A stretch of DNA of 60,041 bases from NCBI GenBank assembly GCA_945903605.1, contig CAMDOH010000006.1, forward strand, positions 1-60,041. Direction: 5' to 3'. The notes beneath the pieces were generated by a model. That model was not told where the DNA came from and did no database searches. It saw only the letters and a list, made by a program, of their open reading frames with translations. The stretch is from Akkermansia muciniphila (GTDB lineage Bacteria > Verrucomicrobiota > Verrucomicrobiia > Limisphaerales > UBA1100). Position numbers and translations under genes: made by a program. Of the stretch, positions 1 through 60,041 are shown piece after piece (position 1 is the stretch's first letter; each line of letters opens with the position of its first letter).

Positions 1-1041
1 AAGTTCACGGTCATCCGCTCGCTTGTCGGCGCGCAGAATGATCACGATGCCTTCCAGTGTTACACCGGCCACAGCCGCACCGAGATTGCGCCGCCCGGCG
101 GTTGGGCGCCTTTCGGCGGTCTGGTCAGCAAAGTGCAGGGAGCGGTGAATCCCACCACGCCGCCCTTCGTGAGCCTCTGCTACGAATGCACGCACGGGCC
201 TTACAACGAACCGGGGCCGGGCATGGTACAAGTTGCTCACTCATCCTTTCGCCCAGTTGGGCCGGGCCGTGGCGATTTGAAATTGCAGGGCATTACCTAC
301 GACCGCCTCGCCGACCGCACTCGCCTGCTCGCGAGCATGGACAGGTTTCGTCGTGACGTGGATACGAGTGGGCAGATGCAGGGCGCTGACATTTTCACGC
401 AACAGGCGATGGGCGTGCTCACATCCTCGAAGCTGGCCGAGGCGCTCGATTTATCGAAAGAAGACCCGCGCGTCGCCGCACGCTACGGCAAGGGCGACGA
501 GGTGAAGCGCATTGACGAAAATGGTGCGCCGCGTGTCCCGCAAAGTTTTCTTGCCGCCCGCCGACTCGTCGAAGCTGGCGCGCGCGTGGTGACGGTCAAT
601 TACAGCAAGTGGGATTGGCACGGCGGGCCGGGCAACGACATCTTCACGCGCGAGCGCGAGGACTTCCCGATTTTCGATCAAGGAATCACCGCGCTCATCG
701 AAGACCTTCATCAGCGCGGTTTGGACAAAGACGTGACGGTGCTTGTGTGGGGCGAGTTCGGGCGCACGCCGCGCATCAGCGCGCAAGCCGGCCGCGACCA
801 CTGGCCGCGCGTGGCGATGGCGCTTCTGGCTGGCGGTGGGATGCGCAACGGCCAGGTGATCGGAGCGACCGACCGGCTCGGCGGCGAATGCACGGAACGC
901 CCCGTGCGCTTCGGCGATGTCTTCGCCACGCTCTATCAAAATCTCGGCCTTCCTGCCGACATGACCGTCACCGACTTGTCTGGACGCCCGCAGTATCTCG
1001 TGGAAAATGGGTGCGCGCCGATACGGGAGCTGGTGGGCTGA
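1..1041 (+). CDS. DUF1501 family protein, 5'-truncated by window edge
   Basis: Frame 1 is open from base 1; motifs [51 protein letters not shown] and C-terminal LSGRPQYLVENG match the complete DUF1501 paralogs in the window. Confidence 0.93.
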   Translation, partial: KFTVIRSLVGAQNDHDAFQCYTGHSRTEIAPPGGWAPFGGLVSKVQGAVNPTTPPFVSLCYECTHGPYNEPGPGMVQVAHSSFRPVGPGRGDLKLQGITYDRLADRTRLLASMDRFRRDVDTSGQMQGADIFTQQAMGVLTSSKLAEALDLSKEDPRVAARYGKGDEVKRIDENGAPRVPQSFLAARRLVEAGARVVTVNYSKWDWHGGPGNDIFTREREDFPIFDQGITALIEDLHQRGLDKDVTVLVWGEFGRTPRISAQAGRDHWPRVAMALLAGGGMRNGQVIGATDRLGGECTERPVRFGDVFATLYQNLGLPADMTVTDLSGRPQYLVENGCAPIRELVG

Positions 1042-1065
1042 TCGCTCGCGACGGAATTAAAACTC

Positions 1066-2412
1066 ATGCTGAAGATTTTCGGTTCCAATTCCGGCAAGTT
1101 GTGTGACGGACTTTCGCGCCGCGATTTCCTGCAAGTCGGCGCGCTGGGCATGGGCGGGCTGGCATTGCCGCAGTTGCTCGAGGCGCAGGCGCTCGCGGGC
1201 GTCGGCAAATCGCACAAGGCCGTCATCATGATTTACCTCGTCGGTGCGCCGCCGCATCAGGACATGTACGACCTGAAGATGGATGCGCCCAGCGAGATTC
1301 GCGGCCCGTTTCAGCCCATCAAAACGAACGTGCCCGGCATCGAGATCTGCGAGCATCTGCCGCGACTGGCGCGCATCATGGACAAGCTCGTGCCGCTGCG
1401 CTCGGTGCACGGCTCGCCCGATGGCGATCACGATTCCTTCATCTGCTACACCGGCCGCCACAAACGCACGCAACCGCCCGGTGGCTGGCCGGCCATCGGC
1501 TCGGTGGTGTCAAAATTTCAGGGCGCTGCAAATAAATTCGTGCCGCCCTTTGTGGGACTCGCGCCCAAAGCGGGTCATCCCCCGTATGGTTCGCCGGGAC
1601 TGCCCGGTTGCCTCGGCGTGCCGCACGGGGCCTTCCGTCCTGCGGGAGAGGGGATGAGCGACCTCAAATTGAACGAGATTTCATCGGATCGTTTTAGTGA
1701 TCGCAAGTCGCTGCTTCAATCCTTCGACCGCTTTCGTCGCGACGTGGACAACAGCCGGTCGATGGAAGGTCTCGATGCGTTTCAGCAACAGGCGCTGGGA
1801 CTGCTCACCTCCAGCCAGCTCGCCGAGGCGCTTGACCTCTCGAAGGAAGACGCGAAGGTGCGCGAGCGTTACGGCAAGGGCTTCACCCAAAACTACGGCG
1901 ATGGCGCCCCGCGCAACCTCGAACATTTTCTGATAGCCCGCCGCTTGGTCGAGGCCGGCGCGCGTGTGGTGACGCTCAATTTCGGACGCTGGGATTTTCA
2001 CTCGGACAATTTCAACGAAGCCAAGAACACGCACCTGCCGTACTTCGATCAGGGCGTGGCCACGCTGGTGCAGGATTTGCACGACCGCGGTTTGAGCAAG
2101 GACGTGGCCGTGGTTGCGTGGGGCGAATTCGGCCGCACGCCAAACATCAACAAAGAGGCCGGGCGCGATCACTGGCCGCAAGTGGGCGGCGGACTCATCG
2201 CCGGCGGCGGCTTTCGCACGGGACAAGTGATTGGCGCAACCGATCGAATCGGTGGCGAGATTGCCGAACGCCCCGTGCATTTCGGCGAGGTGTTCGCCTC
2301 GCTTTATCACCACCTCGGCATCGATCCGCACAAGACGACTTTCACCGACCACGCCGGCCGGCCGCACCCGCTCGTGGATTACCGCCACGAAGCGCTGAAG
2401 GAATTGGTGTGA
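1066..2412 (+). CDS. DUF1501 family protein with Tat-like N-terminus
   Basis: LSRRDFLQVGALGMGGLALPQLL signal; [31 protein letters not shown]. Confidence 0.94.
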   Translation: MLKIFGSNSGKLCDGLSRRDFLQVGALGMGGLALPQLLEAQALAGVGKSHKAVIMIYLVGAPPHQDMYDLKMDAPSEIRGPFQPIKTNVPGIEICEHLPRLARIMDKLVPLRSVHGSPDGDHDSFICYTGRHKRTQPPGGWPAIGSVVSKFQGAANKFVPPFVGLAPKAGHPPYGSPGLPGCLGVPHGAFRPAGEGMSDLKLNEISSDRFSDRKSLLQSFDRFRRDVDNSRSMEGLDAFQQQALGLLTSSQLAEALDLSKEDAKVRERYGKGFTQNYGDGAPRNLEHFLIARRLVEAGARVVTLNFGRWDFHSDNFNEAKNTHLPYFDQGVATLVQDLHDRGLSKDVAVVAWGEFGRTPNINKEAGRDHWPQVGGGLIAGGGFRTGQVIGATDRIGGEIAERPVHFGEVFASLYHHLGIDPHKTTFTDHAGRPHPLVDYRHEALKELV

Positions 2413-2488
2413 TGCGCTCAGTCTGAATTGATCGGCGAGAAAGGGTTTCCATTGGCCTCACCTTCAGGCACAGTGACAGCGCATCGTC

Positions 2489-3346
2489 ATGGCACTCTCC
2501 GACCAAACTAGTCTCCGGGTGGTTCTCTATGAAGGCAATGGCTCCGCAGCACTCGCCGCTGAAGATCGCTTTGCCGCGCTGAATCAATTGCTGGAACGCG
2601 GATTTGCCGTTACGCGGGCGAGCGGTCTGGGTGCAGTGGCTCCCGCCGATCGAACTTCGTTGCTCGTGCTCGGCCGTTTCGAAAATGGTCAGGCGCCGAA
2701 GGCGGATGCAGGCACCGACGGCACTCGCATCGAATTCCGTGATATCGCCGAACTAGACGCTGCAGCGATTGTGGAATCCGTTGAGCAGACGCGCGCGAAA
2801 ACGAACACCTTCCAACACGGCGAATGGAAGCCGTGGTTTCCGGTGATCGATTATGATCGCTGCACGAACTGCATGCAGTGTCTCTCCTTTTGTCTTTTCG
2901 GCGTGTACGGCGCGGACGGCGAAGGGAAAATTCAAGTTCAGAACAACGACAACTGCAAAACGAATTGCCCCGCCTGCAGCCGTGTTTGCCCCGAGGCGGC
3001 CATCATGTTTCCCAAGTACAAGGCCGGGCCGATCAACGGCGACGTGGTGCGCGATTCCGATCTGCAGAAGGAGAAGATGAAGGTGGACATCTCATCGCTG
3101 CTTGGCGGCGATGTGTACTCGCTGCTGCGCCAACGGAGCGATGATGCGAAGGCTAGATTCAGCAAGGAGCGAGACGATAAGAAGGCGCTTGCCGAACGGC
3201 AAAAGTGCCTGACCAAACTCGCGAAGGCTGGCGACATCCCCGTTGAAGTGCTGATGAGTCTGCCGTCCCCCGATGAAATTCTCCGCCGGGCTGGAGAGGC
3301 AAAAGCAAAGGCCGCTGCTGCTCTGTTGTTGCAGGCGAAGAATTGA
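2489..3346 (+). CDS. double 4Fe-4S cluster ferredoxin-type protein
   Basis: CTNCMQCLSFC (CX2CX2CX3C) and CKTNCPACSRVCP (CX3CX2CX3CP) motifs. Confidence 0.85.
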   Translation: MALSDQTSLRVVLYEGNGSAALAAEDRFAALNQLLERGFAVTRASGLGAVAPADRTSLLVLGRFENGQAPKADAGTDGTRIEFRDIAELDAAAIVESVEQTRAKTNTFQHGEWKPWFPVIDYDRCTNCMQCLSFCLFGVYGADGEGKIQVQNNDNCKTNCPACSRVCPEAAIMFPKYKAGPINGDVVRDSDLQKEKMKVDISSLLGGDVYSLLRQRSDDAKARFSKERDDKKALAERQKCLTKLAKAGDIPVEVLMSLPSPDEILRRAGEAKAKAAAALLLQAKN

Positions 3347-3347
3347 A

Positions 3348-4028
3348 ATGATCCGCCACATGAACGCCCTCACTTCCATCTCCGAGCTGTCCCGCCGCAA
3401 ATTTATCGGTCGTGCGGCGCTGGGCACGGCCTTCTCCGCTGTGCCCGGACTGTTTGCCGAAACACTCACCTCCACGCCACGGCAGACCGAAGGGCCGTTC
3501 TATCCGGACAAACTGCCGCTCGATACGGACAACGATCTGCTCATCCTCAACAACGCCGCGACACACGCGCTTGGCGAGGTGACCTATCTCAGCGGACGTA
3601 TCCTCGATGCTCGTGGAGAACCGATTCGCGGCGCGCTCGTCGAGATCTGGCAGTGCGACGCCAACGGCGCGTATCTACACACACGCAGCGGCAACGCGGC
3701 CAAACGCGACGGAAATTTTCAGGGCTTCGGCCGCTTCATCACCGGTTCGACTGGCGAATATCTGTTCCGAACCATCAAGCCCGTGCCATATCCTGGCCGC
3801 ACGCCGCACATCCATCTCAAAGTTCGGCGCGGCGGCAAGGATTTACTCACCACGCAATGTTATGTAAAGGGGCACGAGGGCAATGAAAAGGACGGCATCT
3901 GGAAGAGCGTCAAAGACGAGAAGGCGCGCGCGGCCATCACGATTGATTTTGCGCCGATCAAAGGCGCGAAGGCCGGCGAGTTGGCTGCCAAGTTTGATGT
4001 CGTTCTTGGCTTCACTCCGGAAGGCTGA
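3348..4028 (+). CDS. intradiol ring-cleavage dioxygenase-like protein, Tat-type N-terminus
   Basis: SRRKFIGRAALG signal; RQTEGPFYP; IWQCDANGAY; PYPGRTPHIHL supplying the Tyr/Tyr/His/His iron-ligand pattern. Confidence 0.88.
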   Translation: MIRHMNALTSISELSRRKFIGRAALGTAFSAVPGLFAETLTSTPRQTEGPFYPDKLPLDTDNDLLILNNAATHALGEVTYLSGRILDARGEPIRGALVEIWQCDANGAYLHTRSGNAAKRDGNFQGFGRFITGSTGEYLFRTIKPVPYPGRTPHIHLKVRRGGKDLLTTQCYVKGHEGNEKDGIWKSVKDEKARAAITIDFAPIKGAKAGELAAKFDVVLGFTPEG

Positions 4029-4126
4029 CGCTCCTTGCGTGGCCAGACTTTGTTGAAACAAATTCTCGACCGTTGCGTCTGATTCCCTAATACTGCGGCC
4101 TTGCCAGTCATCATCGCAGAATAAAT

Positions 4127-5884
4127 ATGATTTCACAGAGCATTCCACTGGTAATCCCGCGGCCTGTCCCGAAGCAGATTTTCCGACCGCCCAAGAAAAA
4201 CATTCCGCAGACGGAAATTCAGCGGAACTTTATTTTAAACGCCGTGCGGAATTACGTTGCCGAGTTCAATCCGGTGCCGCCGATGCCGATGGAGGATCTG
4301 AAAGTACTCGCCGACCAGCTCATTGCCACACTCAAGCTCGATCCCATTTATCGCGATTACATTGGCGTCCTTCTCAACAACGAAATGTGGCGCGAGACGC
4401 TTGCCACCATTCCTTACGAACGCCGCCTGTTGCTACTGCCCAAATGTCTGCGAGTGGAAAGCAAATGTCCGGCGCCCTTCGATGAGTTTGGTCTGCTATG
4501 CAAACAGTGCGGACTTTGCACCATTCAAGATCTGCAAGGTGAGGCCGAACGACTGGGCTATCCGGTGCTCGTTGCCGAAGGATCAGCCATCGTGATGAGC
4601 CTCATTCAGACCGGCAAAATCGAAGCGATCGTCGGCGTGAGTTGCCTTTCAGTTTTGGAACGCGCCTTTCCGTACATGGAAGCGGCTGCTATTCCCGGCG
4701 TGGCCATACCGCTCCTGCAGGACGACTGCATGGATACCAACGTGGACATCGATTGGGTGTGGGACTACATCCACTTGACCAGCGACGACAAAACCCGGCG
4801 GCTGGATCTGGCGGCGTTGCGCGAAGAAGTCGATTCGTGGTTCACGACGGAATCGCTGGGGGAAATTCTGGGCGCTGCCGAAGGCGAGACGGAACGGATC
4901 GCGTCTGAATGGCTCTCTCGTGCCGGGAAACGCTGGCGTCCCTTTCTCACCGTGGCGGCATTCAAAGCACTGCGCGATTCCACAGACGCCCCGTTGCCGG
5001 AGGATTTGAAGAAGATCGCCGTGGCCATCGAGTGCTTCCACAAAGCATCGCTCATCCATGATGACATCGAAGACAACGATGCGGTGCGATATGGAGAAAA
5101 AACATTGCACGAAGAATACGGCGTTGCCATCGCGCTCAACGTCGGCGATTTGCTCATCGGCGAGGGCTATCGACTCATTGGCGATTCATCCATTTCTGCA
5201 GAACAAAAGACCGCGATGCTGACCGTCGCCGCCGAAGGCCAGCGGCTCCTTTGTCGAGGACAAGGCGCTGAACTCGTTTGGGCACGCCGCCCTTCACCGC
5301 TGAGTTCGCTGCAAGTGCTCGATATTTTCCGCAAGAAAACTGCGCCCGCCTTCGAAGTCGCACTGCAACTCGGCGCGATTTATGCCGGCACCGCGAAGCA
5401 CGAAGAAGTTTCAGAAGTCATCGCCGCGTACAGCGAGGCCCTCGGCATCGCCTACCAAATCCGCGACGACTTGAGCGATCTGGGAACTGGAGGCGATACG
5501 AATGACATCGCAGGGCTGCGGCCGAGCCTGCTGCTTGCCGTCGCTCACGAACGCGCGAATGACGAGACGAAGAAAAATATCCTCCATGCGCTCTGGCACC
5601 GGCAATCGACAGCCGGAGTGAACGCCGAACAGATCGAGGCCATTTATGTTGAGCTAAAAGCCGACGATCGTGCCCGCACGTTGCTTGAAACTTACAAAGA
5701 AGAGGCCATCCGCTCACTGCGCGACCTTGAAAATGCGAACCTGAAAGGACTGCTCCGGCGCGTGCTGGGCAAGATTTTCAACGACACAGAAATCAAAGGC
5801 TGGTGCAAAGAATTCGAGCAGAAGAATGGGATTGAGCGTTCGGCCGCTCCCGTCGCTGCGTCTGAACCGGCCATCGAAACGTAA
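4127..5884 (+). CDS. fusion: DUF116-like Cys-rich N-terminal domain plus trans-polyprenyl diphosphate synthase
   Basis: N-terminal CPAPFDEFGLLCKQCGLC and GVSCLSVL; C-terminal GKRWRPFL, HDDIEDND (first DDxxD) and QIRDDLSDL (second Asp-rich motif). Confidence 0.87.
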   Translation: MISQSIPLVIPRPVPKQIFRPPKKNIPQTEIQRNFILNAVRNYVAEFNPVPPMPMEDLKVLADQLIATLKLDPIYRDYIGVLLNNEMWRETLATIPYERRLLLLPKCLRVESKCPAPFDEFGLLCKQCGLCTIQDLQGEAERLGYPVLVAEGSAIVMSLIQTGKIEAIVGVSCLSVLERAFPYMEAAAIPGVAIPLLQDDCMDTNVDIDWVWDYIHLTSDDKTRRLDLAALREEVDSWFTTESLGEILGAAEGETERIASEWLSRAGKRWRPFLTVAAFKALRDSTDAPLPEDLKKIAVAIECFHKASLIHDDIEDNDAVRYGEKTLHEEYGVAIALNVGDLLIGEGYRLIGDSSISAEQKTAMLTVAAEGQRLLCRGQGAELVWARRPSPLSSLQVLDIFRKKTAPAFEVALQLGAIYAGTAKHEEVSEVIAAYSEALGIAYQIRDDLSDLGTGGDTNDIAGLRPSLLLAVAHERANDETKKNILHALWHRQSTAGVNAEQIEAIYVELKADDRARTLLETYKEEAIRSLRDLENANLKGLLRRVLGKIFNDTEIKGWCKEFEQKNGIERSAAPVAASEPAIET

Positions 5885-5905
5885 ATTCGCCGGGTTCGTC
5901 AGGAC

Positions 5906-6790
5906 ATGAGCGTTCGGCTCCAGATGCTTCAAGTGGCACGGCTCGCCGGGCGGTCACTCGGCGATTCGTCCGAATTGGTCCGCGACTTTTTCCGCAGCCA
6001 GCTCTCGCCTGAAGGCGCCGGGTTCGATCGCGCAGGTCGCCCGGATCTGTACTACACCGTTTTCGCTTTGAACGGCTTCACCGCATTGCAAATGGAATTG
6101 CCGACGTCGCGAACCGAATCGTGGCTGCGCAGTTTCAACGATGGTGCTGGCTTGGATCTTGTCCATTTGAGTTCGCTGGCGCGTTGCTGGACTGCCATCG
6201 AGAGGAAACTGCCGTCGGATCTCGCCAAGAAATTGCTGGCGCGCATCGAAACTTTTCGCAAGCCCGACGGCGGTTACGATGTGAATCCTAAAAACCCGCA
6301 CGGCACGGCGTACGGAGCTTTTCTCGCTTTGGGCGCCTATCAGGACTTCGGCAAACTACCCCCGAAACCACTGAGCATCGTGCAAAGTTTGAAGCGGCTG
6401 GAGTCGGCTGATCATGCTTGGAACAACGCGCCGGGAATGCCAGTCGGCTCGACGAATCCCACGGCGGGCGCAGTCACGTTGCTGCGCCAGCTTCACTTGC
6501 CCGTCAATGATGCCGTCGGCCATTGGTTGCTTGCGCAGTTGCATCCGCAAGGCGGGTTCCTGGCTGTTCCCGGCGCACCGATGCCCGACTTGCTTTCCAC
6601 GGCGACAGCGTTGCATGCACTTTCGACACTTGAATTGCGACTCTCCGCCGAAGCACGCGAACGCTGTCTCGATTTTGTGGATTCGTTGTGGAGCGCGAAA
6701 GGCGGCTTTCACGGCCACTGGGCCGATGATCATCTGGATGCCGAATACACCTTCTACGGATTACTGGCGCTCGGCCATCTGAGTGTCTGA
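5906..6790 (+). CDS. prenyltransferase/squalene-oxidase-repeat (alpha-alpha toroid) protein
   Basis: Repeated GG-aromatic repeats (DGGYDVNPKNPHGTAYGAFLALGAY; QGGFLAVPGAPMPDLLSTATALHAL; KGGFHGHWADDHLDAEYTFYGLLALGHL). Confidence 0.78.
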   Translation: MSVRLQMLQVARLAGRSLGDSSELVRDFFRSQLSPEGAGFDRAGRPDLYYTVFALNGFTALQMELPTSRTESWLRSFNDGAGLDLVHLSSLARCWTAIERKLPSDLAKKLLARIETFRKPDGGYDVNPKNPHGTAYGAFLALGAYQDFGKLPPKPLSIVQSLKRLESADHAWNNAPGMPVGSTNPTAGAVTLLRQLHLPVNDAVGHWLLAQLHPQGGFLAVPGAPMPDLLSTATALHALSTLELRLSAEARERCLDFVDSLWSAKGGFHGHWADDHLDAEYTFYGLLALGHLSV

Positions 6791-8263
6791 ATGGCTCAAC
6801 ATCCACAGACCGGCCATGGTGAATGCGCCGTTCAAGATCAACAGCTCGAAACCGAAGACGTAGCCGTTGAGCCACGCCTTTGAATTCGCATCGAGCGCCC
6901 AGCAAATCAGCGGCGACGCGAGGCACACCATTGGCACGCCGCGAGCGCGGACTTGCCACTTCGTAAACAGACCCACGGCGAATAAGCCCAAGAGTGGCCC
7001 ATACGTGTAGCCGGCCATTTTCAACACAAGATCAATGACGGCGGCGTTGTTGAGCGCGCGAAATCCGAGGATGACCAATAGGAGGATGCCGGCAAATGCG
7101 AGATGAACCGAGTGCCTAAGATTCGTTTTCTGTTCGTCCGTCATACCAACTTTGGATTCCATCCCTGCGATATCGACCAGAAATGAGGTCGTAAGCGTGG
7201 TGAGCACTGAATCGGCACTGTTAAACGTCGCCGCTGTGAGGCCCAAAATAAAAACCAGAGAGGCGAACATCCCGAGATGTCCCAGAGCGAGCGTGGGGAA
7301 AAGGAGATCTGTCTTTTCTGGCAGCGCAATCCCTTTCACCGCTGCATAGTGATAAAGCAACGCGCCGAGGGCGAGGAAGCACGCATTCACCACCACGGCG
7401 ATCAGGCTGAAGAGACAGATGTTTTTCTGGGCATCGCGCAGCGAGCGGCAAGCGAGATTTTTCTGCATCGAGTTTTGATCCAACCCCGTCATCACGATGG
7501 CGATGAAGGTGCCGCTGAGCAGTTGCCTCCAAAAGTTTTTGGGTGAAGCCCAATCATCCACGAACCAGTCGGAGTGTGGGCTTTGTCTCACCGTCTCCAA
7601 CATGCCGCCTAGGCCCAGTCCGAGTTCGTGTCCGATTGCGATGAGTGAAAGCACCACGCCGAGAACAAGGAAGCCGGATTGAAAAAGATCCGTCCACACG
7701 AGCGTTTTGAGTCCGCCCTTGTAAGTGTAGATCAGAATGAGAGTGATAATGCCCGAGACCGTGACCCAAAATGGAACACCCCATTGATCGAAGATGAACG
7801 CTTGAATCACATTCGCCGCCAGATAGAGCCGCGCAGCGGCACCCAGCATTCGTGAGAGCAGGAAAAATGCGGAGCCGGTTTTTTGTGCAGGCGCGCCAAA
7901 CCGCGTGCCGAGGTAGCTGTAAATGCTGGTGAGCTGAAGTCGGTAATAGAGCGGCAGCAGAACTCCAGCGATGACCCAGTAGCCGATCGCGTAGCCGAAG
8001 ACGATTGGCAGATAGGTGAATTGGTTTTTCCCCACTGCACCGGGGACCGAGAGAAAAGTGACGCCAGACAGTGAATCCCCGATAAGGCCGATGGCCACGG
8101 CGAGCCACGGAGCGGATTTGTTGGCGAGGAAATAGCTCTGATTCGTCGCGCCTCGGCTGGTGTACCAAGCAATGGCCAGCAGCGCGGTAAAATAACCGGC
8201 GATGCAAATTAATATTCCGGCGGATGAGATGCTGGCTTCGGCAAGCACGGCGTGGATACTCAC
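6761..8263 (-). CDS. sodium:solute symporter (SSS) family transporter
   Basis: Hydrophobic about 13-TM protein; N-terminal AIAWYTSRGATNQSYFLANKSAPWLAVAIGLIGDSLSGVTFLSVPG typical of SSS. Confidence 0.9.
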   Translation of the reverse strand: MSIHAVLAEASISSAGILICIAGYFTALLAIAWYTSRGATNQSYFLANKSAPWLAVAIGLIGDSLSGVTFLSVPGAVGKNQFTYLPIVFGYAIGYWVIAGVLLPLYYRLQLTSIYSYLGTRFGAPAQKTGSAFFLLSRMLGAAARLYLAANVIQAFIFDQWGVPFWVTVSGIITLILIYTYKGGLKTLVWTDLFQSGFLVLGVVLSLIAIGHELGLGLGGMLETVRQSPHSDWFVDDWASPKNFWRQLLSGTFIAIVMTGLDQNSMQKNLACRSLRDAQKNICLFSLIAVVVNACFLALGALLYHYAAVKGIALPEKTDLLFPTLALGHLGMFASLVFILGLTAATFNSADSVLTTLTTSFLVDIAGMESKVGMTDEQKTNLRHSVHLAFAGILLLVILGFRALNNAAVIDLVLKMAGYTYGPLLGLFAVGLFTKWQVRARGVPMVCLASPLICWALDANSKAWLNGYVFGFELLILNGAFTMAGLWMLSHSDTQMAERQ

Positions 8264-8376
8264 CCAGATGTTATGGCATGAACCAGTGGAAACGATTCTC
8301 TCAAAGCCAAGATTCTGAATTGACCCGAACCCATGATTGGCACACGCTCAAAGCTCAGTCTTAAACGAATTAATTC

Positions 8377-9732
8377 ATGAGCACCCTCAACCTGAACTCC
8401 ACCGACCGTCGCACTTTCATCAAGCAAGCTTCCACGGCAACGGCTGCTGTGGCAGCGGCCAATTTGCTCAAAGTGCCTGTCTACGGCCAGAATCAAGCGC
8501 CTTCAGCAAATGTTGTCGGCGCGAACAACAAGATCGTGCTCGGCCACATCGGCGTCGGCGGACAAGGCATGGCACACGTCACGCAAATGAAGCCCAAGCA
8601 CGGCGATAACAACACCGTCTCGGCGGCCGTCTGCGACGTCTCGAAGCATCGCACCGCTGCTGCCGCCAATTCGATCGGCGAGAAATGCGCTCAGATTGCC
8701 GACTACGAAAAAATGCTCGAGCGAAAGGATATCGACGCGATCGTCTGCGCCACCGTTGATCACTGGCACACCAAAGTGTCGGTGGCCGCATTGGAGGCGG
8801 GCAAGCATGTGTACGTTGAAAAGCCGATGACCCGTTACTTGGGCGAGGCGTTCGAGATTTACGACACGGTCAAACGCACTGGAAAGATTTTACAAGTCGG
8901 CTCGCAAGGCTGTTCAGATCTGAAATGGCACAAGGCAGCGTCGCTGATTCGTGAAGGCCGCATCGGACACGTCGTCATGGCGCAAGGCTCGTACATGCGC
9001 AACTCCCCTAAGGGCGAGTGGAACTACGGCATCCAGCCTTGGGCCACCGCCGAGGACATCGAGTGGAAGAAATGGATGGGCCACGTCTCGAAGAAAATCG
9101 CCTTTAACGCGGATCATTATTTCCGTTGGCGAAAATATTATCCCTACTGCGCAGGGCTTCTCGGCGATTTGTTTCCTCACAAACTGCATCCGTACATGCT
9201 CGCCACCGGCAACCCTGAATTCCCGACTCGTGTCGCCAGCGTGGGCAACAAAAAGGTTCGCACTGACCAGCTCACTCCGGGCACTCCCGAGCGCGACGTG
9301 ACGGAGATCGCGCAGATCATCGCTGAATTCCCCAGCGGCATGGTGTTGCACGCCACCTCCAGCACGGTGAACGAAGTCGGCACTCAAGAGATGATCCGCG
9401 GCCACAAAGCCACGCTCACCATGGCTGGCAACAAAGTACAGCTCGATCCCGCACGGCCATTCGCCGAGGAAATCGATCCGTACACCAGTGAGGCGTTCCC
9501 CGGCGAAGGGTTGCCGCCGCATCACAAGAATTGGTTCGATTCCATTCGCAGCAACAAACAACCCAATGCTGGCATTGATCTCGCGATTAAAGTTCAGACA
9601 GTCATCTCGCTGGCGGAAATGTCCGAGCGCTTGAGCATGATGTGCCTCTTCGACGCGAAGACTCGCAAGATCACTACGGGCGACGGGCGTGAAATCAAAC
9701 CGCTGACCTACGGATCCACTGAACTGTCCTGA
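8377..9732 (+). CDS. Gfo/Idh/MocA family oxidoreductase, Tat-like N-terminus
   Basis: DRRTFIKQAS; ATVDHWHTKVSVAALEAGKHVYVEKPMTRYLGEA. Confidence 0.93.
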   Translation: MSTLNLNSTDRRTFIKQASTATAAVAAANLLKVPVYGQNQAPSANVVGANNKIVLGHIGVGGQGMAHVTQMKPKHGDNNTVSAAVCDVSKHRTAAAANSIGEKCAQIADYEKMLERKDIDAIVCATVDHWHTKVSVAALEAGKHVYVEKPMTRYLGEAFEIYDTVKRTGKILQVGSQGCSDLKWHKAASLIREGRIGHVVMAQGSYMRNSPKGEWNYGIQPWATAEDIEWKKWMGHVSKKIAFNADHYFRWRKYYPYCAGLLGDLFPHKLHPYMLATGNPEFPTRVASVGNKKVRTDQLTPGTPERDVTEIAQIIAEFPSGMVLHATSSTVNEVGTQEMIRGHKATLTMAGNKVQLDPARPFAEEIDPYTSEAFPGEGLPPHHKNWFDSIRSNKQPNAGIDLAIKVQTVISLAEMSERLSMMCLFDAKTRKITTGDGREIKPLTYGSTELS

Positions 9733-9752
9733 TCCGGAACAAATCTTCACAC

Positions 9753-9782
9753 GAGCGGCGGCCCATTGGCCGCCGCTCTTTT
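9753..9782 (+). terminator. Rho-independent terminator
   Basis: Perfect 11-bp stem GAGCGGCGGCC-CATT-GGCCGCCGCTC followed by TTTT, just after the oxidoreductase stop. Confidence 0.9.
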
Positions 9783-9830
9783 GCTTTCTACCCTTTGCTT
9801 TCGTGCGACGCTCTGCAGCATACTGGCCCG

Positions 9831-10760
9831 ATGGAAACCGTCACTGTCGCACGCCACGCGATGGCCACCCGATTTGAGATCGTCCTGCACGGCGCAAATC
9901 CCGTGGCGCTTCGCTCCGTTGCAGAAGGGGTGCTGGATGAAATTGAGCGGATAGAAAATGTGTTGAGCCTGTTCAAACCCAGTAGTGAAGTCGCCCACCT
10001 CAACGCATCAGCTGCTCGTGAACCCGTGCGCGTGACTCCCGAATTGTTCCGGTTGATCGAGCAATCACAGCGCCTGAACATTGAAACTGACGGCGCGTTT
10101 GACCTCACTGTCGGGCCACTGACGCGCACATGGAAACTGGCTGGCGAACGTCGAGTTGTTCCAGATGAAGCAACCCTTCACGAGGCGCGCGCACAAACTG
10201 GAATGCAATTGTTGGAATTGGACGCCGCCAGTTCCACCGTCCGTTTTTTGCGAGAAGGCGTTTCACTCGACTTCGGCGCCATCGGCAAAGGCTACGCCAT
10301 CGAATGCGTCATCGCTCTGCTACGCGAAGCGGAAATCGAAAGCGCACTCGTTCATGGCGGCACAAGCACCGTCGGCACCATTGGCGTCCAGCCCGACGGA
10401 CAACCTTGGCGCATTGCCATCGAATATCCGGACAGTCCCACCGCGAATCTCACCGACCCCAGCGACACGTTGATTGCAACGACTGCCCTCCATGATGAAT
10501 CACTCTCCGTCTCCGCAGTGTGGGGAAAATCATTTGTTGCCGATGGAAAAGAGTATGGCCACGTCGTCGATCCACGCACTGGCTTGCCGACAAACACCGC
10601 TCAACTGGCGGCCGTCATACTTCCTTCCGCAACTGAAACTGACGCGCTCTCCACCGCATTACTCGTCTCCGGCGTGCAGGGCATCGAGGTTCTCCGTCGC
10701 CTTCGTCGTGGAATCCGAACGCTGATTTGGGCTGACGGTCAGACTTTCTCTAACTTGTGA
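9831..10760 (+). CDS. apbE: FAD:protein FMN transferase (ApbE family)
   Basis: METVTVARHAMATRFEI; SLDFGAIGKGYAIE; KEYGHVVDPRTGLPTN. Confidence 0.92.
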   Translation: METVTVARHAMATRFEIVLHGANPVALRSVAEGVLDEIERIENVLSLFKPSSEVAHLNASAAREPVRVTPELFRLIEQSQRLNIETDGAFDLTVGPLTRTWKLAGERRVVPDEATLHEARAQTGMQLLELDAASSTVRFLREGVSLDFGAIGKGYAIECVIALLREAEIESALVHGGTSTVGTIGVQPDGQPWRIAIEYPDSPTANLTDPSDTLIATTALHDESLSVSAVWGKSFVADGKEYGHVVDPRTGLPTNTAQLAAVILPSATETDALSTALLVSGVQGIEVLRRLRRGIRTLIWADGQTFSNL

Positions 10761-12777
10761 ACGGCGTCAAACGCCACTCCTCGACCAGCTCCTTTGGAAT
10801 CTCATTCAAGAATCGCGATGGTGACTGCATCGCATCACCGCCGCCGTATCCACCGATGGCTCGCAAAATCGGATGGCAGAAATAAAGCTGATCCTTCGCG
10901 CGGGTGATGGCCACGTAAAAAAGGCGCCGCTCCTCTTCCTCCCCTTCTTCCTCGTCAAGCGAGCGTGCGCTCGGAAACAACCCGTCGCAAAGCATGATGA
11001 CAAACACCACTTTGAATTCCAACCCCTTGGCTTGATGTATGGTCGAAAGTTTGAGTTGCTCGTCATCGCCGCTACGTCCAGCAGCCGACTTCCCCTCATC
11101 AGCCTCAATATTGGTGAGCAGCGCAAGTTGAGCGAGAAAGTCCTCCACCGAATTGAATTGCCGCGCAAAGATGGCCAGCTGCTCGATGTCTTCCTTTCGC
11201 GTTGACCAGTTGGTGTAGTTTTCCTTCAAGTGATCCTCGTATCCAGCATCCACCACCATCTGAATCATTCGCGCCGCATCTGCACGCACCTCGGAGATCT
11301 GCAAAAAAGTCTCCGCGAATTGTGTCCATGCCGGGACGACTTTTTTGGGCACCTTTGGCAAGCATGCCTTGAGAGCGGCGCCCTGTTGGGTTGACTCCGT
11401 GTGTTGGGCTGAAAACAAACTCCACAATTTGTCGGCGCCCTTATTGCCGATGCCCGGCAATAACTTTGCCAGTCGCTTGAAAGCCACTTCGTCGCGTGGA
11501 TTGACAACCAGCTTGAGATGCGCCGCCACATCCTTGATGTGAGCCTGTTCAAAAAAACGGATGCCGCTGGTGATGCTGAACGGAATGTTGCGGCGCGTCA
11601 GCTCAAGCTGCATCTCCAGCGCGTGGAAGTGCGACCGATAAAGCACAGCCATATCGGACATTGGCATTCCCTCGTCGCGAAGCTCAAGCACGCGCTGGGC
11701 GACAAATGCAGCCTGCTCCGCCGAGTCATTGCAGGTGACCAAAACAGGCTTGGCGCCCGGCGACCGCGACGGCTGCAGCTCCTTGTGAAATTGCCGTTCA
11801 TTGGCGATGATGGCGGCGTTTGCCACGGCGAGAATTTGCGGCGTGCTGCGATAGTTGGTCTCAATCTTGTGAACGGTGGCACCGTGATAGCGGTCGGGGA
11901 ATTTGAGGATGTTTTCAAAACTCGCACCGCGCCACGCATAGATGCTCTGCGCGTCGTCGCCTACCACCATGATGTTTCTATTCCGCTCGGCGAGCAGGTC
12001 GATCAACTCACCCTGCAAACGATTCGTGTCCTGATATTCGTCGACCAAAATGAATTGAAAACGTCGTTGATACAGTTCGAGGATGTCCGGCTCCTGACGC
12101 AAAATGCGGAGCCACAGCGAAAGTAGATCGTCGAAATCCACTGCGTTGCTCGTGCTTTTGCGCTCGGTGTATCGCCGCTGCAGATCTTTGATCTGCGGCG
12201 CAAGGTGACTGAAGTGTCCGTATTTCTTGGCGACAGTTTCCTCAATTGAATCTCCCGTGTTCATCACGGAGGAAAAGATGTCGCCGATCAAATCCGGCTT
12301 CGGAAATCGCGTCGCCTTCGTGTCGATGCCAGCATCAGCCACGCAGGCTTGGATCAGTTCCTTCGCGTCGTCACGATCCAGAATACTGAAGTCACGCCCG
12401 AGCTGGATCCGGTCGGCGTGTAATCGCAGCACGCGATTGCCAATGGAATGAAATGTCCCGCCCCATAATTCAGGCAACTCGCGCCCAAGCAACTCGGCCA
12501 CACGCCGCATCATCTCGCGTGCTGCCTTATTTGTAAAAGTAAGCAGGAGGATCCGATCGGCGGGGATTCCTTGTTCCAGCAGCCAGGCGACCCGGAATGT
12601 GAGCGTGCGCGTTTTGCCCGAGCCTGCCCCGGCGATGACCAATGCTGGACCGGGTGGCGCCGTGACAGCGGCGTGCTGCTGCGCGTTCAATTCTTTGGCG
12701 TAATCAATCTGCAGATCGACTGGCGGCCGATACGCCTGCATCACATACTCACGCGTCATTCGGCGAACGATAGCCAC
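10750..12777 (-). CDS. uvrD: UvrD/PcrA-family superfamily 1A DNA helicase
   Basis: Walker A GAGSGKTRTL; VDEYQDTN; VGDDAQSIYAWRGA; STIHQAKGLEFKVVFV; YVAITRAKDQLY. Confidence 0.95.
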   Translation of the reverse strand: MAIVRRMTREYVMQAYRPPVDLQIDYAKELNAQQHAAVTAPPGPALVIAGAGSGKTRTLTFRVAWLLEQGIPADRILLLTFTNKAAREMMRRVAELLGRELPELWGGTFHSIGNRVLRLHADRIQLGRDFSILDRDDAKELIQACVADAGIDTKATRFPKPDLIGDIFSSVMNTGDSIEETVAKKYGHFSHLAPQIKDLQRRYTERKSTSNAVDFDDLLSLWLRILRQEPDILELYQRRFQFILVDEYQDTNRLQGELIDLLAERNRNIMVVGDDAQSIYAWRGASFENILKFPDRYHGATVHKIETNYRSTPQILAVANAAIIANERQFHKELQPSRSPGAKPVLVTCNDSAEQAAFVAQRVLELRDEGMPMSDMAVLYRSHFHALEMQLELTRRNIPFSITSGIRFFEQAHIKDVAAHLKLVVNPRDEVAFKRLAKLLPGIGNKGADKLWSLFSAQHTESTQQGAALKACLPKVPKKVVPAWTQFAETFLQISEVRADAARMIQMVVDAGYEDHLKENYTNWSTRKEDIEQLAIFARQFNSVEDFLAQLALLTNIEADEGKSAAGRSGDDEQLKLSTIHQAKGLEFKVVFVIMLCDGLFPSARSLDEEEGEEEERRLFYVAITRAKDQLYFCHPILRAIGGYGGGDAMQSPSRFLNEIPKELVEEWRLTPFTS

Positions 12778-12849
12778 GCTGAGCCGGAAGCAAAAGATTT
12801 TACAAGCTGCGGGCAGCCGCTACGTTGTCGGTTCCGAATTGAGCAAGCC

Positions 12850-14676
12850 ATGTCACGCCATCCACAGTTGACCGCCAATATCGATCCGACCTTTGGTGCA
12901 AAATCGCGAACCACTTGGGAAATTGTGGCTCGCGTGGCCATCTACCTCCGCCCTTATCCGTGGATGGCGCTGGGGACGGTCAGTTGTGCGTTGTTTTCAT
13001 TGGCCTTCGCCTTCTCGTATCCAAAACTGACGCAACACGTCATCGACGAAGTGATCGGCAATAAACGCACCGACCTACTTGCGCCCGTCATGCTTGTATT
13101 GTTGGGAGCGTTTGCGATGAGGGAGCTATTCAACAGCCTGCGTATTCGCATCAACAACGAACTTGAGCAGCACGTGATTCTCGACATGCGACGCGATGTC
13201 TATTCGCGGCTACAACGATTGCCCGTGGGCTACTTCGACCAGCGCGCCACAGGCGATTTGATGACTCGCGTGATCGAAGACGTGAACAGTGTCGAGCGAC
13301 TGCTAATCGATGGCACCGAGCAGGGAAGCGTCGCCATCTTGAGCATCATCGGCGTACTTGTGATCCTATTTTTGACCAGCGCAAAGTTAGCGCTCGTGGC
13401 GCTCTCACCCGTTCCGTTCCTGATAATCGGCGCGCTTTGGTACACGCTCACGGCTCATCACCGCTATCGCAAACAACGCGTCGCCTCCAGCGCGATGAAC
13501 GCGCTTCTGATGGACAACCTGCAAGGTGTGCGCCAAATCAAGGCATTCGGTCGCGAGCCGCACGAGGACGCGCGATTTCTTGACCGCGCCGAATCGCTTC
13601 GCGAGGGAACGCTCTCCGTGATGCGCGCGTGGGCGCTGTATTCACCGGCGATGACTCTGATCGCCTCTCTGGGAACGGGCCTTGTCCTTTGGGTCGGCGG
13701 CGGCATGGTGATCGCTGGCGAAATGACCGTCGGGACATTGATCGGGTTCATTTTTTATCTCGCGCTATTTTATGAGCCAGTCCGACAGTTGCACGGACTG
13801 AATCAGTTGCTGCAAGCCGCTCGCGCCGCCGGCGAACGTGTGTTCGACATTCTCGACACAACGGCGGAGGAAAGGCCACCGACCATCGCCACTTCAAAAC
13901 TTGATCATGCGCGCGGCGAGGTTGTGTATGAAAAAGTCTGTTTCAGCTACGGCTCAGAGCGGACGACTTTGAAAGACATTTCACTTCATGCCAAACCGGA
14001 TGAGATGATTGCGCTGGTTGGGCCGACTGGCGCGGGGAAAAGCACACTCGTGAATCTGCTCCCGGCATTTTACGAACACACCGCTGGCATAATCCGAATT
14101 GACGGTGTCGATATCCGATCGATGCGGCTCGAGTCGCTCCGTTCTCAAATCAGTGTGGTGAGTCAGGAACCGTTTCTTTTCAATGGATCGGTCCGTGAGA
14201 ATATTTTGTACGGAAAACTCGATGCCTCGGAAACTGAGTTGGCTACGGCCGCGAGTGCGGCCAACTGTCATGAATTCATCACTCAACTTTCTGAAGGCTA
14301 CGATACGCATGTGGGCGAGCGCGGAGTGAAGCTGAGCGTGGGAGAAAAGCAGCGTGTCTCCATTGCTCGCGCGCTGCTTGCCGACCGCCCCATCCTGATT
14401 CTTGATGAAGCCACGGCCAGCGTGGACACCGCAACCGAACGACTGATTCAAGAAGCGCTGGAGCGGCTGATGAAAGGTCGCACGAGTTTTGTCATCGCAC
14501 ACCGGCTCTCAACTATTCGTCATGCAAGCCAGATTCTCGTGATGCGACACGGTGAGATTGCTGAGCGCGGCACGCATGAAGAATTGATGGCGGTGAACGG
14601 CCTGTACGCCCAGCTTGCTCGAGTGCAGAACGTCACTTTCATCGAGGAGCAATTCGAGAAGCTGTCTCTTGTTTGA
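12850..14676 (+). CDS. ABC transporter ATP-binding/permease (MsbA-like exporter)
   Basis: TM domain then GPTGAGKSTLVNLL, LSVGEKQRVSIARALL, ILILDEATASVD; likely start MSRHPQL at 12850. Confidence 0.94.
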   Translation: MSRHPQLTANIDPTFGAKSRTTWEIVARVAIYLRPYPWMALGTVSCALFSLAFAFSYPKLTQHVIDEVIGNKRTDLLAPVMLVLLGAFAMRELFNSLRIRINNELEQHVILDMRRDVYSRLQRLPVGYFDQRATGDLMTRVIEDVNSVERLLIDGTEQGSVAILSIIGVLVILFLTSAKLALVALSPVPFLIIGALWYTLTAHHRYRKQRVASSAMNALLMDNLQGVRQIKAFGREPHEDARFLDRAESLREGTLSVMRAWALYSPAMTLIASLGTGLVLWVGGGMVIAGEMTVGTLIGFIFYLALFYEPVRQLHGLNQLLQAARAAGERVFDILDTTAEERPPTIATSKLDHARGEVVYEKVCFSYGSERTTLKDISLHAKPDEMIALVGPTGAGKSTLVNLLPAFYEHTAGIIRIDGVDIRSMRLESLRSQISVVSQEPFLFNGSVRENILYGKLDASETELATAASAANCHEFITQLSEGYDTHVGERGVKLSVGEKQRVSIARALLADRPILILDEATASVDTATERLIQEALERLMKGRTSFVIAHRLSTIRHASQILVMRHGEIAERGTHEELMAVNGLYAQLARVQNVTFIEEQFEKLSLV

Positions 14677-14694
14677 GAGAATCGCAGCAGTCGA

Positions 14695-16839
14695 TCAGAT
14701 CAGATTTTTCAGTTCGCGATGGTTGACTTTGCCTGTCCCCAATTTCGGAATATCCCGCACATATTTCAACTCGCGCGGCAGGCAAAGATTGCTCAAGCCT
14801 TTGGCGCGGATGGCGGCTCGGATTTCCTCCAATGTGACCAATGAGTTGTTGGTGACGGCGATCATGACTTCGCCTTTGTCAATATCGGGGCGCGTGGCAA
14901 CGACCACTTCGGCATTCGCCGCCACATGCACAAAAACTCCGGCCAACGCTTCTTCTACAGCCGTGAGGCTCACCATCTCTCCACTGATTTTGGCGAATCG
15001 TTTGAGCCTGCCCAGCACGTGAATGCAGCCATCGGCATCTACTTTGACGATGTCGCCAGTGTCATACCAACCGCCGAGCGCCTGGAATTGCGCATTGGCA
15101 TCGGGGTTGAGATAGCCCTTCATGATGTTGGGTCCGCGGACAAAGAGGCGGCCGCCTTCGGCAACTCCTTCAACGCTTTCCAGTTTCCATTCGATGCGCG
15201 GCAAGATGCGCCCCGCTGTGCCGTGCATGATGTCACCAGGCGAATTGAAGGAGACAATCGGGCTGCATTCTGTGGCGCCGTAAGCTTCAAGAATTCGCAC
15301 GCCGAAACGCCGGCCCCAAATGGCGGCTGTGGATTCCTGAACTTTTTCCGCGCCTGCAAAGAGACAGCGGAGCGAGCGGAAATCATACGAGTGCGCCTTG
15401 CGCGCATAGCCATTGAGGAAGGTGTTCGTGCTGATCATGATTGTGCAATTGCGGTCGCTGAAGAGCATCGGAACGAGTCGGTAATGCAGTGGATTCGGGT
15501 AGAGAAAACAATAGATTCCGCGCACCAATGGAACCAACGTGCCGATGACGAACCCGGCACTGTGGAAAATGGGAAGGCAGTTGAAGAGGCGATCGCGGTC
15601 GCCAATGTCCGCCGCTGATAGAATTTGCCGAATGTTGGCGAGCAGATTTTGATGCGTCAATTCAACTGCCTTTGGCTGGCCTTCCGACCCGCTGGTGAAA
15701 AGAATGACGGCAGTGTCGGCAAAAGGAGTGTACCGCATCTGCGCCCAAGGCAGGAAACGATGGGCCAGCGCGGTCTTCAACTGGCTCATCTTGGGAATCT
15801 GTTTCGCGACATCTTCCAAATAAAGGAGCTGAATGCCGGCGGCTTGGAGCGGGCTGAGATCTAGTTTCTGTCGTTCGATAAACGCACGTGAGGTGACGAT
15901 CTGCCGTAGTCCAGCCAGATGAGCGCAGGCCAGCATCATGGGCGTGCCTGTGGTGAAATTAAGAATGGCCGGCACTCTTCCCGCAATCCACAGACTGAGA
16001 AAGACGATTGGCGCAGCGTTCACATTAGGGAGCAGCACTCCAATTCGGTTGTCCGTGCCGCAGAGTGCCGACCATCGTTCGGCAAGTAGATCTGCCCGGA
16101 CAAATACTTCGCGGAAGGTGAGTGATTTGTAGGTGTGATCTTCCAATGCATCAGCATGAGGTTGGGTACGTGCGGATTCAGCGGCGGCGAGCAATACTGT
16201 CGGCTGCCCCAATTTCATTTCCACATCGAACCGTTGGGTGATCATTTCTTGTCGGATCCAATTGGTAAGTCGGCGACGGGTTTCCAACCCTGAAAGACCC
16301 ACAAATGTCGGCGGCTGTTTCACCTCGCTGTAGTGGGCGGATATTTTGGTGAACGTTTTCTTCCAACCGCTGTGCGGAGAAAGCAGCACGCGCTCCGTAC
16401 CGCGCAAATAACAGAAAATGACTCTGGCGCGACTCTTCTGAAGCAGAAAGCCGGCACCTTCAAAGATCCTCATCAACGAACCCGTTTGCGAAAGTCGACC
16501 TTCTGGAAATAAAAGTAGCCGGCCTCCAGAGGACAGATGTTCGGAAACGCGCTTGAGCGAATAGGGCGACGCGGTGTCGATGGGATAGGTGCGCCCGTTC
16601 ACCATCAGATAACGGTGCAGCCACGAAGCCTGGGCAGTGGTGCTGGAGGAGATAAAGCGCCAGTCGCCGTCCAAGTCGGCAAGAATGAATAGCCAGTCAA
16701 TCCAGGAAACGTGATTGGCCAAGAGTAGAATTGGCCCGGGCGTTTTCAGAACCTCAATATTGGTGGAGTGGAATCGGAACAACACGCGCAATAAAAACCG
16801 CGCGAACGGGCCAAATAGAAATCTCTCGAACCAGTTCAT
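14695..16839 (-). CDS. aas: acyltransferase (PlsC-like)/acyl-ACP synthetase fusion, Aas-like
   Basis: N-terminal NHVSWIDWLFIL and FPEGRLSQTG (PlsC); C-terminal AMP-binding ILFTSGSEGQPKAVELTHQN and YDTGDIVKVD. Confidence 0.9.
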   Translation of the reverse strand: MNWFERFLFGPFARFLLRVLFRFHSTNIEVLKTPGPILLLANHVSWIDWLFILADLDGDWRFISSSTTAQASWLHRYLMVNGRTYPIDTASPYSLKRVSEHLSSGGRLLLFPEGRLSQTGSLMRIFEGAGFLLQKSRARVIFCYLRGTERVLLSPHSGWKKTFTKISAHYSEVKQPPTFVGLSGLETRRRLTNWIRQEMITQRFDVEMKLGQPTVLLAAAESARTQPHADALEDHTYKSLTFREVFVRADLLAERWSALCGTDNRIGVLLPNVNAAPIVFLSLWIAGRVPAILNFTTGTPMMLACAHLAGLRQIVTSRAFIERQKLDLSPLQAAGIQLLYLEDVAKQIPKMSQLKTALAHRFLPWAQMRYTPFADTAVILFTSGSEGQPKAVELTHQNLLANIRQILSAADIGDRDRLFNCLPIFHSAGFVIGTLVPLVRGIYCFLYPNPLHYRLVPMLFSDRNCTIMISTNTFLNGYARKAHSYDFRSLRCLFAGAEKVQESTAAIWGRRFGVRILEAYGATECSPIVSFNSPGDIMHGTAGRILPRIEWKLESVEGVAEGGRLFVRGPNIMKGYLNPDANAQFQALGGWYDTGDIVKVDADGCIHVLGRLKRFAKISGEMVSLTAVEEALAGVFVHVAANAEVVVATRPDIDKGEVMIAVTNNSLVTLEEIRAAIRAKGLSNLCLPRELKYVRDIPKLGTGKVNHRELKNLI

Positions 16840-17333
16840 CGGCGGCGCCTCTTCGTTGGGGTTGAGCGCTCTGAATACGACTGCCGCGCGATATTGGCGG
16901 CGGCAATCAACTTTTCCATTTGAGCATTGAGCTGTTTGGCTTCAGTCGCACTCAAGTGATCCAGCAGATGCTCGCCGGCAAGATAATGTTCAGGTCGGAT
17001 TTCATCAACCAAACGGCGCCCGCGCGCGGTGAGCTTGACGGCGTATGCGCGAGTGTCCTGCGAGTGATCCGTCCGCTGCAACAATCCTCTCGATTCCAAG
17101 CGCGGCAACTGACCCGTCACATTGGATCGATGCGTCAATAACTGGCGGCTGACTTCGATTTGCGTGCAACCTTGCGGGTATTCGTACAGTAGATTGAGGA
17201 CGTTGAATTGGCTTGAGGTCAAATGCCAGCGGCCAAAGAAGACTCTGCTGGCATCCCAGACCCCTTCCGAAGCGCGCAATAATTGGAGCAATGCGAGATA
17301 ACGCCAGCGGGTTGTCGAAGGGGCCTTGCTCAT
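16836..17333 (-). CDS. MarR family transcriptional regulator
   Basis: wHTH: TSSQFNVLNLLYEYPQGCTQIEVSRQLLTHRSNVTGQLPRLESRGLLQRTDHSQDTRAYAVKLTARG; 4-bp overlap with the downstream aas-like gene. Confidence 0.9.
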   Translation of the reverse strand: MSKAPSTTRWRYLALLQLLRASEGVWDASRVFFGRWHLTSSQFNVLNLLYEYPQGCTQIEVSRQLLTHRSNVTGQLPRLESRGLLQRTDHSQDTRAYAVKLTARGRRLVDEIRPEHYLAGEHLLDHLSATEAKQLNAQMEKLIAAANIARQSYSERSTPTKRRRR

Positions 17334-17355
17334 GCTTCAAATTATGTTTTCACAT

Positions 17356-17371
17356 TGTTGAGACGTCAACA
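17356..17371. promoter_or_regulatory. candidate MarR operator (inverted repeat)
   Basis: TGTTGA-GACG-TCAACA between marR (start 17333) and the PglB-like gene (start about 17465), flanked by the direct repeat ATGTTTTCA (17344-17352 and 17371-17379). Confidence 0.5.
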
Positions 17372-17464
17372 TGTTTTCAGCTTCTTAGCTCCATTCTGGA
17401 CATTTCCACATTGCCCGAATGGCACCAAAAAGAGTCTGCTCAACATTGTTGCGGAGAATAGCTC

Positions 17465-19729
17465 GTGTCAAAAAACTCTAATAATGGCTCTCATTCGCCA
17501 AGCCGCGCCACCTCATCGGACTTCTCCTGGCTGCCCCAAGACCAATGGCCATGGTCCACAGCTATTGTGCTGATGTCCGTAGTCTGGTTTTTCAGCGTGT
17601 TGGTTCGCCTAAATTGGATCGGCGACGCAACCCAGATTGACTCATTCATGTGGAATGGCGTTCCTCTCGTGACCACGAATGATAGCTACCTGTTCGGATC
17701 CATTGCGCAGAAGGCGATTGGTGGGACGGCATCAAACGTAGCCGACTGCCCGGGAATCTTGGATCATGGAATGATCACAGTGCTGCTGTTCGTGTCCGCC
17801 AAATGGACGGGCTTGAGCGTGGATACTCTGATGATCTGGCTGCCCGTATTCATCGGCGGAATAGTAGCGATCCCTGTTTTTCTGATTGGCCGACTCTTCG
17901 GTTCCACGCTGTGGGGATTTTGTGCCGCCGTGTTGGCGAGCGTGGCGCAGAGCTACTACAACCGTACGATGGCTGGATACTTCGACACGGATATGTTCTC
18001 CATCACTGTGCCCGCATTTGCCTTGTACTGTTTGCTTGCCGCGCACCGTAAGGAAAGTTTTGCATGGCTCACCGCTGGATCCGCCACTTTGTTCATCTAT
18101 CCTTTTTTTTATTTCCCCGGAGTGCCGATTGCTTATGCCTTGGCGCTCACCTTCGTAGGATTCCGGCTTCTGACTCGATTCCGACATCCGATGACATGGC
18201 AGTCCTTCTTACTCCTTGGACTGGCCGTGATGATTCTTGATGGATCAACGGGCAGAGCTATTGCGCGCGCCCCCTTGTTGTGGTTCGTGCGTGCAGCCAT
18301 CCTGTATGCAGCGTCAGTGATTCTTCAAAAGACTGCTGGCTCAATGCAAGTGCCATGGAGAAGTCGATCCGTGATGGCGGCCTGTGCGCTGACATGTCTG
18401 GGTGTGATTGTGTTCTCTGAACCGATCAAACACATTGGCCGTAGAACTTCTGAATACATTGGCGCGCGCTCCGAGCTATTGCCCCAATCTCCAGCGGATG
18501 GGCTGAATTTTTTCAAAGCTGGATCTTTGGTAGTCGAGGCGCAAACCGCCAACTCACTCCGCGAGAATATTGTCATCACGGCAAGGCGTGTGTCCGGTTC
18601 CCTCATTGGCGGAATTCTCGCAATTGCAGGTTTTGTTCTGCTCGTTTTTCACGCGAGAGAGTTTGCCATCGCTTTACCCTTCGTCGGATTTGCGTATCTG
18701 GCCATGCAGGGTGGGGAGCGATTCACTATTCATGCGGTGCCAATCGGAGCGCTTTCGGCCACGGCTATTTGCTTTTGGCTTCCAAACTTGATGATGAAGA
18801 AAGCGCCCGGCGCAGGGAAGATGATTGGCTTGGCCGTCTGCAGCCTCCTCCTTTTTGCCAATCTTCAACACGTCGCCGCGTATAAAACTTCTCCAGTGCT
18901 AGACAGCAAGTCCGTCGCCACACTGGCGCAAACTGCACCTAAGTCAGATGCAGGTGATTACCTGATCACTTGGTGGGATTATGGAACGGCGGCTTGGTAT
19001 TACTCCGGATTGAATACCGTCTGTAATCCCGGAAATCAAAACTCCGACATTTATCTCGTTGCTAAGATTCTCAATTCGCCATCGCAGGCACTTGCCGCAA
19101 ATCTGACGAAGGTCGCAATCGAGACTCACGCGGAAGCGTCACCCAGCCGTCCTGTGATTCGGCGACTGCTCAAGCCGCACGTCAAATCAATCGCTGGACT
19201 CGATGGGTTTTTCTCCGAGGTCAGTTCAACGAATTATTTGGCTCCGGCCAAAACCCGGGAGACATACCTGTTCCTCAATCATCAGATGTTAAATTTCATT
19301 CCCGCCATGCGACTTTTTAGTGAGCGGGATTTGTTGACCGGCGAGCCTCACCCCGGTCGTACGTTCATCTCATTTAACGATTGGAAAAGTGATGGCCAGA
19401 TTCTGCAGGCAACAAGGGGGGCCATTCGGATGCAAGTGGACAGGAAAAATCTCCAAGCCACGCTTGATGATGGACGCCAATTCGCTCTCAACAACTTTGA
19501 CTACATTCCGGCTGCGCAAGCAGGCCGACTGTCCATCAAAAGGCAGTCAGGCCATCCGACATCTCCGTTCCGTTTGGTCATTCGCGAAGAACCGCCGCTC
19601 TGCATTCTCATGGAAGAAGACATCTTCCATTCCAATTTTGTGCAGATGTATTTGTACGAATCCTTCGATGCAGAACGGTTCGAGCGCGTAGCGGGAAACC
19701 CGTACGCCATCATGTACCGCGTGAAATAA
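17465..19729 (+). CDS. pglB: PglB/STT3-type oligosaccharyltransferase
   Basis: TNDSYLF; YNRTMAGYFDTDM; QGGERFTIHAVP; GDYLITWWDYGTAAWYYS; FVQMYLYESFDAERF; multi-TM N-terminus and soluble C-terminus. Confidence 0.9.
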   Translation: MSKNSNNGSHSPSRATSSDFSWLPQDQWPWSTAIVLMSVVWFFSVLVRLNWIGDATQIDSFMWNGVPLVTTNDSYLFGSIAQKAIGGTASNVADCPGILDHGMITVLLFVSAKWTGLSVDTLMIWLPVFIGGIVAIPVFLIGRLFGSTLWGFCAAVLASVAQSYYNRTMAGYFDTDMFSITVPAFALYCLLAAHRKESFAWLTAGSATLFIYPFFYFPGVPIAYALALTFVGFRLLTRFRHPMTWQSFLLLGLAVMILDGSTGRAIARAPLLWFVRAAILYAASVILQKTAGSMQVPWRSRSVMAACALTCLGVIVFSEPIKHIGRRTSEYIGARSELLPQSPADGLNFFKAGSLVVEAQTANSLRENIVITARRVSGSLIGGILAIAGFVLLVFHAREFAIALPFVGFAYLAMQGGERFTIHAVPIGALSATAICFWLPNLMMKKAPGAGKMIGLAVCSLLLFANLQHVAAYKTSPVLDSKSVATLAQTAPKSDAGDYLITWWDYGTAAWYYSGLNTVCNPGNQNSDIYLVAKILNSPSQALAANLTKVAIETHAEASPSRPVIRRLLKPHVKSIAGLDGFFSEVSSTNYLAPAKTRETYLFLNHQMLNFIPAMRLFSERDLLTGEPHPGRTFISFNDWKSDGQILQATRGAIRMQVDRKNLQATLDDGRQFALNNFDYIPAAQAGRLSIKRQSGHPTSPFRLVIREEPPLCILMEEDIFHSNFVQMYLYESFDAERFERVAGNPYAIMYRVK

Positions 19730-19765
19730 CGCACTCCACGACCCGTCGCTCCGCAAATTGGGGGG

Positions 19766-20830
19766 CTATTTCTTCTCTACAATCCAAACGTTCCTGAACT
19801 GAAGTGGATTGCCGTGGCCTTGCAGCTTGATGGGGCCGGGCGTGCCTTCTGGCTCCGAACGCGCACCGCCAGTCACGCCGCTGATGCTGAGATCCTGATG
19901 GATGATCACTCCATTGTGCTTGAGCGTCATCACTGGATTCTTGATCTTTTTGCCCGACTCATCCAGCACGGCATTGGTAAAGTCCACATCATAAGTCTGC
20001 CAAACGAGCGGAGGCAGGCACATGTTCACTTTCGGTTCTGCTTTAGTGTACACACCGCCGCACTCATTGTTTTTTCCGTCGAGCCCGAATGAATCGAGAA
20101 TCTGCACCTCGTAATGATCCACTTGATAGAACCCCGAATTTCCTCGTCCCTGTCCGCGACCTTCGGGCCTGTATGGAAGCAAGAATTCCATGTGCATGGT
20201 GTAGTTGCTGAATTTCTTTGCCGTGACGATGTCTGCGCCGTCGGTGTTGAGCAGCTTGCTTTTTGCGTCCAGTCTCCCGCCTTTCCATGCTTCCTTATTG
20301 GCGCCATCAAACAAGACCGTTGCCCCAGCGGGAGGCATCGCGCCCATCGACGGGCTGACACGCACTTTTTTCTTCAACGAAAATGCCGCCCCTCCTTCAA
20401 TCTGTCCGCTGAAAACATCCTCGCTGATTGTTCCGCTGGCTGGCTTGTGGCCGTCGGACGGATACTTGCTCGTCGCGCTGAACTCCTCGGCTTTTTGCGC
20501 GAGATATTTACGCGCCCCTGTCGCCGGCTCAAACACCGCTTTATTTCCTACCAGTTTGCCGCTGAGTAGAATCTTGCTCTTGCCATCCCAGCCCGCGCCG
20601 GGCAATCCGCCGGGCAGAATCACAGCTTGAAAAAAGCCTCCGTTCAACGCGATGACCTGAGCGCCTAATTTGTCGCCGGCATATTCACCTTGAATGGCGA
20701 AATCGATCGGAATCGTGGAGTCGGTCGCGTCGGTCCAGACGACCTTCGCGCCAGCAGGCGCTGCGCTGGCAATTGAGGCACCAAGACAGACCGAAGCAAA
20801 TCCGGCCATGGAATGGATAATATTACGCAT
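19766..20830 (-). CDS. DUF1080 (3-keto-disaccharide hydrolase-like) secreted protein
   Basis: Signal peptide MRNIIHSMAGFASVCLGASIASAAPA; GNSGFYQVDHYEVQILDSFG; GVYTKAEPKVNMCLPPLVWQTYDV; GHGNPLQFRNVWI. Confidence 0.88.
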   Translation of the reverse strand: MRNIIHSMAGFASVCLGASIASAAPAGAKVVWTDATDSTIPIDFAIQGEYAGDKLGAQVIALNGGFFQAVILPGGLPGAGWDGKSKILLSGKLVGNKAVFEPATGARKYLAQKAEEFSATSKYPSDGHKPASGTISEDVFSGQIEGGAAFSLKKKVRVSPSMGAMPPAGATVLFDGANKEAWKGGRLDAKSKLLNTDGADIVTAKKFSNYTMHMEFLLPYRPEGRGQGRGNSGFYQVDHYEVQILDSFGLDGKNNECGGVYTKAEPKVNMCLPPLVWQTYDVDFTNAVLDESGKKIKNPVMTLKHNGVIIHQDLSISGVTGGARSEPEGTPGPIKLQGHGNPLQFRNVWIVEKK

Positions 20831-20967
20831 GTTATTTCTTATTGTGGTTGCGGCGCAATCATACCGTCGCATTTCACTCCTGCAACCAAAACAACAGCAC
20901 CCATCCATTCCAGCCGATGCGACCAAGTGCGCTTGCCTCGCGTAATTGGCCACGTCATGGTTTGCAC

Positions 20968-22131
20968 ATGCAATTGACGAATGCGCGCCTAATTTTGCCC
21001 GATGTCATCCGCGAAGGCTCACTCACATTGCGCGAAGGGCGCATCGCCAACGTCGGCCGTGCCCATCCAAAAGCCCGTGGCAAAGAGCGATTGGATTTGA
21101 AAGGGGGATTTCTCGCGCCGGGATTTATCGACCTTCATATCCACGGCGCCGTCGGCCATGACACGATGGAGGCCACTCCCGAGGCATTCAAGGCCATCAC
21201 CGATTTTCATCTTCGCGGCGGCACCACATCGCTCACGCTCACCACACTCACAGCTCCGCACGCCGACATCATGCGAACGCTCGAAGCCATCAAGCCGATG
21301 CACAACCGTTCGCTCGGCGGTTCGCGCATCATTGGCGTGCATGTTGAAGGCCCGTATATTTCGCCGCTGCGCGTCGGCGCGCAAAATCCGAAATACGTTC
21401 GCCCGCCGAACAACCCCTCCGAATGGCGACAGATATTGCGTTACGGAAAATTGGTGACGCAAATGACCATCGCACCCGAAGAAGAGGGCGCGCTCGCACT
21501 GATCAAGGCGTTGAAACGAAATGGCACCATCGCATCCGGCGGCCACACAGATGCGAATCACGAACAGCTCATCCCAGCGCTGAAGGCCGGTCTCAATCAG
21601 GCCACACACACGTTCAACCAGATGAGCACCATCACCAAGCGCGGCCCTTATCGCTGGGCGGGGATGATCGAATTCTCGCTCGCACAAGATGAAATTCTTT
21701 GCGAGCTGATCTGCGACGGCAAACACGTGCCGCCCATCATCATGAAAATGTTGTTCAATGCGAAGGGGCGCGATGGCGTCTGCCTGGTTTCTGATGCGAC
21801 GAAAGGAGCGGGGCTGCCTGTCGGCACCGAATTCGAATTGTTCGGCATGACCGCGCGATCTACCCAGCACACTGCCGAACTTGTCGATGGATCCGGCCTT
21901 GCTGGGAGCACGCTCACGATGATCCGCTCCGTGAAGACGGCTGTGGAAATGGGCGGGCAGTTGCTTGTGGATGCCGTGCGAATGGCCTCGCTGAATCCAG
22001 CTCGCCAACTGCGGCGCGAAAAAGAATTCGGCTCGATTGAGTCGGGAAAACGCGCCGACCTCGTGTGGTTCGATGAGAAGTTTCGCGTGCGCGGCGTGTG
22101 GCTCGATGGCGAACAGCGTTTCCTAGCCTGA
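20968..22131 (+). CDS. nagA: N-acetylglucosamine-6-phosphate deacetylase
   Basis: APGFIDLHIHGAVGHD; IIGVHVEGPYISPLRVGAQNPKYV; ASGGHTDAN; ATHTFNQMS; LVSDATKGAGLP. Confidence 0.92.
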   Translation: MQLTNARLILPDVIREGSLTLREGRIANVGRAHPKARGKERLDLKGGFLAPGFIDLHIHGAVGHDTMEATPEAFKAITDFHLRGGTTSLTLTTLTAPHADIMRTLEAIKPMHNRSLGGSRIIGVHVEGPYISPLRVGAQNPKYVRPPNNPSEWRQILRYGKLVTQMTIAPEEEGALALIKALKRNGTIASGGHTDANHEQLIPALKAGLNQATHTFNQMSTITKRGPYRWAGMIEFSLAQDEILCELICDGKHVPPIIMKMLFNAKGRDGVCLVSDATKGAGLPVGTEFELFGMTARSTQHTAELVDGSGLAGSTLTMIRSVKTAVEMGGQLLVDAVRMASLNPARQLRREKEFGSIESGKRADLVWFDEKFRVRGVWLDGEQRFLA

Positions 22132-23031
22132 TCCATTCCTCTCGCCAAGCGCCTCTTCAATCGCCGCGTTAATCCCGGGAAATCGAAATTGAAATCCCGA
22201 CTCCAGCAGTTTTGTGGGCACGACGCGCTGACTGGCACAGAGTACGTCTTTGACAATCGAGCCGTAGAGCAAGCTCAATAGAAGCGGCGGCGCTGGAAGA
22301 ATGGCTGGTCTGTGGACAGCTTTCGCAATGGCGCGTGTGATTTCTGCATTCGTTGCTGGTTCTGGCGAGACGACATTGACTGCGCCGGAAATATCTTCCC
22401 ACCGCAACACGTGGAGAATTGCCGAAATGGCGTCCACCAAAGAAATCCATGTCCAATACTGTCTCCCCCTCCCAACATTGCCGCCGAGCCCCATTCGGAA
22501 CCACGGAAGCAGTCTCTGTAAAAATGCGCCTTGAGATGTGAGCATTGCGCCAAACCGCAAGTGAACTGTGCGAATGCCTGCGCGTGATGCGGAAACTGAA
22601 GCGCTCTCCCACGCACTACAAACTTCCGCAAGAAAGCCTTTTCCGGTCACGCTGTTCTCATCCAGAATTTCTCCGGGACGATGGCCGTAAATGCCCGTGG
22701 CAGACGCAGCAAGAAATACTCGCGGAGGATTCGGTAGTGTCGCGAGTTTCTCGCAAAGTAATCGGGTGGATTCAACGCGGCTGGAACGGATGCGCCGCAT
22801 CTTGTCCTTGGTCCAGCGTCCGTCTCCGATGTTCTCGCCGCACAGATGGATCACCGCATCGCAATCGTTGAGATGGTGGACGTCCAAGTCTCGTTGTTCC
22901 GGATTCCACAGTATTGAATTGGGCACGCCTGTTTGACGAACGAGCCGCACGACATCGTGACCCTCAGCCAGCAAGCGCTGCATCAATTGCGAGCCGATCA
23001 AACCGCTGGAGCCGCTGACGAGAATTCTCAT
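22123..23031 (-). CDS. TIGR01777-family NAD-dependent epimerase/dehydratase (SDR)
   Basis: MRILVSGSSGLIGSQLMQRLLAEGHDVVRLVR; ASATGIYGHRPGEILDENS; NVVSPEPATNAEITRAI. Confidence 0.92.
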   Translation of the reverse strand: MRILVSGSSGLIGSQLMQRLLAEGHDVVRLVRQTGVPNSILWNPEQRDLDVHHLNDCDAVIHLCGENIGDGRWTKDKMRRIRSSRVESTRLLCEKLATLPNPPRVFLAASATGIYGHRPGEILDENSVTGKGFLAEVCSAWESASVSASRAGIRTVHLRFGAMLTSQGAFLQRLLPWFRMGLGGNVGRGRQYWTWISLVDAISAILHVLRWEDISGAVNVVSPEPATNAEITRAIAKAVHRPAILPAPPLLLSLLYGSIVKDVLCASQRVVPTKLLESGFQFRFPGINAAIEEALGERNGSG

Positions 23032-23034
23032 GAT

Positions 23035-23110
23035 TGGTACTCCCGCCCGGAATTGAACCGGGATAGGCGGTTTAGGAAACCACTGCTCTATCCAATTGAG
23101 CTACGGGAGC
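23035..23110 (-). tRNA. tRNA-Arg (anticodon CCT), CCA encoded
   Basis: Reverse complement GCTCCCGTAGCTCAATTGGATAGAGCAGTGGTTTCCTAAACCGCCTATCCCGGTTCAATTCCGGGCGGGAGTACCA folds as a cloverleaf; loop TTCCTAA gives anticodon CCT. Confidence 0.95.
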
Positions 23111-23164
23111 GAGGCGTGAGCAATGATGAGTGAACGGGCCGTTTTAGAAAGCCGAAATTAGGAT

Positions 23165-24388
23165 TCATGGTTTGCGGACATCGATGCAAACCAGATCGCC
23201 CGCAGCATTGCGGCAATAAATTCGGCCGTTGGCAATGACTGGCGCAGTCCAGCAACGACCACCGATGACCTGGCTGCTGGCCAGTTGTTCGTATTTCTCC
23301 GATGAAGCTTTTGCGATGGCGAGTGTGCCGATTTCTCCAAGCAAGATCAGCCGGCCATCTGCAGCCATCAATGAGCCGCAGCGCAAACCCGCTTGGCGCC
23401 AGCGGACTTTCCCAGAATCGAGTTCCATGCAAACCAGCTCTCTGGCGCCAGCCATGTGGGTGTTGCCATCAAACCCATAAATAAACCCGTTGATGACCAC
23501 GGACCCGTTCATGTGATTGCTCAGTTCCCGATGCGTGTAAATCTGCCGGAGTTTACCAGAGGCCAATTCGAATAACGCGCAGCCGCGTTTGTAACCGGTG
23601 GAAATAAAGATTCGGTTCCCCAAAACAATCGGCGTGCACGCATTTGTCTCGTAGGAAGTTTTCCATTCCGTGAAAGCAACGGTCTTGCCCGATTCTGCAT
23701 CGAGAATCACCAGGCCCTCGGTTTTGACAATGGCCAACAACGTGCGCCCATCATGTACAAATGGAACAGGCGAACCGTACGCAGGTTTATACTCCGCACT
23801 TCGCCATAGTTCTTTTCCATCGGATTTGTTGAGTGCAAATGTCCGGCCTGCTTCCACGATCAACTGCTTGCCCAAAATCAAAGGCGAACCTGAAAAACCC
23901 CATTCGGGCGGACTGCCCATTCCAGAATGTTTTAGCAGATCAAATACCCAATCGCGCTTTCCTGTCCGCAAGTCGTAACAACGGAGGTTTCCGTCTTTGC
24001 TGAGCGTGTACACTTTGCCGCCGCTGATGGTGGGCGTCGATGCCGGACCTCCTTCATGAAGATTTGGCAACAGCTCGGCTTGATAACTGTCCGACCATCG
24101 GGTCCGTCCGGTCGCAGAATCCAAACAAGAAACCGTCTCATTGCCTCCCTTGGATTTTCCGTCATGGCCCATGATCAACACGTTGTCGCCCGCCACCGAA
24201 CAACTCGAAAAACCGATCCCCACTTTTGCGCGCCAAGCCACCTTCTCCAAACTGAGCTGCCAGCCGGATTCCGCAGAGATTCCGTTGTGGTTTGGCCCGC
24301 GCCAATTCGGCCAATCTTCAGCCGAACTCATCCCCAAAACGAATACGAAAACGATGGCGCAGAGACGATGACCGTCGGCAATTCTCAT
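23165..24388 (-). CDS. PQQ-like beta-propeller repeat protein, secreted
   Basis: Signal-like N-terminus; WPNWRGPNHNGIS; repeated GKVYTLSKDGNLRCYDLRTGK-type blades. Confidence 0.9.
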   Translation of the reverse strand: MRIADGHRLCAIVFVFVLGMSSAEDWPNWRGPNHNGISAESGWQLSLEKVAWRAKVGIGFSSCSVAGDNVLIMGHDGKSKGGNETVSCLDSATGRTRWSDSYQAELLPNLHEGGPASTPTISGGKVYTLSKDGNLRCYDLRTGKRDWVFDLLKHSGMGSPPEWGFSGSPLILGKQLIVEAGRTFALNKSDGKELWRSAEYKPAYGSPVPFVHDGRTLLAIVKTEGLVILDAESGKTVAFTEWKTSYETNACTPIVLGNRIFISTGYKRGCALFELASGKLRQIYTHRELSNHMNGSVVINGFIYGFDGNTHMAGARELVCMELDSGKVRWRQAGLRCGSLMAADGRLILLGEIGTLAIAKASSEKYEQLASSQVIGGRCWTAPVIANGRIYCRNAAGDLVCIDVRKP

Positions 24389-24700
24389 GCAGCAATGATG
24401 GCTGTCGCCCCATCATAAACAAGCCAACTCACTCAACTCACATCCTTGCCAGCAATGTCAATAATGTGGCAACAAATCGAAAAATCAATTGGGCAATACA
24501 GTTTACCATCTGTCTCACAGTGTGTTATGAATTCTTATTGTTGAGTGGCGCACTGCGGATAACCTTCCAAGATTCTACGTGAATGGCTGGATAACCCATT
24601 GTTGCTAAATCGTTGATTTGCCATTTTTTGAATGCTGGTTTTTTCAATCCTTACGAGCTTTTCTGACTGTAAGTTGGGTTGTGCCCGAATTTGAGGAGTC

Positions 24701-25200
24701 ATGTCTAATCATCCAAAGATTTTTCTGAGCCGCGAACTGGAGCAAGCCGGCGTGAATGTCTCCTTCGGCTTGGTCGGATTCAAGATTCACGCAAAACTCT
24801 GCCTGATTGTGCGGCAGGAAGACGATCGCATCCGGCACTATCTCCATCTGAGCACCGGCAATTACAATCCCACCACGGCCCGCACATGCACCGACTACAG
24901 CCTGCTCACGACCCATCCTGAACTCGCTGAAGACGCAGCCGCGCTGTTCAACCAACTCACGGGATTTTGCCAATTCCAGAAAATGCGCAAGCTCATCGTC
25001 GCCCCATTCGAATATCACCAGCGAGTGATTGATCTGATTCGCACAGAAACCAAAACGCACGCGACGGGAAACCCGCGCGTATCACAGCCTTCTGCCCGAT
25101 GGCAGCTATGAATTGTCTGCGCTCAAAGCGGGTGAAAAGCCTGTGAACGCCCAACAGGATTTCATGAAGATCGCGCTCCAGCCGCCCAATAGAAAATCGG
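24701..25200 (+). pseudogene. ppk1: polyphosphate kinase 1 C-terminal remnant
   Basis: ELEQAGVNVSFGLVGFKIHAKLCLIVRQEDDRIRHYLHLSTGNYNPTTARTCTDYSLLTTHPELAEDAAALFNQLTG is PPK1-like; the extreme C-terminus (LPDGSYELSALKAGEKPVNAQQDFM) appears in another frame after an apparent internal deletion. Confidence 0.85.
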
Positions 25201-25254
25201 CTCCTTCGAACAAGCACCGCACGGCGCGCCGCCGCACATCTGCTTCCAGTTTAG

Positions 25255-26235
25255 TCAGGATTGCGCGCGCTCCCGAGCCAGCCATGCCGCACCAGTAATT
25301 CCGGCTACATCTGCGAGCTTGCTGGTCGTGATGCGAACCCTTTTCATGTTGCTGGGCAACACTCGGTCTCCCGCGCGCTCCAGAATGATCGGCATCAAGT
25401 GCTTTTTCAGCGCGCCGACAACGCCGCCACCTAGCACCACCTGTTCAGGCGCAAGAATGGAAATGACATTGCCCACCGCAATGGAAATTATTCTCGCCGC
25501 CTCACGCACCGTTTTAATCGCGAGCTTGTCGCCCTTCATTAAAGCCTCCTCAATATGATGGCTGCCGATCCCGTTCTTTTTATCTCCAAGTATTTTTCCA
25601 AGCGATGTTTTGACTCCAGCTTTGTGCGCAGCACGAAGGGTTCGCTCCAAGGCTCGACGACCGGCGAGTGATTCAAAACTACCCACGAACGGGTTGTCTT
25701 TATCCAGCAAATCCTCATTCAAAACCATGTGCCCAAATTCTCCTGCGGAGAAATTGCGCCCTCGATGAAGCTGGCCGTTGATAATAATCCCACCGCCGAT
25801 TCCTGTGCCAACAAAGATGCCCACCATGTGCTGCGGCTTGGCGCGAAGCTCGACATGATAAACGCCGAGCGTGGCCAGATTACAATCGTTGTCCACACAG
25901 ACAGGCAGGCCGAGTCGCCGTTTCATTTCACTCGCCAGTGGAACCGACCCCCATCCCAAGTTGGTCGCATCTTTGACGACTCCCTTATCCATGTCCACCG
26001 TTCCCGGCGCACCAATGGCTACACCAACCACCGTGCACCGATCCACTTGGGACAACTCGATCGCTTCCTCAATCGTCGCCGCCATTCGATCCATCACTGC
26101 CTTACATCCGCTCTTTGCCTTTGTCTTGTGCTTGGCCGTCGCCTTAAGTTTGAGCGTTGAATTGAAGACGCCAGCGAGGATCTTTGTTCCGCCCAGATCC
26201 ACGCCGATATAATGAGCTTCCTCATTCGCTCTCAT
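25255..26235 (-). CDS. ROK family sugar kinase (glucokinase-like)
   Basis: YIGVDLGGTKILAGVF; IGAPGTVDMDKGVV; VDNDCNLATLG; GTGIGGGIIINGQLHRG; GEFGHM. Confidence 0.93.
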   Translation of the reverse strand: MRANEEAHYIGVDLGGTKILAGVFNSTLKLKATAKHKTKAKSGCKAVMDRMAATIEEAIELSQVDRCTVVGVAIGAPGTVDMDKGVVKDATNLGWGSVPLASEMKRRLGLPVCVDNDCNLATLGVYHVELRAKPQHMVGIFVGTGIGGGIIINGQLHRGRNFSAGEFGHMVLNEDLLDKDNPFVGSFESLAGRRALERTLRAAHKAGVKTSLGKILGDKKNGIGSHHIEEALMKGDKLAIKTVREAARIISIAVGNVISILAPEQVVLGGGVVGALKKHLMPIILERAGDRVLPSNMKRVRITTSKLADVAGITGAAWLARERAQS

Positions 26236-26318
26236 CTGTTGCGAGAGAATGGAAATCAACCTCTGCGTGGCAATTGAAACTTACTCGATACTCAAACCCA
26301 AGCCTGCCTGCCTGCGAA

Positions 26319-29300
26319 TCATGGCTGCGCAGGCGGCGGCGCGAAGTTGCCGATGGATTTTGCTGCGCCGTCCCAGACACGCAACACGCTGTCCTGTCCT
26401 CCTGCGACCACGATGCTTCCACTTGGCGTCGCCGCAGAGGCGTAAACGAAGTCCGTCGAGCCAGCGTAAGTGCGGACGGTTGATAGGGCGGTTCCCGCCT
26501 TGATTAGTTTCACCTGACTGTCAGCGCCCGTCACGATTGCAGAATCCGTCAGTCCAACAAATTGGATGGACGTGATCTCCTTGCTGAACCCGCCGGTCTT
26601 CGGGCCGCGTTCGCCGGTGACCATGTTCCACGACTTGATCTCGTTGTCCGCACCGCCACTCAAAAGTGTGCGCCCATCGTAACTCCAACCCACCCCGAGC
26701 ACATGATGCGTGTGACCTTCGAATACCTTGGTGACTTTTCCGGTGGCGAGGTCCGTGACCTTCACAAACTTGTCGGACGCCCCCGAGACAAGCACCTGGC
26801 CATTGGCCGAAAATGCCAGACCCAAAACTGCATCGCTATGAACATCCGGCAAATCCTTCACTAGCGCGCCCGTGTTCGCATCCCACAATTTGATCTCGCC
26901 GCCGCGACTCGGCTCGCCGCTGCCCGTGGCAATCCTCAGCCCATCCGGGCTGAAGCGAATCACGTTCACTCGATCGGCAATCTGCGATTTTGCATCACCC
27001 GTTCCCAGTGTGCGCTCCAATTGCCAACCGCGTTGATATCCCCAGAGCACAGCCTTGCGATCGGCGCTGATGATCAAGGCCTGTCCCGGCCCGGCAGCAG
27101 CCACTGATTGAATCGCGCTCTCACCCGTTTTGATGCTTTCCAATAATGTCCCGCTTGAGGAAGCCCACACGTTCAGATGCAGATCGGTTCCGCCTGACAT
27201 CACAAACAAACTGTCCATCGAAAACGCGAGCGTGGCTGAGGGCTTTTCCGCGTCTGTCGCCGCTTTCTTTGCTGCTTCATGAGTTGCCTCAGCCTGCTTT
27301 TGCACCGCCTCGGCGCTGCTCACAGATGTCGTTGCCTGTTTGATTTCCTCATCTGCGCGAAACAGTGCGTTGGTTGACAAAGTGAATTCAGTGACCGCGG
27401 CGACGCGCGGCTGATCGATCTTCTTGAACTCCACATCCGCCGCCTCAACGGCCTTCACCACCACCGCCAATTTATCAGTCGCCACTTTTTCATCCGCAGC
27501 GAGTTTGGTGAGCGCCGCCTTGCTGTCCGTGGCGAGCTTTCGTTTGTCGGCTGCCAATTTGTCGGCATTGGCCAAATCTGTCGTGGCTTTGTCGGCAACT
27601 GGTTTGGCTGCGAGAGCGGCCTTGTCGGAATCCGCAGCGGCTTTGTCAGCGTCGGCCAAGCCCTTCGTTGCAACCGCCACTTCAGCTTTGGCAGCGACCA
27701 GCGCTTTGTCGGCGTCCACTTTTGCCGTTTGCACGGTCACCAATGCTTTTGCTGCAGCATCGACTTTCAACGTTGCTGGTTTCTGTTTCTGATTCACCAG
27801 ATTATCGAACGCAGTCTTTGCATCCGTCGCGGCCTTTCTGGCCACGGCAGCTTCTTGAGCAGCCTTGTCTTTTTCAGCCGCCGGTTTTGCAGCATCGTCC
27901 TTGATCGTTTTGGCCTTGGCTTCACTGGCCTTTGCGGCTGTCTCCGCTGTGTCGGAAATTTGTTTGGCCTTGGCGGTCTCCGTGTTCGCTGCGGTGAGTT
28001 CCTGCTCAGCCGTTTTCATGGCAGCGGCCGCATCCGTCACCGCTTTGTCGGCTGCTGCTGATTTGGTTTCTCCAGTCTTGAGTTTGTTGGCGATGAGGCC
28101 GTCCAACGTCTGCTTCGATGTCGTGGCCAACTGTTTTTTCGTGGTGGCGTCTTTGTCGGCGGCCACTTGATCGGCGATAGGTTTGACAGAAGCGGTCTTG
28201 GAAACTGCGGCGGCGGCTTCGGTTTCCTTGGCCACTTTTTCGGTAACCTCAGACACCTCTGTTGCCTTGGGTGTTTCGCCTTTCAGTTTCGCGACGGCTT
28301 CTTCAGCAATCTTTTTGTCTGCCTCGGCTTTGACGAGCACCGCTTTCTTTTCGGCGATAGGTTCCTTTTCGGCTTTTTCTTTGGCTTCCTTGGCTTTGGC
28401 CAATCGTTCCTGTGTCTTCTTTTGATTGTCCTGTTTGGCCTTGAGATCGCCCTGATGATACGGCACCTCGGACTTGGCAAATGTGAGCAGGCGTTCTTTT
28501 TCTGCAAGTGATTCGCGCGTGGCGTAGCGCCCTTTCAATTCTGCAACGGGCTGGCCATTGGCTGCGTCCCACAATTTGGCAACCCCTGTGTCGCTCGCGG
28601 AAGCGAACCGTTTGCCATCGGGGCTTGCGGCAACAGCGCGAACGGGTGCGCCCTGCGCCATTTGTCGGATCACAGTTCCCTTCTCGACATCCCAGTGACG
28701 CACGGAGGCGTCAGCACTGCCGGAGAGCATTTGCAATCCGCCTGTCAATGCGGCGAGCGAAGTGATCGGGCCGGTGTGTCCCTTGATTTCGCGCGGAGCG
28801 GCAAACGGGCCATTGGCCGCCTCGGGCAATTTCCAAATGCGAATCTGATTGTCGGCATGTCCGGTGGCCAGTTGCTTGCCAGCACTCACCCAAATGAGAG
28901 CCGTGAAATTGGTGGAGGCATTGTTGGTGGATGCAAATGGAGTTCCGTCTGCAGCATTCCAAAGTCTCAGGCTGTTGTCTTGCGATGTGCTGGCCAGCCG
29001 CGTGCTGTCTGGAGAAAATTGGAGCGCGTTGACCGGGCCTGTGTGCCCAGCGATGTTTTTGACCGGCTTCATCGCTGGCAGCTCGTAAAGTCCGATCGCG
29101 TTTCCATCGAGAGCCAAGGCCAGTCGTTTCCCGTCGGGACTGATTACCGCGCCGGGTTGAATCACGACATTGGCCAACGTGCCTGCGGCCGTTGCCGGCT
29201 GACGTTTCCAGATTTTCACTTCGCGATAACCGCCGGAAGCAAGCCTGTCACCTGCGGGATTGAATGCGAGCGAGTGGACCAAATCGCGATGCGCCACTCC

Positions 29301-29909
29301 AAGTTTGCCGTAAATGCCGGCCTTCACAAGCACGGGGTCGGTGAGGCGTTCCACGAGTTGATCTGTGGGGAGATGATAAAGAAAAATCTGATTGGCTCTG
29401 CCCGCAGCGGCGAATTGGCCGTCGCCTGTCACAGAAACGGAATAGATGGGATTCAGGCCCGGAGGCAACGGCTGCCACTCGATTGGCTTGGCCTCGCGCA
29501 TGATGCCTTTGGCACCTTGATTGATCCATAGTTTGACCAATCCCAGTTCCTGCGGTGTGAGCGGCTTCGCTGAAACCTTGTTGTCCGGCGGCGGCATCGA
29601 CGGATCCGACCGGTGGGTGGCAAGTTTGAAGAGGTAACTTTTATCGGCGTCGCCGGGGACGACCACCTTGCCGGATTCGCCGCCCTTGAGTATGTCCTGC
29701 GGCGTCTCAAGAATGAGTTCGCCCTTGGGCTTGGTGCGATTGTGGCAGGCCAGACAGTTGCTGCGGAACACCGGCAGAACTTCGTTCTGAAAATCAACAG
29801 GTGTGGCACGCTTGATTTCCGCCACTTGTAGGACGGGCTTTTTGGCATCCGCCGCGCTGACCGCAAACGCACCCGCCAACAGGCAATAGATGGGGAATGA
29901 TGTTTTCAT
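26319..29909 (-). CDS. secreted planctomycete-type cytochrome c/WD40 protein with a large internal coiled coil
   Basis: CLACHNRTKPKGELIL (CXXCH); WD40 repeats before and after an Ala/Lys-rich helical segment at about 27245-28530. Confidence 0.88.
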   Translation of the reverse strand: MKTSFPIYCLLAGAFAVSAADAKKPVLQVAEIKRATPVDFQNEVLPVFRSNCLACHNRTKPKGELILETPQDILKGGESGKVVVPGDADKSYLFKLATHRSDPSMPPPDNKVSAKPLTPQELGLVKLWINQGAKGIMREAKPIEWQPLPPGLNPIYSVSVTGDGQFAAAGRANQIFLYHLPTDQLVERLTDPVLVKAGIYGKLGVAHRDLVHSLAFNPAGDRLASGGYREVKIWKRQPATAAGTLANVVIQPGAVISPDGKRLALALDGNAIGLYELPAMKPVKNIAGHTGPVNALQFSPDSTRLASTSQDNSLRLWNAADGTPFASTNNASTNFTALIWVSAGKQLATGHADNQIRIWKLPEAANGPFAAPREIKGHTGPITSLAALTGGLQMLSGSADASVRHWDVEKGTVIRQMAQGAPVRAVAASPDGKRFASASDTGVAKLWDAANGQPVAELKGRYATRESLAEKERLLTFAKSEVPYHQGDLKAKQDNQKKTQERLAKAKEAKEKAEKEPIAEKKAVLVKAEADKKIAEEAVAKLKGETPKATEVSEVTEKVAKETEAAAAVSKTASVKPIADQVAADKDATTKKQLATTSKQTLDGLIANKLKTGETKSAAADKAVTDAAAAMKTAEQELTAANTETAKAKQISDTAETAAKASEAKAKTIKDDAAKPAAEKDKAAQEAAVARKAATDAKTAFDNLVNQKQKPATLKVDAAAKALVTVQTAKVDADKALVAAKAEVAVATKGLADADKAAADSDKAALAAKPVADKATTDLANADKLAADKRKLATDSKAALTKLAADEKVATDKLAVVVKAVEAADVEFKKIDQPRVAAVTEFTLSTNALFRADEEIKQATTSVSSAEAVQKQAEATHEAAKKAATDAEKPSATLAFSMDSLFVMSGGTDLHLNVWASSSGTLLESIKTGESAIQSVAAAGPGQALIISADRKAVLWGYQRGWQLERTLGTGDAKSQIADRVNVIRFSPDGLRIATGSGEPSRGGEIKLWDANTGALVKDLPDVHSDAVLGLAFSANGQVLVSGASDKFVKVTDLATGKVTKVFEGHTHHVLGVGWSYDGRTLLSGGADNEIKSWNMVTGERGPKTGGFSKEITSIQFVGLTDSAIVTGADSQVKLIKAGTALSTVRTYAGSTDFVYASAATPSGSIVVAGGQDSVLRVWDGAAKSIGNFAPPPAQP

Positions 29910-29936
29910 TATTTCGATTTTTAAATTATCCACGCT

Positions 29937-32900
29937 TCACTTGGTCGCCGCAGCGGCTGCAGGTGCCGCGATCACTTTGAGTGCCAGAGGCGTGGCGACC
30001 TTCAGATCTGTGCCATTCAGTTTGAGCGAGGCCTCAACAGTTCCCGTGAAATCACCCGCAGCCGATTTCGCATCGGCATTGATGACGATCGTTGCCTCAC
30101 TCAAATCTTTTGCGATCGTCACATTCGGAATGGTGACTCCCTTGGGATTACCCGCGACCGCGAGCGAAACGGTCACCGGCTCATTGAAGCCAAACAGCCG
30201 TTTGATGGAAACCTTGATCTCAATCTTCTCTCCGGCTTTGAGTGGCGCAGGCGCCGCAATGGGTGCCAGCTCGATCGGTGCTGGAACCACTTTGACAATG
30301 ATTGGCGCGGAATAAAAAGTGTGCGTGACATCCTTCGGCTTGCTGCGCTCGGTCATGAGCTTCGAAAAATCTGCCGCCACCTTTTTCTTGTCATCGGAGA
30401 GTTTGGACTCAGCCGCCGCATCATCAGATTTCTTTTTCCCTGCCGCTTGTAGGGTGACGGCCGCAGCGGCCGCCGTTGTGGCGGTCGCCAGTTGAGTCTG
30501 TGCAGTCTTTTGTTTGACGTTGATCGCATTGTCCAAAGCCGCTTTTGCCGCAGTGACGACGGCTCGTTTGGCCTCGACATCTTTGGCAGCCAGATCTTTT
30601 TCAGCAGCGGGCTTCGTCGCATCGGCCTGCAGCGCTTTCAGTTTCACCTCGGCGTCTTTGAATGCCTTGTCGGCGGCATCGAACGCGGCCTGCGCCTTCG
30701 GCACTTCGGCATTGACCGCGGCGAGCGCAGTTTCAGCGGCCTGCTTGGCCGTGTTCGCATCAGTCAAAGATTTGCTGGCGACGACAAACGCATCCGTGGC
30801 CACCTTGAGTGTGGCGATGCGTTCAATCGCAATTTTATCGGCGTCTTTTGAAGTGGTCTCGGCCGCCTTGGCTTGTGCTTCGGGCACGCGACGGTATTTT
30901 CCTTTTACCTGAGTGCGCAGATACAGGGCGTGCGTGCCCGGCGGCAACTTGCCTGTTGTGAGATTCAATTCCAGCGTGCCGTCGTTTTTGCTGGCGGCGA
31001 CATCGACTTCCTTGATCGTCGCCACAGCGGGATGCCCGAATAGTTTGAGTTTCTTGGCGATCTCAAAGCCATCATGGTTTTGAACCTTGAGCGGAATGTT
31101 CAAGATGCCAGCCACAGACGTTTCCCAAACTTTGGATTCAACCGGCGCGATCTCCAGTGGGATTTTTTCCTTGCCGTTGACCGAAAGGACAAATGCGCTC
31201 GTCAACCGCACGCGCACAATCGGTAGCTGCGCAGTCGCGTCGTACGAGGAGGCTGACACTGCGGCAGATCGCGCCTCGCGCGCCACTTCTGCCCCGTTGA
31301 TTTGTGCGCGGCCGGTGATGGTCACAGGCCCGCTCCATTCAGCGGCTTGAGCTCCGGCATTGAGCAAAACGATGGTGGATTGCGTGCCTGCTGAAATAAT
31401 GGCCGAGCTGGCGATCACTCCGGCCGGCAATCCGGTAAGCGTCACTTGGATGTCGCCGTCAAACCCATCGCGACGATAGGCAACTACTTTGACGGGCAAC
31501 GATTCTCCCTGACGGATTGTCGCCGAAGAAAGAGTCACCTCGCGCGAATTGGCAGCGATGGCCAGCGGCGGCAAAACCATCGCCGCGATGCGGAAATCCG
31601 GCGCGGCTTTGCGGATGGACAGCCTGTAGACATTGCCCGGTTTTGAAGCGGCGGTATTGAAGAGGTCGTACATCATCACGCGATACACGCCGTCTTCCTT
31701 CACATCAAAGCGGAATTCGCCATCGGCGCTGGCTGCATTAAAATCCGCACCCGTGTTTCGCGTTTCAGAACCGGAGACATCTTTCACTTCGCTGATAAGC
31801 TCCTCGCCTTTCTCGTTTTTCTTCACGCGCTGGATGAGGAAAAACGGACTGGAATGACTGCCCAACCGCTCGGAATAAATCTCCAGCCACAAAGCTTCAC
31901 CGGCCTTCGCATCAAATGTGATCCAATCGCGGTCGGCGCGCGGATGAAACTGGCCGGCAAATTCGCAAGGGACAGTCACTTTTTGCGCCAGCGCAGGTTT
32001 GTCATTCGGCGTCGCAATCTCAGCCACCACCGGTGCGGCGGCGAACCCGATGCGAATGGGATTGGACGCACCGTTCGCGCTGCTCAATCGGTACTCGATC
32101 GCGTCCAGTCCAGCCTCACGCGGAGTGACCGGCTGCGACGACGCCAGCAACTGCGCCTGTTTCGGATCTGCTGGCAGCGCGATATCCACCACCAGTTTTT
32201 CAAGCGGCTTGCCGTCGATGAGCATGTCCGGCGCGGGTGCGCCTCCGGGCAAGTTGCGGCCGTATAATGTGAATTTGCCGGTCGTGCCCGGCTGGCCAAC
32301 GGGTGGCAAGATGTACTCAATGCGCGGACGTGATGAAATGGAAACACGGCAGAGCTGATCTGCGCCGCCACGCCAAACGAAATCGTGAACGCCGAACAGG
32401 TACGTGCCGTCCGCCGGGGCGCGGAAATCGATCAGATGTCCGGTCCGGTCGCGTTCCAACTCGCGTCCTTTGGCATCAAACAAAACTAAAACCGGCTGGA
32501 GTGGCGAATCAATTCCCAACGCATCGGCCTCGATGAGAACTCGCTGACCTTGCTTCACATTGAATTTGAAATAGGCGATCTCACGTGCCGAAACCTGCGC
32601 GTTCACCGCGCTGCCAACGGGGACTTCAAATGCCGCGAGCCCCGTTCGGTTCGTCGCCGGACTGATGATCTCCGGCAGATCTCCCACTGAAAAAGTGCGC
32701 ACGTTGGAAAGTCCGTACTGGCCACCGCCTGCGCGCATGTCGTGGATGCCCAGCGGCGCGTTGGCAGCGATCGTCACAACAAATTTGTTTGCCTCGGGCT
32801 TGCCAGCAGCGTCGAGCTTCGGCTTCGCCACAATGCTCGGATGAGAAAAGAGAAGCTGACTGACATCATCCAAATCCGTTCCGGCGATGGTGACTTCCAC

Positions 32901-33068
32901 AGCCGTTCCCTGCTTGGCTCCCGGCGGGAAAACAGAAGTCAGTCGCGCCGCGGGCAGTTCCGCGCTGGCCGCACCGGCCCATATCAGGCCCAACACGGTG
33001 AGTGTCCGCACAACAGCGGTCTTCGCTCGCGATCTACGGTCGGTTCGTTGGCTCATAATTTTCCTCAT
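29937..33068 (-). CDS. secreted PPC/TIG-like multi-domain protein with a C-terminal coiled coil
   Basis: Signal-like N-terminus; LTSVFPPGAKQGTAVEVTIAGTDLDDVSQLLFSHPSI; REIAYFKFNVKQGQRVLIEADALGIDSPLQPVLVLFDAKGRELERD; Ala/Lys-rich helical region at about 30340-30870. Confidence 0.82.
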   Translation of the reverse strand: MRKIMSQRTDRRSRAKTAVVRTLTVLGLIWAGAASAELPAARLTSVFPPGAKQGTAVEVTIAGTDLDDVSQLLFSHPSIVAKPKLDAAGKPEANKFVVTIAANAPLGIHDMRAGGGQYGLSNVRTFSVGDLPEIISPATNRTGLAAFEVPVGSAVNAQVSAREIAYFKFNVKQGQRVLIEADALGIDSPLQPVLVLFDAKGRELERDRTGHLIDFRAPADGTYLFGVHDFVWRGGADQLCRVSISSRPRIEYILPPVGQPGTTGKFTLYGRNLPGGAPAPDMLIDGKPLEKLVVDIALPADPKQAQLLASSQPVTPREAGLDAIEYRLSSANGASNPIRIGFAAAPVVAEIATPNDKPALAQKVTVPCEFAGQFHPRADRDWITFDAKAGEALWLEIYSERLGSHSSPFFLIQRVKKNEKGEELISEVKDVSGSETRNTGADFNAASADGEFRFDVKEDGVYRVMMYDLFNTAASKPGNVYRLSIRKAAPDFRIAAMVLPPLAIAANSREVTLSSATIRQGESLPVKVVAYRRDGFDGDIQVTLTGLPAGVIASSAIISAGTQSTIVLLNAGAQAAEWSGPVTITGRAQINGAEVAREARSAAVSASSYDATAQLPIVRVRLTSAFVLSVNGKEKIPLEIAPVESKVWETSVAGILNIPLKVQNHDGFEIAKKLKLFGHPAVATIKEVDVAASKNDGTLELNLTTGKLPPGTHALYLRTQVKGKYRRVPEAQAKAAETTSKDADKIAIERIATLKVATDAFVVASKSLTDANTAKQAAETALAAVNAEVPKAQAAFDAADKAFKDAEVKLKALQADATKPAAEKDLAAKDVEAKRAVVTAAKAALDNAINVKQKTAQTQLATATTAAAAAVTLQAAGKKKSDDAAAESKLSDDKKKVAADFSKLMTERSKPKDVTHTFYSAPIIVKVVPAPIELAPIAAPAPLKAGEKIEIKVSIKRLFGFNEPVTVSLAVAGNPKGVTIPNVTIAKDLSEATIVINADAKSAAGDFTGTVEASLKLNGTDLKVATPLALKVIAAPAAAAATK

Positions 33069-33105
33069 CGGTTCACTTTGGAGACGAAACGGGGCTGGCC
33101 CAGCT

Positions 33106-34500
33106 TCAGAATAATTCCGTAATCGGCGCTCCAAATGGGAGCACTGGGTGAGGACGCCCGGCGTGATCGGCATACTGCGCTGAAGTATCGATGCCCAGAT
33201 GACGATACATGGTCGCAAGCACTTCCTGCGGCTTCACCGGCCGGTCGGATGGCTCGGCGCCCAATGCGTCGGACGAACCAATGGCGCGGCCGCCTTTGAT
33301 ACCACCACCTGCCATGGCTGCGCTGAAGACGTTGGGATAATGATCGCGGCCGCCAGTGGAATTCACCTTTGGCGTGCGGCCAAATTCTCCCCATGCGATC
33401 ACCATGGTTGAATCCAGCATTCCGCGCTGGTGCAAATCTTCAATCAGCGCGCTGTACGCTTTGTCCCAACGCGGGAGAAAGCCATCGCGCATCGACTCGT
33501 AGCCTTTTACATGTGTGTCCCACCAACGCACGTCCACTGTCACGAGCCGGACGCCCGCTTCCACAAGTCGCCGCGCCAATAAAATTCGCTGGCTCCAGGC
33601 AGGCACTCCACAGCGATCGGGAGTCGGCGCTTCGTATCGCGGCATGAATCCATATCGCTCGCGCACGGCTCGTGGCTCTGCATCCAAATCGAAAGCCGAG
33701 CGCGCCTTGCTGCTTGTCAAAATATCAAACGCGCGCTCGTGAAAACGGTCGAACGTCTCCATTTGTTTGCTCGCATCGATGTCGCGACGAATATTGTCGA
33801 AGCTGCCCATCAACGATCGCCGCTCGACCATTCGATGCAGATCAATCCCATCGGCCAGCTTGAAATTAGGCACGTTGAACGGCCCGTCAATGGCTGGGTC
33901 GGCTTGTGTCTCGAACGGGCTGTACGCTTTGCCCAGATAGGCAGGCCCAGTGCCCGGAACTATTCTGGGGATCGCCACATACGCGGGCAACTGCGTGTTG
34001 AGATGTTGCAACTGGCGCGCGACGATGGAGCCACAGCTTGGACGTATGTTGCCCGCGCCCTCTGCCTCGCTCGGCGGCCCCGATGGATAGCCTGTGAAGA
34101 GAATCTGGTCACCTGTCGAATGGCCGGCATCGGTGTGGTGAAGGCTGCGGATGACGGAAAACTTGTCCATCACCTTCGCGCACATCGGCAACAGATCGCA
34201 AATCTGGATGCCCGGCGCTTTCGTTGGCATCGCAGAAAAGGCTCCGCGATATTCTGCCGGAGCAAACGGCTTTGGATCCCACGTCTCATGCTGGCTCGGC
34301 CCGCCGCGCATCCATAGGATGATGACCGATTTGTCGCGCGATACCTTTGCTGGATTTGCCGTCGCTTCCATCTGCAACAGCTTCGGAAGGGTCAGTCCAG
34401 CCAAACTCAGCGCGCCTGAGCGGACAAACCCGCGCCGATCCATCCGGAGAGCGCGATGGAAATCGTCGCAGCCGATCAATTCTTTTTTGCTGTTCGCCAC
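33106..34500 (-). CDS. DUF1501 family protein, Tat-like N-terminus
   Basis: [46 protein letters not shown]. Confidence 0.94.
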   Translation of the reverse strand: MANSKKELIGCDDFHRALRMDRRGFVRSGALSLAGLTLPKLLQMEATANPAKVSRDKSVIILWMRGGPSQHETWDPKPFAPAEYRGAFSAMPTKAPGIQICDLLPMCAKVMDKFSVIRSLHHTDAGHSTGDQILFTGYPSGPPSEAEGAGNIRPSCGSIVARQLQHLNTQLPAYVAIPRIVPGTGPAYLGKAYSPFETQADPAIDGPFNVPNFKLADGIDLHRMVERRSLMGSFDNIRRDIDASKQMETFDRFHERAFDILTSSKARSAFDLDAEPRAVRERYGFMPRYEAPTPDRCGVPAWSQRILLARRLVEAGVRLVTVDVRWWDTHVKGYESMRDGFLPRWDKAYSALIEDLHQRGMLDSTMVIAWGEFGRTPKVNSTGGRDHYPNVFSAAMAGGGIKGGRAIGSSDALGAEPSDRPVKPQEVLATMYRHLGIDTSAQYADHAGRPHPVLPFGAPITELF

Positions 34501-34510
34501 GAGAATTTTC

Positions 34511-37009
34511 TTAGTGATTGAACAAAAATTCTTTTGTGTTGAATAGCGCCCAGATCACGTCCTCGAAGGCTTCCTGCTTGGCGGCCGCGGCGGCTGCGTC
34601 TTTTTTATCGGCTGTCTTTTTCTTGATGTGTTCGGTGGCGAGCGTCACTTCGCTGGTACCGGGCTCGCGCGAGAACGCCATGAGATACAACTCGCGAACG
34701 CGCTCTTCATCGGGTCGCGTGTCCTTGGCCAGTCGCGCAGCCGTGCCGGTCGATGCGGCAAGTTTCGTCTGGATGTCGCGCGAGTTGAGCAGATGGAGGC
34801 TCTGCGCAAGGCTGGCATCCGATGAACGCTCGCATTCGCAGGAACTGGAGGAATCGGGCCGGCCGAACACGGTGAGGAAGTAGCTGGACGCGTTATAGCT
34901 GTTATCGGGCAACTGCACGGCGCGCGTTCCCGCTGGCAGACTATCGAATGCGCTTTGCGAGCCCGTGATGCGATCAACAGAATCAAACAACACTTCGGCC
35001 GTGAGGCGCTTGGGATAATAGCGGGCGAAGTAGTGGCGGTCGCGCGCGTTGTGTTCGTTGGGCACTGCGCTGAGCTGGTACGTCGTGGATGTGCAAATGG
35101 CGCGAATCAGCCCCTTCATGTCAAAACCCGTCTTGATGAAGTTCTGCGCCAGACTATCCAGCAGCTCGGGATTGATGGCCGGGTTGGTTTCACGCATGTC
35201 GTCTTCCGGCTCCACAAGGCCGCGGTTCATGAAATGTTTCCAGTAACGGTTCACGAGCGTGTGCGCAAAAAACCGGTTCGAGGGTTGCGCCATCCAATCG
35301 GCCAACGCCTGTCGCGGGTCATCATCAGCGCTGAGATCGTCCAGCGGTTTCTCTCCGAGTCCCGCTGGGGCAACGGACTGATTGTTTTTCTTGTTCGTCG
35401 TGCGAGCTACGCCGCGACGATGGAAAACAACTTCCTCGCCGGGCATCGCGCCGGGCTTGCGGGCCACTTGCGAGAAAAACGCGGTGAAGCTGTAGTAATC
35501 CTGCTGACTCCATTTTTCGTACGGATGATGGTGGCACTGGGCGCATTGCAAACGCGTGCCGAGGAAGAGTTGCGCTGTGTCCTCCATCTGCGTCTGCGCT
35601 GTTTTCGCCTGACGATACCACGCCACTGCCGGGTTCTGCGTCATGTCGCCGGATGCCGCCAAAATCTCGCGTGCGAATTGGTCGTACGGTTTGTTCGCCG
35701 CGAAGCTGTCGCGAATCCAGCCGTGGAACGCGAAGGTGCCGCGTGTGTGATTGACGTTTTCGCGCTTGTTGCGGAGCAGCGCCGCCCATTTGTTGGCAAA
35801 GAAATCCGCGTAATCCGTGCTGGCCAGCAGTGTATCTACCCAGCGATCGCGCTTGGCGGGGTCTTTGCTCGCGAGAAATTCGCGGGATTCTTCACCCGTC
35901 GGCAATCGCCCAGCAATGTCCAGCGAAGTGCGCCGCAGAAATGTTGCGTCGTCACAAATATCCGAGGCGGGCATTCCGACGGACACCAGTTTTCGGAACA
36001 CAATTTCATCAATGAAATTGCGGGCGGCAGGCAGTTTTGCGACGGGCGCACCGAGCGGAACCGTGGCCTGAAACACGCCGACTTTCGCCTGATAACGAAC
36101 CATCACAGCCACGTCGCCGGGCTGGTCAAATAGCTTTAGTTTTCCGTCAGCCTGCGCTTCGCCGACTTCTTTGTCGTTCGCTTCGTAAACGGCCGCGTGC
36201 GTCACATCCTGCCGGCTACCGTCGGAGTACACCGCCGTCACCGTCAACTGCTGCTCTTTTCCCATCGCCAGCGTGCGCGATTTGGGGAACACCTCGATGC
36301 TCGCAATTTTCGGGTCTGTTTCATTGCCGAGCGGGGCGCCCAATCCAATCCAGCGCACGAGCAGTTTGTAATCGTACGAACCCGGCTCCACTCGTTTGCC
36401 GCCGCCGTGCGGAATGATGGAGGCGGCTTTTTGCACGAGCAAGCTCTGCTCGGGTGCGGCAGGGCTCAACCGGCGTCCGCGCGATTCCTTGACGAGATAT
36501 TCGTAGTCTTCCTGCGGCTCGAAGCCGAGCAGCGAGAGGCGGAATCCGTTTTGGCCGCCCGATTTTCCGTGGCATCCGCCGCTGTTGCAGCCGGCCTTGG
36601 TGAAGATGGGGACGATTTGATTTGCGAAATTGATGGGCAGATGTTCCTTCGCCTTCTCAACTTGAATGCTGAGCGCTGACTGCAATCCCTCTTTGCTCTT
36701 GGCGGTGATGGTCGCCGTGCCATCGGCCAGCGGCGTGACCAATCCCTGCGCATCCACTTGCACGATGCCAGCGGGCGCCGATGTGTAGCTGACTTCGCGG
36801 GCGTAATCACGCAGCGAGCCGCCCGCAAATTTTGCGGTGGCCACAAGTTGCTGGCGACTGTCCGCGCCAATCATCTTGATCGCTTTTCCGTCTTGGCCTG
36901 CCTGCGCCTGCAATTGCAGTTCGACGGGCTTGCCCAAATCCGCCGGAGCGGCCTGCAATGCGACTGCGGATACAAGGGCCATCCATATCGCGAGTGTTTG
37001 GTTCTTCAT
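34511..37009 (-). CDS. DUF1549/DUF1553 cytochrome-like protein with N-terminal Big_2-like domain
   Basis: GCNSGGCHGKSGGQNGFRLSLLGFEP; LGTRLQCAQCHHHPYEKWSQQDYY; ALADWMAQPSNRFFAHTLVNRYWKHFMNRGLVEP; Ig-like VQVDAQGLVTPLADGTATITAKS. Confidence 0.92.
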   Translation of the reverse strand: MKNQTLAIWMALVSAVALQAAPADLGKPVELQLQAQAGQDGKAIKMIGADSRQQLVATAKFAGGSLRDYAREVSYTSAPAGIVQVDAQGLVTPLADGTATITAKSKEGLQSALSIQVEKAKEHLPINFANQIVPIFTKAGCNSGGCHGKSGGQNGFRLSLLGFEPQEDYEYLVKESRGRRLSPAAPEQSLLVQKAASIIPHGGGKRVEPGSYDYKLLVRWIGLGAPLGNETDPKIASIEVFPKSRTLAMGKEQQLTVTAVYSDGSRQDVTHAAVYEANDKEVGEAQADGKLKLFDQPGDVAVMVRYQAKVGVFQATVPLGAPVAKLPAARNFIDEIVFRKLVSVGMPASDICDDATFLRRTSLDIAGRLPTGEESREFLASKDPAKRDRWVDTLLASTDYADFFANKWAALLRNKRENVNHTRGTFAFHGWIRDSFAANKPYDQFAREILAASGDMTQNPAVAWYRQAKTAQTQMEDTAQLFLGTRLQCAQCHHHPYEKWSQQDYYSFTAFFSQVARKPGAMPGEEVVFHRRGVARTTNKKNNQSVAPAGLGEKPLDDLSADDDPRQALADWMAQPSNRFFAHTLVNRYWKHFMNRGLVEPEDDMRETNPAINPELLDSLAQNFIKTGFDMKGLIRAICTSTTYQLSAVPNEHNARDRHYFARYYPKRLTAEVLFDSVDRITGSQSAFDSLPAGTRAVQLPDNSYNASSYFLTVFGRPDSSSSCECERSSDASLAQSLHLLNSRDIQTKLAASTGTAARLAKDTRPDEERVRELYLMAFSREPGTSEVTLATEHIKKKTADKKDAAAAAAKQEAFEDVIWALFNTKEFLFNH

Positions 37010-37022
37010 AATGGTTCTGTTG

Positions 37023-38318
37023 CTAAATGAGTTCTTTGATGGGTTGCATTCCTTGGTCGACCAAGAATTGCGGGCGGCCGGAGAGATCGGTGATGGTTGT
37101 CTCGTTTGCATCGATGCCGATGTTGCGATACATCGTGGCGAAGATTTCCTGAATGTGAACTGGGCGGTCGCTTGCATCGCCGCCTTCGCGGTCGGTAGCG
37201 CCGATGATCTGACCGGTCTTCATGCCGCCGCCAGCCAGCAATGTTCCCATCACGCGCGGCCAATGGTCGCGGCCGGGATTGGCGTTGGAATTCACGCGCG
37301 GCGTGCGACCGAACTCGCCCCAAACCACGACGGTCACGTCGTTGAGCATGCCTCGGTCCGCCAAGTCGCCCACCAACGCGCTCAGCCCGATGTCCAACTG
37401 TGGCAATTGGTTTTTCAAATGGGTAAAATTGTTTTCATGCGTATCCCAACCGCCCCAACTAAGGGTGACAAAGCGCGCGCCAGCCTCCACCAATCTCCGC
37501 GCTGTGCAAAATGATTGCACTTGGTCTCCCGGCGTCTTGTATCGCTCGAGCACCTTGGGATCTTCCTTTTTCAGATCCAACGCATCGACCAATCGGGTGG
37601 ATGTGATGACGCCAAATGCCTGCTGATTGAACGCGTCGAATCCCTCCATCTTGCGTGAGGTGTCGGCGTCGCGCCGCATCCGATCCAAGCTCACGAGCAG
37701 TCCCTTGCGATCTTCCAGACGGTCTGCATTGATGCCGTTGAGCGTCAAATCCGTGCGGCCTTCGCCACCGGGGGCAAATGCCTTGTAAGGCGTGCTCAGA
37801 AATCCTGGCCCAACGGCGTGGCCGTTGAGATCCATATACGCAGGCGCTCCATTATTGCCTGTACCCTGCAATTTGCTCATCACCGAACCGATGCTGGGCC
37901 AGCCTCCCGATGGCATCGGGCGCAGGCGCGAGCGTCCCGTCATGCAGTCAAATGGTTCATGAACTTCCGTTTGTCCGATGGTAGATCGAACGGCCACGAA
38001 TTTATCGAACATGCGCGCCACTCGCGGGAAATGTTCGCAAATGCGAATGCCGGGCACGTTGGTATCGATGGCAGAAAAGTCACCGCGATATTCTTTGGGC
38101 GCTTGTTCTTTGATATCCCACATGTCTGTGTGGGATGGGCCGCCCGGCAGATAAACCATGATGATGGCTTTCTGCCGTTGGGCTGAACCCGCCGCCGATT
38201 CGGCGCGCAATAATTGCGGCAGAGCGAGGCCGCCCATCGCCAAGCCGCCCACTTGAAGGAAATTGCGCCGCGACAACCCGTCGCAAAACCGCGATCTCTT
38301 GCCGTATATTCTCAGCAT
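37023..38318 (-). CDS. DUF1501 family protein, Tat-like N-terminus
   Basis: [47 protein letters not shown]. Confidence 0.94.
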   Translation of the reverse strand: MLRIYGKRSRFCDGLSRRNFLQVGGLAMGGLALPQLLRAESAAGSAQRQKAIIMVYLPGGPSHTDMWDIKEQAPKEYRGDFSAIDTNVPGIRICEHFPRVARMFDKFVAVRSTIGQTEVHEPFDCMTGRSRLRPMPSGGWPSIGSVMSKLQGTGNNGAPAYMDLNGHAVGPGFLSTPYKAFAPGGEGRTDLTLNGINADRLEDRKGLLVSLDRMRRDADTSRKMEGFDAFNQQAFGVITSTRLVDALDLKKEDPKVLERYKTPGDQVQSFCTARRLVEAGARFVTLSWGGWDTHENNFTHLKNQLPQLDIGLSALVGDLADRGMLNDVTVVVWGEFGRTPRVNSNANPGRDHWPRVMGTLLAGGGMKTGQIIGATDREGGDASDRPVHIQEIFATMYRNIGIDANETTITDLSGRPQFLVDQGMQPIKELI

Positions 38319-38389
38319 AGTCGTTGTTCTATTAAACGACGCTGGCCGACGAAAGCTCTCCGTCGGCCACGCGTGTTGTTTTCCGCCAA

Positions 38390-39685
38390 CTAAATCAACT
38401 CGCGGATCGGTCCGTAACCGTGACTGACCAGGTGCTGCGGCCGCCCCGACAAGTCCTGAACGGTCGTCTTATTCGCGTCGATCCCCACGTTGTTATAGAG
38501 CGTGGCGAACACTTCAGCGATGTGAACAGGCCGGCTGGCCGGCTCGCCGCCCACGCGATCGGTTTCGCCGATTGCCTGACCGGTCTTCATGCCGCCGCCC
38601 GCAATCAATGCGCCCATGACTCGCGACCAGTGATCGCGTCCGGAATTCATGTTGACGCGCGGTGTGCGGCCAAATTCGCCCCACACAACGACCGTCACAT
38701 CTTTTTCCATGCCGCGCTCGTGCAAATCCTGAACGATGGCCGAAACGCCTCTGTCCAATTCTGGCAATTGGTTTGAGAGCGTGCGGAAGTTGTTGCTGTG
38801 CGAATCCCAGCCGCCGAAGTTCAGCGTGACGAAGCGCGCGCCGGCCTCTACAAGCCTGCGGGCGACCAAGAAGTCTGTCAGTCGACGGCCTTTGCCGGCT
38901 TCGTAGCGCTTGGCGGATTGTGTGGGTTCTTTAGACGATTCCAGCGCCTTGAGCATCTTGCTGGACGTGATCACATCGAACGCCTGATCATTGAATGCGT
39001 CGATGCCGGTCATTTTTCCGGAGCCGTCCACATCGCGACGGAAGGTGTCGAAGCTCGAAAGGAGCGATTTGCGATCGTCCAGACGATCCAGCGTGACGCC
39101 GTTAAGCGTCATGTCCGCCCGACCGCGGCCACTGGGTGAAAAGGCCGCATTCGCGCCGCCGAGGAAGCCGGGCATTCCTGCCGAGCTGCCAGATACGGCC
39201 ACATACGGAGGCGTACCGTAAAGTCCTTGTCCTTTCAATTTGGAGAGCGTCGAGCCGATGGACGGCCAACCTCCTGGAGGCTGCTGTTCGCGCTTGTTGC
39301 GGCCGGTCATGCAGCTGAATGAGCTGTGATCGTCGGCCTGACCCACGACCGTGCGGAGCGCCACAAATTTGTCGAAGTTGGCCGCGACATTCGGCAGATG
39401 CTCGCAGATGCGCACTCCGGGCACTTTCGTCGAGATGGCAGAAAAGTCGCCACGGAATTCCTTCGGCGCGTTTTCCTTGATGTCGTACATGTCGGTGTGC
39501 GACGGCCCGCCCGGCAGATAAATCATGATGATGGCCTTGTGGCCATTTCGAATGCCAGACTGGGATTCTGCTCGAAGCAGATCAGCCAGCCCCATACCGC
39601 CCATTCCGAGCGCGCCCACTTTGAGGAAGTTTCTCCGCGACACTCCGTCGCAGAACGACTGGTTTTTACCGAGGATTGTCAACAT
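38390..39685 (-). CDS. DUF1501 family protein, Tat-like N-terminus
   Basis: [45 protein letters not shown]. Confidence 0.94.
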   Translation of the reverse strand: MLTILGKNQSFCDGVSRRNFLKVGALGMGGMGLADLLRAESQSGIRNGHKAIIMIYLPGGPSHTDMYDIKENAPKEFRGDFSAISTKVPGVRICEHLPNVAANFDKFVALRTVVGQADDHSSFSCMTGRNKREQQPPGGWPSIGSTLSKLKGQGLYGTPPYVAVSGSSAGMPGFLGGANAAFSPSGRGRADMTLNGVTLDRLDDRKSLLSSFDTFRRDVDGSGKMTGIDAFNDQAFDVITSSKMLKALESSKEPTQSAKRYEAGKGRRLTDFLVARRLVEAGARFVTLNFGGWDSHSNNFRTLSNQLPELDRGVSAIVQDLHERGMEKDVTVVVWGEFGRTPRVNMNSGRDHWSRVMGALIAGGGMKTGQAIGETDRVGGEPASRPVHIAEVFATLYNNVGIDANKTTVQDLSGRPQHLVSHGYGPIRELI

Positions 39686-39750
39686 ACGTGGTTTTGGGTT
39701 GTCTGTTTTATTTCGGAACGACGGACGGTGCTTCCTGGTGATTCAGATGT

Positions 39751-41091
39751 TCATATTAGCTCGCGCATTGGCGGGCAGTCGGCATCGACCAAATGCTGCG
39801 GGCGGCCGCTGAGGTCGTTGACATTGGTCTTGTGCACATCGATGCCAAGGCCGTGATAAAGCGTCGCGAATACTTCGCCGAATTTGACCGGACGATCCAC
39901 TGCCTCGCCGGCAATGCGGTCGGTCGAACCGATAACTTGTCCGTGCCTCAAGCCGCCGCCAGCAAGCAGCGCGAAGGAAACATTCGGCCAGTGATCGCGC
40001 CCTGCGCCGTTGTTGATCTTGGGCGTGCGACCAAACTCGCCCCAAACAACCACCGACACATCCTTGTCCAACCCACGCTGGTGAATGTCCGTAATCAGCG
40101 CGCTCAACCCTTGATCAAGCAACGGTAAATCCTGACGCAGCGCGCCGAAGTTGTCGCCGTGATGATCCCAGCGGCTGAAGGCGAGCGTCACGCAACGCGC
40201 ACCGGCTTCAACCAATCGCCGGGCAGCAAGAAATTGTTCCATCAATTTCGGCCCGCCATCATCACGATTCTTTGAGTCGCCCTTGCCGTAACTCGCGCGC
40301 ACCGTCGGATCTTCCTTCGAAACATCGAGCGCGTCCATCAGGCGACTGGAGGTCAGCACGCCCAATGCCTGTTCGTTGAAAACGTCCAGTCCTTCCATGA
40401 GCCGGCTTTGGTCGGCGTCTCGACGGAAACGGTCGAAGCTCGAGAGTAAAGATTTGCGGTCGGAGAGACGGTCGAGTGTGACGCCGTTGAGCACCATGTC
40501 TTCCATGCCGCCGCCTTTGTTGGGCTGGAATGGCGCGTGGGCAGGCCCGAGGAATCCGGACACGCCGTTGTCAGACCACGGCGCATGTCCCATTTTCGGC
40601 GCAAGCCCAATGAAGGGCACGATGTCGCGATTGGTGCCACCGCCAATTTTCGAGAGCACTGAGCCGATTGAAGGCCATCCGCCCGGCGGTTGATTTCTTT
40701 CTGTGCGGCCGGTGTTGCACTGAAAGGCGTAGTGACTGCCTGTCGCGCCCACCATGGAGCGGATGATCGAGCACTTGTCCATCAGCTTGGCCATCTTCGG
40801 CAGGTGCTCGCAAATCTGGATGCCATCGACATTGGTGTTGATGGGATTGAAAGCGCCGCGAAATTCACTCGGTGCGTCCGGCTTCAGATCGAACATGTCC
40901 TGATGCGAGGGGCCGCCCGGAAGAAAAATCATGATCACGGCTTTGTGGCCAAGTCGTGTGCCTGCTTTTGCCTCCGCACGGAGCAATTGCGGCAAGGCCA
41001 TTCCGCCGAGGCCGAGCGAGCCGATCCTCAAAAAATTGCGGCGCGTTACGCCGTCGCACAGTTTGTGGGCTGATCCAATGACTTTCAACAT
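39751..41091 (-). CDS. DUF1501 family protein, Tat-like N-terminus
   Basis: [45 protein letters not shown]; likely start MLKVIGS at 41091. Confidence 0.93.
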
Positions 41092-41211
41092 AGCCGCATT
41101 TGCCTTTCGGTCCGCTTGTTCGACGTTTGATGTTCTGGGATTAGTCACCGAAACTTAACAAAAAAATCGCTTGGCGGCAATACCCGAATCCGAAGCGGCG
41201 CAGCTGAAGAA

Positions 41212-43332
41212 TTAAGCCTGTGACACGGCTTGCGATTGGATGAGGACGCGATACGCAGGCATCGACTCGGGAAATCCTTTGAGTTGAACCGGCGGCAATT
41301 CGCACAATGGAATTGGCGTGCCGATCCGTTCTTTGGTGGTTTGGTCGATGATCACTTCCATGCAGCCCGCTTGATCGCATAGCCGCGACGCCAGATTCAC
41401 GCGCTGACCGATGACGGTGTAACTCAACCGATCTTTCGACCCCATGCAGCCGACGAGCACTTCGCCCGTGGCAATGCCGACGCCGATTTTCACCGGGTCT
41501 TTGGCGCGCGCGTTCATGCGGTGCCGCTCAAGAACCATTTGCCGGGCGCAACGCACGGCGTTCTCGGCGTCGTTGCCTTTGCTGTGCGGCGTTCCGAAAA
41601 CAGCCATCAATAAATCGCCGACGAATTTATCGACCACGCCGTTGTGCTCATCCACCACACGCGTGAGTGCCGTCATGTGTTCATTGAGCAAGACGATGGT
41701 TTGTTCGGGCGTCATCGGCTCCGTGAGCGAGGTGAATTCACGAATGTCGCAAAACAGGATCGTGACCACCTTTGTCTCGCCGCCCAATCCCAATTCGCCC
41801 TTCATCATCTCCGCAGCCACATCGGGATCGACCACTTTGTTAAGCACGTCCTTGTACTTGTCTCGCATGGCCAGCCCTTCGGCCATGTCATTGAACGCCG
41901 CTGCCAATTGCCCCATCTCATCGCCCGACCGCTGCGGAAGGCGCACATCGTAATTCCCATTTTTGATCTGTCGTGCCGCGCCAGTCAGGCTCCTCAATGG
42001 CCGCGCCAAATTGATCGAGAGAGCCCAGCTCAGTGCGATGGAGATCAATGCCAGTACGCCAGCGATGAAAAATATCTGGCTGCGCAATTCTTGCATGCCC
42101 GTCAACGTGTCAGCCCAAGAATACAAGCCCACTTTGTAAGCCACCGGCAGTTTCGATCCCGCATTCATCGGCGCCACAAACACCCTGTGCGGCACTCCAT
42201 CCAATTGCACCAGCGGCAGCGAATGCGCGACTTTGTCCTCGCCAATATTCAGAGAGAGCATTGGGGATAATTGCCGCTGTGTGGCCGCTGGAATTGTCCA
42301 AGAATGCAGCCGTCCATCGCCCCAAATGCCGCTCTTCATTGCGCTGACTTCATTGATTCTCTCTTCGCCGCGTTCCTGAAACGGAAATCCCAGCACCAGC
42401 GTCCCCACTATCTTCGACCCGTCCTCGTCATGAACCGGGGTCGAGATTGTCTCCACCAAATGTCCCGCTCGCCCGATTTCCAGATGCACGTAGCCCACCT
42501 GTTGCGAGTCGGTTTGCGCCAATGATTGCGCCAGCTCGCCCATTCTCAACCGGAACGCCCGACGAAATGCGGTGTCAAAAAAACTCTCTGCCCGATGCGG
42601 TGCCGGCAACGCTTGGCCCTCTGCATCGATAAAAATCATGTACGATGCTGTCCGCGCGCCCGGCATTTTCGGCCTCGGCTCCGATTCCGCAGGAGTGTCG
42701 CCAAAGCGGATGGCCGCAGCGGCTGGCCTCGGCACGGCGGTTGTCTTTGCCATTCCGGTTCCTGAAGAATTGGTGGCGCCCGGCCTCTCGAATACTTTCG
42801 CCATTTTGTCGATCTCGCCAGCCAGCCTCACTTTGATCTCACGCTGTGCGGCGGTGGACATCCCTGCCATATCGCCCGTCAACAGCGACGCTCCAAATTT
42901 GGCGGCTGGCAATGGGCTGTCACCCGTGATGCGCGTCGCCCATTCCCTCAACGTGATCGACATTTGGGCGCGCGCCTCATCACGGATCTTGCGCGCATCA
43001 TCCTCTCCCAACTCCTCGTGCAGTCTTTGAAATTCCTCGGCCAGCACGCGCTGAAGTTGCAGATGCGCCAGTTGATAAAGTCGCCCCGAATTTCGCTGCG
43101 ACATCGCCAGCCGAACTGCGGATTGCGTGGTGAATTCGGCACTCTTTTGTCGCGCCACCCCCAACCGCGCTTCCTGTTCCTGCGGCAAATAAGCGATCTG
43201 CGCCGCCGCATGTTGCTGGAACAGCCGGTCGTAAGTCAGCACGACACGGCTTTGCGTGAGCCACAAAGTGACTCCCGAAACCGTGGCCACCGCCGCCAAA
43301 AAAGCCATCAATAATTTGACCCTGAAATTCAT
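41212..43332 (-). CDS. membrane class III adenylate/guanylate cyclase with HAMP domain
   Basis: N-terminal TM, periplasmic region, second TM then LARPLRSLTGAARQIKNGNYDVRLPQRSGDEMGQLAAAFNDM; FCDIREFTSLTEPM; VDKFVGDLLMAVFG; GIATGEVLVGCMGS. Confidence 0.92.
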   Translation of the reverse strand: MNFRVKLLMAFLAAVATVSGVTLWLTQSRVVLTYDRLFQQHAAAQIAYLPQEQEARLGVARQKSAEFTTQSAVRLAMSQRNSGRLYQLAHLQLQRVLAEEFQRLHEELGEDDARKIRDEARAQMSITLREWATRITGDSPLPAAKFGASLLTGDMAGMSTAAQREIKVRLAGEIDKMAKVFERPGATNSSGTGMAKTTAVPRPAAAAIRFGDTPAESEPRPKMPGARTASYMIFIDAEGQALPAPHRAESFFDTAFRRAFRLRMGELAQSLAQTDSQQVGYVHLEIGRAGHLVETISTPVHDEDGSKIVGTLVLGFPFQERGEERINEVSAMKSGIWGDGRLHSWTIPAATQRQLSPMLSLNIGEDKVAHSLPLVQLDGVPHRVFVAPMNAGSKLPVAYKVGLYSWADTLTGMQELRSQIFFIAGVLALISIALSWALSINLARPLRSLTGAARQIKNGNYDVRLPQRSGDEMGQLAAAFNDMAEGLAMRDKYKDVLNKVVDPDVAAEMMKGELGLGGETKVVTILFCDIREFTSLTEPMTPEQTIVLLNEHMTALTRVVDEHNGVVDKFVGDLLMAVFGTPHSKGNDAENAVRCARQMVLERHRMNARAKDPVKIGVGIATGEVLVGCMGSKDRLSYTVIGQRVNLASRLCDQAGCMEVIIDQTTKERIGTPIPLCELPPVQLKGFPESMPAYRVLIQSQAVSQA

Positions 43333-43524
43333 TCCAACTCGAAGAACGCTTCCCGATGTAGTGCCCTTACATTGCCAGCGCACCGAACAAAGGGCAAGCT
43401 CAGCCATCCCGCTTCTCTGATGACGCCCGCGCCCGGCCACCGCCTTCAAAACTTCTCAGCCTGTCTCCAAATAAAATCATCGCTTGCTCTGTGGGCGCAT
43501 AATACGCACAGTCCCCGCTTTTGT

Positions 43525-45459
43525 ATGTTGACGCTTTCGGAACTCAGTAAAAGTTATGGTGGCCGTACGCTTTTTAGCGAGGTAACGCAGCAGATCAATC
43601 GCACAGATCGGCTCGGGCTTGTCGGTCCCAACGGCGCTGGCAAATCCACGCTCTTCAATCTCATCCTCGGAACGGAGTCGGCCGATGAGGGCGAAATTTC
43701 ATTTCAACGCGGCGTCACTCTCGGCTACCTGCCGCAGGAAAGCGCTCCCGCCGGTAACGAGACCGTTCTGGAATTGGCCGTCGGCATCACTCCGGAGATG
43801 GTCGAATTGCAACGGCGCATGAAAGCGTTCGATGCCGGCCACGACCACGAGTCCGATGATTATCACGAGGTGCTGCAGCGTTTCGTTGAGTTGGGCGGTT
43901 ATCAGCTCGAGCCCAAGGCCAAGCACATTCTGCACGGCCTGAGTTTTCGCGAGACGGATTTCGATCGCCCCGCCAAAGAGATGAGCGGCGGCTGGGTCAT
44001 GCGCGCTTATCTGGCGCGGCTGCTGGTGCAGGAACCGGATTTGCTGATGCTCGACGAACCGACAAACCATCTCGACCTCGATGCGTTGCTCTGGTTTCAG
44101 GATTATCTCGAACACTACCCCGGTGCGATTTTGATGATTTCGCACGATCGCGAGTTTCTCAATCACCTCGTCACCGGCATTGTCGAAATCCGGCGCAGCC
44201 GCGTCTATCGCTGGCAAGGCAACTACGACAATTACCTCATCCAGCGCGCCGCCCACGAACAGCAACAGCTCTCCGCGCACAAAAACGCCCAGAAAAAAAT
44301 CGACCAGCTCCAGGAATTTGCCGATCGCTTCGGCGCCAAAGCCAGCAAAGCCTCACAGGCCCAAAGCAAACGCAAACAGATCGAGCGCATCCGCGAAGAG
44401 ATGGCCGACGCTCCCGAAGGCGCGGAGAAAACCGTTCACTTCCGTTTCCCACAACCGCAGCGCAGCGGCCAGCGCGTCATCCGGCTCGAAGGCGTCCGCC
44501 AAGCCTACGGCACCAATGTCGTTTACGAGAATCTTGATTTCGAGGCGCAGCGCGGCGAGCGCACGGTGCTCGTCGGCCCGAACGGTGCGGGCAAATCCAC
44601 GCTGCTCAAAATTCTTGCCGGCGTTCTTGCGCCCCAAGCCGGCACCCTCGAATTGGGCCACAACGTGAAATCAGGTTACTTCTCGCAATATCGCACAGAA
44701 GTTTTGCAAGCGAGCCGCACGGTGTTTGAAGAGGCGCTCGATACGCCGCAGCGCGTCACCGAACAATCCGTCCGCAACGTCCTCGGTTCATTTCTTTTCC
44801 GTGGCGACGACGTTTACAAAAAAGTCTCCGTGCTCAGTGGTGGCGAAAAGAGCCGGCTGGCTCTTGTGAAGTTTTTGCTCGATCCGCCGAATCTGCTTTT
44901 GATGGACGAGCCGACCACGCATTTGGACATGCCGAGCATCGATGCCCTGCTCGGCGCATTGAAGCAGTTCGAAGGCACTCTCATTTTCATCAGCCACGAC
45001 GTTTATTTCATCCGTGAATTGGCCAATCACGTCACGCACGTCCGCGCGGGCGCACTGGTTCATTATCCCGGCGGCTACCAATACTACCTCGACAAAACCG
45101 CCGCCACCTCCGCACGTGCCGCGCTGACGGCGGGCGCCAATCCCACCCCCGCAAAACCTGCCAGCGAAAAGAAAGAGTCGAAACGCGACAAGCCCGCCCA
45201 CCGCCCATCGTCATCACGCGAACGCCAAGAGCAGCAACAGCGCGTCGCAAAATTTGAGAAGGACATCGCCACTTACGAAAATCAGATCGCCGATATTTCT
45301 GGCGAGTTGGAAAACCCGGAGACGTATCAGAAGGCTGGACGCGCGCAACATCTCAACCGCGAATTGTCCGCCGCTCAAGCTAGCCTCGAGCAAGTGACCG
45401 CTGAATGGGAAGCCGCCGCAAGCAAGCTGCAGACCTCGGGCGCCGCAGCGTCAACGTAG
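43525..45459 (+). CDS. ABC-F family ATPase
   Basis: Two Walker A (GPNGAGKSTLFNL, GPNGAGKSTLLKI) and two signature/Walker B sets, no TM; likely start MLTLSELSK at 43525. Confidence 0.94.
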   Translation: MLTLSELSKSYGGRTLFSEVTQQINRTDRLGLVGPNGAGKSTLFNLILGTESADEGEISFQRGVTLGYLPQESAPAGNETVLELAVGITPEMVELQRRMKAFDAGHDHESDDYHEVLQRFVELGGYQLEPKAKHILHGLSFRETDFDRPAKEMSGGWVMRAYLARLLVQEPDLLMLDEPTNHLDLDALLWFQDYLEHYPGAILMISHDREFLNHLVTGIVEIRRSRVYRWQGNYDNYLIQRAAHEQQQLSAHKNAQKKIDQLQEFADRFGAKASKASQAQSKRKQIERIREEMADAPEGAEKTVHFRFPQPQRSGQRVIRLEGVRQAYGTNVVYENLDFEAQRGERTVLVGPNGAGKSTLLKILAGVLAPQAGTLELGHNVKSGYFSQYRTEVLQASRTVFEEALDTPQRVTEQSVRNVLGSFLFRGDDVYKKVSVLSGGEKSRLALVKFLLDPPNLLLMDEPTTHLDMPSIDALLGALKQFEGTLIFISHDVYFIRELANHVTHVRAGALVHYPGGYQYYLDKTAATSARAALTAGANPTPAKPASEKKESKRDKPAHRPSSSRERQEQQQRVAKFEKDIATYENQIADISGELENPETYQKAGRAQHLNRELSAAQASLEQVTAEWEAAASKLQTSGAAAST

Positions 45460-46080
45460 TTCAGTGATCCGGATGTCCTTGTACGACGCTTCGCTTTTTC
45501 CGCCGCCGTGCACTTGCAGGCCGATAAGCCCGTGCTGCGGCAGTTTCTCGTCCGCCTCGGTGTAATCAATCATCTTCACGCCGTTGATCCACGTCTGAAT
45601 GCGCCGGCCTTCGCAGCGGATCTCGTACGTGTTCCACTCACCCTTCTTCACGGCCTTCGCCACGTCCGCCGCGTCGGGCTTGATGAGCACCTTGTTGCGG
45701 CGGGACTCATCGTAGAGAGCGCCCCACCAGCCCTCGCCGATGTCGCACTGATAGCCGACCATTTCGTTGGGCGGATTCTTCGCCGGTTCGCTGCGCACCT
45801 GCACGCCGCCATTCACGAAGCCTTCCGTGCCGATGAGCTTGAACTGAAGTCGAAGAACGAAGTTCGTGTACGGCCGCGTGGTGCGAAGGAATTCGTTGCG
45901 CGGAACTTTGTCCGTCAACGTACCGCCGACGAATGCGCCATCCACAATGCGCCACGTCTTCGCCGTATCACCGACCCAACCGGCGAAAGTCTTGCCGTCG
46001 GAAAGTGCCGTGGATTTTTCCGCCGCCTGTTCCGCTCCCGCCACGCCACTCAATAATAAAGCCAGCCAGAGAGATTTCAT
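45451..46080 (-). CDS. DUF1080 (3-keto-disaccharide hydrolase-like) secreted protein
   Basis: Signal-like MKSLWLALLLSGVAGA; LSDGKTFAGWVGD; WNTYEIRCEGRRIQTWINGVKMIDYTE; GLIGLQVHGGGKSEASYKDIRI. Confidence 0.92.
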   Translation of the reverse strand: MKSLWLALLLSGVAGAEQAAEKSTALSDGKTFAGWVGDTAKTWRIVDGAFVGGTLTDKVPRNEFLRTTRPYTNFVLRLQFKLIGTEGFVNGGVQVRSEPAKNPPNEMVGYQCDIGEGWWGALYDESRRNKVLIKPDAADVAKAVKKGEWNTYEIRCEGRRIQTWINGVKMIDYTEADEKLPQHGLIGLQVHGGGKSEASYKDIRITELR

Positions 46081-46143
46081 GGGGTGTTTCTACCGTCGCG
46101 CGCGATTCATGCCAAGACCGGAAACTGGACTAGCTTCAATCGT

Positions 46144-48396
46144 TCACTCTTTCCAGTTTCGCAGGCGCAGCGCGTTGCCGATGACGACGAGGTCGGAGCA
46201 GGCCATCGTCGCCGCGCAGACGACTGGCGCGAGGAAACCGAGCGCGGCGAGCGGGATCGCCGCGGCGTTGTAAAAGAACGCCCAGAAAAGATTCTGTTTG
46301 ATGACGCGCAGCGTGGCTCGCGCCAGTCCGATGGCTTCGGGAATCGCCTGCACGTCGGAGGTGAGCAGGATGATGTCCGCCGCCTCGCGAGCCACGTCGC
46401 TTGCGCGACTCACGGCGATGCCGAGGTCGGCCTGTTCCAGCGCCGGCGCGTCGTTAATCCCGTCGCCGACGAAAGCCACGCGGTTGCCCCGCGCTTGCAG
46501 ACCGGCTACCAGTTCGGCTTTTCTTTCGGGCCGGATTTGCGCGTGCACATTCGCCTCGGGAATTCCCGCCTCGCGTGCGATGGCCGCTGCAGTCCGTGCG
46601 TTGTCGCCCGTCACCAGATGCACGGCCAGTCCCTGCCGCATCAGGCGCGACACGACTTCGCCTGCGCCTTCCTTCAGCCGGTCGCGCAGGGCGATCAAGC
46701 CCGCGAGTTGCGTTCCCTGCGAAATGCCCAGCAGCGTCGCGCCGCGCTCGCTGTGTTCGTCGATGAAGGCTCGGCCAGCGGCGAGATCCACTTTTGATTC
46801 GGCGAGCCACGCGATGGAACCCAGCCGCCAGATTTCGCCCTCGCAACTGGCCTGCACGCCCGCGCCGCGCCATTCGCGCCAGTCAGAAAATGTGAGCCTC
46901 GCTTCTGCCGCAACTTCGCCGTGGCGAACGAGCGCCTGACTGAGCGGATGCGCCGAAGGTTTTGCCAATTCGGCAGCGACGGATGCGATGGACTGCGCGC
47001 GCTGATTGGCCGGCCGCAATTCTTCGCTGGCTACCACCGTCGGATTGCCTTGGGTGAGTGTGCCCGTTTTGTCAAAAAGCACGGCGTTGATTTTTCCTGC
47101 CTTCTCAAGCGCCATCCCGTCACGGATCAAAATGCCGCGGCGCGCGGCAGCATTCGTGCCGGCCATGATCGCTGCGGGCGTCGCGAGGCCCATCGCGCAC
47201 GGGCAGGCCACGATGAGCACGGCGCACATGTGAACGATGGCAAGCGTGACCGCGCCGAGCGTTTCATCAATCGCTGCTGGCCAGAGAAATTTTGAGAGCG
47301 CGTTGTGCGAAGCGAGTGCTTTGTCGGGCTCCAGCCACCACAATAGTCCAGTGCCAATCGCCACTCCGACAACGATGGGCACAAAGATGTTGCTCACCCG
47401 GTCGCCGAGTCGCTGGATGTTCGCACGGCTCGATTGCGCGCGGCGGACGACGGCAATGATGTGTGCCAGCGCGGTGGCTTCGCCGGTGGCGGTGACGCGC
47501 GCCGTCAACCGGCCATTGGTGTTGGTGGTGCCGCCAAAAAGTTTTGCGCCCGTCGCTTTCTCCACCGGCAACGATTCACCCGTGAGCATCGATTCATCCA
47601 CGGCAGACGCGCCATCAACCACTTCGCAATCGGTCGGCACACGGTCGCCGGGGCGGAGCACGATGCCATCGCCCGCGCGCAGCTCGGCGATGGGCACAAC
47701 GGTTTCAACACCTCCGCCATCGATGCGGCAGGCTGTCTGCGGCGCCAGTTCCATCAGGCCGCGCAAGGCAGCCGTGGCCTTCTGCGAGATCCGCGCTTCA
47801 AGCCAGTGGCCGAGGCTGATGAGCGTGAGGGTCGCCGCGGCTTCCATGAAAAAAAGGTGGCCGCTCGCGCCGGTGAAAAGCTGCCAGACGCTGTAGCCGA
47901 ATGCGGTGGTGGTGCCGAGCGCGACGAGGGTGTCCATGTTCGACGCGCCGACTTTCGCCTGTTGCCACGCGCCGCGATAGAATCGCGCACCGCAAATGAT
48001 CTGCACGATGCCCGCCTGCACGAATGCCAGTTTGTGAAACCATGCCTCGTGACCAAAACCGAGCAGCCATTCGCCGAACATGAGCGGCAGCGTCAGTGCG
48101 CTGCCGAGAATGAGATTCTGTTTCCAGCCGTCGGCGTGGGAATGTTCGTGATTCGCAGCGGCGCGTTGCAATGCGGCTGTGTAACCGGCGCTCTGCACGG
48201 CGCGAATGAGCGCATCATTGTCCGGCGTGTTCCCCGCCGCCCACGTCACCACGGCGCGACCACTGGCGGCGTCCGCTTCCGCGCTGCTCACGCCCGGCAC
48301 CGTTTGCAGCGACTGGCTCACGCGCCGCGCACAATTTGCGCAGGTCATTCCGCTCACGGCGAGAGTCGTGGGAGAAGTTTGCTGCGGCTGGCTCAC
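46144..48396 (-). CDS. copA: copper/heavy-metal translocating P-type ATPase with HMA domain
   Basis: GMTCANCARRVSQSL; IVACPCAMGLATP; FDKTGTLTQGNPTVV; FVGDGINDAPALEQADLGIAV. Confidence 0.95.
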   Translation of the reverse strand: MSQPQQTSPTTLAVSGMTCANCARRVSQSLQTVPGVSSAEADAASGRAVVTWAAGNTPDNDALIRAVQSAGYTAALQRAAANHEHSHADGWKQNLILGSALTLPLMFGEWLLGFGHEAWFHKLAFVQAGIVQIICGARFYRGAWQQAKVGASNMDTLVALGTTTAFGYSVWQLFTGASGHLFFMEAAATLTLISLGHWLEARISQKATAALRGLMELAPQTACRIDGGGVETVVPIAELRAGDGIVLRPGDRVPTDCEVVDGASAVDESMLTGESLPVEKATGAKLFGGTTNTNGRLTARVTATGEATALAHIIAVVRRAQSSRANIQRLGDRVSNIFVPIVVGVAIGTGLLWWLEPDKALASHNALSKFLWPAAIDETLGAVTLAIVHMCAVLIVACPCAMGLATPAAIMAGTNAAARRGILIRDGMALEKAGKINAVLFDKTGTLTQGNPTVVASEELRPANQRAQSIASVAAELAKPSAHPLSQALVRHGEVAAEARLTFSDWREWRGAGVQASCEGEIWRLGSIAWLAESKVDLAAGRAFIDEHSERGATLLGISQGTQLAGLIALRDRLKEGAGEVVSRLMRQGLAVHLVTGDNARTAAAIAREAGIPEANVHAQIRPERKAELVAGLQARGNRVAFVGDGINDAPALEQADLGIAVSRASDVAREAADIILLTSDVQAIPEAIGLARATLRVIKQNLFWAFFYNAAAIPLAALGFLAPVVCAATMACSDLVVIGNALRLRNWKE

Positions 48397-48503
48397 GGCG
48401 GAACGTTAATCGAAATCCACGCACCGAACCACCAAGAAACAGCCGCGCACTCTCTCTCGTCTCCGCAGTTGTGTTGCGTGCTCCCGTGATTATAGTGCGT
48501 TCC

Positions 48504-49712
48504 ATGTATCTGCGAATGGCCAAGCGGCTTCTTTTGGAAACGGACAAGCGACTGGTCGCCAAGGCCGCCATCAATCTGGGCTGGGGCGGCATGCGTTCGG
48601 TGATGCGTTTCAAGCGCGACCTCAAGCGCGGCGAATATTTCCCTCCGTTCCTCTACATCTCCGTGCTCAATAGTTGCAACCTGCGCTGTCAAGGTTGCTG
48701 GGTGGATGTCGCGGCGAAGTCTGAGAAAATCCCTGCGGAAGATTTGCACCGGCTCATCCGCGAAGCGCGCGAGGCGGGCAACACGTTCTTCGGCATCCTC
48801 GGCGGCGAGCCGTTCATGTACAAAGGACTGCTCGATATTCTCGAACAGCATCCCGATTGTTACTTCCAGATTTTCACCAACGGCCAGTTTATCACCGACG
48901 AACTCGCCGCGCAGATGCGGCGCATGGGAAACGTCACGCCGCTCGTTTCCATCGAAGGCACGGAGATCATCAGCGACCAGCGTCGCGGCAAATCCGATGT
49001 GCTCAGCAAATCCATGGCCGGGCTGCAACGCTGTCTCGACCACAAGCTGCTCACGGGCGTGGCGACGAGTCTTTGCCAGACGAATTTCGATGATCTGCTG
49101 CGCGAGGAATGGCTCGACCGGCTCATCGAGATGGGCGCGATGTACGCGTGGTATCACACCTACCGGCCCGTCGGTCCGCAGCCGAACGAGCAGCTTTGCC
49201 TCACGCCCGCGCAGCAACTCAAGACGCGCAAATTCGTCGTCGAGATGCGCGTCAAAAAACCGATCGTCCTCATCGATGCCTATTATCAGCACGATGGTCA
49301 GGCGCTCTGTCCGCTGGCCACCGGCATCAGCCATCACATCAGTCCGTGGGGCGACATCGAGCCGTGCCCGATCATCCAGTTCGCGAAGGAGAACATTCGC
49401 GACAAGCGCCACATCCGCGATGTGTTCACGCAGTCGGCGTACCTGAAAGATTTCCGCGAGACGATTTCCAGCACCACCCGCGGCTGCGTGATGCTCGAGA
49501 GGCCGGACTTGGTGAAGCAGATTGTGGAGCGTCACGGCGCCGTCGATGGCACCGCGCGCAAGACGGCGATGGTTGAGCTCGAAGCGATGCGCCCGCGCCC
49601 TTCGCAATGGAATCAGGTCGAAGAAGTCCCCGAGAAAAGCCTCGCCTATCGCCTCGCCAAGAAATGGTTCTTCCAGGATTTCGGCGCGTACTCGCCACTG
49701 AAGAAAGTTTGA
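48504..49712 (+). CDS. radical SAM protein with SPASM-like C-terminal Cys
   Basis: NSCNLRCQGCW (CX3CX2C); GILGGEPFMYKGLL; SPWGDIEPCPI. Confidence 0.9.
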   Translation: MYLRMAKRLLLETDKRLVAKAAINLGWGGMRSVMRFKRDLKRGEYFPPFLYISVLNSCNLRCQGCWVDVAAKSEKIPAEDLHRLIREAREAGNTFFGILGGEPFMYKGLLDILEQHPDCYFQIFTNGQFITDELAAQMRRMGNVTPLVSIEGTEIISDQRRGKSDVLSKSMAGLQRCLDHKLLTGVATSLCQTNFDDLLREEWLDRLIEMGAMYAWYHTYRPVGPQPNEQLCLTPAQQLKTRKFVVEMRVKKPIVLIDAYYQHDGQALCPLATGISHHISPWGDIEPCPIIQFAKENIRDKRHIRDVFTQSAYLKDFRETISSTTRGCVMLERPDLVKQIVERHGAVDGTARKTAMVELEAMRPRPSQWNQVEEVPEKSLAYRLAKKWFFQDFGAYSPLKKV

Positions 49713-49724
49713 ACGTTGCTGCGG

Positions 49725-50414
49725 ATGAAAGTGCCGCAGTCCATTTCCGTCGTCATCCCCGCGCTCAATGAGGCGGCGGAGATTTCTGAAACCCTCTTGC
49801 GCGCCCGCGCTGTGCCGGAGGTCTGCGAAATCATTCTCGTCGATGGCGGCAGTGCGGATGCCACGCGCGACCTCGCCGCCGCGCACGGCTGCATCGTGCT
49901 TCCCTGCGAACCGGGCCGAGGCCGCCAACTCCGACTCGGCGCGCAACAGGCGCGAGGCGATGTGGTGCTGCTGCTTCACGCCGATACGTGGCTGCCGCCG
50001 GAAGCCGGCCGCGCCGCGCTCGAATGCTTCACCGACACGCGAGTGGTCGCAGGCGGATTTTACAAACGTTTCCGTGATCCCCATCCGCTCATGCGCGGTT
50101 CACGCGCGCGCTGCTGGCTGCGCTGGTTTTTCTTTTCCCGCATGCTGGGCGATCAGGCGATGTTCATCCGGCGCGATGTGCTGGAAGCAATCGGCGGTGT
50201 GCCGGACGTGCCGCTCATGGAGGAATACGAGCTGCTCAAACACCTGCTCCCGCGGGGTCGCGTTGCGCTCGCGAGGAGCGTCGTCCGCACGAGCGCACGG
50301 CGTTTCCACGAGCGCGGCGTGCTGCGCACTTACTGGCGGATGGGCATCGTGACGGCGCGTTATTTCCTCGGCGCTTCGCCCGATGAATTGCGGCGCGCTT
50401 ACGAGAGACGGTAA
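49725..50414 (+). CDS. family 2 glycosyltransferase (TIGR04283-like)
   Basis: ISVVIPALNEAAEISETL; ILVDGGSADATRDLA; GRGRQLRLGAQQARGDVVLLLHADTWLP; LGDQAMFIRRD. Confidence 0.88.
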   Translation: MKVPQSISVVIPALNEAAEISETLLRARAVPEVCEIILVDGGSADATRDLAAAHGCIVLPCEPGRGRQLRLGAQQARGDVVLLLHADTWLPPEAGRAALECFTDTRVVAGGFYKRFRDPHPLMRGSRARCWLRWFFFSRMLGDQAMFIRRDVLEAIGGVPDVPLMEEYELLKHLLPRGRVALARSVVRTSARRFHERGVLRTYWRMGIVTARYFLGASPDELRRAYERR

Positions 50415-50462
50415 GAGTTTCGCTTTGCCGCGCGCGCGCATTTGCGCGACATTGCCAGCGCC

Positions 50463-51569
50463 ATGTTCCGGCTCGGAAAACTTGAACTGGGTTCGAATCT
50501 GTTTCTCTCGCCACTGGCGGGATACACGAACCTGCCGTTCCGCCTCGTCATCCGCGAGGTCGGCGGCGTGGATCTTTGCACCACCGACCTCGTCAACGCG
50601 CGCTCGCTGCTCGAGAAAAACCGGAAGGCGCTTAAGCTCATCGAATCCAACGAACGCGACCGGCCGCTGGCGGTGCAGCTTTTCGGCAGCGTGCCCGAGG
50701 AGATGCGCGACGCGGCGCTGTATCTGGAATCGCTCGGGGTCGCGTCCATCGACATCAACATGGGCTGCCCCGTGCGCAAGGTCTGCCGCGTGGGCGGCGG
50801 CTCGGCGATGATGACGGAACATGAGAAGACCGCCGCGCTCGTGAAAGGGATGGTGGACGCGCTGAAAATTCCGGTGACGGCGAAGATGCGTCTGGGTTGG
50901 GACGATGAAAATCTCACCGCGCCGGAACTGGCCCGCGTGTTGGAAGGCGTCGGCGTCGCGGCCATTTTCGTTCATGGCCGGACGCGCGCGCAGGGTTTTT
51001 CTGGCGGCGTGAACCTCGCCGGCATTGCCGCCGTGGTGCGGGCGGTGAAAACGATTCCCGTCATCGGCAATGGCGATGTGACGACACCGCAGGCGGCGAA
51101 GATGATGTTCGAGGAAACCGGTTGCGCGGGAGTCTCCATCGGGCGCGGCGCGTTTTACAATCCGTGGATTTTCACTCACACGCGAGAGTTCATCGCGACG
51201 GGCCAATTGCCTTCCGAGCCGCCCTTTGATGAGCGCGTGCGCGTGATGCGGCGGCATCTGGATTTGATGGTCGAGGTTTTCGGCGAGCCGCTCGGCTGCA
51301 CGATGTTTCGCAAGATCGCGCCGTGGTATGCGAAGCGGTTTGGCCCGACAAGCGTGTTCAACAAACGCGTCGTGCAATTGAAGACCCGCGCGGAGTTCGA
51401 GGAAATCCTTGCCGAGTATGGCCTGTGGCGCGCGCAGTTCCTTGATGAGTCCGGCGCATTGTTGCCGCGTTTTCAGCCGCCGCCGATGGTCGCCTCCTTC
51501 GAGCGCGAGCCGGAAGTGGCCCAGCGCGTTTCCATCCCCGTGCCCAAAGGCCCGGTGGAAGTGTGGTGA
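50463..51569 (+). CDS. tRNA-dihydrouridine synthase
   Basis: LSPLAGYTNLPFRLVIREVGG; SIDINMGCPVRKVCRVGGGSAMM; IFVHGRTRAQGFSG; VIGNGDVTTPQAAKMMFEETGCAGVSIGRGAFYNPWIF. Confidence 0.93.
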   Translation: MFRLGKLELGSNLFLSPLAGYTNLPFRLVIREVGGVDLCTTDLVNARSLLEKNRKALKLIESNERDRPLAVQLFGSVPEEMRDAALYLESLGVASIDINMGCPVRKVCRVGGGSAMMTEHEKTAALVKGMVDALKIPVTAKMRLGWDDENLTAPELARVLEGVGVAAIFVHGRTRAQGFSGGVNLAGIAAVVRAVKTIPVIGNGDVTTPQAAKMMFEETGCAGVSIGRGAFYNPWIFTHTREFIATGQLPSEPPFDERVRVMRRHLDLMVEVFGEPLGCTMFRKIAPWYAKRFGPTSVFNKRVVQLKTRAEFEEILAEYGLWRAQFLDESGALLPRFQPPPMVASFEREPEVAQRVSIPVPKGPVEVW

Positions 51570-51584
51570 GCACGATTTGCCCAC

Positions 51585-51613
51585 TTGACTTGCGGGGGGT
51601 TTGCTTTTGCAAT
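51585..51613 (+). promoter_or_regulatory. candidate sigma70-like promoter upstream of xylA
   Basis: TTGACT, 17-bp spacer, TGCAAT, 45 bp upstream of the ATG at 51658. Confidence 0.4.
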
Positions 51614-51657
51614 CGCCCTCCCTCGGCAAAAATGCCGGGCCAAAACTGAACACGACT

Positions 51658-52968
51658 ATGCCAAGCGCCTTCCCAAAAATCTCAACCATCCAATTTGAAG
51701 GGCCGACTTCGAAAAATCCCCTCGCCTTCAAGCACTACAACGCCGGCGAGAGGGTGGAGGGCAAAACCATGGCCGAGCATCTGCGATTCTCGGTCGTGTA
51801 CTGGCACACGATGCGCGGGGCGGGCGGCGACATGTTCGGCTGGGGCACGGCGCAACGCGCGTGGGAATTGGGTGAGGGCACCGTCGCGCAGGCGCAACAT
51901 CGCGCGCGCTGCTTCTTTGAATTCGTGGAAAAACTCGGCGCGCCCTATTACGCCTTTCACGATCGCGACGTGGCGCCGCACGGCAAGACGCTGCGCGAAT
52001 CGAACGCGTCGCTCGATGCCGTGGTGAAGGTGATGAAACAGGAGCAGAAGCGCAGCGGCGTGAAACTGCTGTGGGGCACAGCGCAGCTTTTTGTTCATCC
52101 GCGCTATTGCCACGGCGCGGCCACGAGCTGCGACGCGAATGTCTTCGCCTACGCCGCAGCGCAGGTGAAGAAAGCCATCGAAGTGACGCATGAATTGGGC
52201 GGCGAGGGCTACACGTTCTGGGGCGGTCGCGAGGGATACAGCACGCTGTGGAATACGGACATGAAGCGCGAGCTGGCGCATCTGGCGAAATTCCTGCACA
52301 TGGCCGTCGCGCACAAAAAGGCGATCGGCTTCAAGGGCCAGTTTTATATCGAGCCGAAGCCGAAGGAGCCGACCAAGCATCAGTACGACGCCGATGCCGC
52401 CGCCTGCCTGAACTTCCTGCGCGAATACGATCTCATCGATCATCTCAAGCTCAACCTCGAGACCAACCACGCCACGCTCGCCGGGCACACGATGCAGCAC
52501 GAAATGGAAGTCGCCGGCGCAGCGGGCGCGCTGGGCAGCATCGACGCCAACACTGGCGACCTCATGCTCGGCTGGGACACCGATCAATTCCCCACCGACC
52601 TTTATCTCACCACGCAGTGCATGTTGAGCCTCTTGAAATATGGCGGGCTGAAAACGGGCGGGGTCAACTTCGACGCCAAAGTGCGCCGCGAAAGTTTCGA
52701 GCCGGTGGATCTTTTTCACGCGCACATCGGCGGCATGGACGCCTTTGCGCGCGGCTTGAAAATCGCCGCGGCCATCCGTGCCGACGGCCGCCTCGCTGAT
52801 TTCGTGAAGCATCGTTACCGCAGTTGGGACTCGGGCCTCGGCAAAGAAATCGAGCTGGGCAAGGTCGGTTTCAAACAACTCGAAGCGCACGCCCTCAAGC
52901 ATGGCGAACCGAAACTGGAAAGCGGCCGCCAGGAATTCCTGGAAAACCTCATCAACGATTTTATCTGA
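51658..52968 (+). CDS. xylA: xylose isomerase
   Basis: [91 protein letters not shown]. Confidence 0.96.
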
Positions 52969-52977
52969 TCCGCTCCT

Positions 52978-54678
52978 TCAGTCGGTGCTGAATCGGAGGG
53001 TGATCGTGGTGCCATGGCCGGGCGCCGACTGGATTTCCATGCGGCCGTGATGCTCGTGCGTCACTCGCTGCACGATACGCAGCCCGATGCCTGTGCCGCC
53101 GGGTTTGGTGGTTTTGAGCAGGGGCGAGAGCGCCGCGGTCTGTTGTTCGGCGGTCATCCCGTGGCCGCTGTCGGCCACTTGCAGAACGATCTCGCCCGCG
53201 CTGCGATCCCAAGCCGTGTGAATGGCGAGCTTGCCGCCGTTCGGCATGGCGTCGACAGCGTTGAGAATTAAATTCAGCAACGCTTGGGCAATCTGCGTGG
53301 CATCGGCATGAAGCGCGGGCAATTCATCGGAGAGGCTGTGATTCAGCTCGATCGCGAGATGGGAGAGTTTGTGCCGCACTAGGAGGCAGACTTCGCCGAC
53401 CAACTTGTTTAAGTCTGTTTCTGCAAGATGAGGCTCGGCGTTTCTGGCAAAGCCAACGATGCGCTCGACCATCTGGTTCAAGTGATCGATTTTCTCCGTG
53501 ATCAGCCGCGCGTCTTGATGGCGCGGATCGCCGTCGGCAAACCGGAGGTCGAGCGAATGAAACAGCATTTTCATCACCGCGAGTGGATTGCGGATTTCAT
53601 GCGCCACTTCGGCAGCGAGCAGCCCGAGGGCGGAGAGCTGTTCGTTGCGTCGCAGTTGCTCTTCGACATCGACGACTCTTTCGTAAAGCTGCGCCTTGTC
53701 GAGTGCGACGGCGGAAAGATCGGCCAAGGCAATCAGCACGCGCACCTCTTCATTGGAAAAGGTGTGCGGGCGATCGGTGTAGACACTGAGCGTTCCCAGA
53801 CACTGCGCATTGCGCAACAGCGGCACACTGAGCAGCGAGACAATCCCCTCCTGCCGCGCCATCTCGCGATGTTGATATTGCGGAGAGGTCTGGATGTTCT
53901 CGACTTGAATAGGCTTTTGTCGCCGAACAACCGTCCCCAACAAACTTTCGCCCAGCGGCAATGGAGGCAGCGAGCGGTAACTCTCGCCGCCGCCGTGGAC
54001 CGACAGCATGTCCAGATGGTCGTTGCCGATCATGTGGAGCGACGCCATTCGGGCGCCGAGCAATCCGGCTGCCTCGCGCGTGACAACGTGCAGGGTTTCT
54101 TCACGGTTCAGCGCCGAGTTGAGAGCGCGGCCGACACCGGCGAGCGATTCAAGCAATCGCGTGCGCGCCCGCAGTTGCTCGTAAAGCCAGGTGTTGTGGA
54201 TGACCTGCGCCGCTTGTGCGGCGAGCGCTTCGAGCAATTCTTGATCCGCCTCATTGAAGGCATCGAGCCGGTCGGCATCCACGTTGAGCGTGCCGCGCAC
54301 TTCGCCATTCATGCGGATGGGCACGGCGAGTTCCGACTTCACCTCGGCGCACACGGAGACATAACGACGATCCTTCGCCACATCGGGCACGCAAGCCGAT
54401 TGTCCCGATTGCACGACCCAGCCGGTGATGCCTTCGCCGACGCGCATTTTTATGGCGCGCATCGGTTCGGGCAAATTCCACGCCGCCTCAATATCGAGCA
54501 GTCCCGTTGTTGGGTTCAACATCGCCAGCGAGCCGCTCGTGGCGCCCACCAACTGCGCAGCTTCATGAACCAGCAGATCCAGCGCGGCAGCGGGATCGAG
54601 CGAGGCGTGTATCGCGTGGCTGATAGCGTACAGCCGCTCCAGCCGCGCATACCGGTCTGCATGTGGGCTTGAGGTCAT
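52978..54678 (-). CDS. GAF-domain sensor histidine kinase
   Basis: Two GAF-like regions; H-box AAEVAHEIRNPLAVMKML; N-box LLNLILNAVDAMPNGGKL; GHGMTAEQ and GTGIGLRIVQRV. Confidence 0.92.
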   Translation of the reverse strand: MTSSPHADRYARLERLYAISHAIHASLDPAAALDLLVHEAAQLVGATSGSLAMLNPTTGLLDIEAAWNLPEPMRAIKMRVGEGITGWVVQSGQSACVPDVAKDRRYVSVCAEVKSELAVPIRMNGEVRGTLNVDADRLDAFNEADQELLEALAAQAAQVIHNTWLYEQLRARTRLLESLAGVGRALNSALNREETLHVVTREAAGLLGARMASLHMIGNDHLDMLSVHGGGESYRSLPPLPLGESLLGTVVRRQKPIQVENIQTSPQYQHREMARQEGIVSLLSVPLLRNAQCLGTLSVYTDRPHTFSNEEVRVLIALADLSAVALDKAQLYERVVDVEEQLRRNEQLSALGLLAAEVAHEIRNPLAVMKMLFHSLDLRFADGDPRHQDARLITEKIDHLNQMVERIVGFARNAEPHLAETDLNKLVGEVCLLVRHKLSHLAIELNHSLSDELPALHADATQIAQALLNLILNAVDAMPNGGKLAIHTAWDRSAGEIVLQVADSGHGMTAEQQTAALSPLLKTTKPGGTGIGLRIVQRVTHEHHGRMEIQSAPGHGTTITLRFSTD

Positions 54679-54684
54679 GTAGGG

Positions 54685-55830
54685 TCAGCTCATGCGCCGC
54701 ACTAGAAATATCCCCGCGCCGCCGAACAAGATGTTGGGCGTCCACGCCGCCACTGCCGGAATGAGCGCGGGCAACCACGGGAGTTGTGTCGCGATGGATT
54801 CGGGCACGATGACGCCCGCGCCAATGATCATCGCGTAGACTTGGAGTGCAAAATAGGCGAACCCGATTCCGATGCTGGCAGCGACGCCTGCCATCACGTT
54901 CCTCCTCCCCGGCGCTGCGGCAAATGGAATCGCCACCAGAATGACGACGAGGCACTGGACGGGTTGCGCCCATCGGCCGTGCCAATACAAAGTGAGTTGC
55001 GCGGCGCGTTCGGGATCCATCGTTTTGTGTCGCCGCTGATAGTCGCGGATGTCGCGCAAGCTCAGGTGCGGATTGAAAACGAATCTCTTGGCGAGCGTGC
55101 TGATTTTCATCTCTGTGCGAATCTGGCCCGGTGTGCAATCGAGATGGCTCAGACTCAGCCGATTCGTGGTGGTGATCTCCGGCAAATCCAATTCCGGCGG
55201 GCGATAGATGTGCAGCTTCACTTTCTGAAATTCCCAGGCGTCGCCCTTCCATGCGCCTGTCTCGGCGATGAGCCAGTGCTTCATCCCCTCGTTCCAGTAT
55301 TCAATGTCCACGCGCCGCAACTCTCCGGTCTGCTCATTGATCGAGCCGATGCGCCACCATTGATTGCGTGTCTCGTCGCGAAAATGGACGTTGTGGCGCC
55401 ATTGCTGCTCCGTCGCCGCTCGTCGTCCCCCGAGAATTCGTTCGATCCGTTCTTGCCCGATCGGCTCGACGATTTCTGTGAAGGCAAACAAGGTGACGGC
55501 GCAAACCAGTCCCACGGCAAAGATGGGCGCGCAGAGTCGCCACTGACTGAATCCCACGCTGCGCAAGGCGACCCATTCGTTGTGGCGCGTCATTTCGCCG
55601 AAGGTGTACAGCGCAGCCATGAGCAGCGCCACGGGCATAATCACGCCGAGCAACTCCGGCATTTTCCAGAGGTACAACCCCATCACTTCGATGACGGAAA
55701 GTTTGAGCCGCCGGTAAACTTCCAGTTGCGCAAATAGATCAACAGCCATCCAGAAAATCTGGAATCCTGCCAAGCAATACGCGAACGGCGCGAGCAATTC
55801 GCGGAGAATATGCCGATCCACAAGCCGCAT
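54685..55830 (-). CDS. LptF/LptG (YjgP/YjgQ) family permease
   Basis: MRLVDRHILRELLAPFAYCLAGFQIFWMAVDLF; LPELLGVIMPVALLMAALYTFGEMTRHNEWVALRSVGFS. Confidence 0.88.
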   Translation of the reverse strand: MRLVDRHILRELLAPFAYCLAGFQIFWMAVDLFAQLEVYRRLKLSVIEVMGLYLWKMPELLGVIMPVALLMAALYTFGEMTRHNEWVALRSVGFSQWRLCAPIFAVGLVCAVTLFAFTEIVEPIGQERIERILGGRRAATEQQWRHNVHFRDETRNQWWRIGSINEQTGELRRVDIEYWNEGMKHWLIAETGAWKGDAWEFQKVKLHIYRPPELDLPEITTTNRLSLSHLDCTPGQIRTEMKISTLAKRFVFNPHLSLRDIRDYQRRHKTMDPERAAQLTLYWHGRWAQPVQCLVVILVAIPFAAAPGRRNVMAGVAASIGIGFAYFALQVYAMIIGAGVIVPESIATQLPWLPALIPAVAAWTPNILFGGAGIFLVRRMS

Positions 55831-55913
55831 GGGCGCGCAGGTTACTTGGCCGCAGAGTTCGAGGCAAGCGAGGTGAGCTTGTTCGCTGGCTTGCGGTGTC
55901 GTAGGGTCGCCCC

Positions 55914-56945
55914 ATGCTCTATGAGGAACAGGTTCGTGATGCTTTGAAATCGGTGAAGTACCCCGGTTTCTCGCGTGACATCATTTCGTTCGGGCTCGTC
56001 AAATCGATTTCCGTCAAGGACGGCACCGTGCAGATTGATGTGGAGTTGACGACGCCCAATGCCGACACCGCCGCGCAATTGAAAGCCGAATGCGAGCAAG
56101 TGGTGTCCGCACTGCCGGGCGCGAACCGCGTCCTCGTTCAAGTGCGCCCCTCGCGCACCATCGCTGCCGGCCTCCAGCAACGCAGCACCGGCATTCCGGG
56201 CATCGCGCGTGTGATCGCCATCGCCAGCGGCAAAGGCGGCGTTGGCAAAAGTACTTGCTCGGTGAATCTCGCTTGCGCGCTGGCGATGAGCGGCGCGAGC
56301 GTGGGCCTGCTGGATTGTGACATTTACGGCCCCAGCATTCCGTTGATGATGGGCGTGACGGGCCGACCCGAAATCAGCGACACCGAAAAACTGGTGCCGC
56401 TCAATCAATACGGCGTGCGCCTGATGAGCATGGGATTTCTACTCGATGGCGATCAGCCTGTGATTTGGCGCGGCCCGATGATCGTGAAAACGATCCAGCA
56501 ATTCATTCATCAAGTGGATTGGGGCCAACTCGACTATCTGCTCGTCGATCTGCCGCCGGGCACGGGCGACGCCCAGCTCACACTTTGCCAAACCGTGCCA
56601 CTGGACGGCGGCGTCATTGTGACCACACCGCAGGAAGCCTCGCTGGGAGTCGTCCGAAAAGGCATCAACATGTTCAAAAAGGTCAACGTGCCCATCTTGG
56701 GCATCATCGAAAACATGAGCCACTTCACGCTGCCCAATGGTGAACGAATCCACATCTTTGGCGACGGTGGCGGACGCCTGGAGGCGGCCAAGCAGGACGT
56801 GCCATTTCTGGGCGAAATTCCCCTGTTCCAAGAAATCCGCGTGGGTGGCGATGCGGGCTTGCCCGTGGCCTTCTCACATGCCGACAAGCCACAGGGCCAA
56901 GCGTTTCATGCCGTCGCAAAAGCCCTGCGTTCGCTGCTCGTTTGA
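55914..56945 (+). CDS. mrp: Mrp/NBP35-family Fe-S carrier ATPase
   Basis: IASGKGGVGKSTCSVNLA; LLDCDIYGPSIPLMMG; YLLVDLPPGTGDAQLTL; IIENMSHF. Confidence 0.95.
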   Translation: MLYEEQVRDALKSVKYPGFSRDIISFGLVKSISVKDGTVQIDVELTTPNADTAAQLKAECEQVVSALPGANRVLVQVRPSRTIAAGLQQRSTGIPGIARVIAIASGKGGVGKSTCSVNLACALAMSGASVGLLDCDIYGPSIPLMMGVTGRPEISDTEKLVPLNQYGVRLMSMGFLLDGDQPVIWRGPMIVKTIQQFIHQVDWGQLDYLLVDLPPGTGDAQLTLCQTVPLDGGVIVTTPQEASLGVVRKGINMFKKVNVPILGIIENMSHFTLPNGERIHIFGDGGGRLEAAKQDVPFLGEIPLFQEIRVGGDAGLPVAFSHADKPQGQAFHAVAKALRSLLV

Positions 56946-57022
56946 TGCCGTTGCTGGCGCCGGATGCAGAACTAATGTATTGTTTTTACGACGGGAATGG
57001 TTATTGCTGTGTTGAGTAGGTT

Positions 57023-57241
57023 ATGGCGACTGCCGATACATCTTCCGGAGCGCGAGCGATGTTGGAGAAATCCTCCCTTTATCAGGAATTCTTGGCGGAG
57101 CGTGAGGAAATCCTCCGCCACAAGTGGCTGGAATCCGAAAAAGCCGGGTGCGATGTCGGAATGGACACGGCGCTCACCAACTGGATGTTTCATCACCGCT
57201 CCAAGTGGCGCAAGGAACGGAAGAAGCGCGGCGTGAATTAG
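57023..57241 (+). CDS. small conserved-looking protein of unknown function
   Basis: 72-aa ORF filling the gap between mrp and the pyrR leader, charged soluble composition. Confidence 0.5.
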   Translation: MATADTSSGARAMLEKSSLYQEFLAEREEILRHKWLESEKAGCDVGMDTALTNWMFHHRSKWRKERKKRGVN

Positions 57242-57257
57242 CCCAAGAGTCCTTTAA

Positions 57258-57345
57258 GGCGATCCTGCGAGGTCGCCAAGGATGAACATGAATCAAAGCA
57301 CACAACCGATGACGGGCGGGCCGAAATGGCACGGCCCGATTTTTT
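57258..57345 (+). promoter_or_regulatory. PyrR-binding attenuator leader (anti-antiterminator, antiterminator, terminator)
   Basis: GATCCTGCGAGGTC (57261-57274) in stem GGCGA...TCGCC; downstream terminator at 57317-57345; GGTCGCC (57271-57277) can pair with GGCGGGCC (57315-57322). Confidence 0.8.
57317..57345 (+). terminator. intrinsic terminator of the pyr leader
   Basis: CGGGCCG-AAATGGCA-CGGCCCG then A and TTTTTT. Confidence 0.85.
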
Positions 57346-57879
57346 ATGCCCGCATCTAAACTCATTCTCGACGGCCCCGCCATCGCGCGCGCGCTCACCC
57401 GCATCGCGCATGAGATCAACGAGCGCAATGCCGATCCCGCCGCCGTGGCGCTCGTCGGCATCCAGCGTGGCGGCGTGCATGTCGCCCGCAGGCTTGCTGC
57501 GCAGCTGCAGCAGATCTGGGGCAGGCCCGTGCCGGTGGGCATTCTCGATGTCACCATGCACCGCGACGATCTGCATCAACAGCTCGCGCCGGAAGTTCAC
57601 CCGACAGAGATCCCCTTTGATCCGCAGGACAAGACGCTCGTGCTAGTCGATGATGTCGTCTTTCACGGCCGCACCATCCGCGCCGCGCTCGATGCGTTGA
57701 TTGATTTTGGCCGCCCCGCGCGCATCCAACTCGCGGCCCTCATCGATCGCGGCCATCGCGAATTGCCCATCAAGCCGGATTTCGTCGGCAAGAATCTCCC
57801 CACGGAGCCGGCCGACCGCGTCGTCGTCAAGCTCCTCGAAGCCGATGGCGAGGACGGTGTTTATCTCGAACGCCCATGA
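57346..57879 (+). CDS. pyrR: bifunctional pyr operon regulator/uracil phosphoribosyltransferase
   Basis: [87 protein letters not shown]. Confidence 0.95.
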
Positions 57880-58817
57880 ACTGGCCCCACAAACATCTGC
57901 TCGATATTGAATCGCTCACGCCCGAGCAAATCACTGCCGTGCTCGACACCGCCCGCGCCTTCAAAGCCGTCGGCGAACGCACCATCAAAAAGGTGCCCGC
58001 CCTGCGCGGTAAAACCGTGGTGAATTTTTTCGTTGAGCCGAGCACGCGCACGCGCATCAGTTTCGAGCTGGCGGCTCAACGCCTCTCGGCGGACATCATC
58101 AATTTTTCCGCCGATGCCTCGTCCTTCAAGAAAGGCGAGACGCTCAAGGACACCGCGCGCAATCTCGAGGCGCTCAATGCCGACATCATCGTCATCCGCC
58201 ACGCGGCCAGCGGCGCGCCCCATTTCCTCTCGCGCGTCGTGCAGTCGGCCATCGTCAACGCCGGCGACGGCGCGCACGAGCATCCCACACAGGCGCTGCT
58301 CGACACCTTCACCATCCGCGAGAAAAAGGGCCGCATCGCCGGGCTCAACGTCACCATCCTCGGCGACATTCTCTACAGCCGCGTGGCGCGCTCCAACATC
58401 TGGGCGCTCACGAAATTGGGCGCGCGCGTCACCCTCTGCGGCCCCAGCACACTCGTCCCCCGGGTGTTTGAACAAATGGGCTGCCGCGTGACGCATCGCG
58501 TGGACGAAGCCCTCGCCGATGCCGATGTCATCAACCTGCTTCGCATCCAGCACGAGCGGCAGCGGCAGACGATGTTCCCGAGCCTGGGCGAATACACGAG
58601 TCTCTTTGGCCTCACCAAGGCGCGCTTTGCCCGCATCAAGCCCGACGCGTTGATCATGCATCCGGGCCCCATCAATCGCGGTGTGGAGATCGATAGCGAA
58701 GTGGCCGACGGCCCGCGCTCGGTGATCCTCGAGCAGGTGACCAACGGCATCGCCGTGCGGATGGCCGTGCTTTATCTGGTGAGTGGCGGCAAGGGCGCGG
58801 CAGAAATCGCAAGCTGA
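57876..58817 (+). CDS. pyrB: aspartate carbamoyltransferase catalytic chain
   Basis: [53 protein letters not shown] overlap with pyrR. Confidence 0.96.
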
Positions 58818-58832
58818 TCGCTCGCGGACGAA

Positions 58833-59408
58833 TCAAAGCCGCCTGGCGAGTTCGGCTGCGCTCGCGGCAAAGACTTCTTTGTGCAGTGAGCCTCCATGGG
58901 AATCCATCGTGACCACGGCGGGGAAATTCTCGACCGCCAGCTCCCAAATCGCTTCCGGGCTGCCAAACTCCGCCAGAAAATAAACTGCGCGCACCTGCTT
59001 CACGCACTCGGCCAAAACCTGCGCCGCACCGCCAATGGCATGCAGATAAACACAGCCGTCGGCCTGGCACGCCGCCAATGTTTTCTCGCCCAATCCCCCT
59101 TTGCCAATCACGGCGCGCACGCCAAATTTGTGGATGATGTCGCCTTGGTACGGCTCCTCGCGAATGCTCGTGGTGGGGCCGGCCGCTGTGCAATTCCATG
59201 AGCCATCGGGTTGCTTCATCATCACCGGACCGCAGTGATAAATGATCCCGTCGCGCAGATTCACCTCCGGTGGCAGCGCGCCGCCTTCGTGCAAATATTT
59301 GTGCACCACATCGCGTCCGGTGAAAATAATCCCGCTAATGGCAACCGCATCGCCGACTTTCAGCGCACGAATCTGTTCCTCTGAAATGGGCGTCTTGAGC
59401 GGCGTCAT
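58833..59408 (-). CDS. class I fumarate hydratase beta-type (C-terminal) subunit
   Basis: LKVGDAVAISGIIFTGRDVVHKYLHEGGALP; IYHCGPVM; AAGPTTSIREEPYQGDIIHKFGVRAVIGKGG. Confidence 0.92.
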   Translation of the reverse strand: MTPLKTPISEEQIRALKVGDAVAISGIIFTGRDVVHKYLHEGGALPPEVNLRDGIIYHCGPVMMKQPDGSWNCTAAGPTTSIREEPYQGDIIHKFGVRAVIGKGGLGEKTLAACQADGCVYLHAIGGAAQVLAECVKQVRAVYFLAEFGSPEAIWELAVENFPAVVTMDSHGGSLHKEVFAASAAELARRL

Positions 59409-59409
59409 G

Positions 59410-60041
59410 TCAGTAGAGCCATTTGGAAATGTGTGCGCCCTCATCGAGGCTCACGCCCTGTCGGCGATAGGCCCAGCACATGTAGCTGACACTGACGAAA
59501 TAGGACGCGGGCAGCCGATTGGCCGCGCATATTTTTACACCCAGCAGCGTTGTCTTGCCGCCAAAACCCATCGGGCCGATCCCCAGTTCGTTGGCGGTGT
59601 TCAACACGTCTTTTTCCAGCGCGTCCAGTTCCGCATTCGGGTTGTGGTCGTCGAGCACGCGCAGGAATTGTTGTTTGGAAAACTCGTAACCCGTGGCGCG
59701 GTCGCCGCCGATGCAGACGCCCAGAATACCCGGCCCGCAGCCTTTGCCCTGCGCCTGCAGCACCGCATCGAGCATCGCGCGCCGACAGCCGCCGAGGTCG
59801 CGATTGGCGTGGAGCTTTTCATCCGGCAAAGAATATTGCGCGCCGACATTCTCGCAGCCGCCGCCTTTGAGCATCAACCGCACGCTCACCGCCGGCTCGC
59901 GGTGTTGATGAAAATGAATCGTGGGCGCGCCCGGCCCGACATTCGTGCCGTCGTTTTTCCCCGTGAGCGAGTCCACGGAATTCTGGCGCAGATAACCCTT
60001 CTTCGTCGCCGCCGTCACCGCCGCGCGCGCCGTCTCCTCAA
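59410..60041 (-). CDS. class I fumarate hydratase alpha-type (N-terminal) subunit, truncated by window edge
   Basis: NVGPGAPTIHFHQH; KGGGCENVGAQYSLP; GVCIGGDRATGYEFSKQQFLR; GIGPMGFGGKTTLLGVKI; open to the window end. Confidence 0.92.
   Translation of the reverse strand, partial: EETARAAVTAATKKGYLRQNSVDSLTGKNDGTNVGPGAPTIHFHQHREPAVSVRLMLKGGGCENVGAQYSLPDEKLHANRDLGGCRRAMLDAVLQAQGKGCGPGILGVCIGGDRATGYEFSKQQFLRVLDDHNPNAELDALEKDVLNTANELGIGPMGFGGKTTLLGVKICAANRLPASYFVSVSYMCWAYRRQGVSLDEGAHISKWLY

Follow-up and report, generated by a model that had tools for sequence, protein, structure and literature searches.

A PglB-type oligosaccharyltransferase from a branch of Verrucomicrobiota and Phycisphaerae in which the Tyr468 site of the Campylobacter enzyme is replaced

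The stretch of DNA analyzed here (60,041 nucleotides, hereafter the window) contains a gene that almost certainly belongs to the family of PglB-type oligosaccharyltransferases (OSTs). In our main reading, which we consider probable, its product is a single-subunit OST of the inner membrane that modifies N-X-S/T sites of exported proteins, with a donor sugar that probably differs from that of Campylobacter or is bound in another way. The position of Tyr468 of Campylobacter lari PglB (ClPglB) and a nearby loop, both associated with the site for the reducing sugar, are replaced in the window protein and in all of its readable relatives among the Verrucomicrobiota and Phycisphaerae.

Identification and predicted fold

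The open reading frame has a GTG start and no internal stops (Table 1). Both Pfam profiles of the family exceed their curated cut-offs, STT3 (PF02516) with 69.1 bits (cut-off 24.5) and STT3-PglB_core (PF21436) with 81.5 bits (cut-off 23), and the NCBIfam model ProtGlycPglB (NF050801) matches residues 30-754 with 268.6 bits, against 24.5 bits for archaeo_STT3. The score stays below the equivalog cut-off of NF050801 for Campylobacter PglB (1300 bits). In phmmer searches the protein aligns end-to-end with C. lari PglB (5ogl; E 2.5e-62, residues 32-754), and its PDB matches are to PglB only. An earlier note on this DNA had called the gene PglB-type from short motifs, all of which are present, and had asked for a search with STT3 and PglB profiles, which bears the assignment out. 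Its description of the genome as PVC-like agrees with the named relatives of both gene and locus, which are Verrucomicrobiota.

An AlphaFold2 model (mean pLDDT 88.1, pTM 0.89), for which the input alignment consisted of the window protein and the sequences from related loci, shows a GT-C fold with an N-terminal multi-transmembrane domain and a C-terminal periplasmic domain. The best PDB folds in Foldseek are PglB-substrate complexes with lipid-linked oligosaccharide and peptide (6gxc, 5ogl), with a TM score of 0.83 by query and 0.89 by target and 23% identity in the fold alignment to PglB. AglB (TM 0.57) ranks lower, followed by human and yeast STT3, the C-mannosyltransferase DPY19 (0.46) and ArnT (0.35). 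The fold search thus places PglB first and other GT-C enzymes far behind, so that the outcome named in the earlier note as its refutation, a grouping with O-mannosyl enzymes or with further members of the GT-C class, is unsupported. Judged by its sequence, the protein is of the bacterial single-subunit PglB type, nearer to PglB than to AglB or Stt3. It is the sole STT3 detected in its own genome (2.68 Mb); absences reported here for that genome refer to family searches and single stretches, at a completeness of 92%.

Table 1. Features of the OST gene and its neighbours in the window.
Feature	Position	Strand	Basis or remark
ABC exporter, MsbA-like	12862..14676	+	order-wide core gene, with or without OST
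Aas-like acyltransferase / acyl-ACP ligase	14695..16839	-	kept neighbour in L028 and L029 (58-60%)
MarR-type regulator, divergent from OST gene	16836..17333	-	also adjoins OST in L028 and L029 (~49% identity)
GGAG ribosome-binding-like site, 8 nt 5' of GTG start	17453..17456	+	sequence read directly
PglB-type oligosaccharyltransferase gene, 754 aa	17465..19729	+	ORF, Pfam, ClPglB alignment, AlphaFold2 and fold match
Transmembrane GT-C domain, residues 30-472	17552..18880	+	AlphaFold2 predicted helices and ClPglB alignment
Asp73 (ClPglB Asp56)	17681..17683	+	ClPglB alignment; invariant in 34 sequences
YNRTMAGYFDTDM: Arg167, Asp174, Asp176 (ClPglB R147, D154, D156)	17957..17995	+	alignment; invariant in 34 sequences
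EL5 motif LVVE, Glu358 (ClPglB E319)	18527..18538	+	alignment; Glu invariant in 34 sequences
Arg375 (ClPglB R331)	18587..18589	+	alignment
Arg419 (ClPglB R375)	18719..18721	+	alignment
C-terminal periplasmic domain, residues 473-754	18881..19726	+	AlphaFold2 mixed helix/strand; alignment to C. jejuni PglB C-terminal domain 3aag
WWDYGT: WWD of the sequon site intact, Thr508 in place of Tyr468	18971..18988	+	ungapped alignment to ClPglB
NPGNQ replacing ClPglB D481-G-G-K-H485	19025..19039	+	ungapped ClPglB alignment
MLNF at MxxI position (ClPglB M569-I572)	19286..19297	+	alignment

Metal, pyrophosphate and peptide sites

Residue equivalences were counted along the phmmer alignment of the window protein with ClPglB. 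In addition to those listed in Table 1, Y196 corresponds to Y216 and W463-W464-D465 to W503-W504-D505. Among 34 aligned PglBs, the equivalents of D56, R147, D154, D156, Y196, E319, R331, R375 and the WWD are invariant. In ClPglB, R375 is a pyrophosphate contact (PMC6215017), and R331 contacts the acidic residue at position -2 in Campylobacter PglB (PMC4894442, PMC8479172), although this arginine alone does not enforce an acidic residue there (PMC4894442).

The MxxI motif is absent from the window protein, which reads M608-L-N-F611 with Phe611 in place of I572; both positions vary among the relatives too. The position of ClPglB Thr316 is Leu355 in the window protein only, and Thr in the other 33 of the 34 sequences. 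As I572 and T316 of ClPglB both contact the Thr at +2 (PMC8479172), the preference of the window enzyme for Thr over Ser at this position may have changed.

The reducing-sugar site

The reading of motifs in the earlier note, correct for each motif that it quoted, had overlooked the replacements of Tyr468 by Thr508 and of I572 by Phe611 that appear in the alignment to ClPglB. In Campylobacterota, the Tyr468 position is occupied by Tyr in all 24 readable rows and the loop reads DG(G/S)KH. Among Verrucomicrobiota and Phycisphaerae it is Ser, Thr or Gly in 46 of 46 rows read, 45 of them through a motif scan and one (L098) through the alignment, because the scan had picked the wrong WW. Verrucomicrobiota have Ser (38), Thr (3) or Gly (2) and, in all readable loops, P-x-x-Q; Phycisphaerae have Ser and the loop PIS(V/A). 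Some archaeal AglBs with hexose-first donors may carry a similar N-P-x-Q stretch.

Tyr468 of C. lari PglB has been called strictly conserved and essential (PMC6215017) and is retained in yeast Stt3 (PMC7226087), and mutagenesis of the C. jejuni enzyme linked the D481-H485 loop to the same sugar site (PMC3527161). Because Tyr468 and the loop are both replaced, the donor sugar is probably unlike that of Campylobacter, or is held differently. The replacement extends across the clade and lies on the sugar side, with peptide- and metal-binding residues mostly kept, so that the branch as a whole would recognize the first sugar differently, an interpretation that we favor by a little over even odds. 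A broader proposal is put forward more tentatively, namely that Verrucomicrobiota and Phycisphaerae have a PglB branch of their own that performs N-glycosylation with a rebuilt site, its first sugar lacking the Tyr468/N-acetyl contact of the Campylobacter and eukaryote type. As C. lari PglB reportedly depends on Tyr468, an enzyme that lacks this residue could alternatively have low activity or catalyze a different reaction.

It is conceivable that the window protein is an ordinary PglB with Campylobacter-like specificity (a reducing sugar of GlcNAc or diNAcBac type and D/E-X-N-X-S/T sites), in which the changes at Tyr468 and the loop are neutral and other residues compensate. All other catalytic residues are retained, R331 included, and a PF02719/PseB-like UDP-GlcNAc dehydratase and a DegT protein (diamino-sugar type) are encoded next to PglB in several relatives, consistent with such an enzyme; yet Tyr468 and the DGGKH loop are absent from every readable sequence of the branch, and the residue concerned is the one described as strictly conserved and essential in C. 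lari and kept in yeast, which makes an unchanged specificity unlikely.

Sequons and putative targets

Under the preferred reading of an N-glycosylating enzyme with a probably changed donor sugar, exported proteins with N-X-S/T sites would be the acceptors, and periplasmic N-glycosylation by the window enzyme is in our view likely. The exported DUF1501, DUF1553 and cytochrome proteins of the window, suggested as targets in the earlier note, proved to be poor in sequons: 12 exported-type ORFs (six of them DUF1501; 6,737 aa) contain 25 N-X-S/T and 4 D/E-X-N-X-S/T sites, and one full DUF1501 protein has none. DUF1501 and DUF1553 proteins as the main targets are therefore unsupported, and this idea was set aside.

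Predicted exported proteins of the whole window genome, with signal peptides assigned by a crude rule, contain 7 D/E-X-N-X-S/T sites against 20.4 expected. By the same rule, OST-negative members of the order have 6 against 14.3 expected, with depletion of a control pattern too, and the OST carriers of family f8 are less depleted (9 against 12.2). Since OST-negative relatives and the control pattern show the depletion as well, and the f8 carriers show it more weakly, it is no evidence for OST activity, and the argument from sequon avoidance was rejected.

A GT-C enzyme of STT3 fold that acts on a different acceptor, such as Ser/Thr, a lipid or a cell-wall polymer, would be in line with the sequon-poor neighbours, the lack of an OST-specific signal in these counts and the rebuilt reducing-sugar site. 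We judge it highly unlikely, given that ClPglB holds the N-X-S/T peptide through WWD, E319, R331 and D56, whose counterparts are unchanged in every aligned member of the branch, and that PglB is the top fold match by a wide margin.

Phylogeny and distribution

In an unrooted IQ-TREE phylogeny of 47 sequences, in which the terminal branch of the window protein is long, a branch with 100/100 support splits the Campylobacterota (with one Acidobacteria-labelled contig) from all Verrucomicrobiota and Phycisphaerae. The window protein forms a 100/100 group with those of loci L028 and L029, and AU tests reject the joining of this trio to either of two named Campylobacterota groups. Identity to Campylobacterota PglBs is 28-33%. 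L028 and L029 are labelled Akkermansia muciniphila and are identical with contigs of genomes G026 and G529, which belong to the window's order; the labels are doubtful.

A search with the PglB profile matched 12 of 293 genomes of the window's order, 10 in its own family (f1, the window genome included) and 2 in f8, and among 390 genomes drawn from the phylum only three others gave a clear STT3 match, those placed in the tree being remote. The named genomes that were scanned yielded matches in Campylobacterota, in Verrucomicrobiota (many of them from marine Opitutales, plus a Pedosphaera-labelled MAG) and in Phycisphaerae. The earlier note, which had described the gene as isolated and the family as best known in Campylobacterota, Archaea and eukaryotes, thus understated the distribution, as a Verrucomicrobiota/Phycisphaerae branch with a changed sugar site exists. 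No earlier description of PglB in Verrucomicrobiota or Planctomycetota was found among the open-access papers that were searched, which is a weak absence.

The rarity of the gene (12 of 293 genomes of the order, in two families only, with remote homologs in the phylum draw) might point to a gene recently acquired by horizontal transfer from Campylobacterota, or to a stray one without function, but the separate 100/100 branch, the AU tests, the MarR/Aas/ABC locus shared by three genomes of two families and an unbroken ORF that retains every residue of the metal and peptide sites stand against this, and we give it next to no credence, the tree and the shared locus having largely refuted it already.

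Other PglBs of f1 (approximately 29-35% identity) measure 845-1624 aa and belong to different subfamilies at different loci. Homologs of 1603-1624 aa (L024:6389-11200 in G005, L025:8088-12962 in G001, and also L077 and L081) have several hundred added residues that separate the WWDYG region from the transmembrane part. The marine Opitutales (L053-L101) have a large subfamily of 1036-1140 aa, with no recognizable glycan genes nearby among the references tested. At L015:7941-9938 (G013:C9) the PglB frame is broken by several stops and is intact in close relatives, indicating a possible pseudogene or an assembly error. Remote STT3-like proteins that fall well outside the PglB branch occur elsewhere in the phylum at L128, L155 (G335) and L130 (G188), with two in G335. 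The PglB of L055, labelled Euryarchaeota archaeon SAT1553, is nearly identical to that of L052 from Verrucomicrobiales, and this label is doubtful.

Genomic context and glycan-pathway genes

The gene order ABC-Aas-MarR-OST is shared with L028 (G026) and L029, which belong to a different family within the window's order, with identities to the window genes of 72-74% for the ABC exporter, 58-60% for Aas, 49% for MarR and 44-45% for the OST. From these values, the locus would appear to be shared by descent, with an OST that is probably fast-evolving. UvrD also lies in the OST neighbourhood, with the MsbA-like ABC exporter. This exporter, 2.8 kb from the OST, was considered as a dedicated PglK-like flippase and rejected (MsbA 465 bits vs PglK 162, with ABCB proteins as the best matches). 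Copies that are 65-76% identical are present in nearly all members of the order, whether or not these have an OST; as a core gene of the order, it therefore falls outside the glycosylation system.

Within the window, no glycan assembly or flippase genes adjoin the OST, and the statement in the earlier note that no glycosyltransferase cluster is adjacent is correct for this stretch. Elsewhere in the window, a 585-aa protein (4127-5884) fuses DUF116 with a polyprenyl synthetase domain and is followed by a prenyltransferase-toroid protein (5906-6790).

The earlier note had suggested that the glycan is made elsewhere, which is plausible: there are candidate genes in the own genome, and PglBs of relatives lie inside glycan clusters. 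The candidates are a WecA-like PNPT on contig C28, a Wzx-like protein on C2 that adjoins an epimerase, an FkbM methyltransferase and a GT2, and a cluster on C15 with a UDP-sugar dehydrogenase, two GT4, DegT, methyltransferases and GT2. The Wzx-like protein scores at the cut-off of PF01943 (29.2 in one search, 28.1 vs 28.2 in another). The scan for flippases and PglC-like enzymes proposed in the earlier note thus meets a Wzx-like and a WecA-like protein, but PglC-type PF02397 was not found by family search in the 92%-complete genome and both of its ABC exporters look unlike PglK; the second (C46) was rejected as PglK because its best PDB matches are ABCB/MsbA types, and it adjoins an MBOAT-like gene. 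An O-antigen-ligase-like protein is encoded on C33, and the scattered WecA-like, GT4 and Wzx-like genes could serve O-antigen, exopolysaccharide or other surface glycans. At the end of the C15 glycan cluster (L158:17578-20000, continued in L163; G000:C15:17578-20154), an 858-aa protein with approximately 12 transmembrane segments is encoded, the first 807 aa of which matched no Pfam or NCBIfam family.

The OST gene of f1 relatives adjoins an RfaH/UpxY-like antiterminator gene on the opposite strand, beyond which lie genes for UDP-sugar dehydrogenases, PF02719, DegT, GT4 or asparagine-synthase-like proteins. The PglB cluster of G006 contains an RfaH-like gene, two DegT aminotransferases, a NeuD-type acyltransferase, an epimerase and an ABC protein. 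For the ABC protein, C. jejuni PglK/WlaB is the top match in the PDB (E 2.2e-82) and PglK the top NCBIfam model (305 bits, under the equivalog cut-off; MsbA 239). In G026, which has the orthologue of the window OST at the corresponding locus, the adjacent genes encode a GT4, a PF02397 protein of PglC-like type and a PF02719 protein that carries a PseB-like domain. In 4 of 4 Phycisphaerae loci, the OST is immediately preceded by the end of a DegT gene.

Proposed mechanism

We infer the activity of the enzyme, the N-linkage, the donor, the partners and the targets as follows. The donor would most likely be a glycan that is preassembled on undecaprenyl pyrophosphate and, once flipped to the periplasmic side, transferred en bloc to the Asn of N-X-S/T in exported proteins. 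In the window enzyme, D73, D174, D176 and E358 would serve the metal and the acceptor Asn, R419 and Y216 the pyrophosphate, and the WWD would bind the Ser/Thr at +2, with R375 giving a possible preference at -2. The glycan itself may be started by the WecA-like protein and extended by the glycosyltransferases of C15, with the Wzx-like protein as its flippase.

Comparison with known systems

N-glycosylation by bacterial PglB has so far been described from Campylobacterota and from a few Deltaproteobacteria and Aquificae. The distinct branch suggests a little-studied form of bacterial N-glycosylation with a different sugar preference, and extends PglB to Verrucomicrobiota and Phycisphaerae, several of them marine, which have unusual envelopes and in which protein glycosylation is hardly known. 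Because a residue held to be indispensable and strictly conserved is consistently replaced, the branch provides a direct way to test how OSTs select the first sugar. It is also a possible source of enzymes for glycans that Campylobacter PglB refuses, a known limit of glycoconjugate production.

Like the PglBs of C. lari and C. jejuni (GT66; 3rce, 5ogl, 6gxc, 3aag), the window protein has their length, two-domain architecture and fold, and it keeps the metal- and peptide-binding residues, the equivalents of R331, R375 and Y196, and the WWDYG. In contrast to these enzymes, it has Thr508, NPGNQ, Phe611 and Leu355 for Tyr468, DGGKH, I572 and T316, is encoded by a single gene without an adjacent pgl cluster, and lies on a different branch of the tree. 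The PglB homologs of Desulfovibrio, Geobacter and Aquificae are, by their published description, likewise bacterial OSTs from beyond the Campylobacterota; some of them keep R331 and have a relaxed preference at -2, and that description names epsilonproteobacteria, deltaproteobacteria and aquificae only (PMC4894442). Archaeal AglB and eukaryotic STT3 belong to the same superfamily and were matched by fold (PDB 7e9s, 6s7t), but differ from the window OST in a fold TM of only 0.57 and in the much lower archaeo_STT3 score given above.

With respect to gene organization, the C. jejuni pgl locus (pglK, pglC, pglF, pglE, pglD, pglB) finds its counterpart in relatives from the window's order, in which PglB adjoins PglK-, PglC-, PglF-, DegT- or NeuD-like genes. 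Unlike that locus, the window OST stands apart from such neighbours, in a genome lacking PF02397, and seems to rely on enzymes of the WecA and Wzx types encoded elsewhere.
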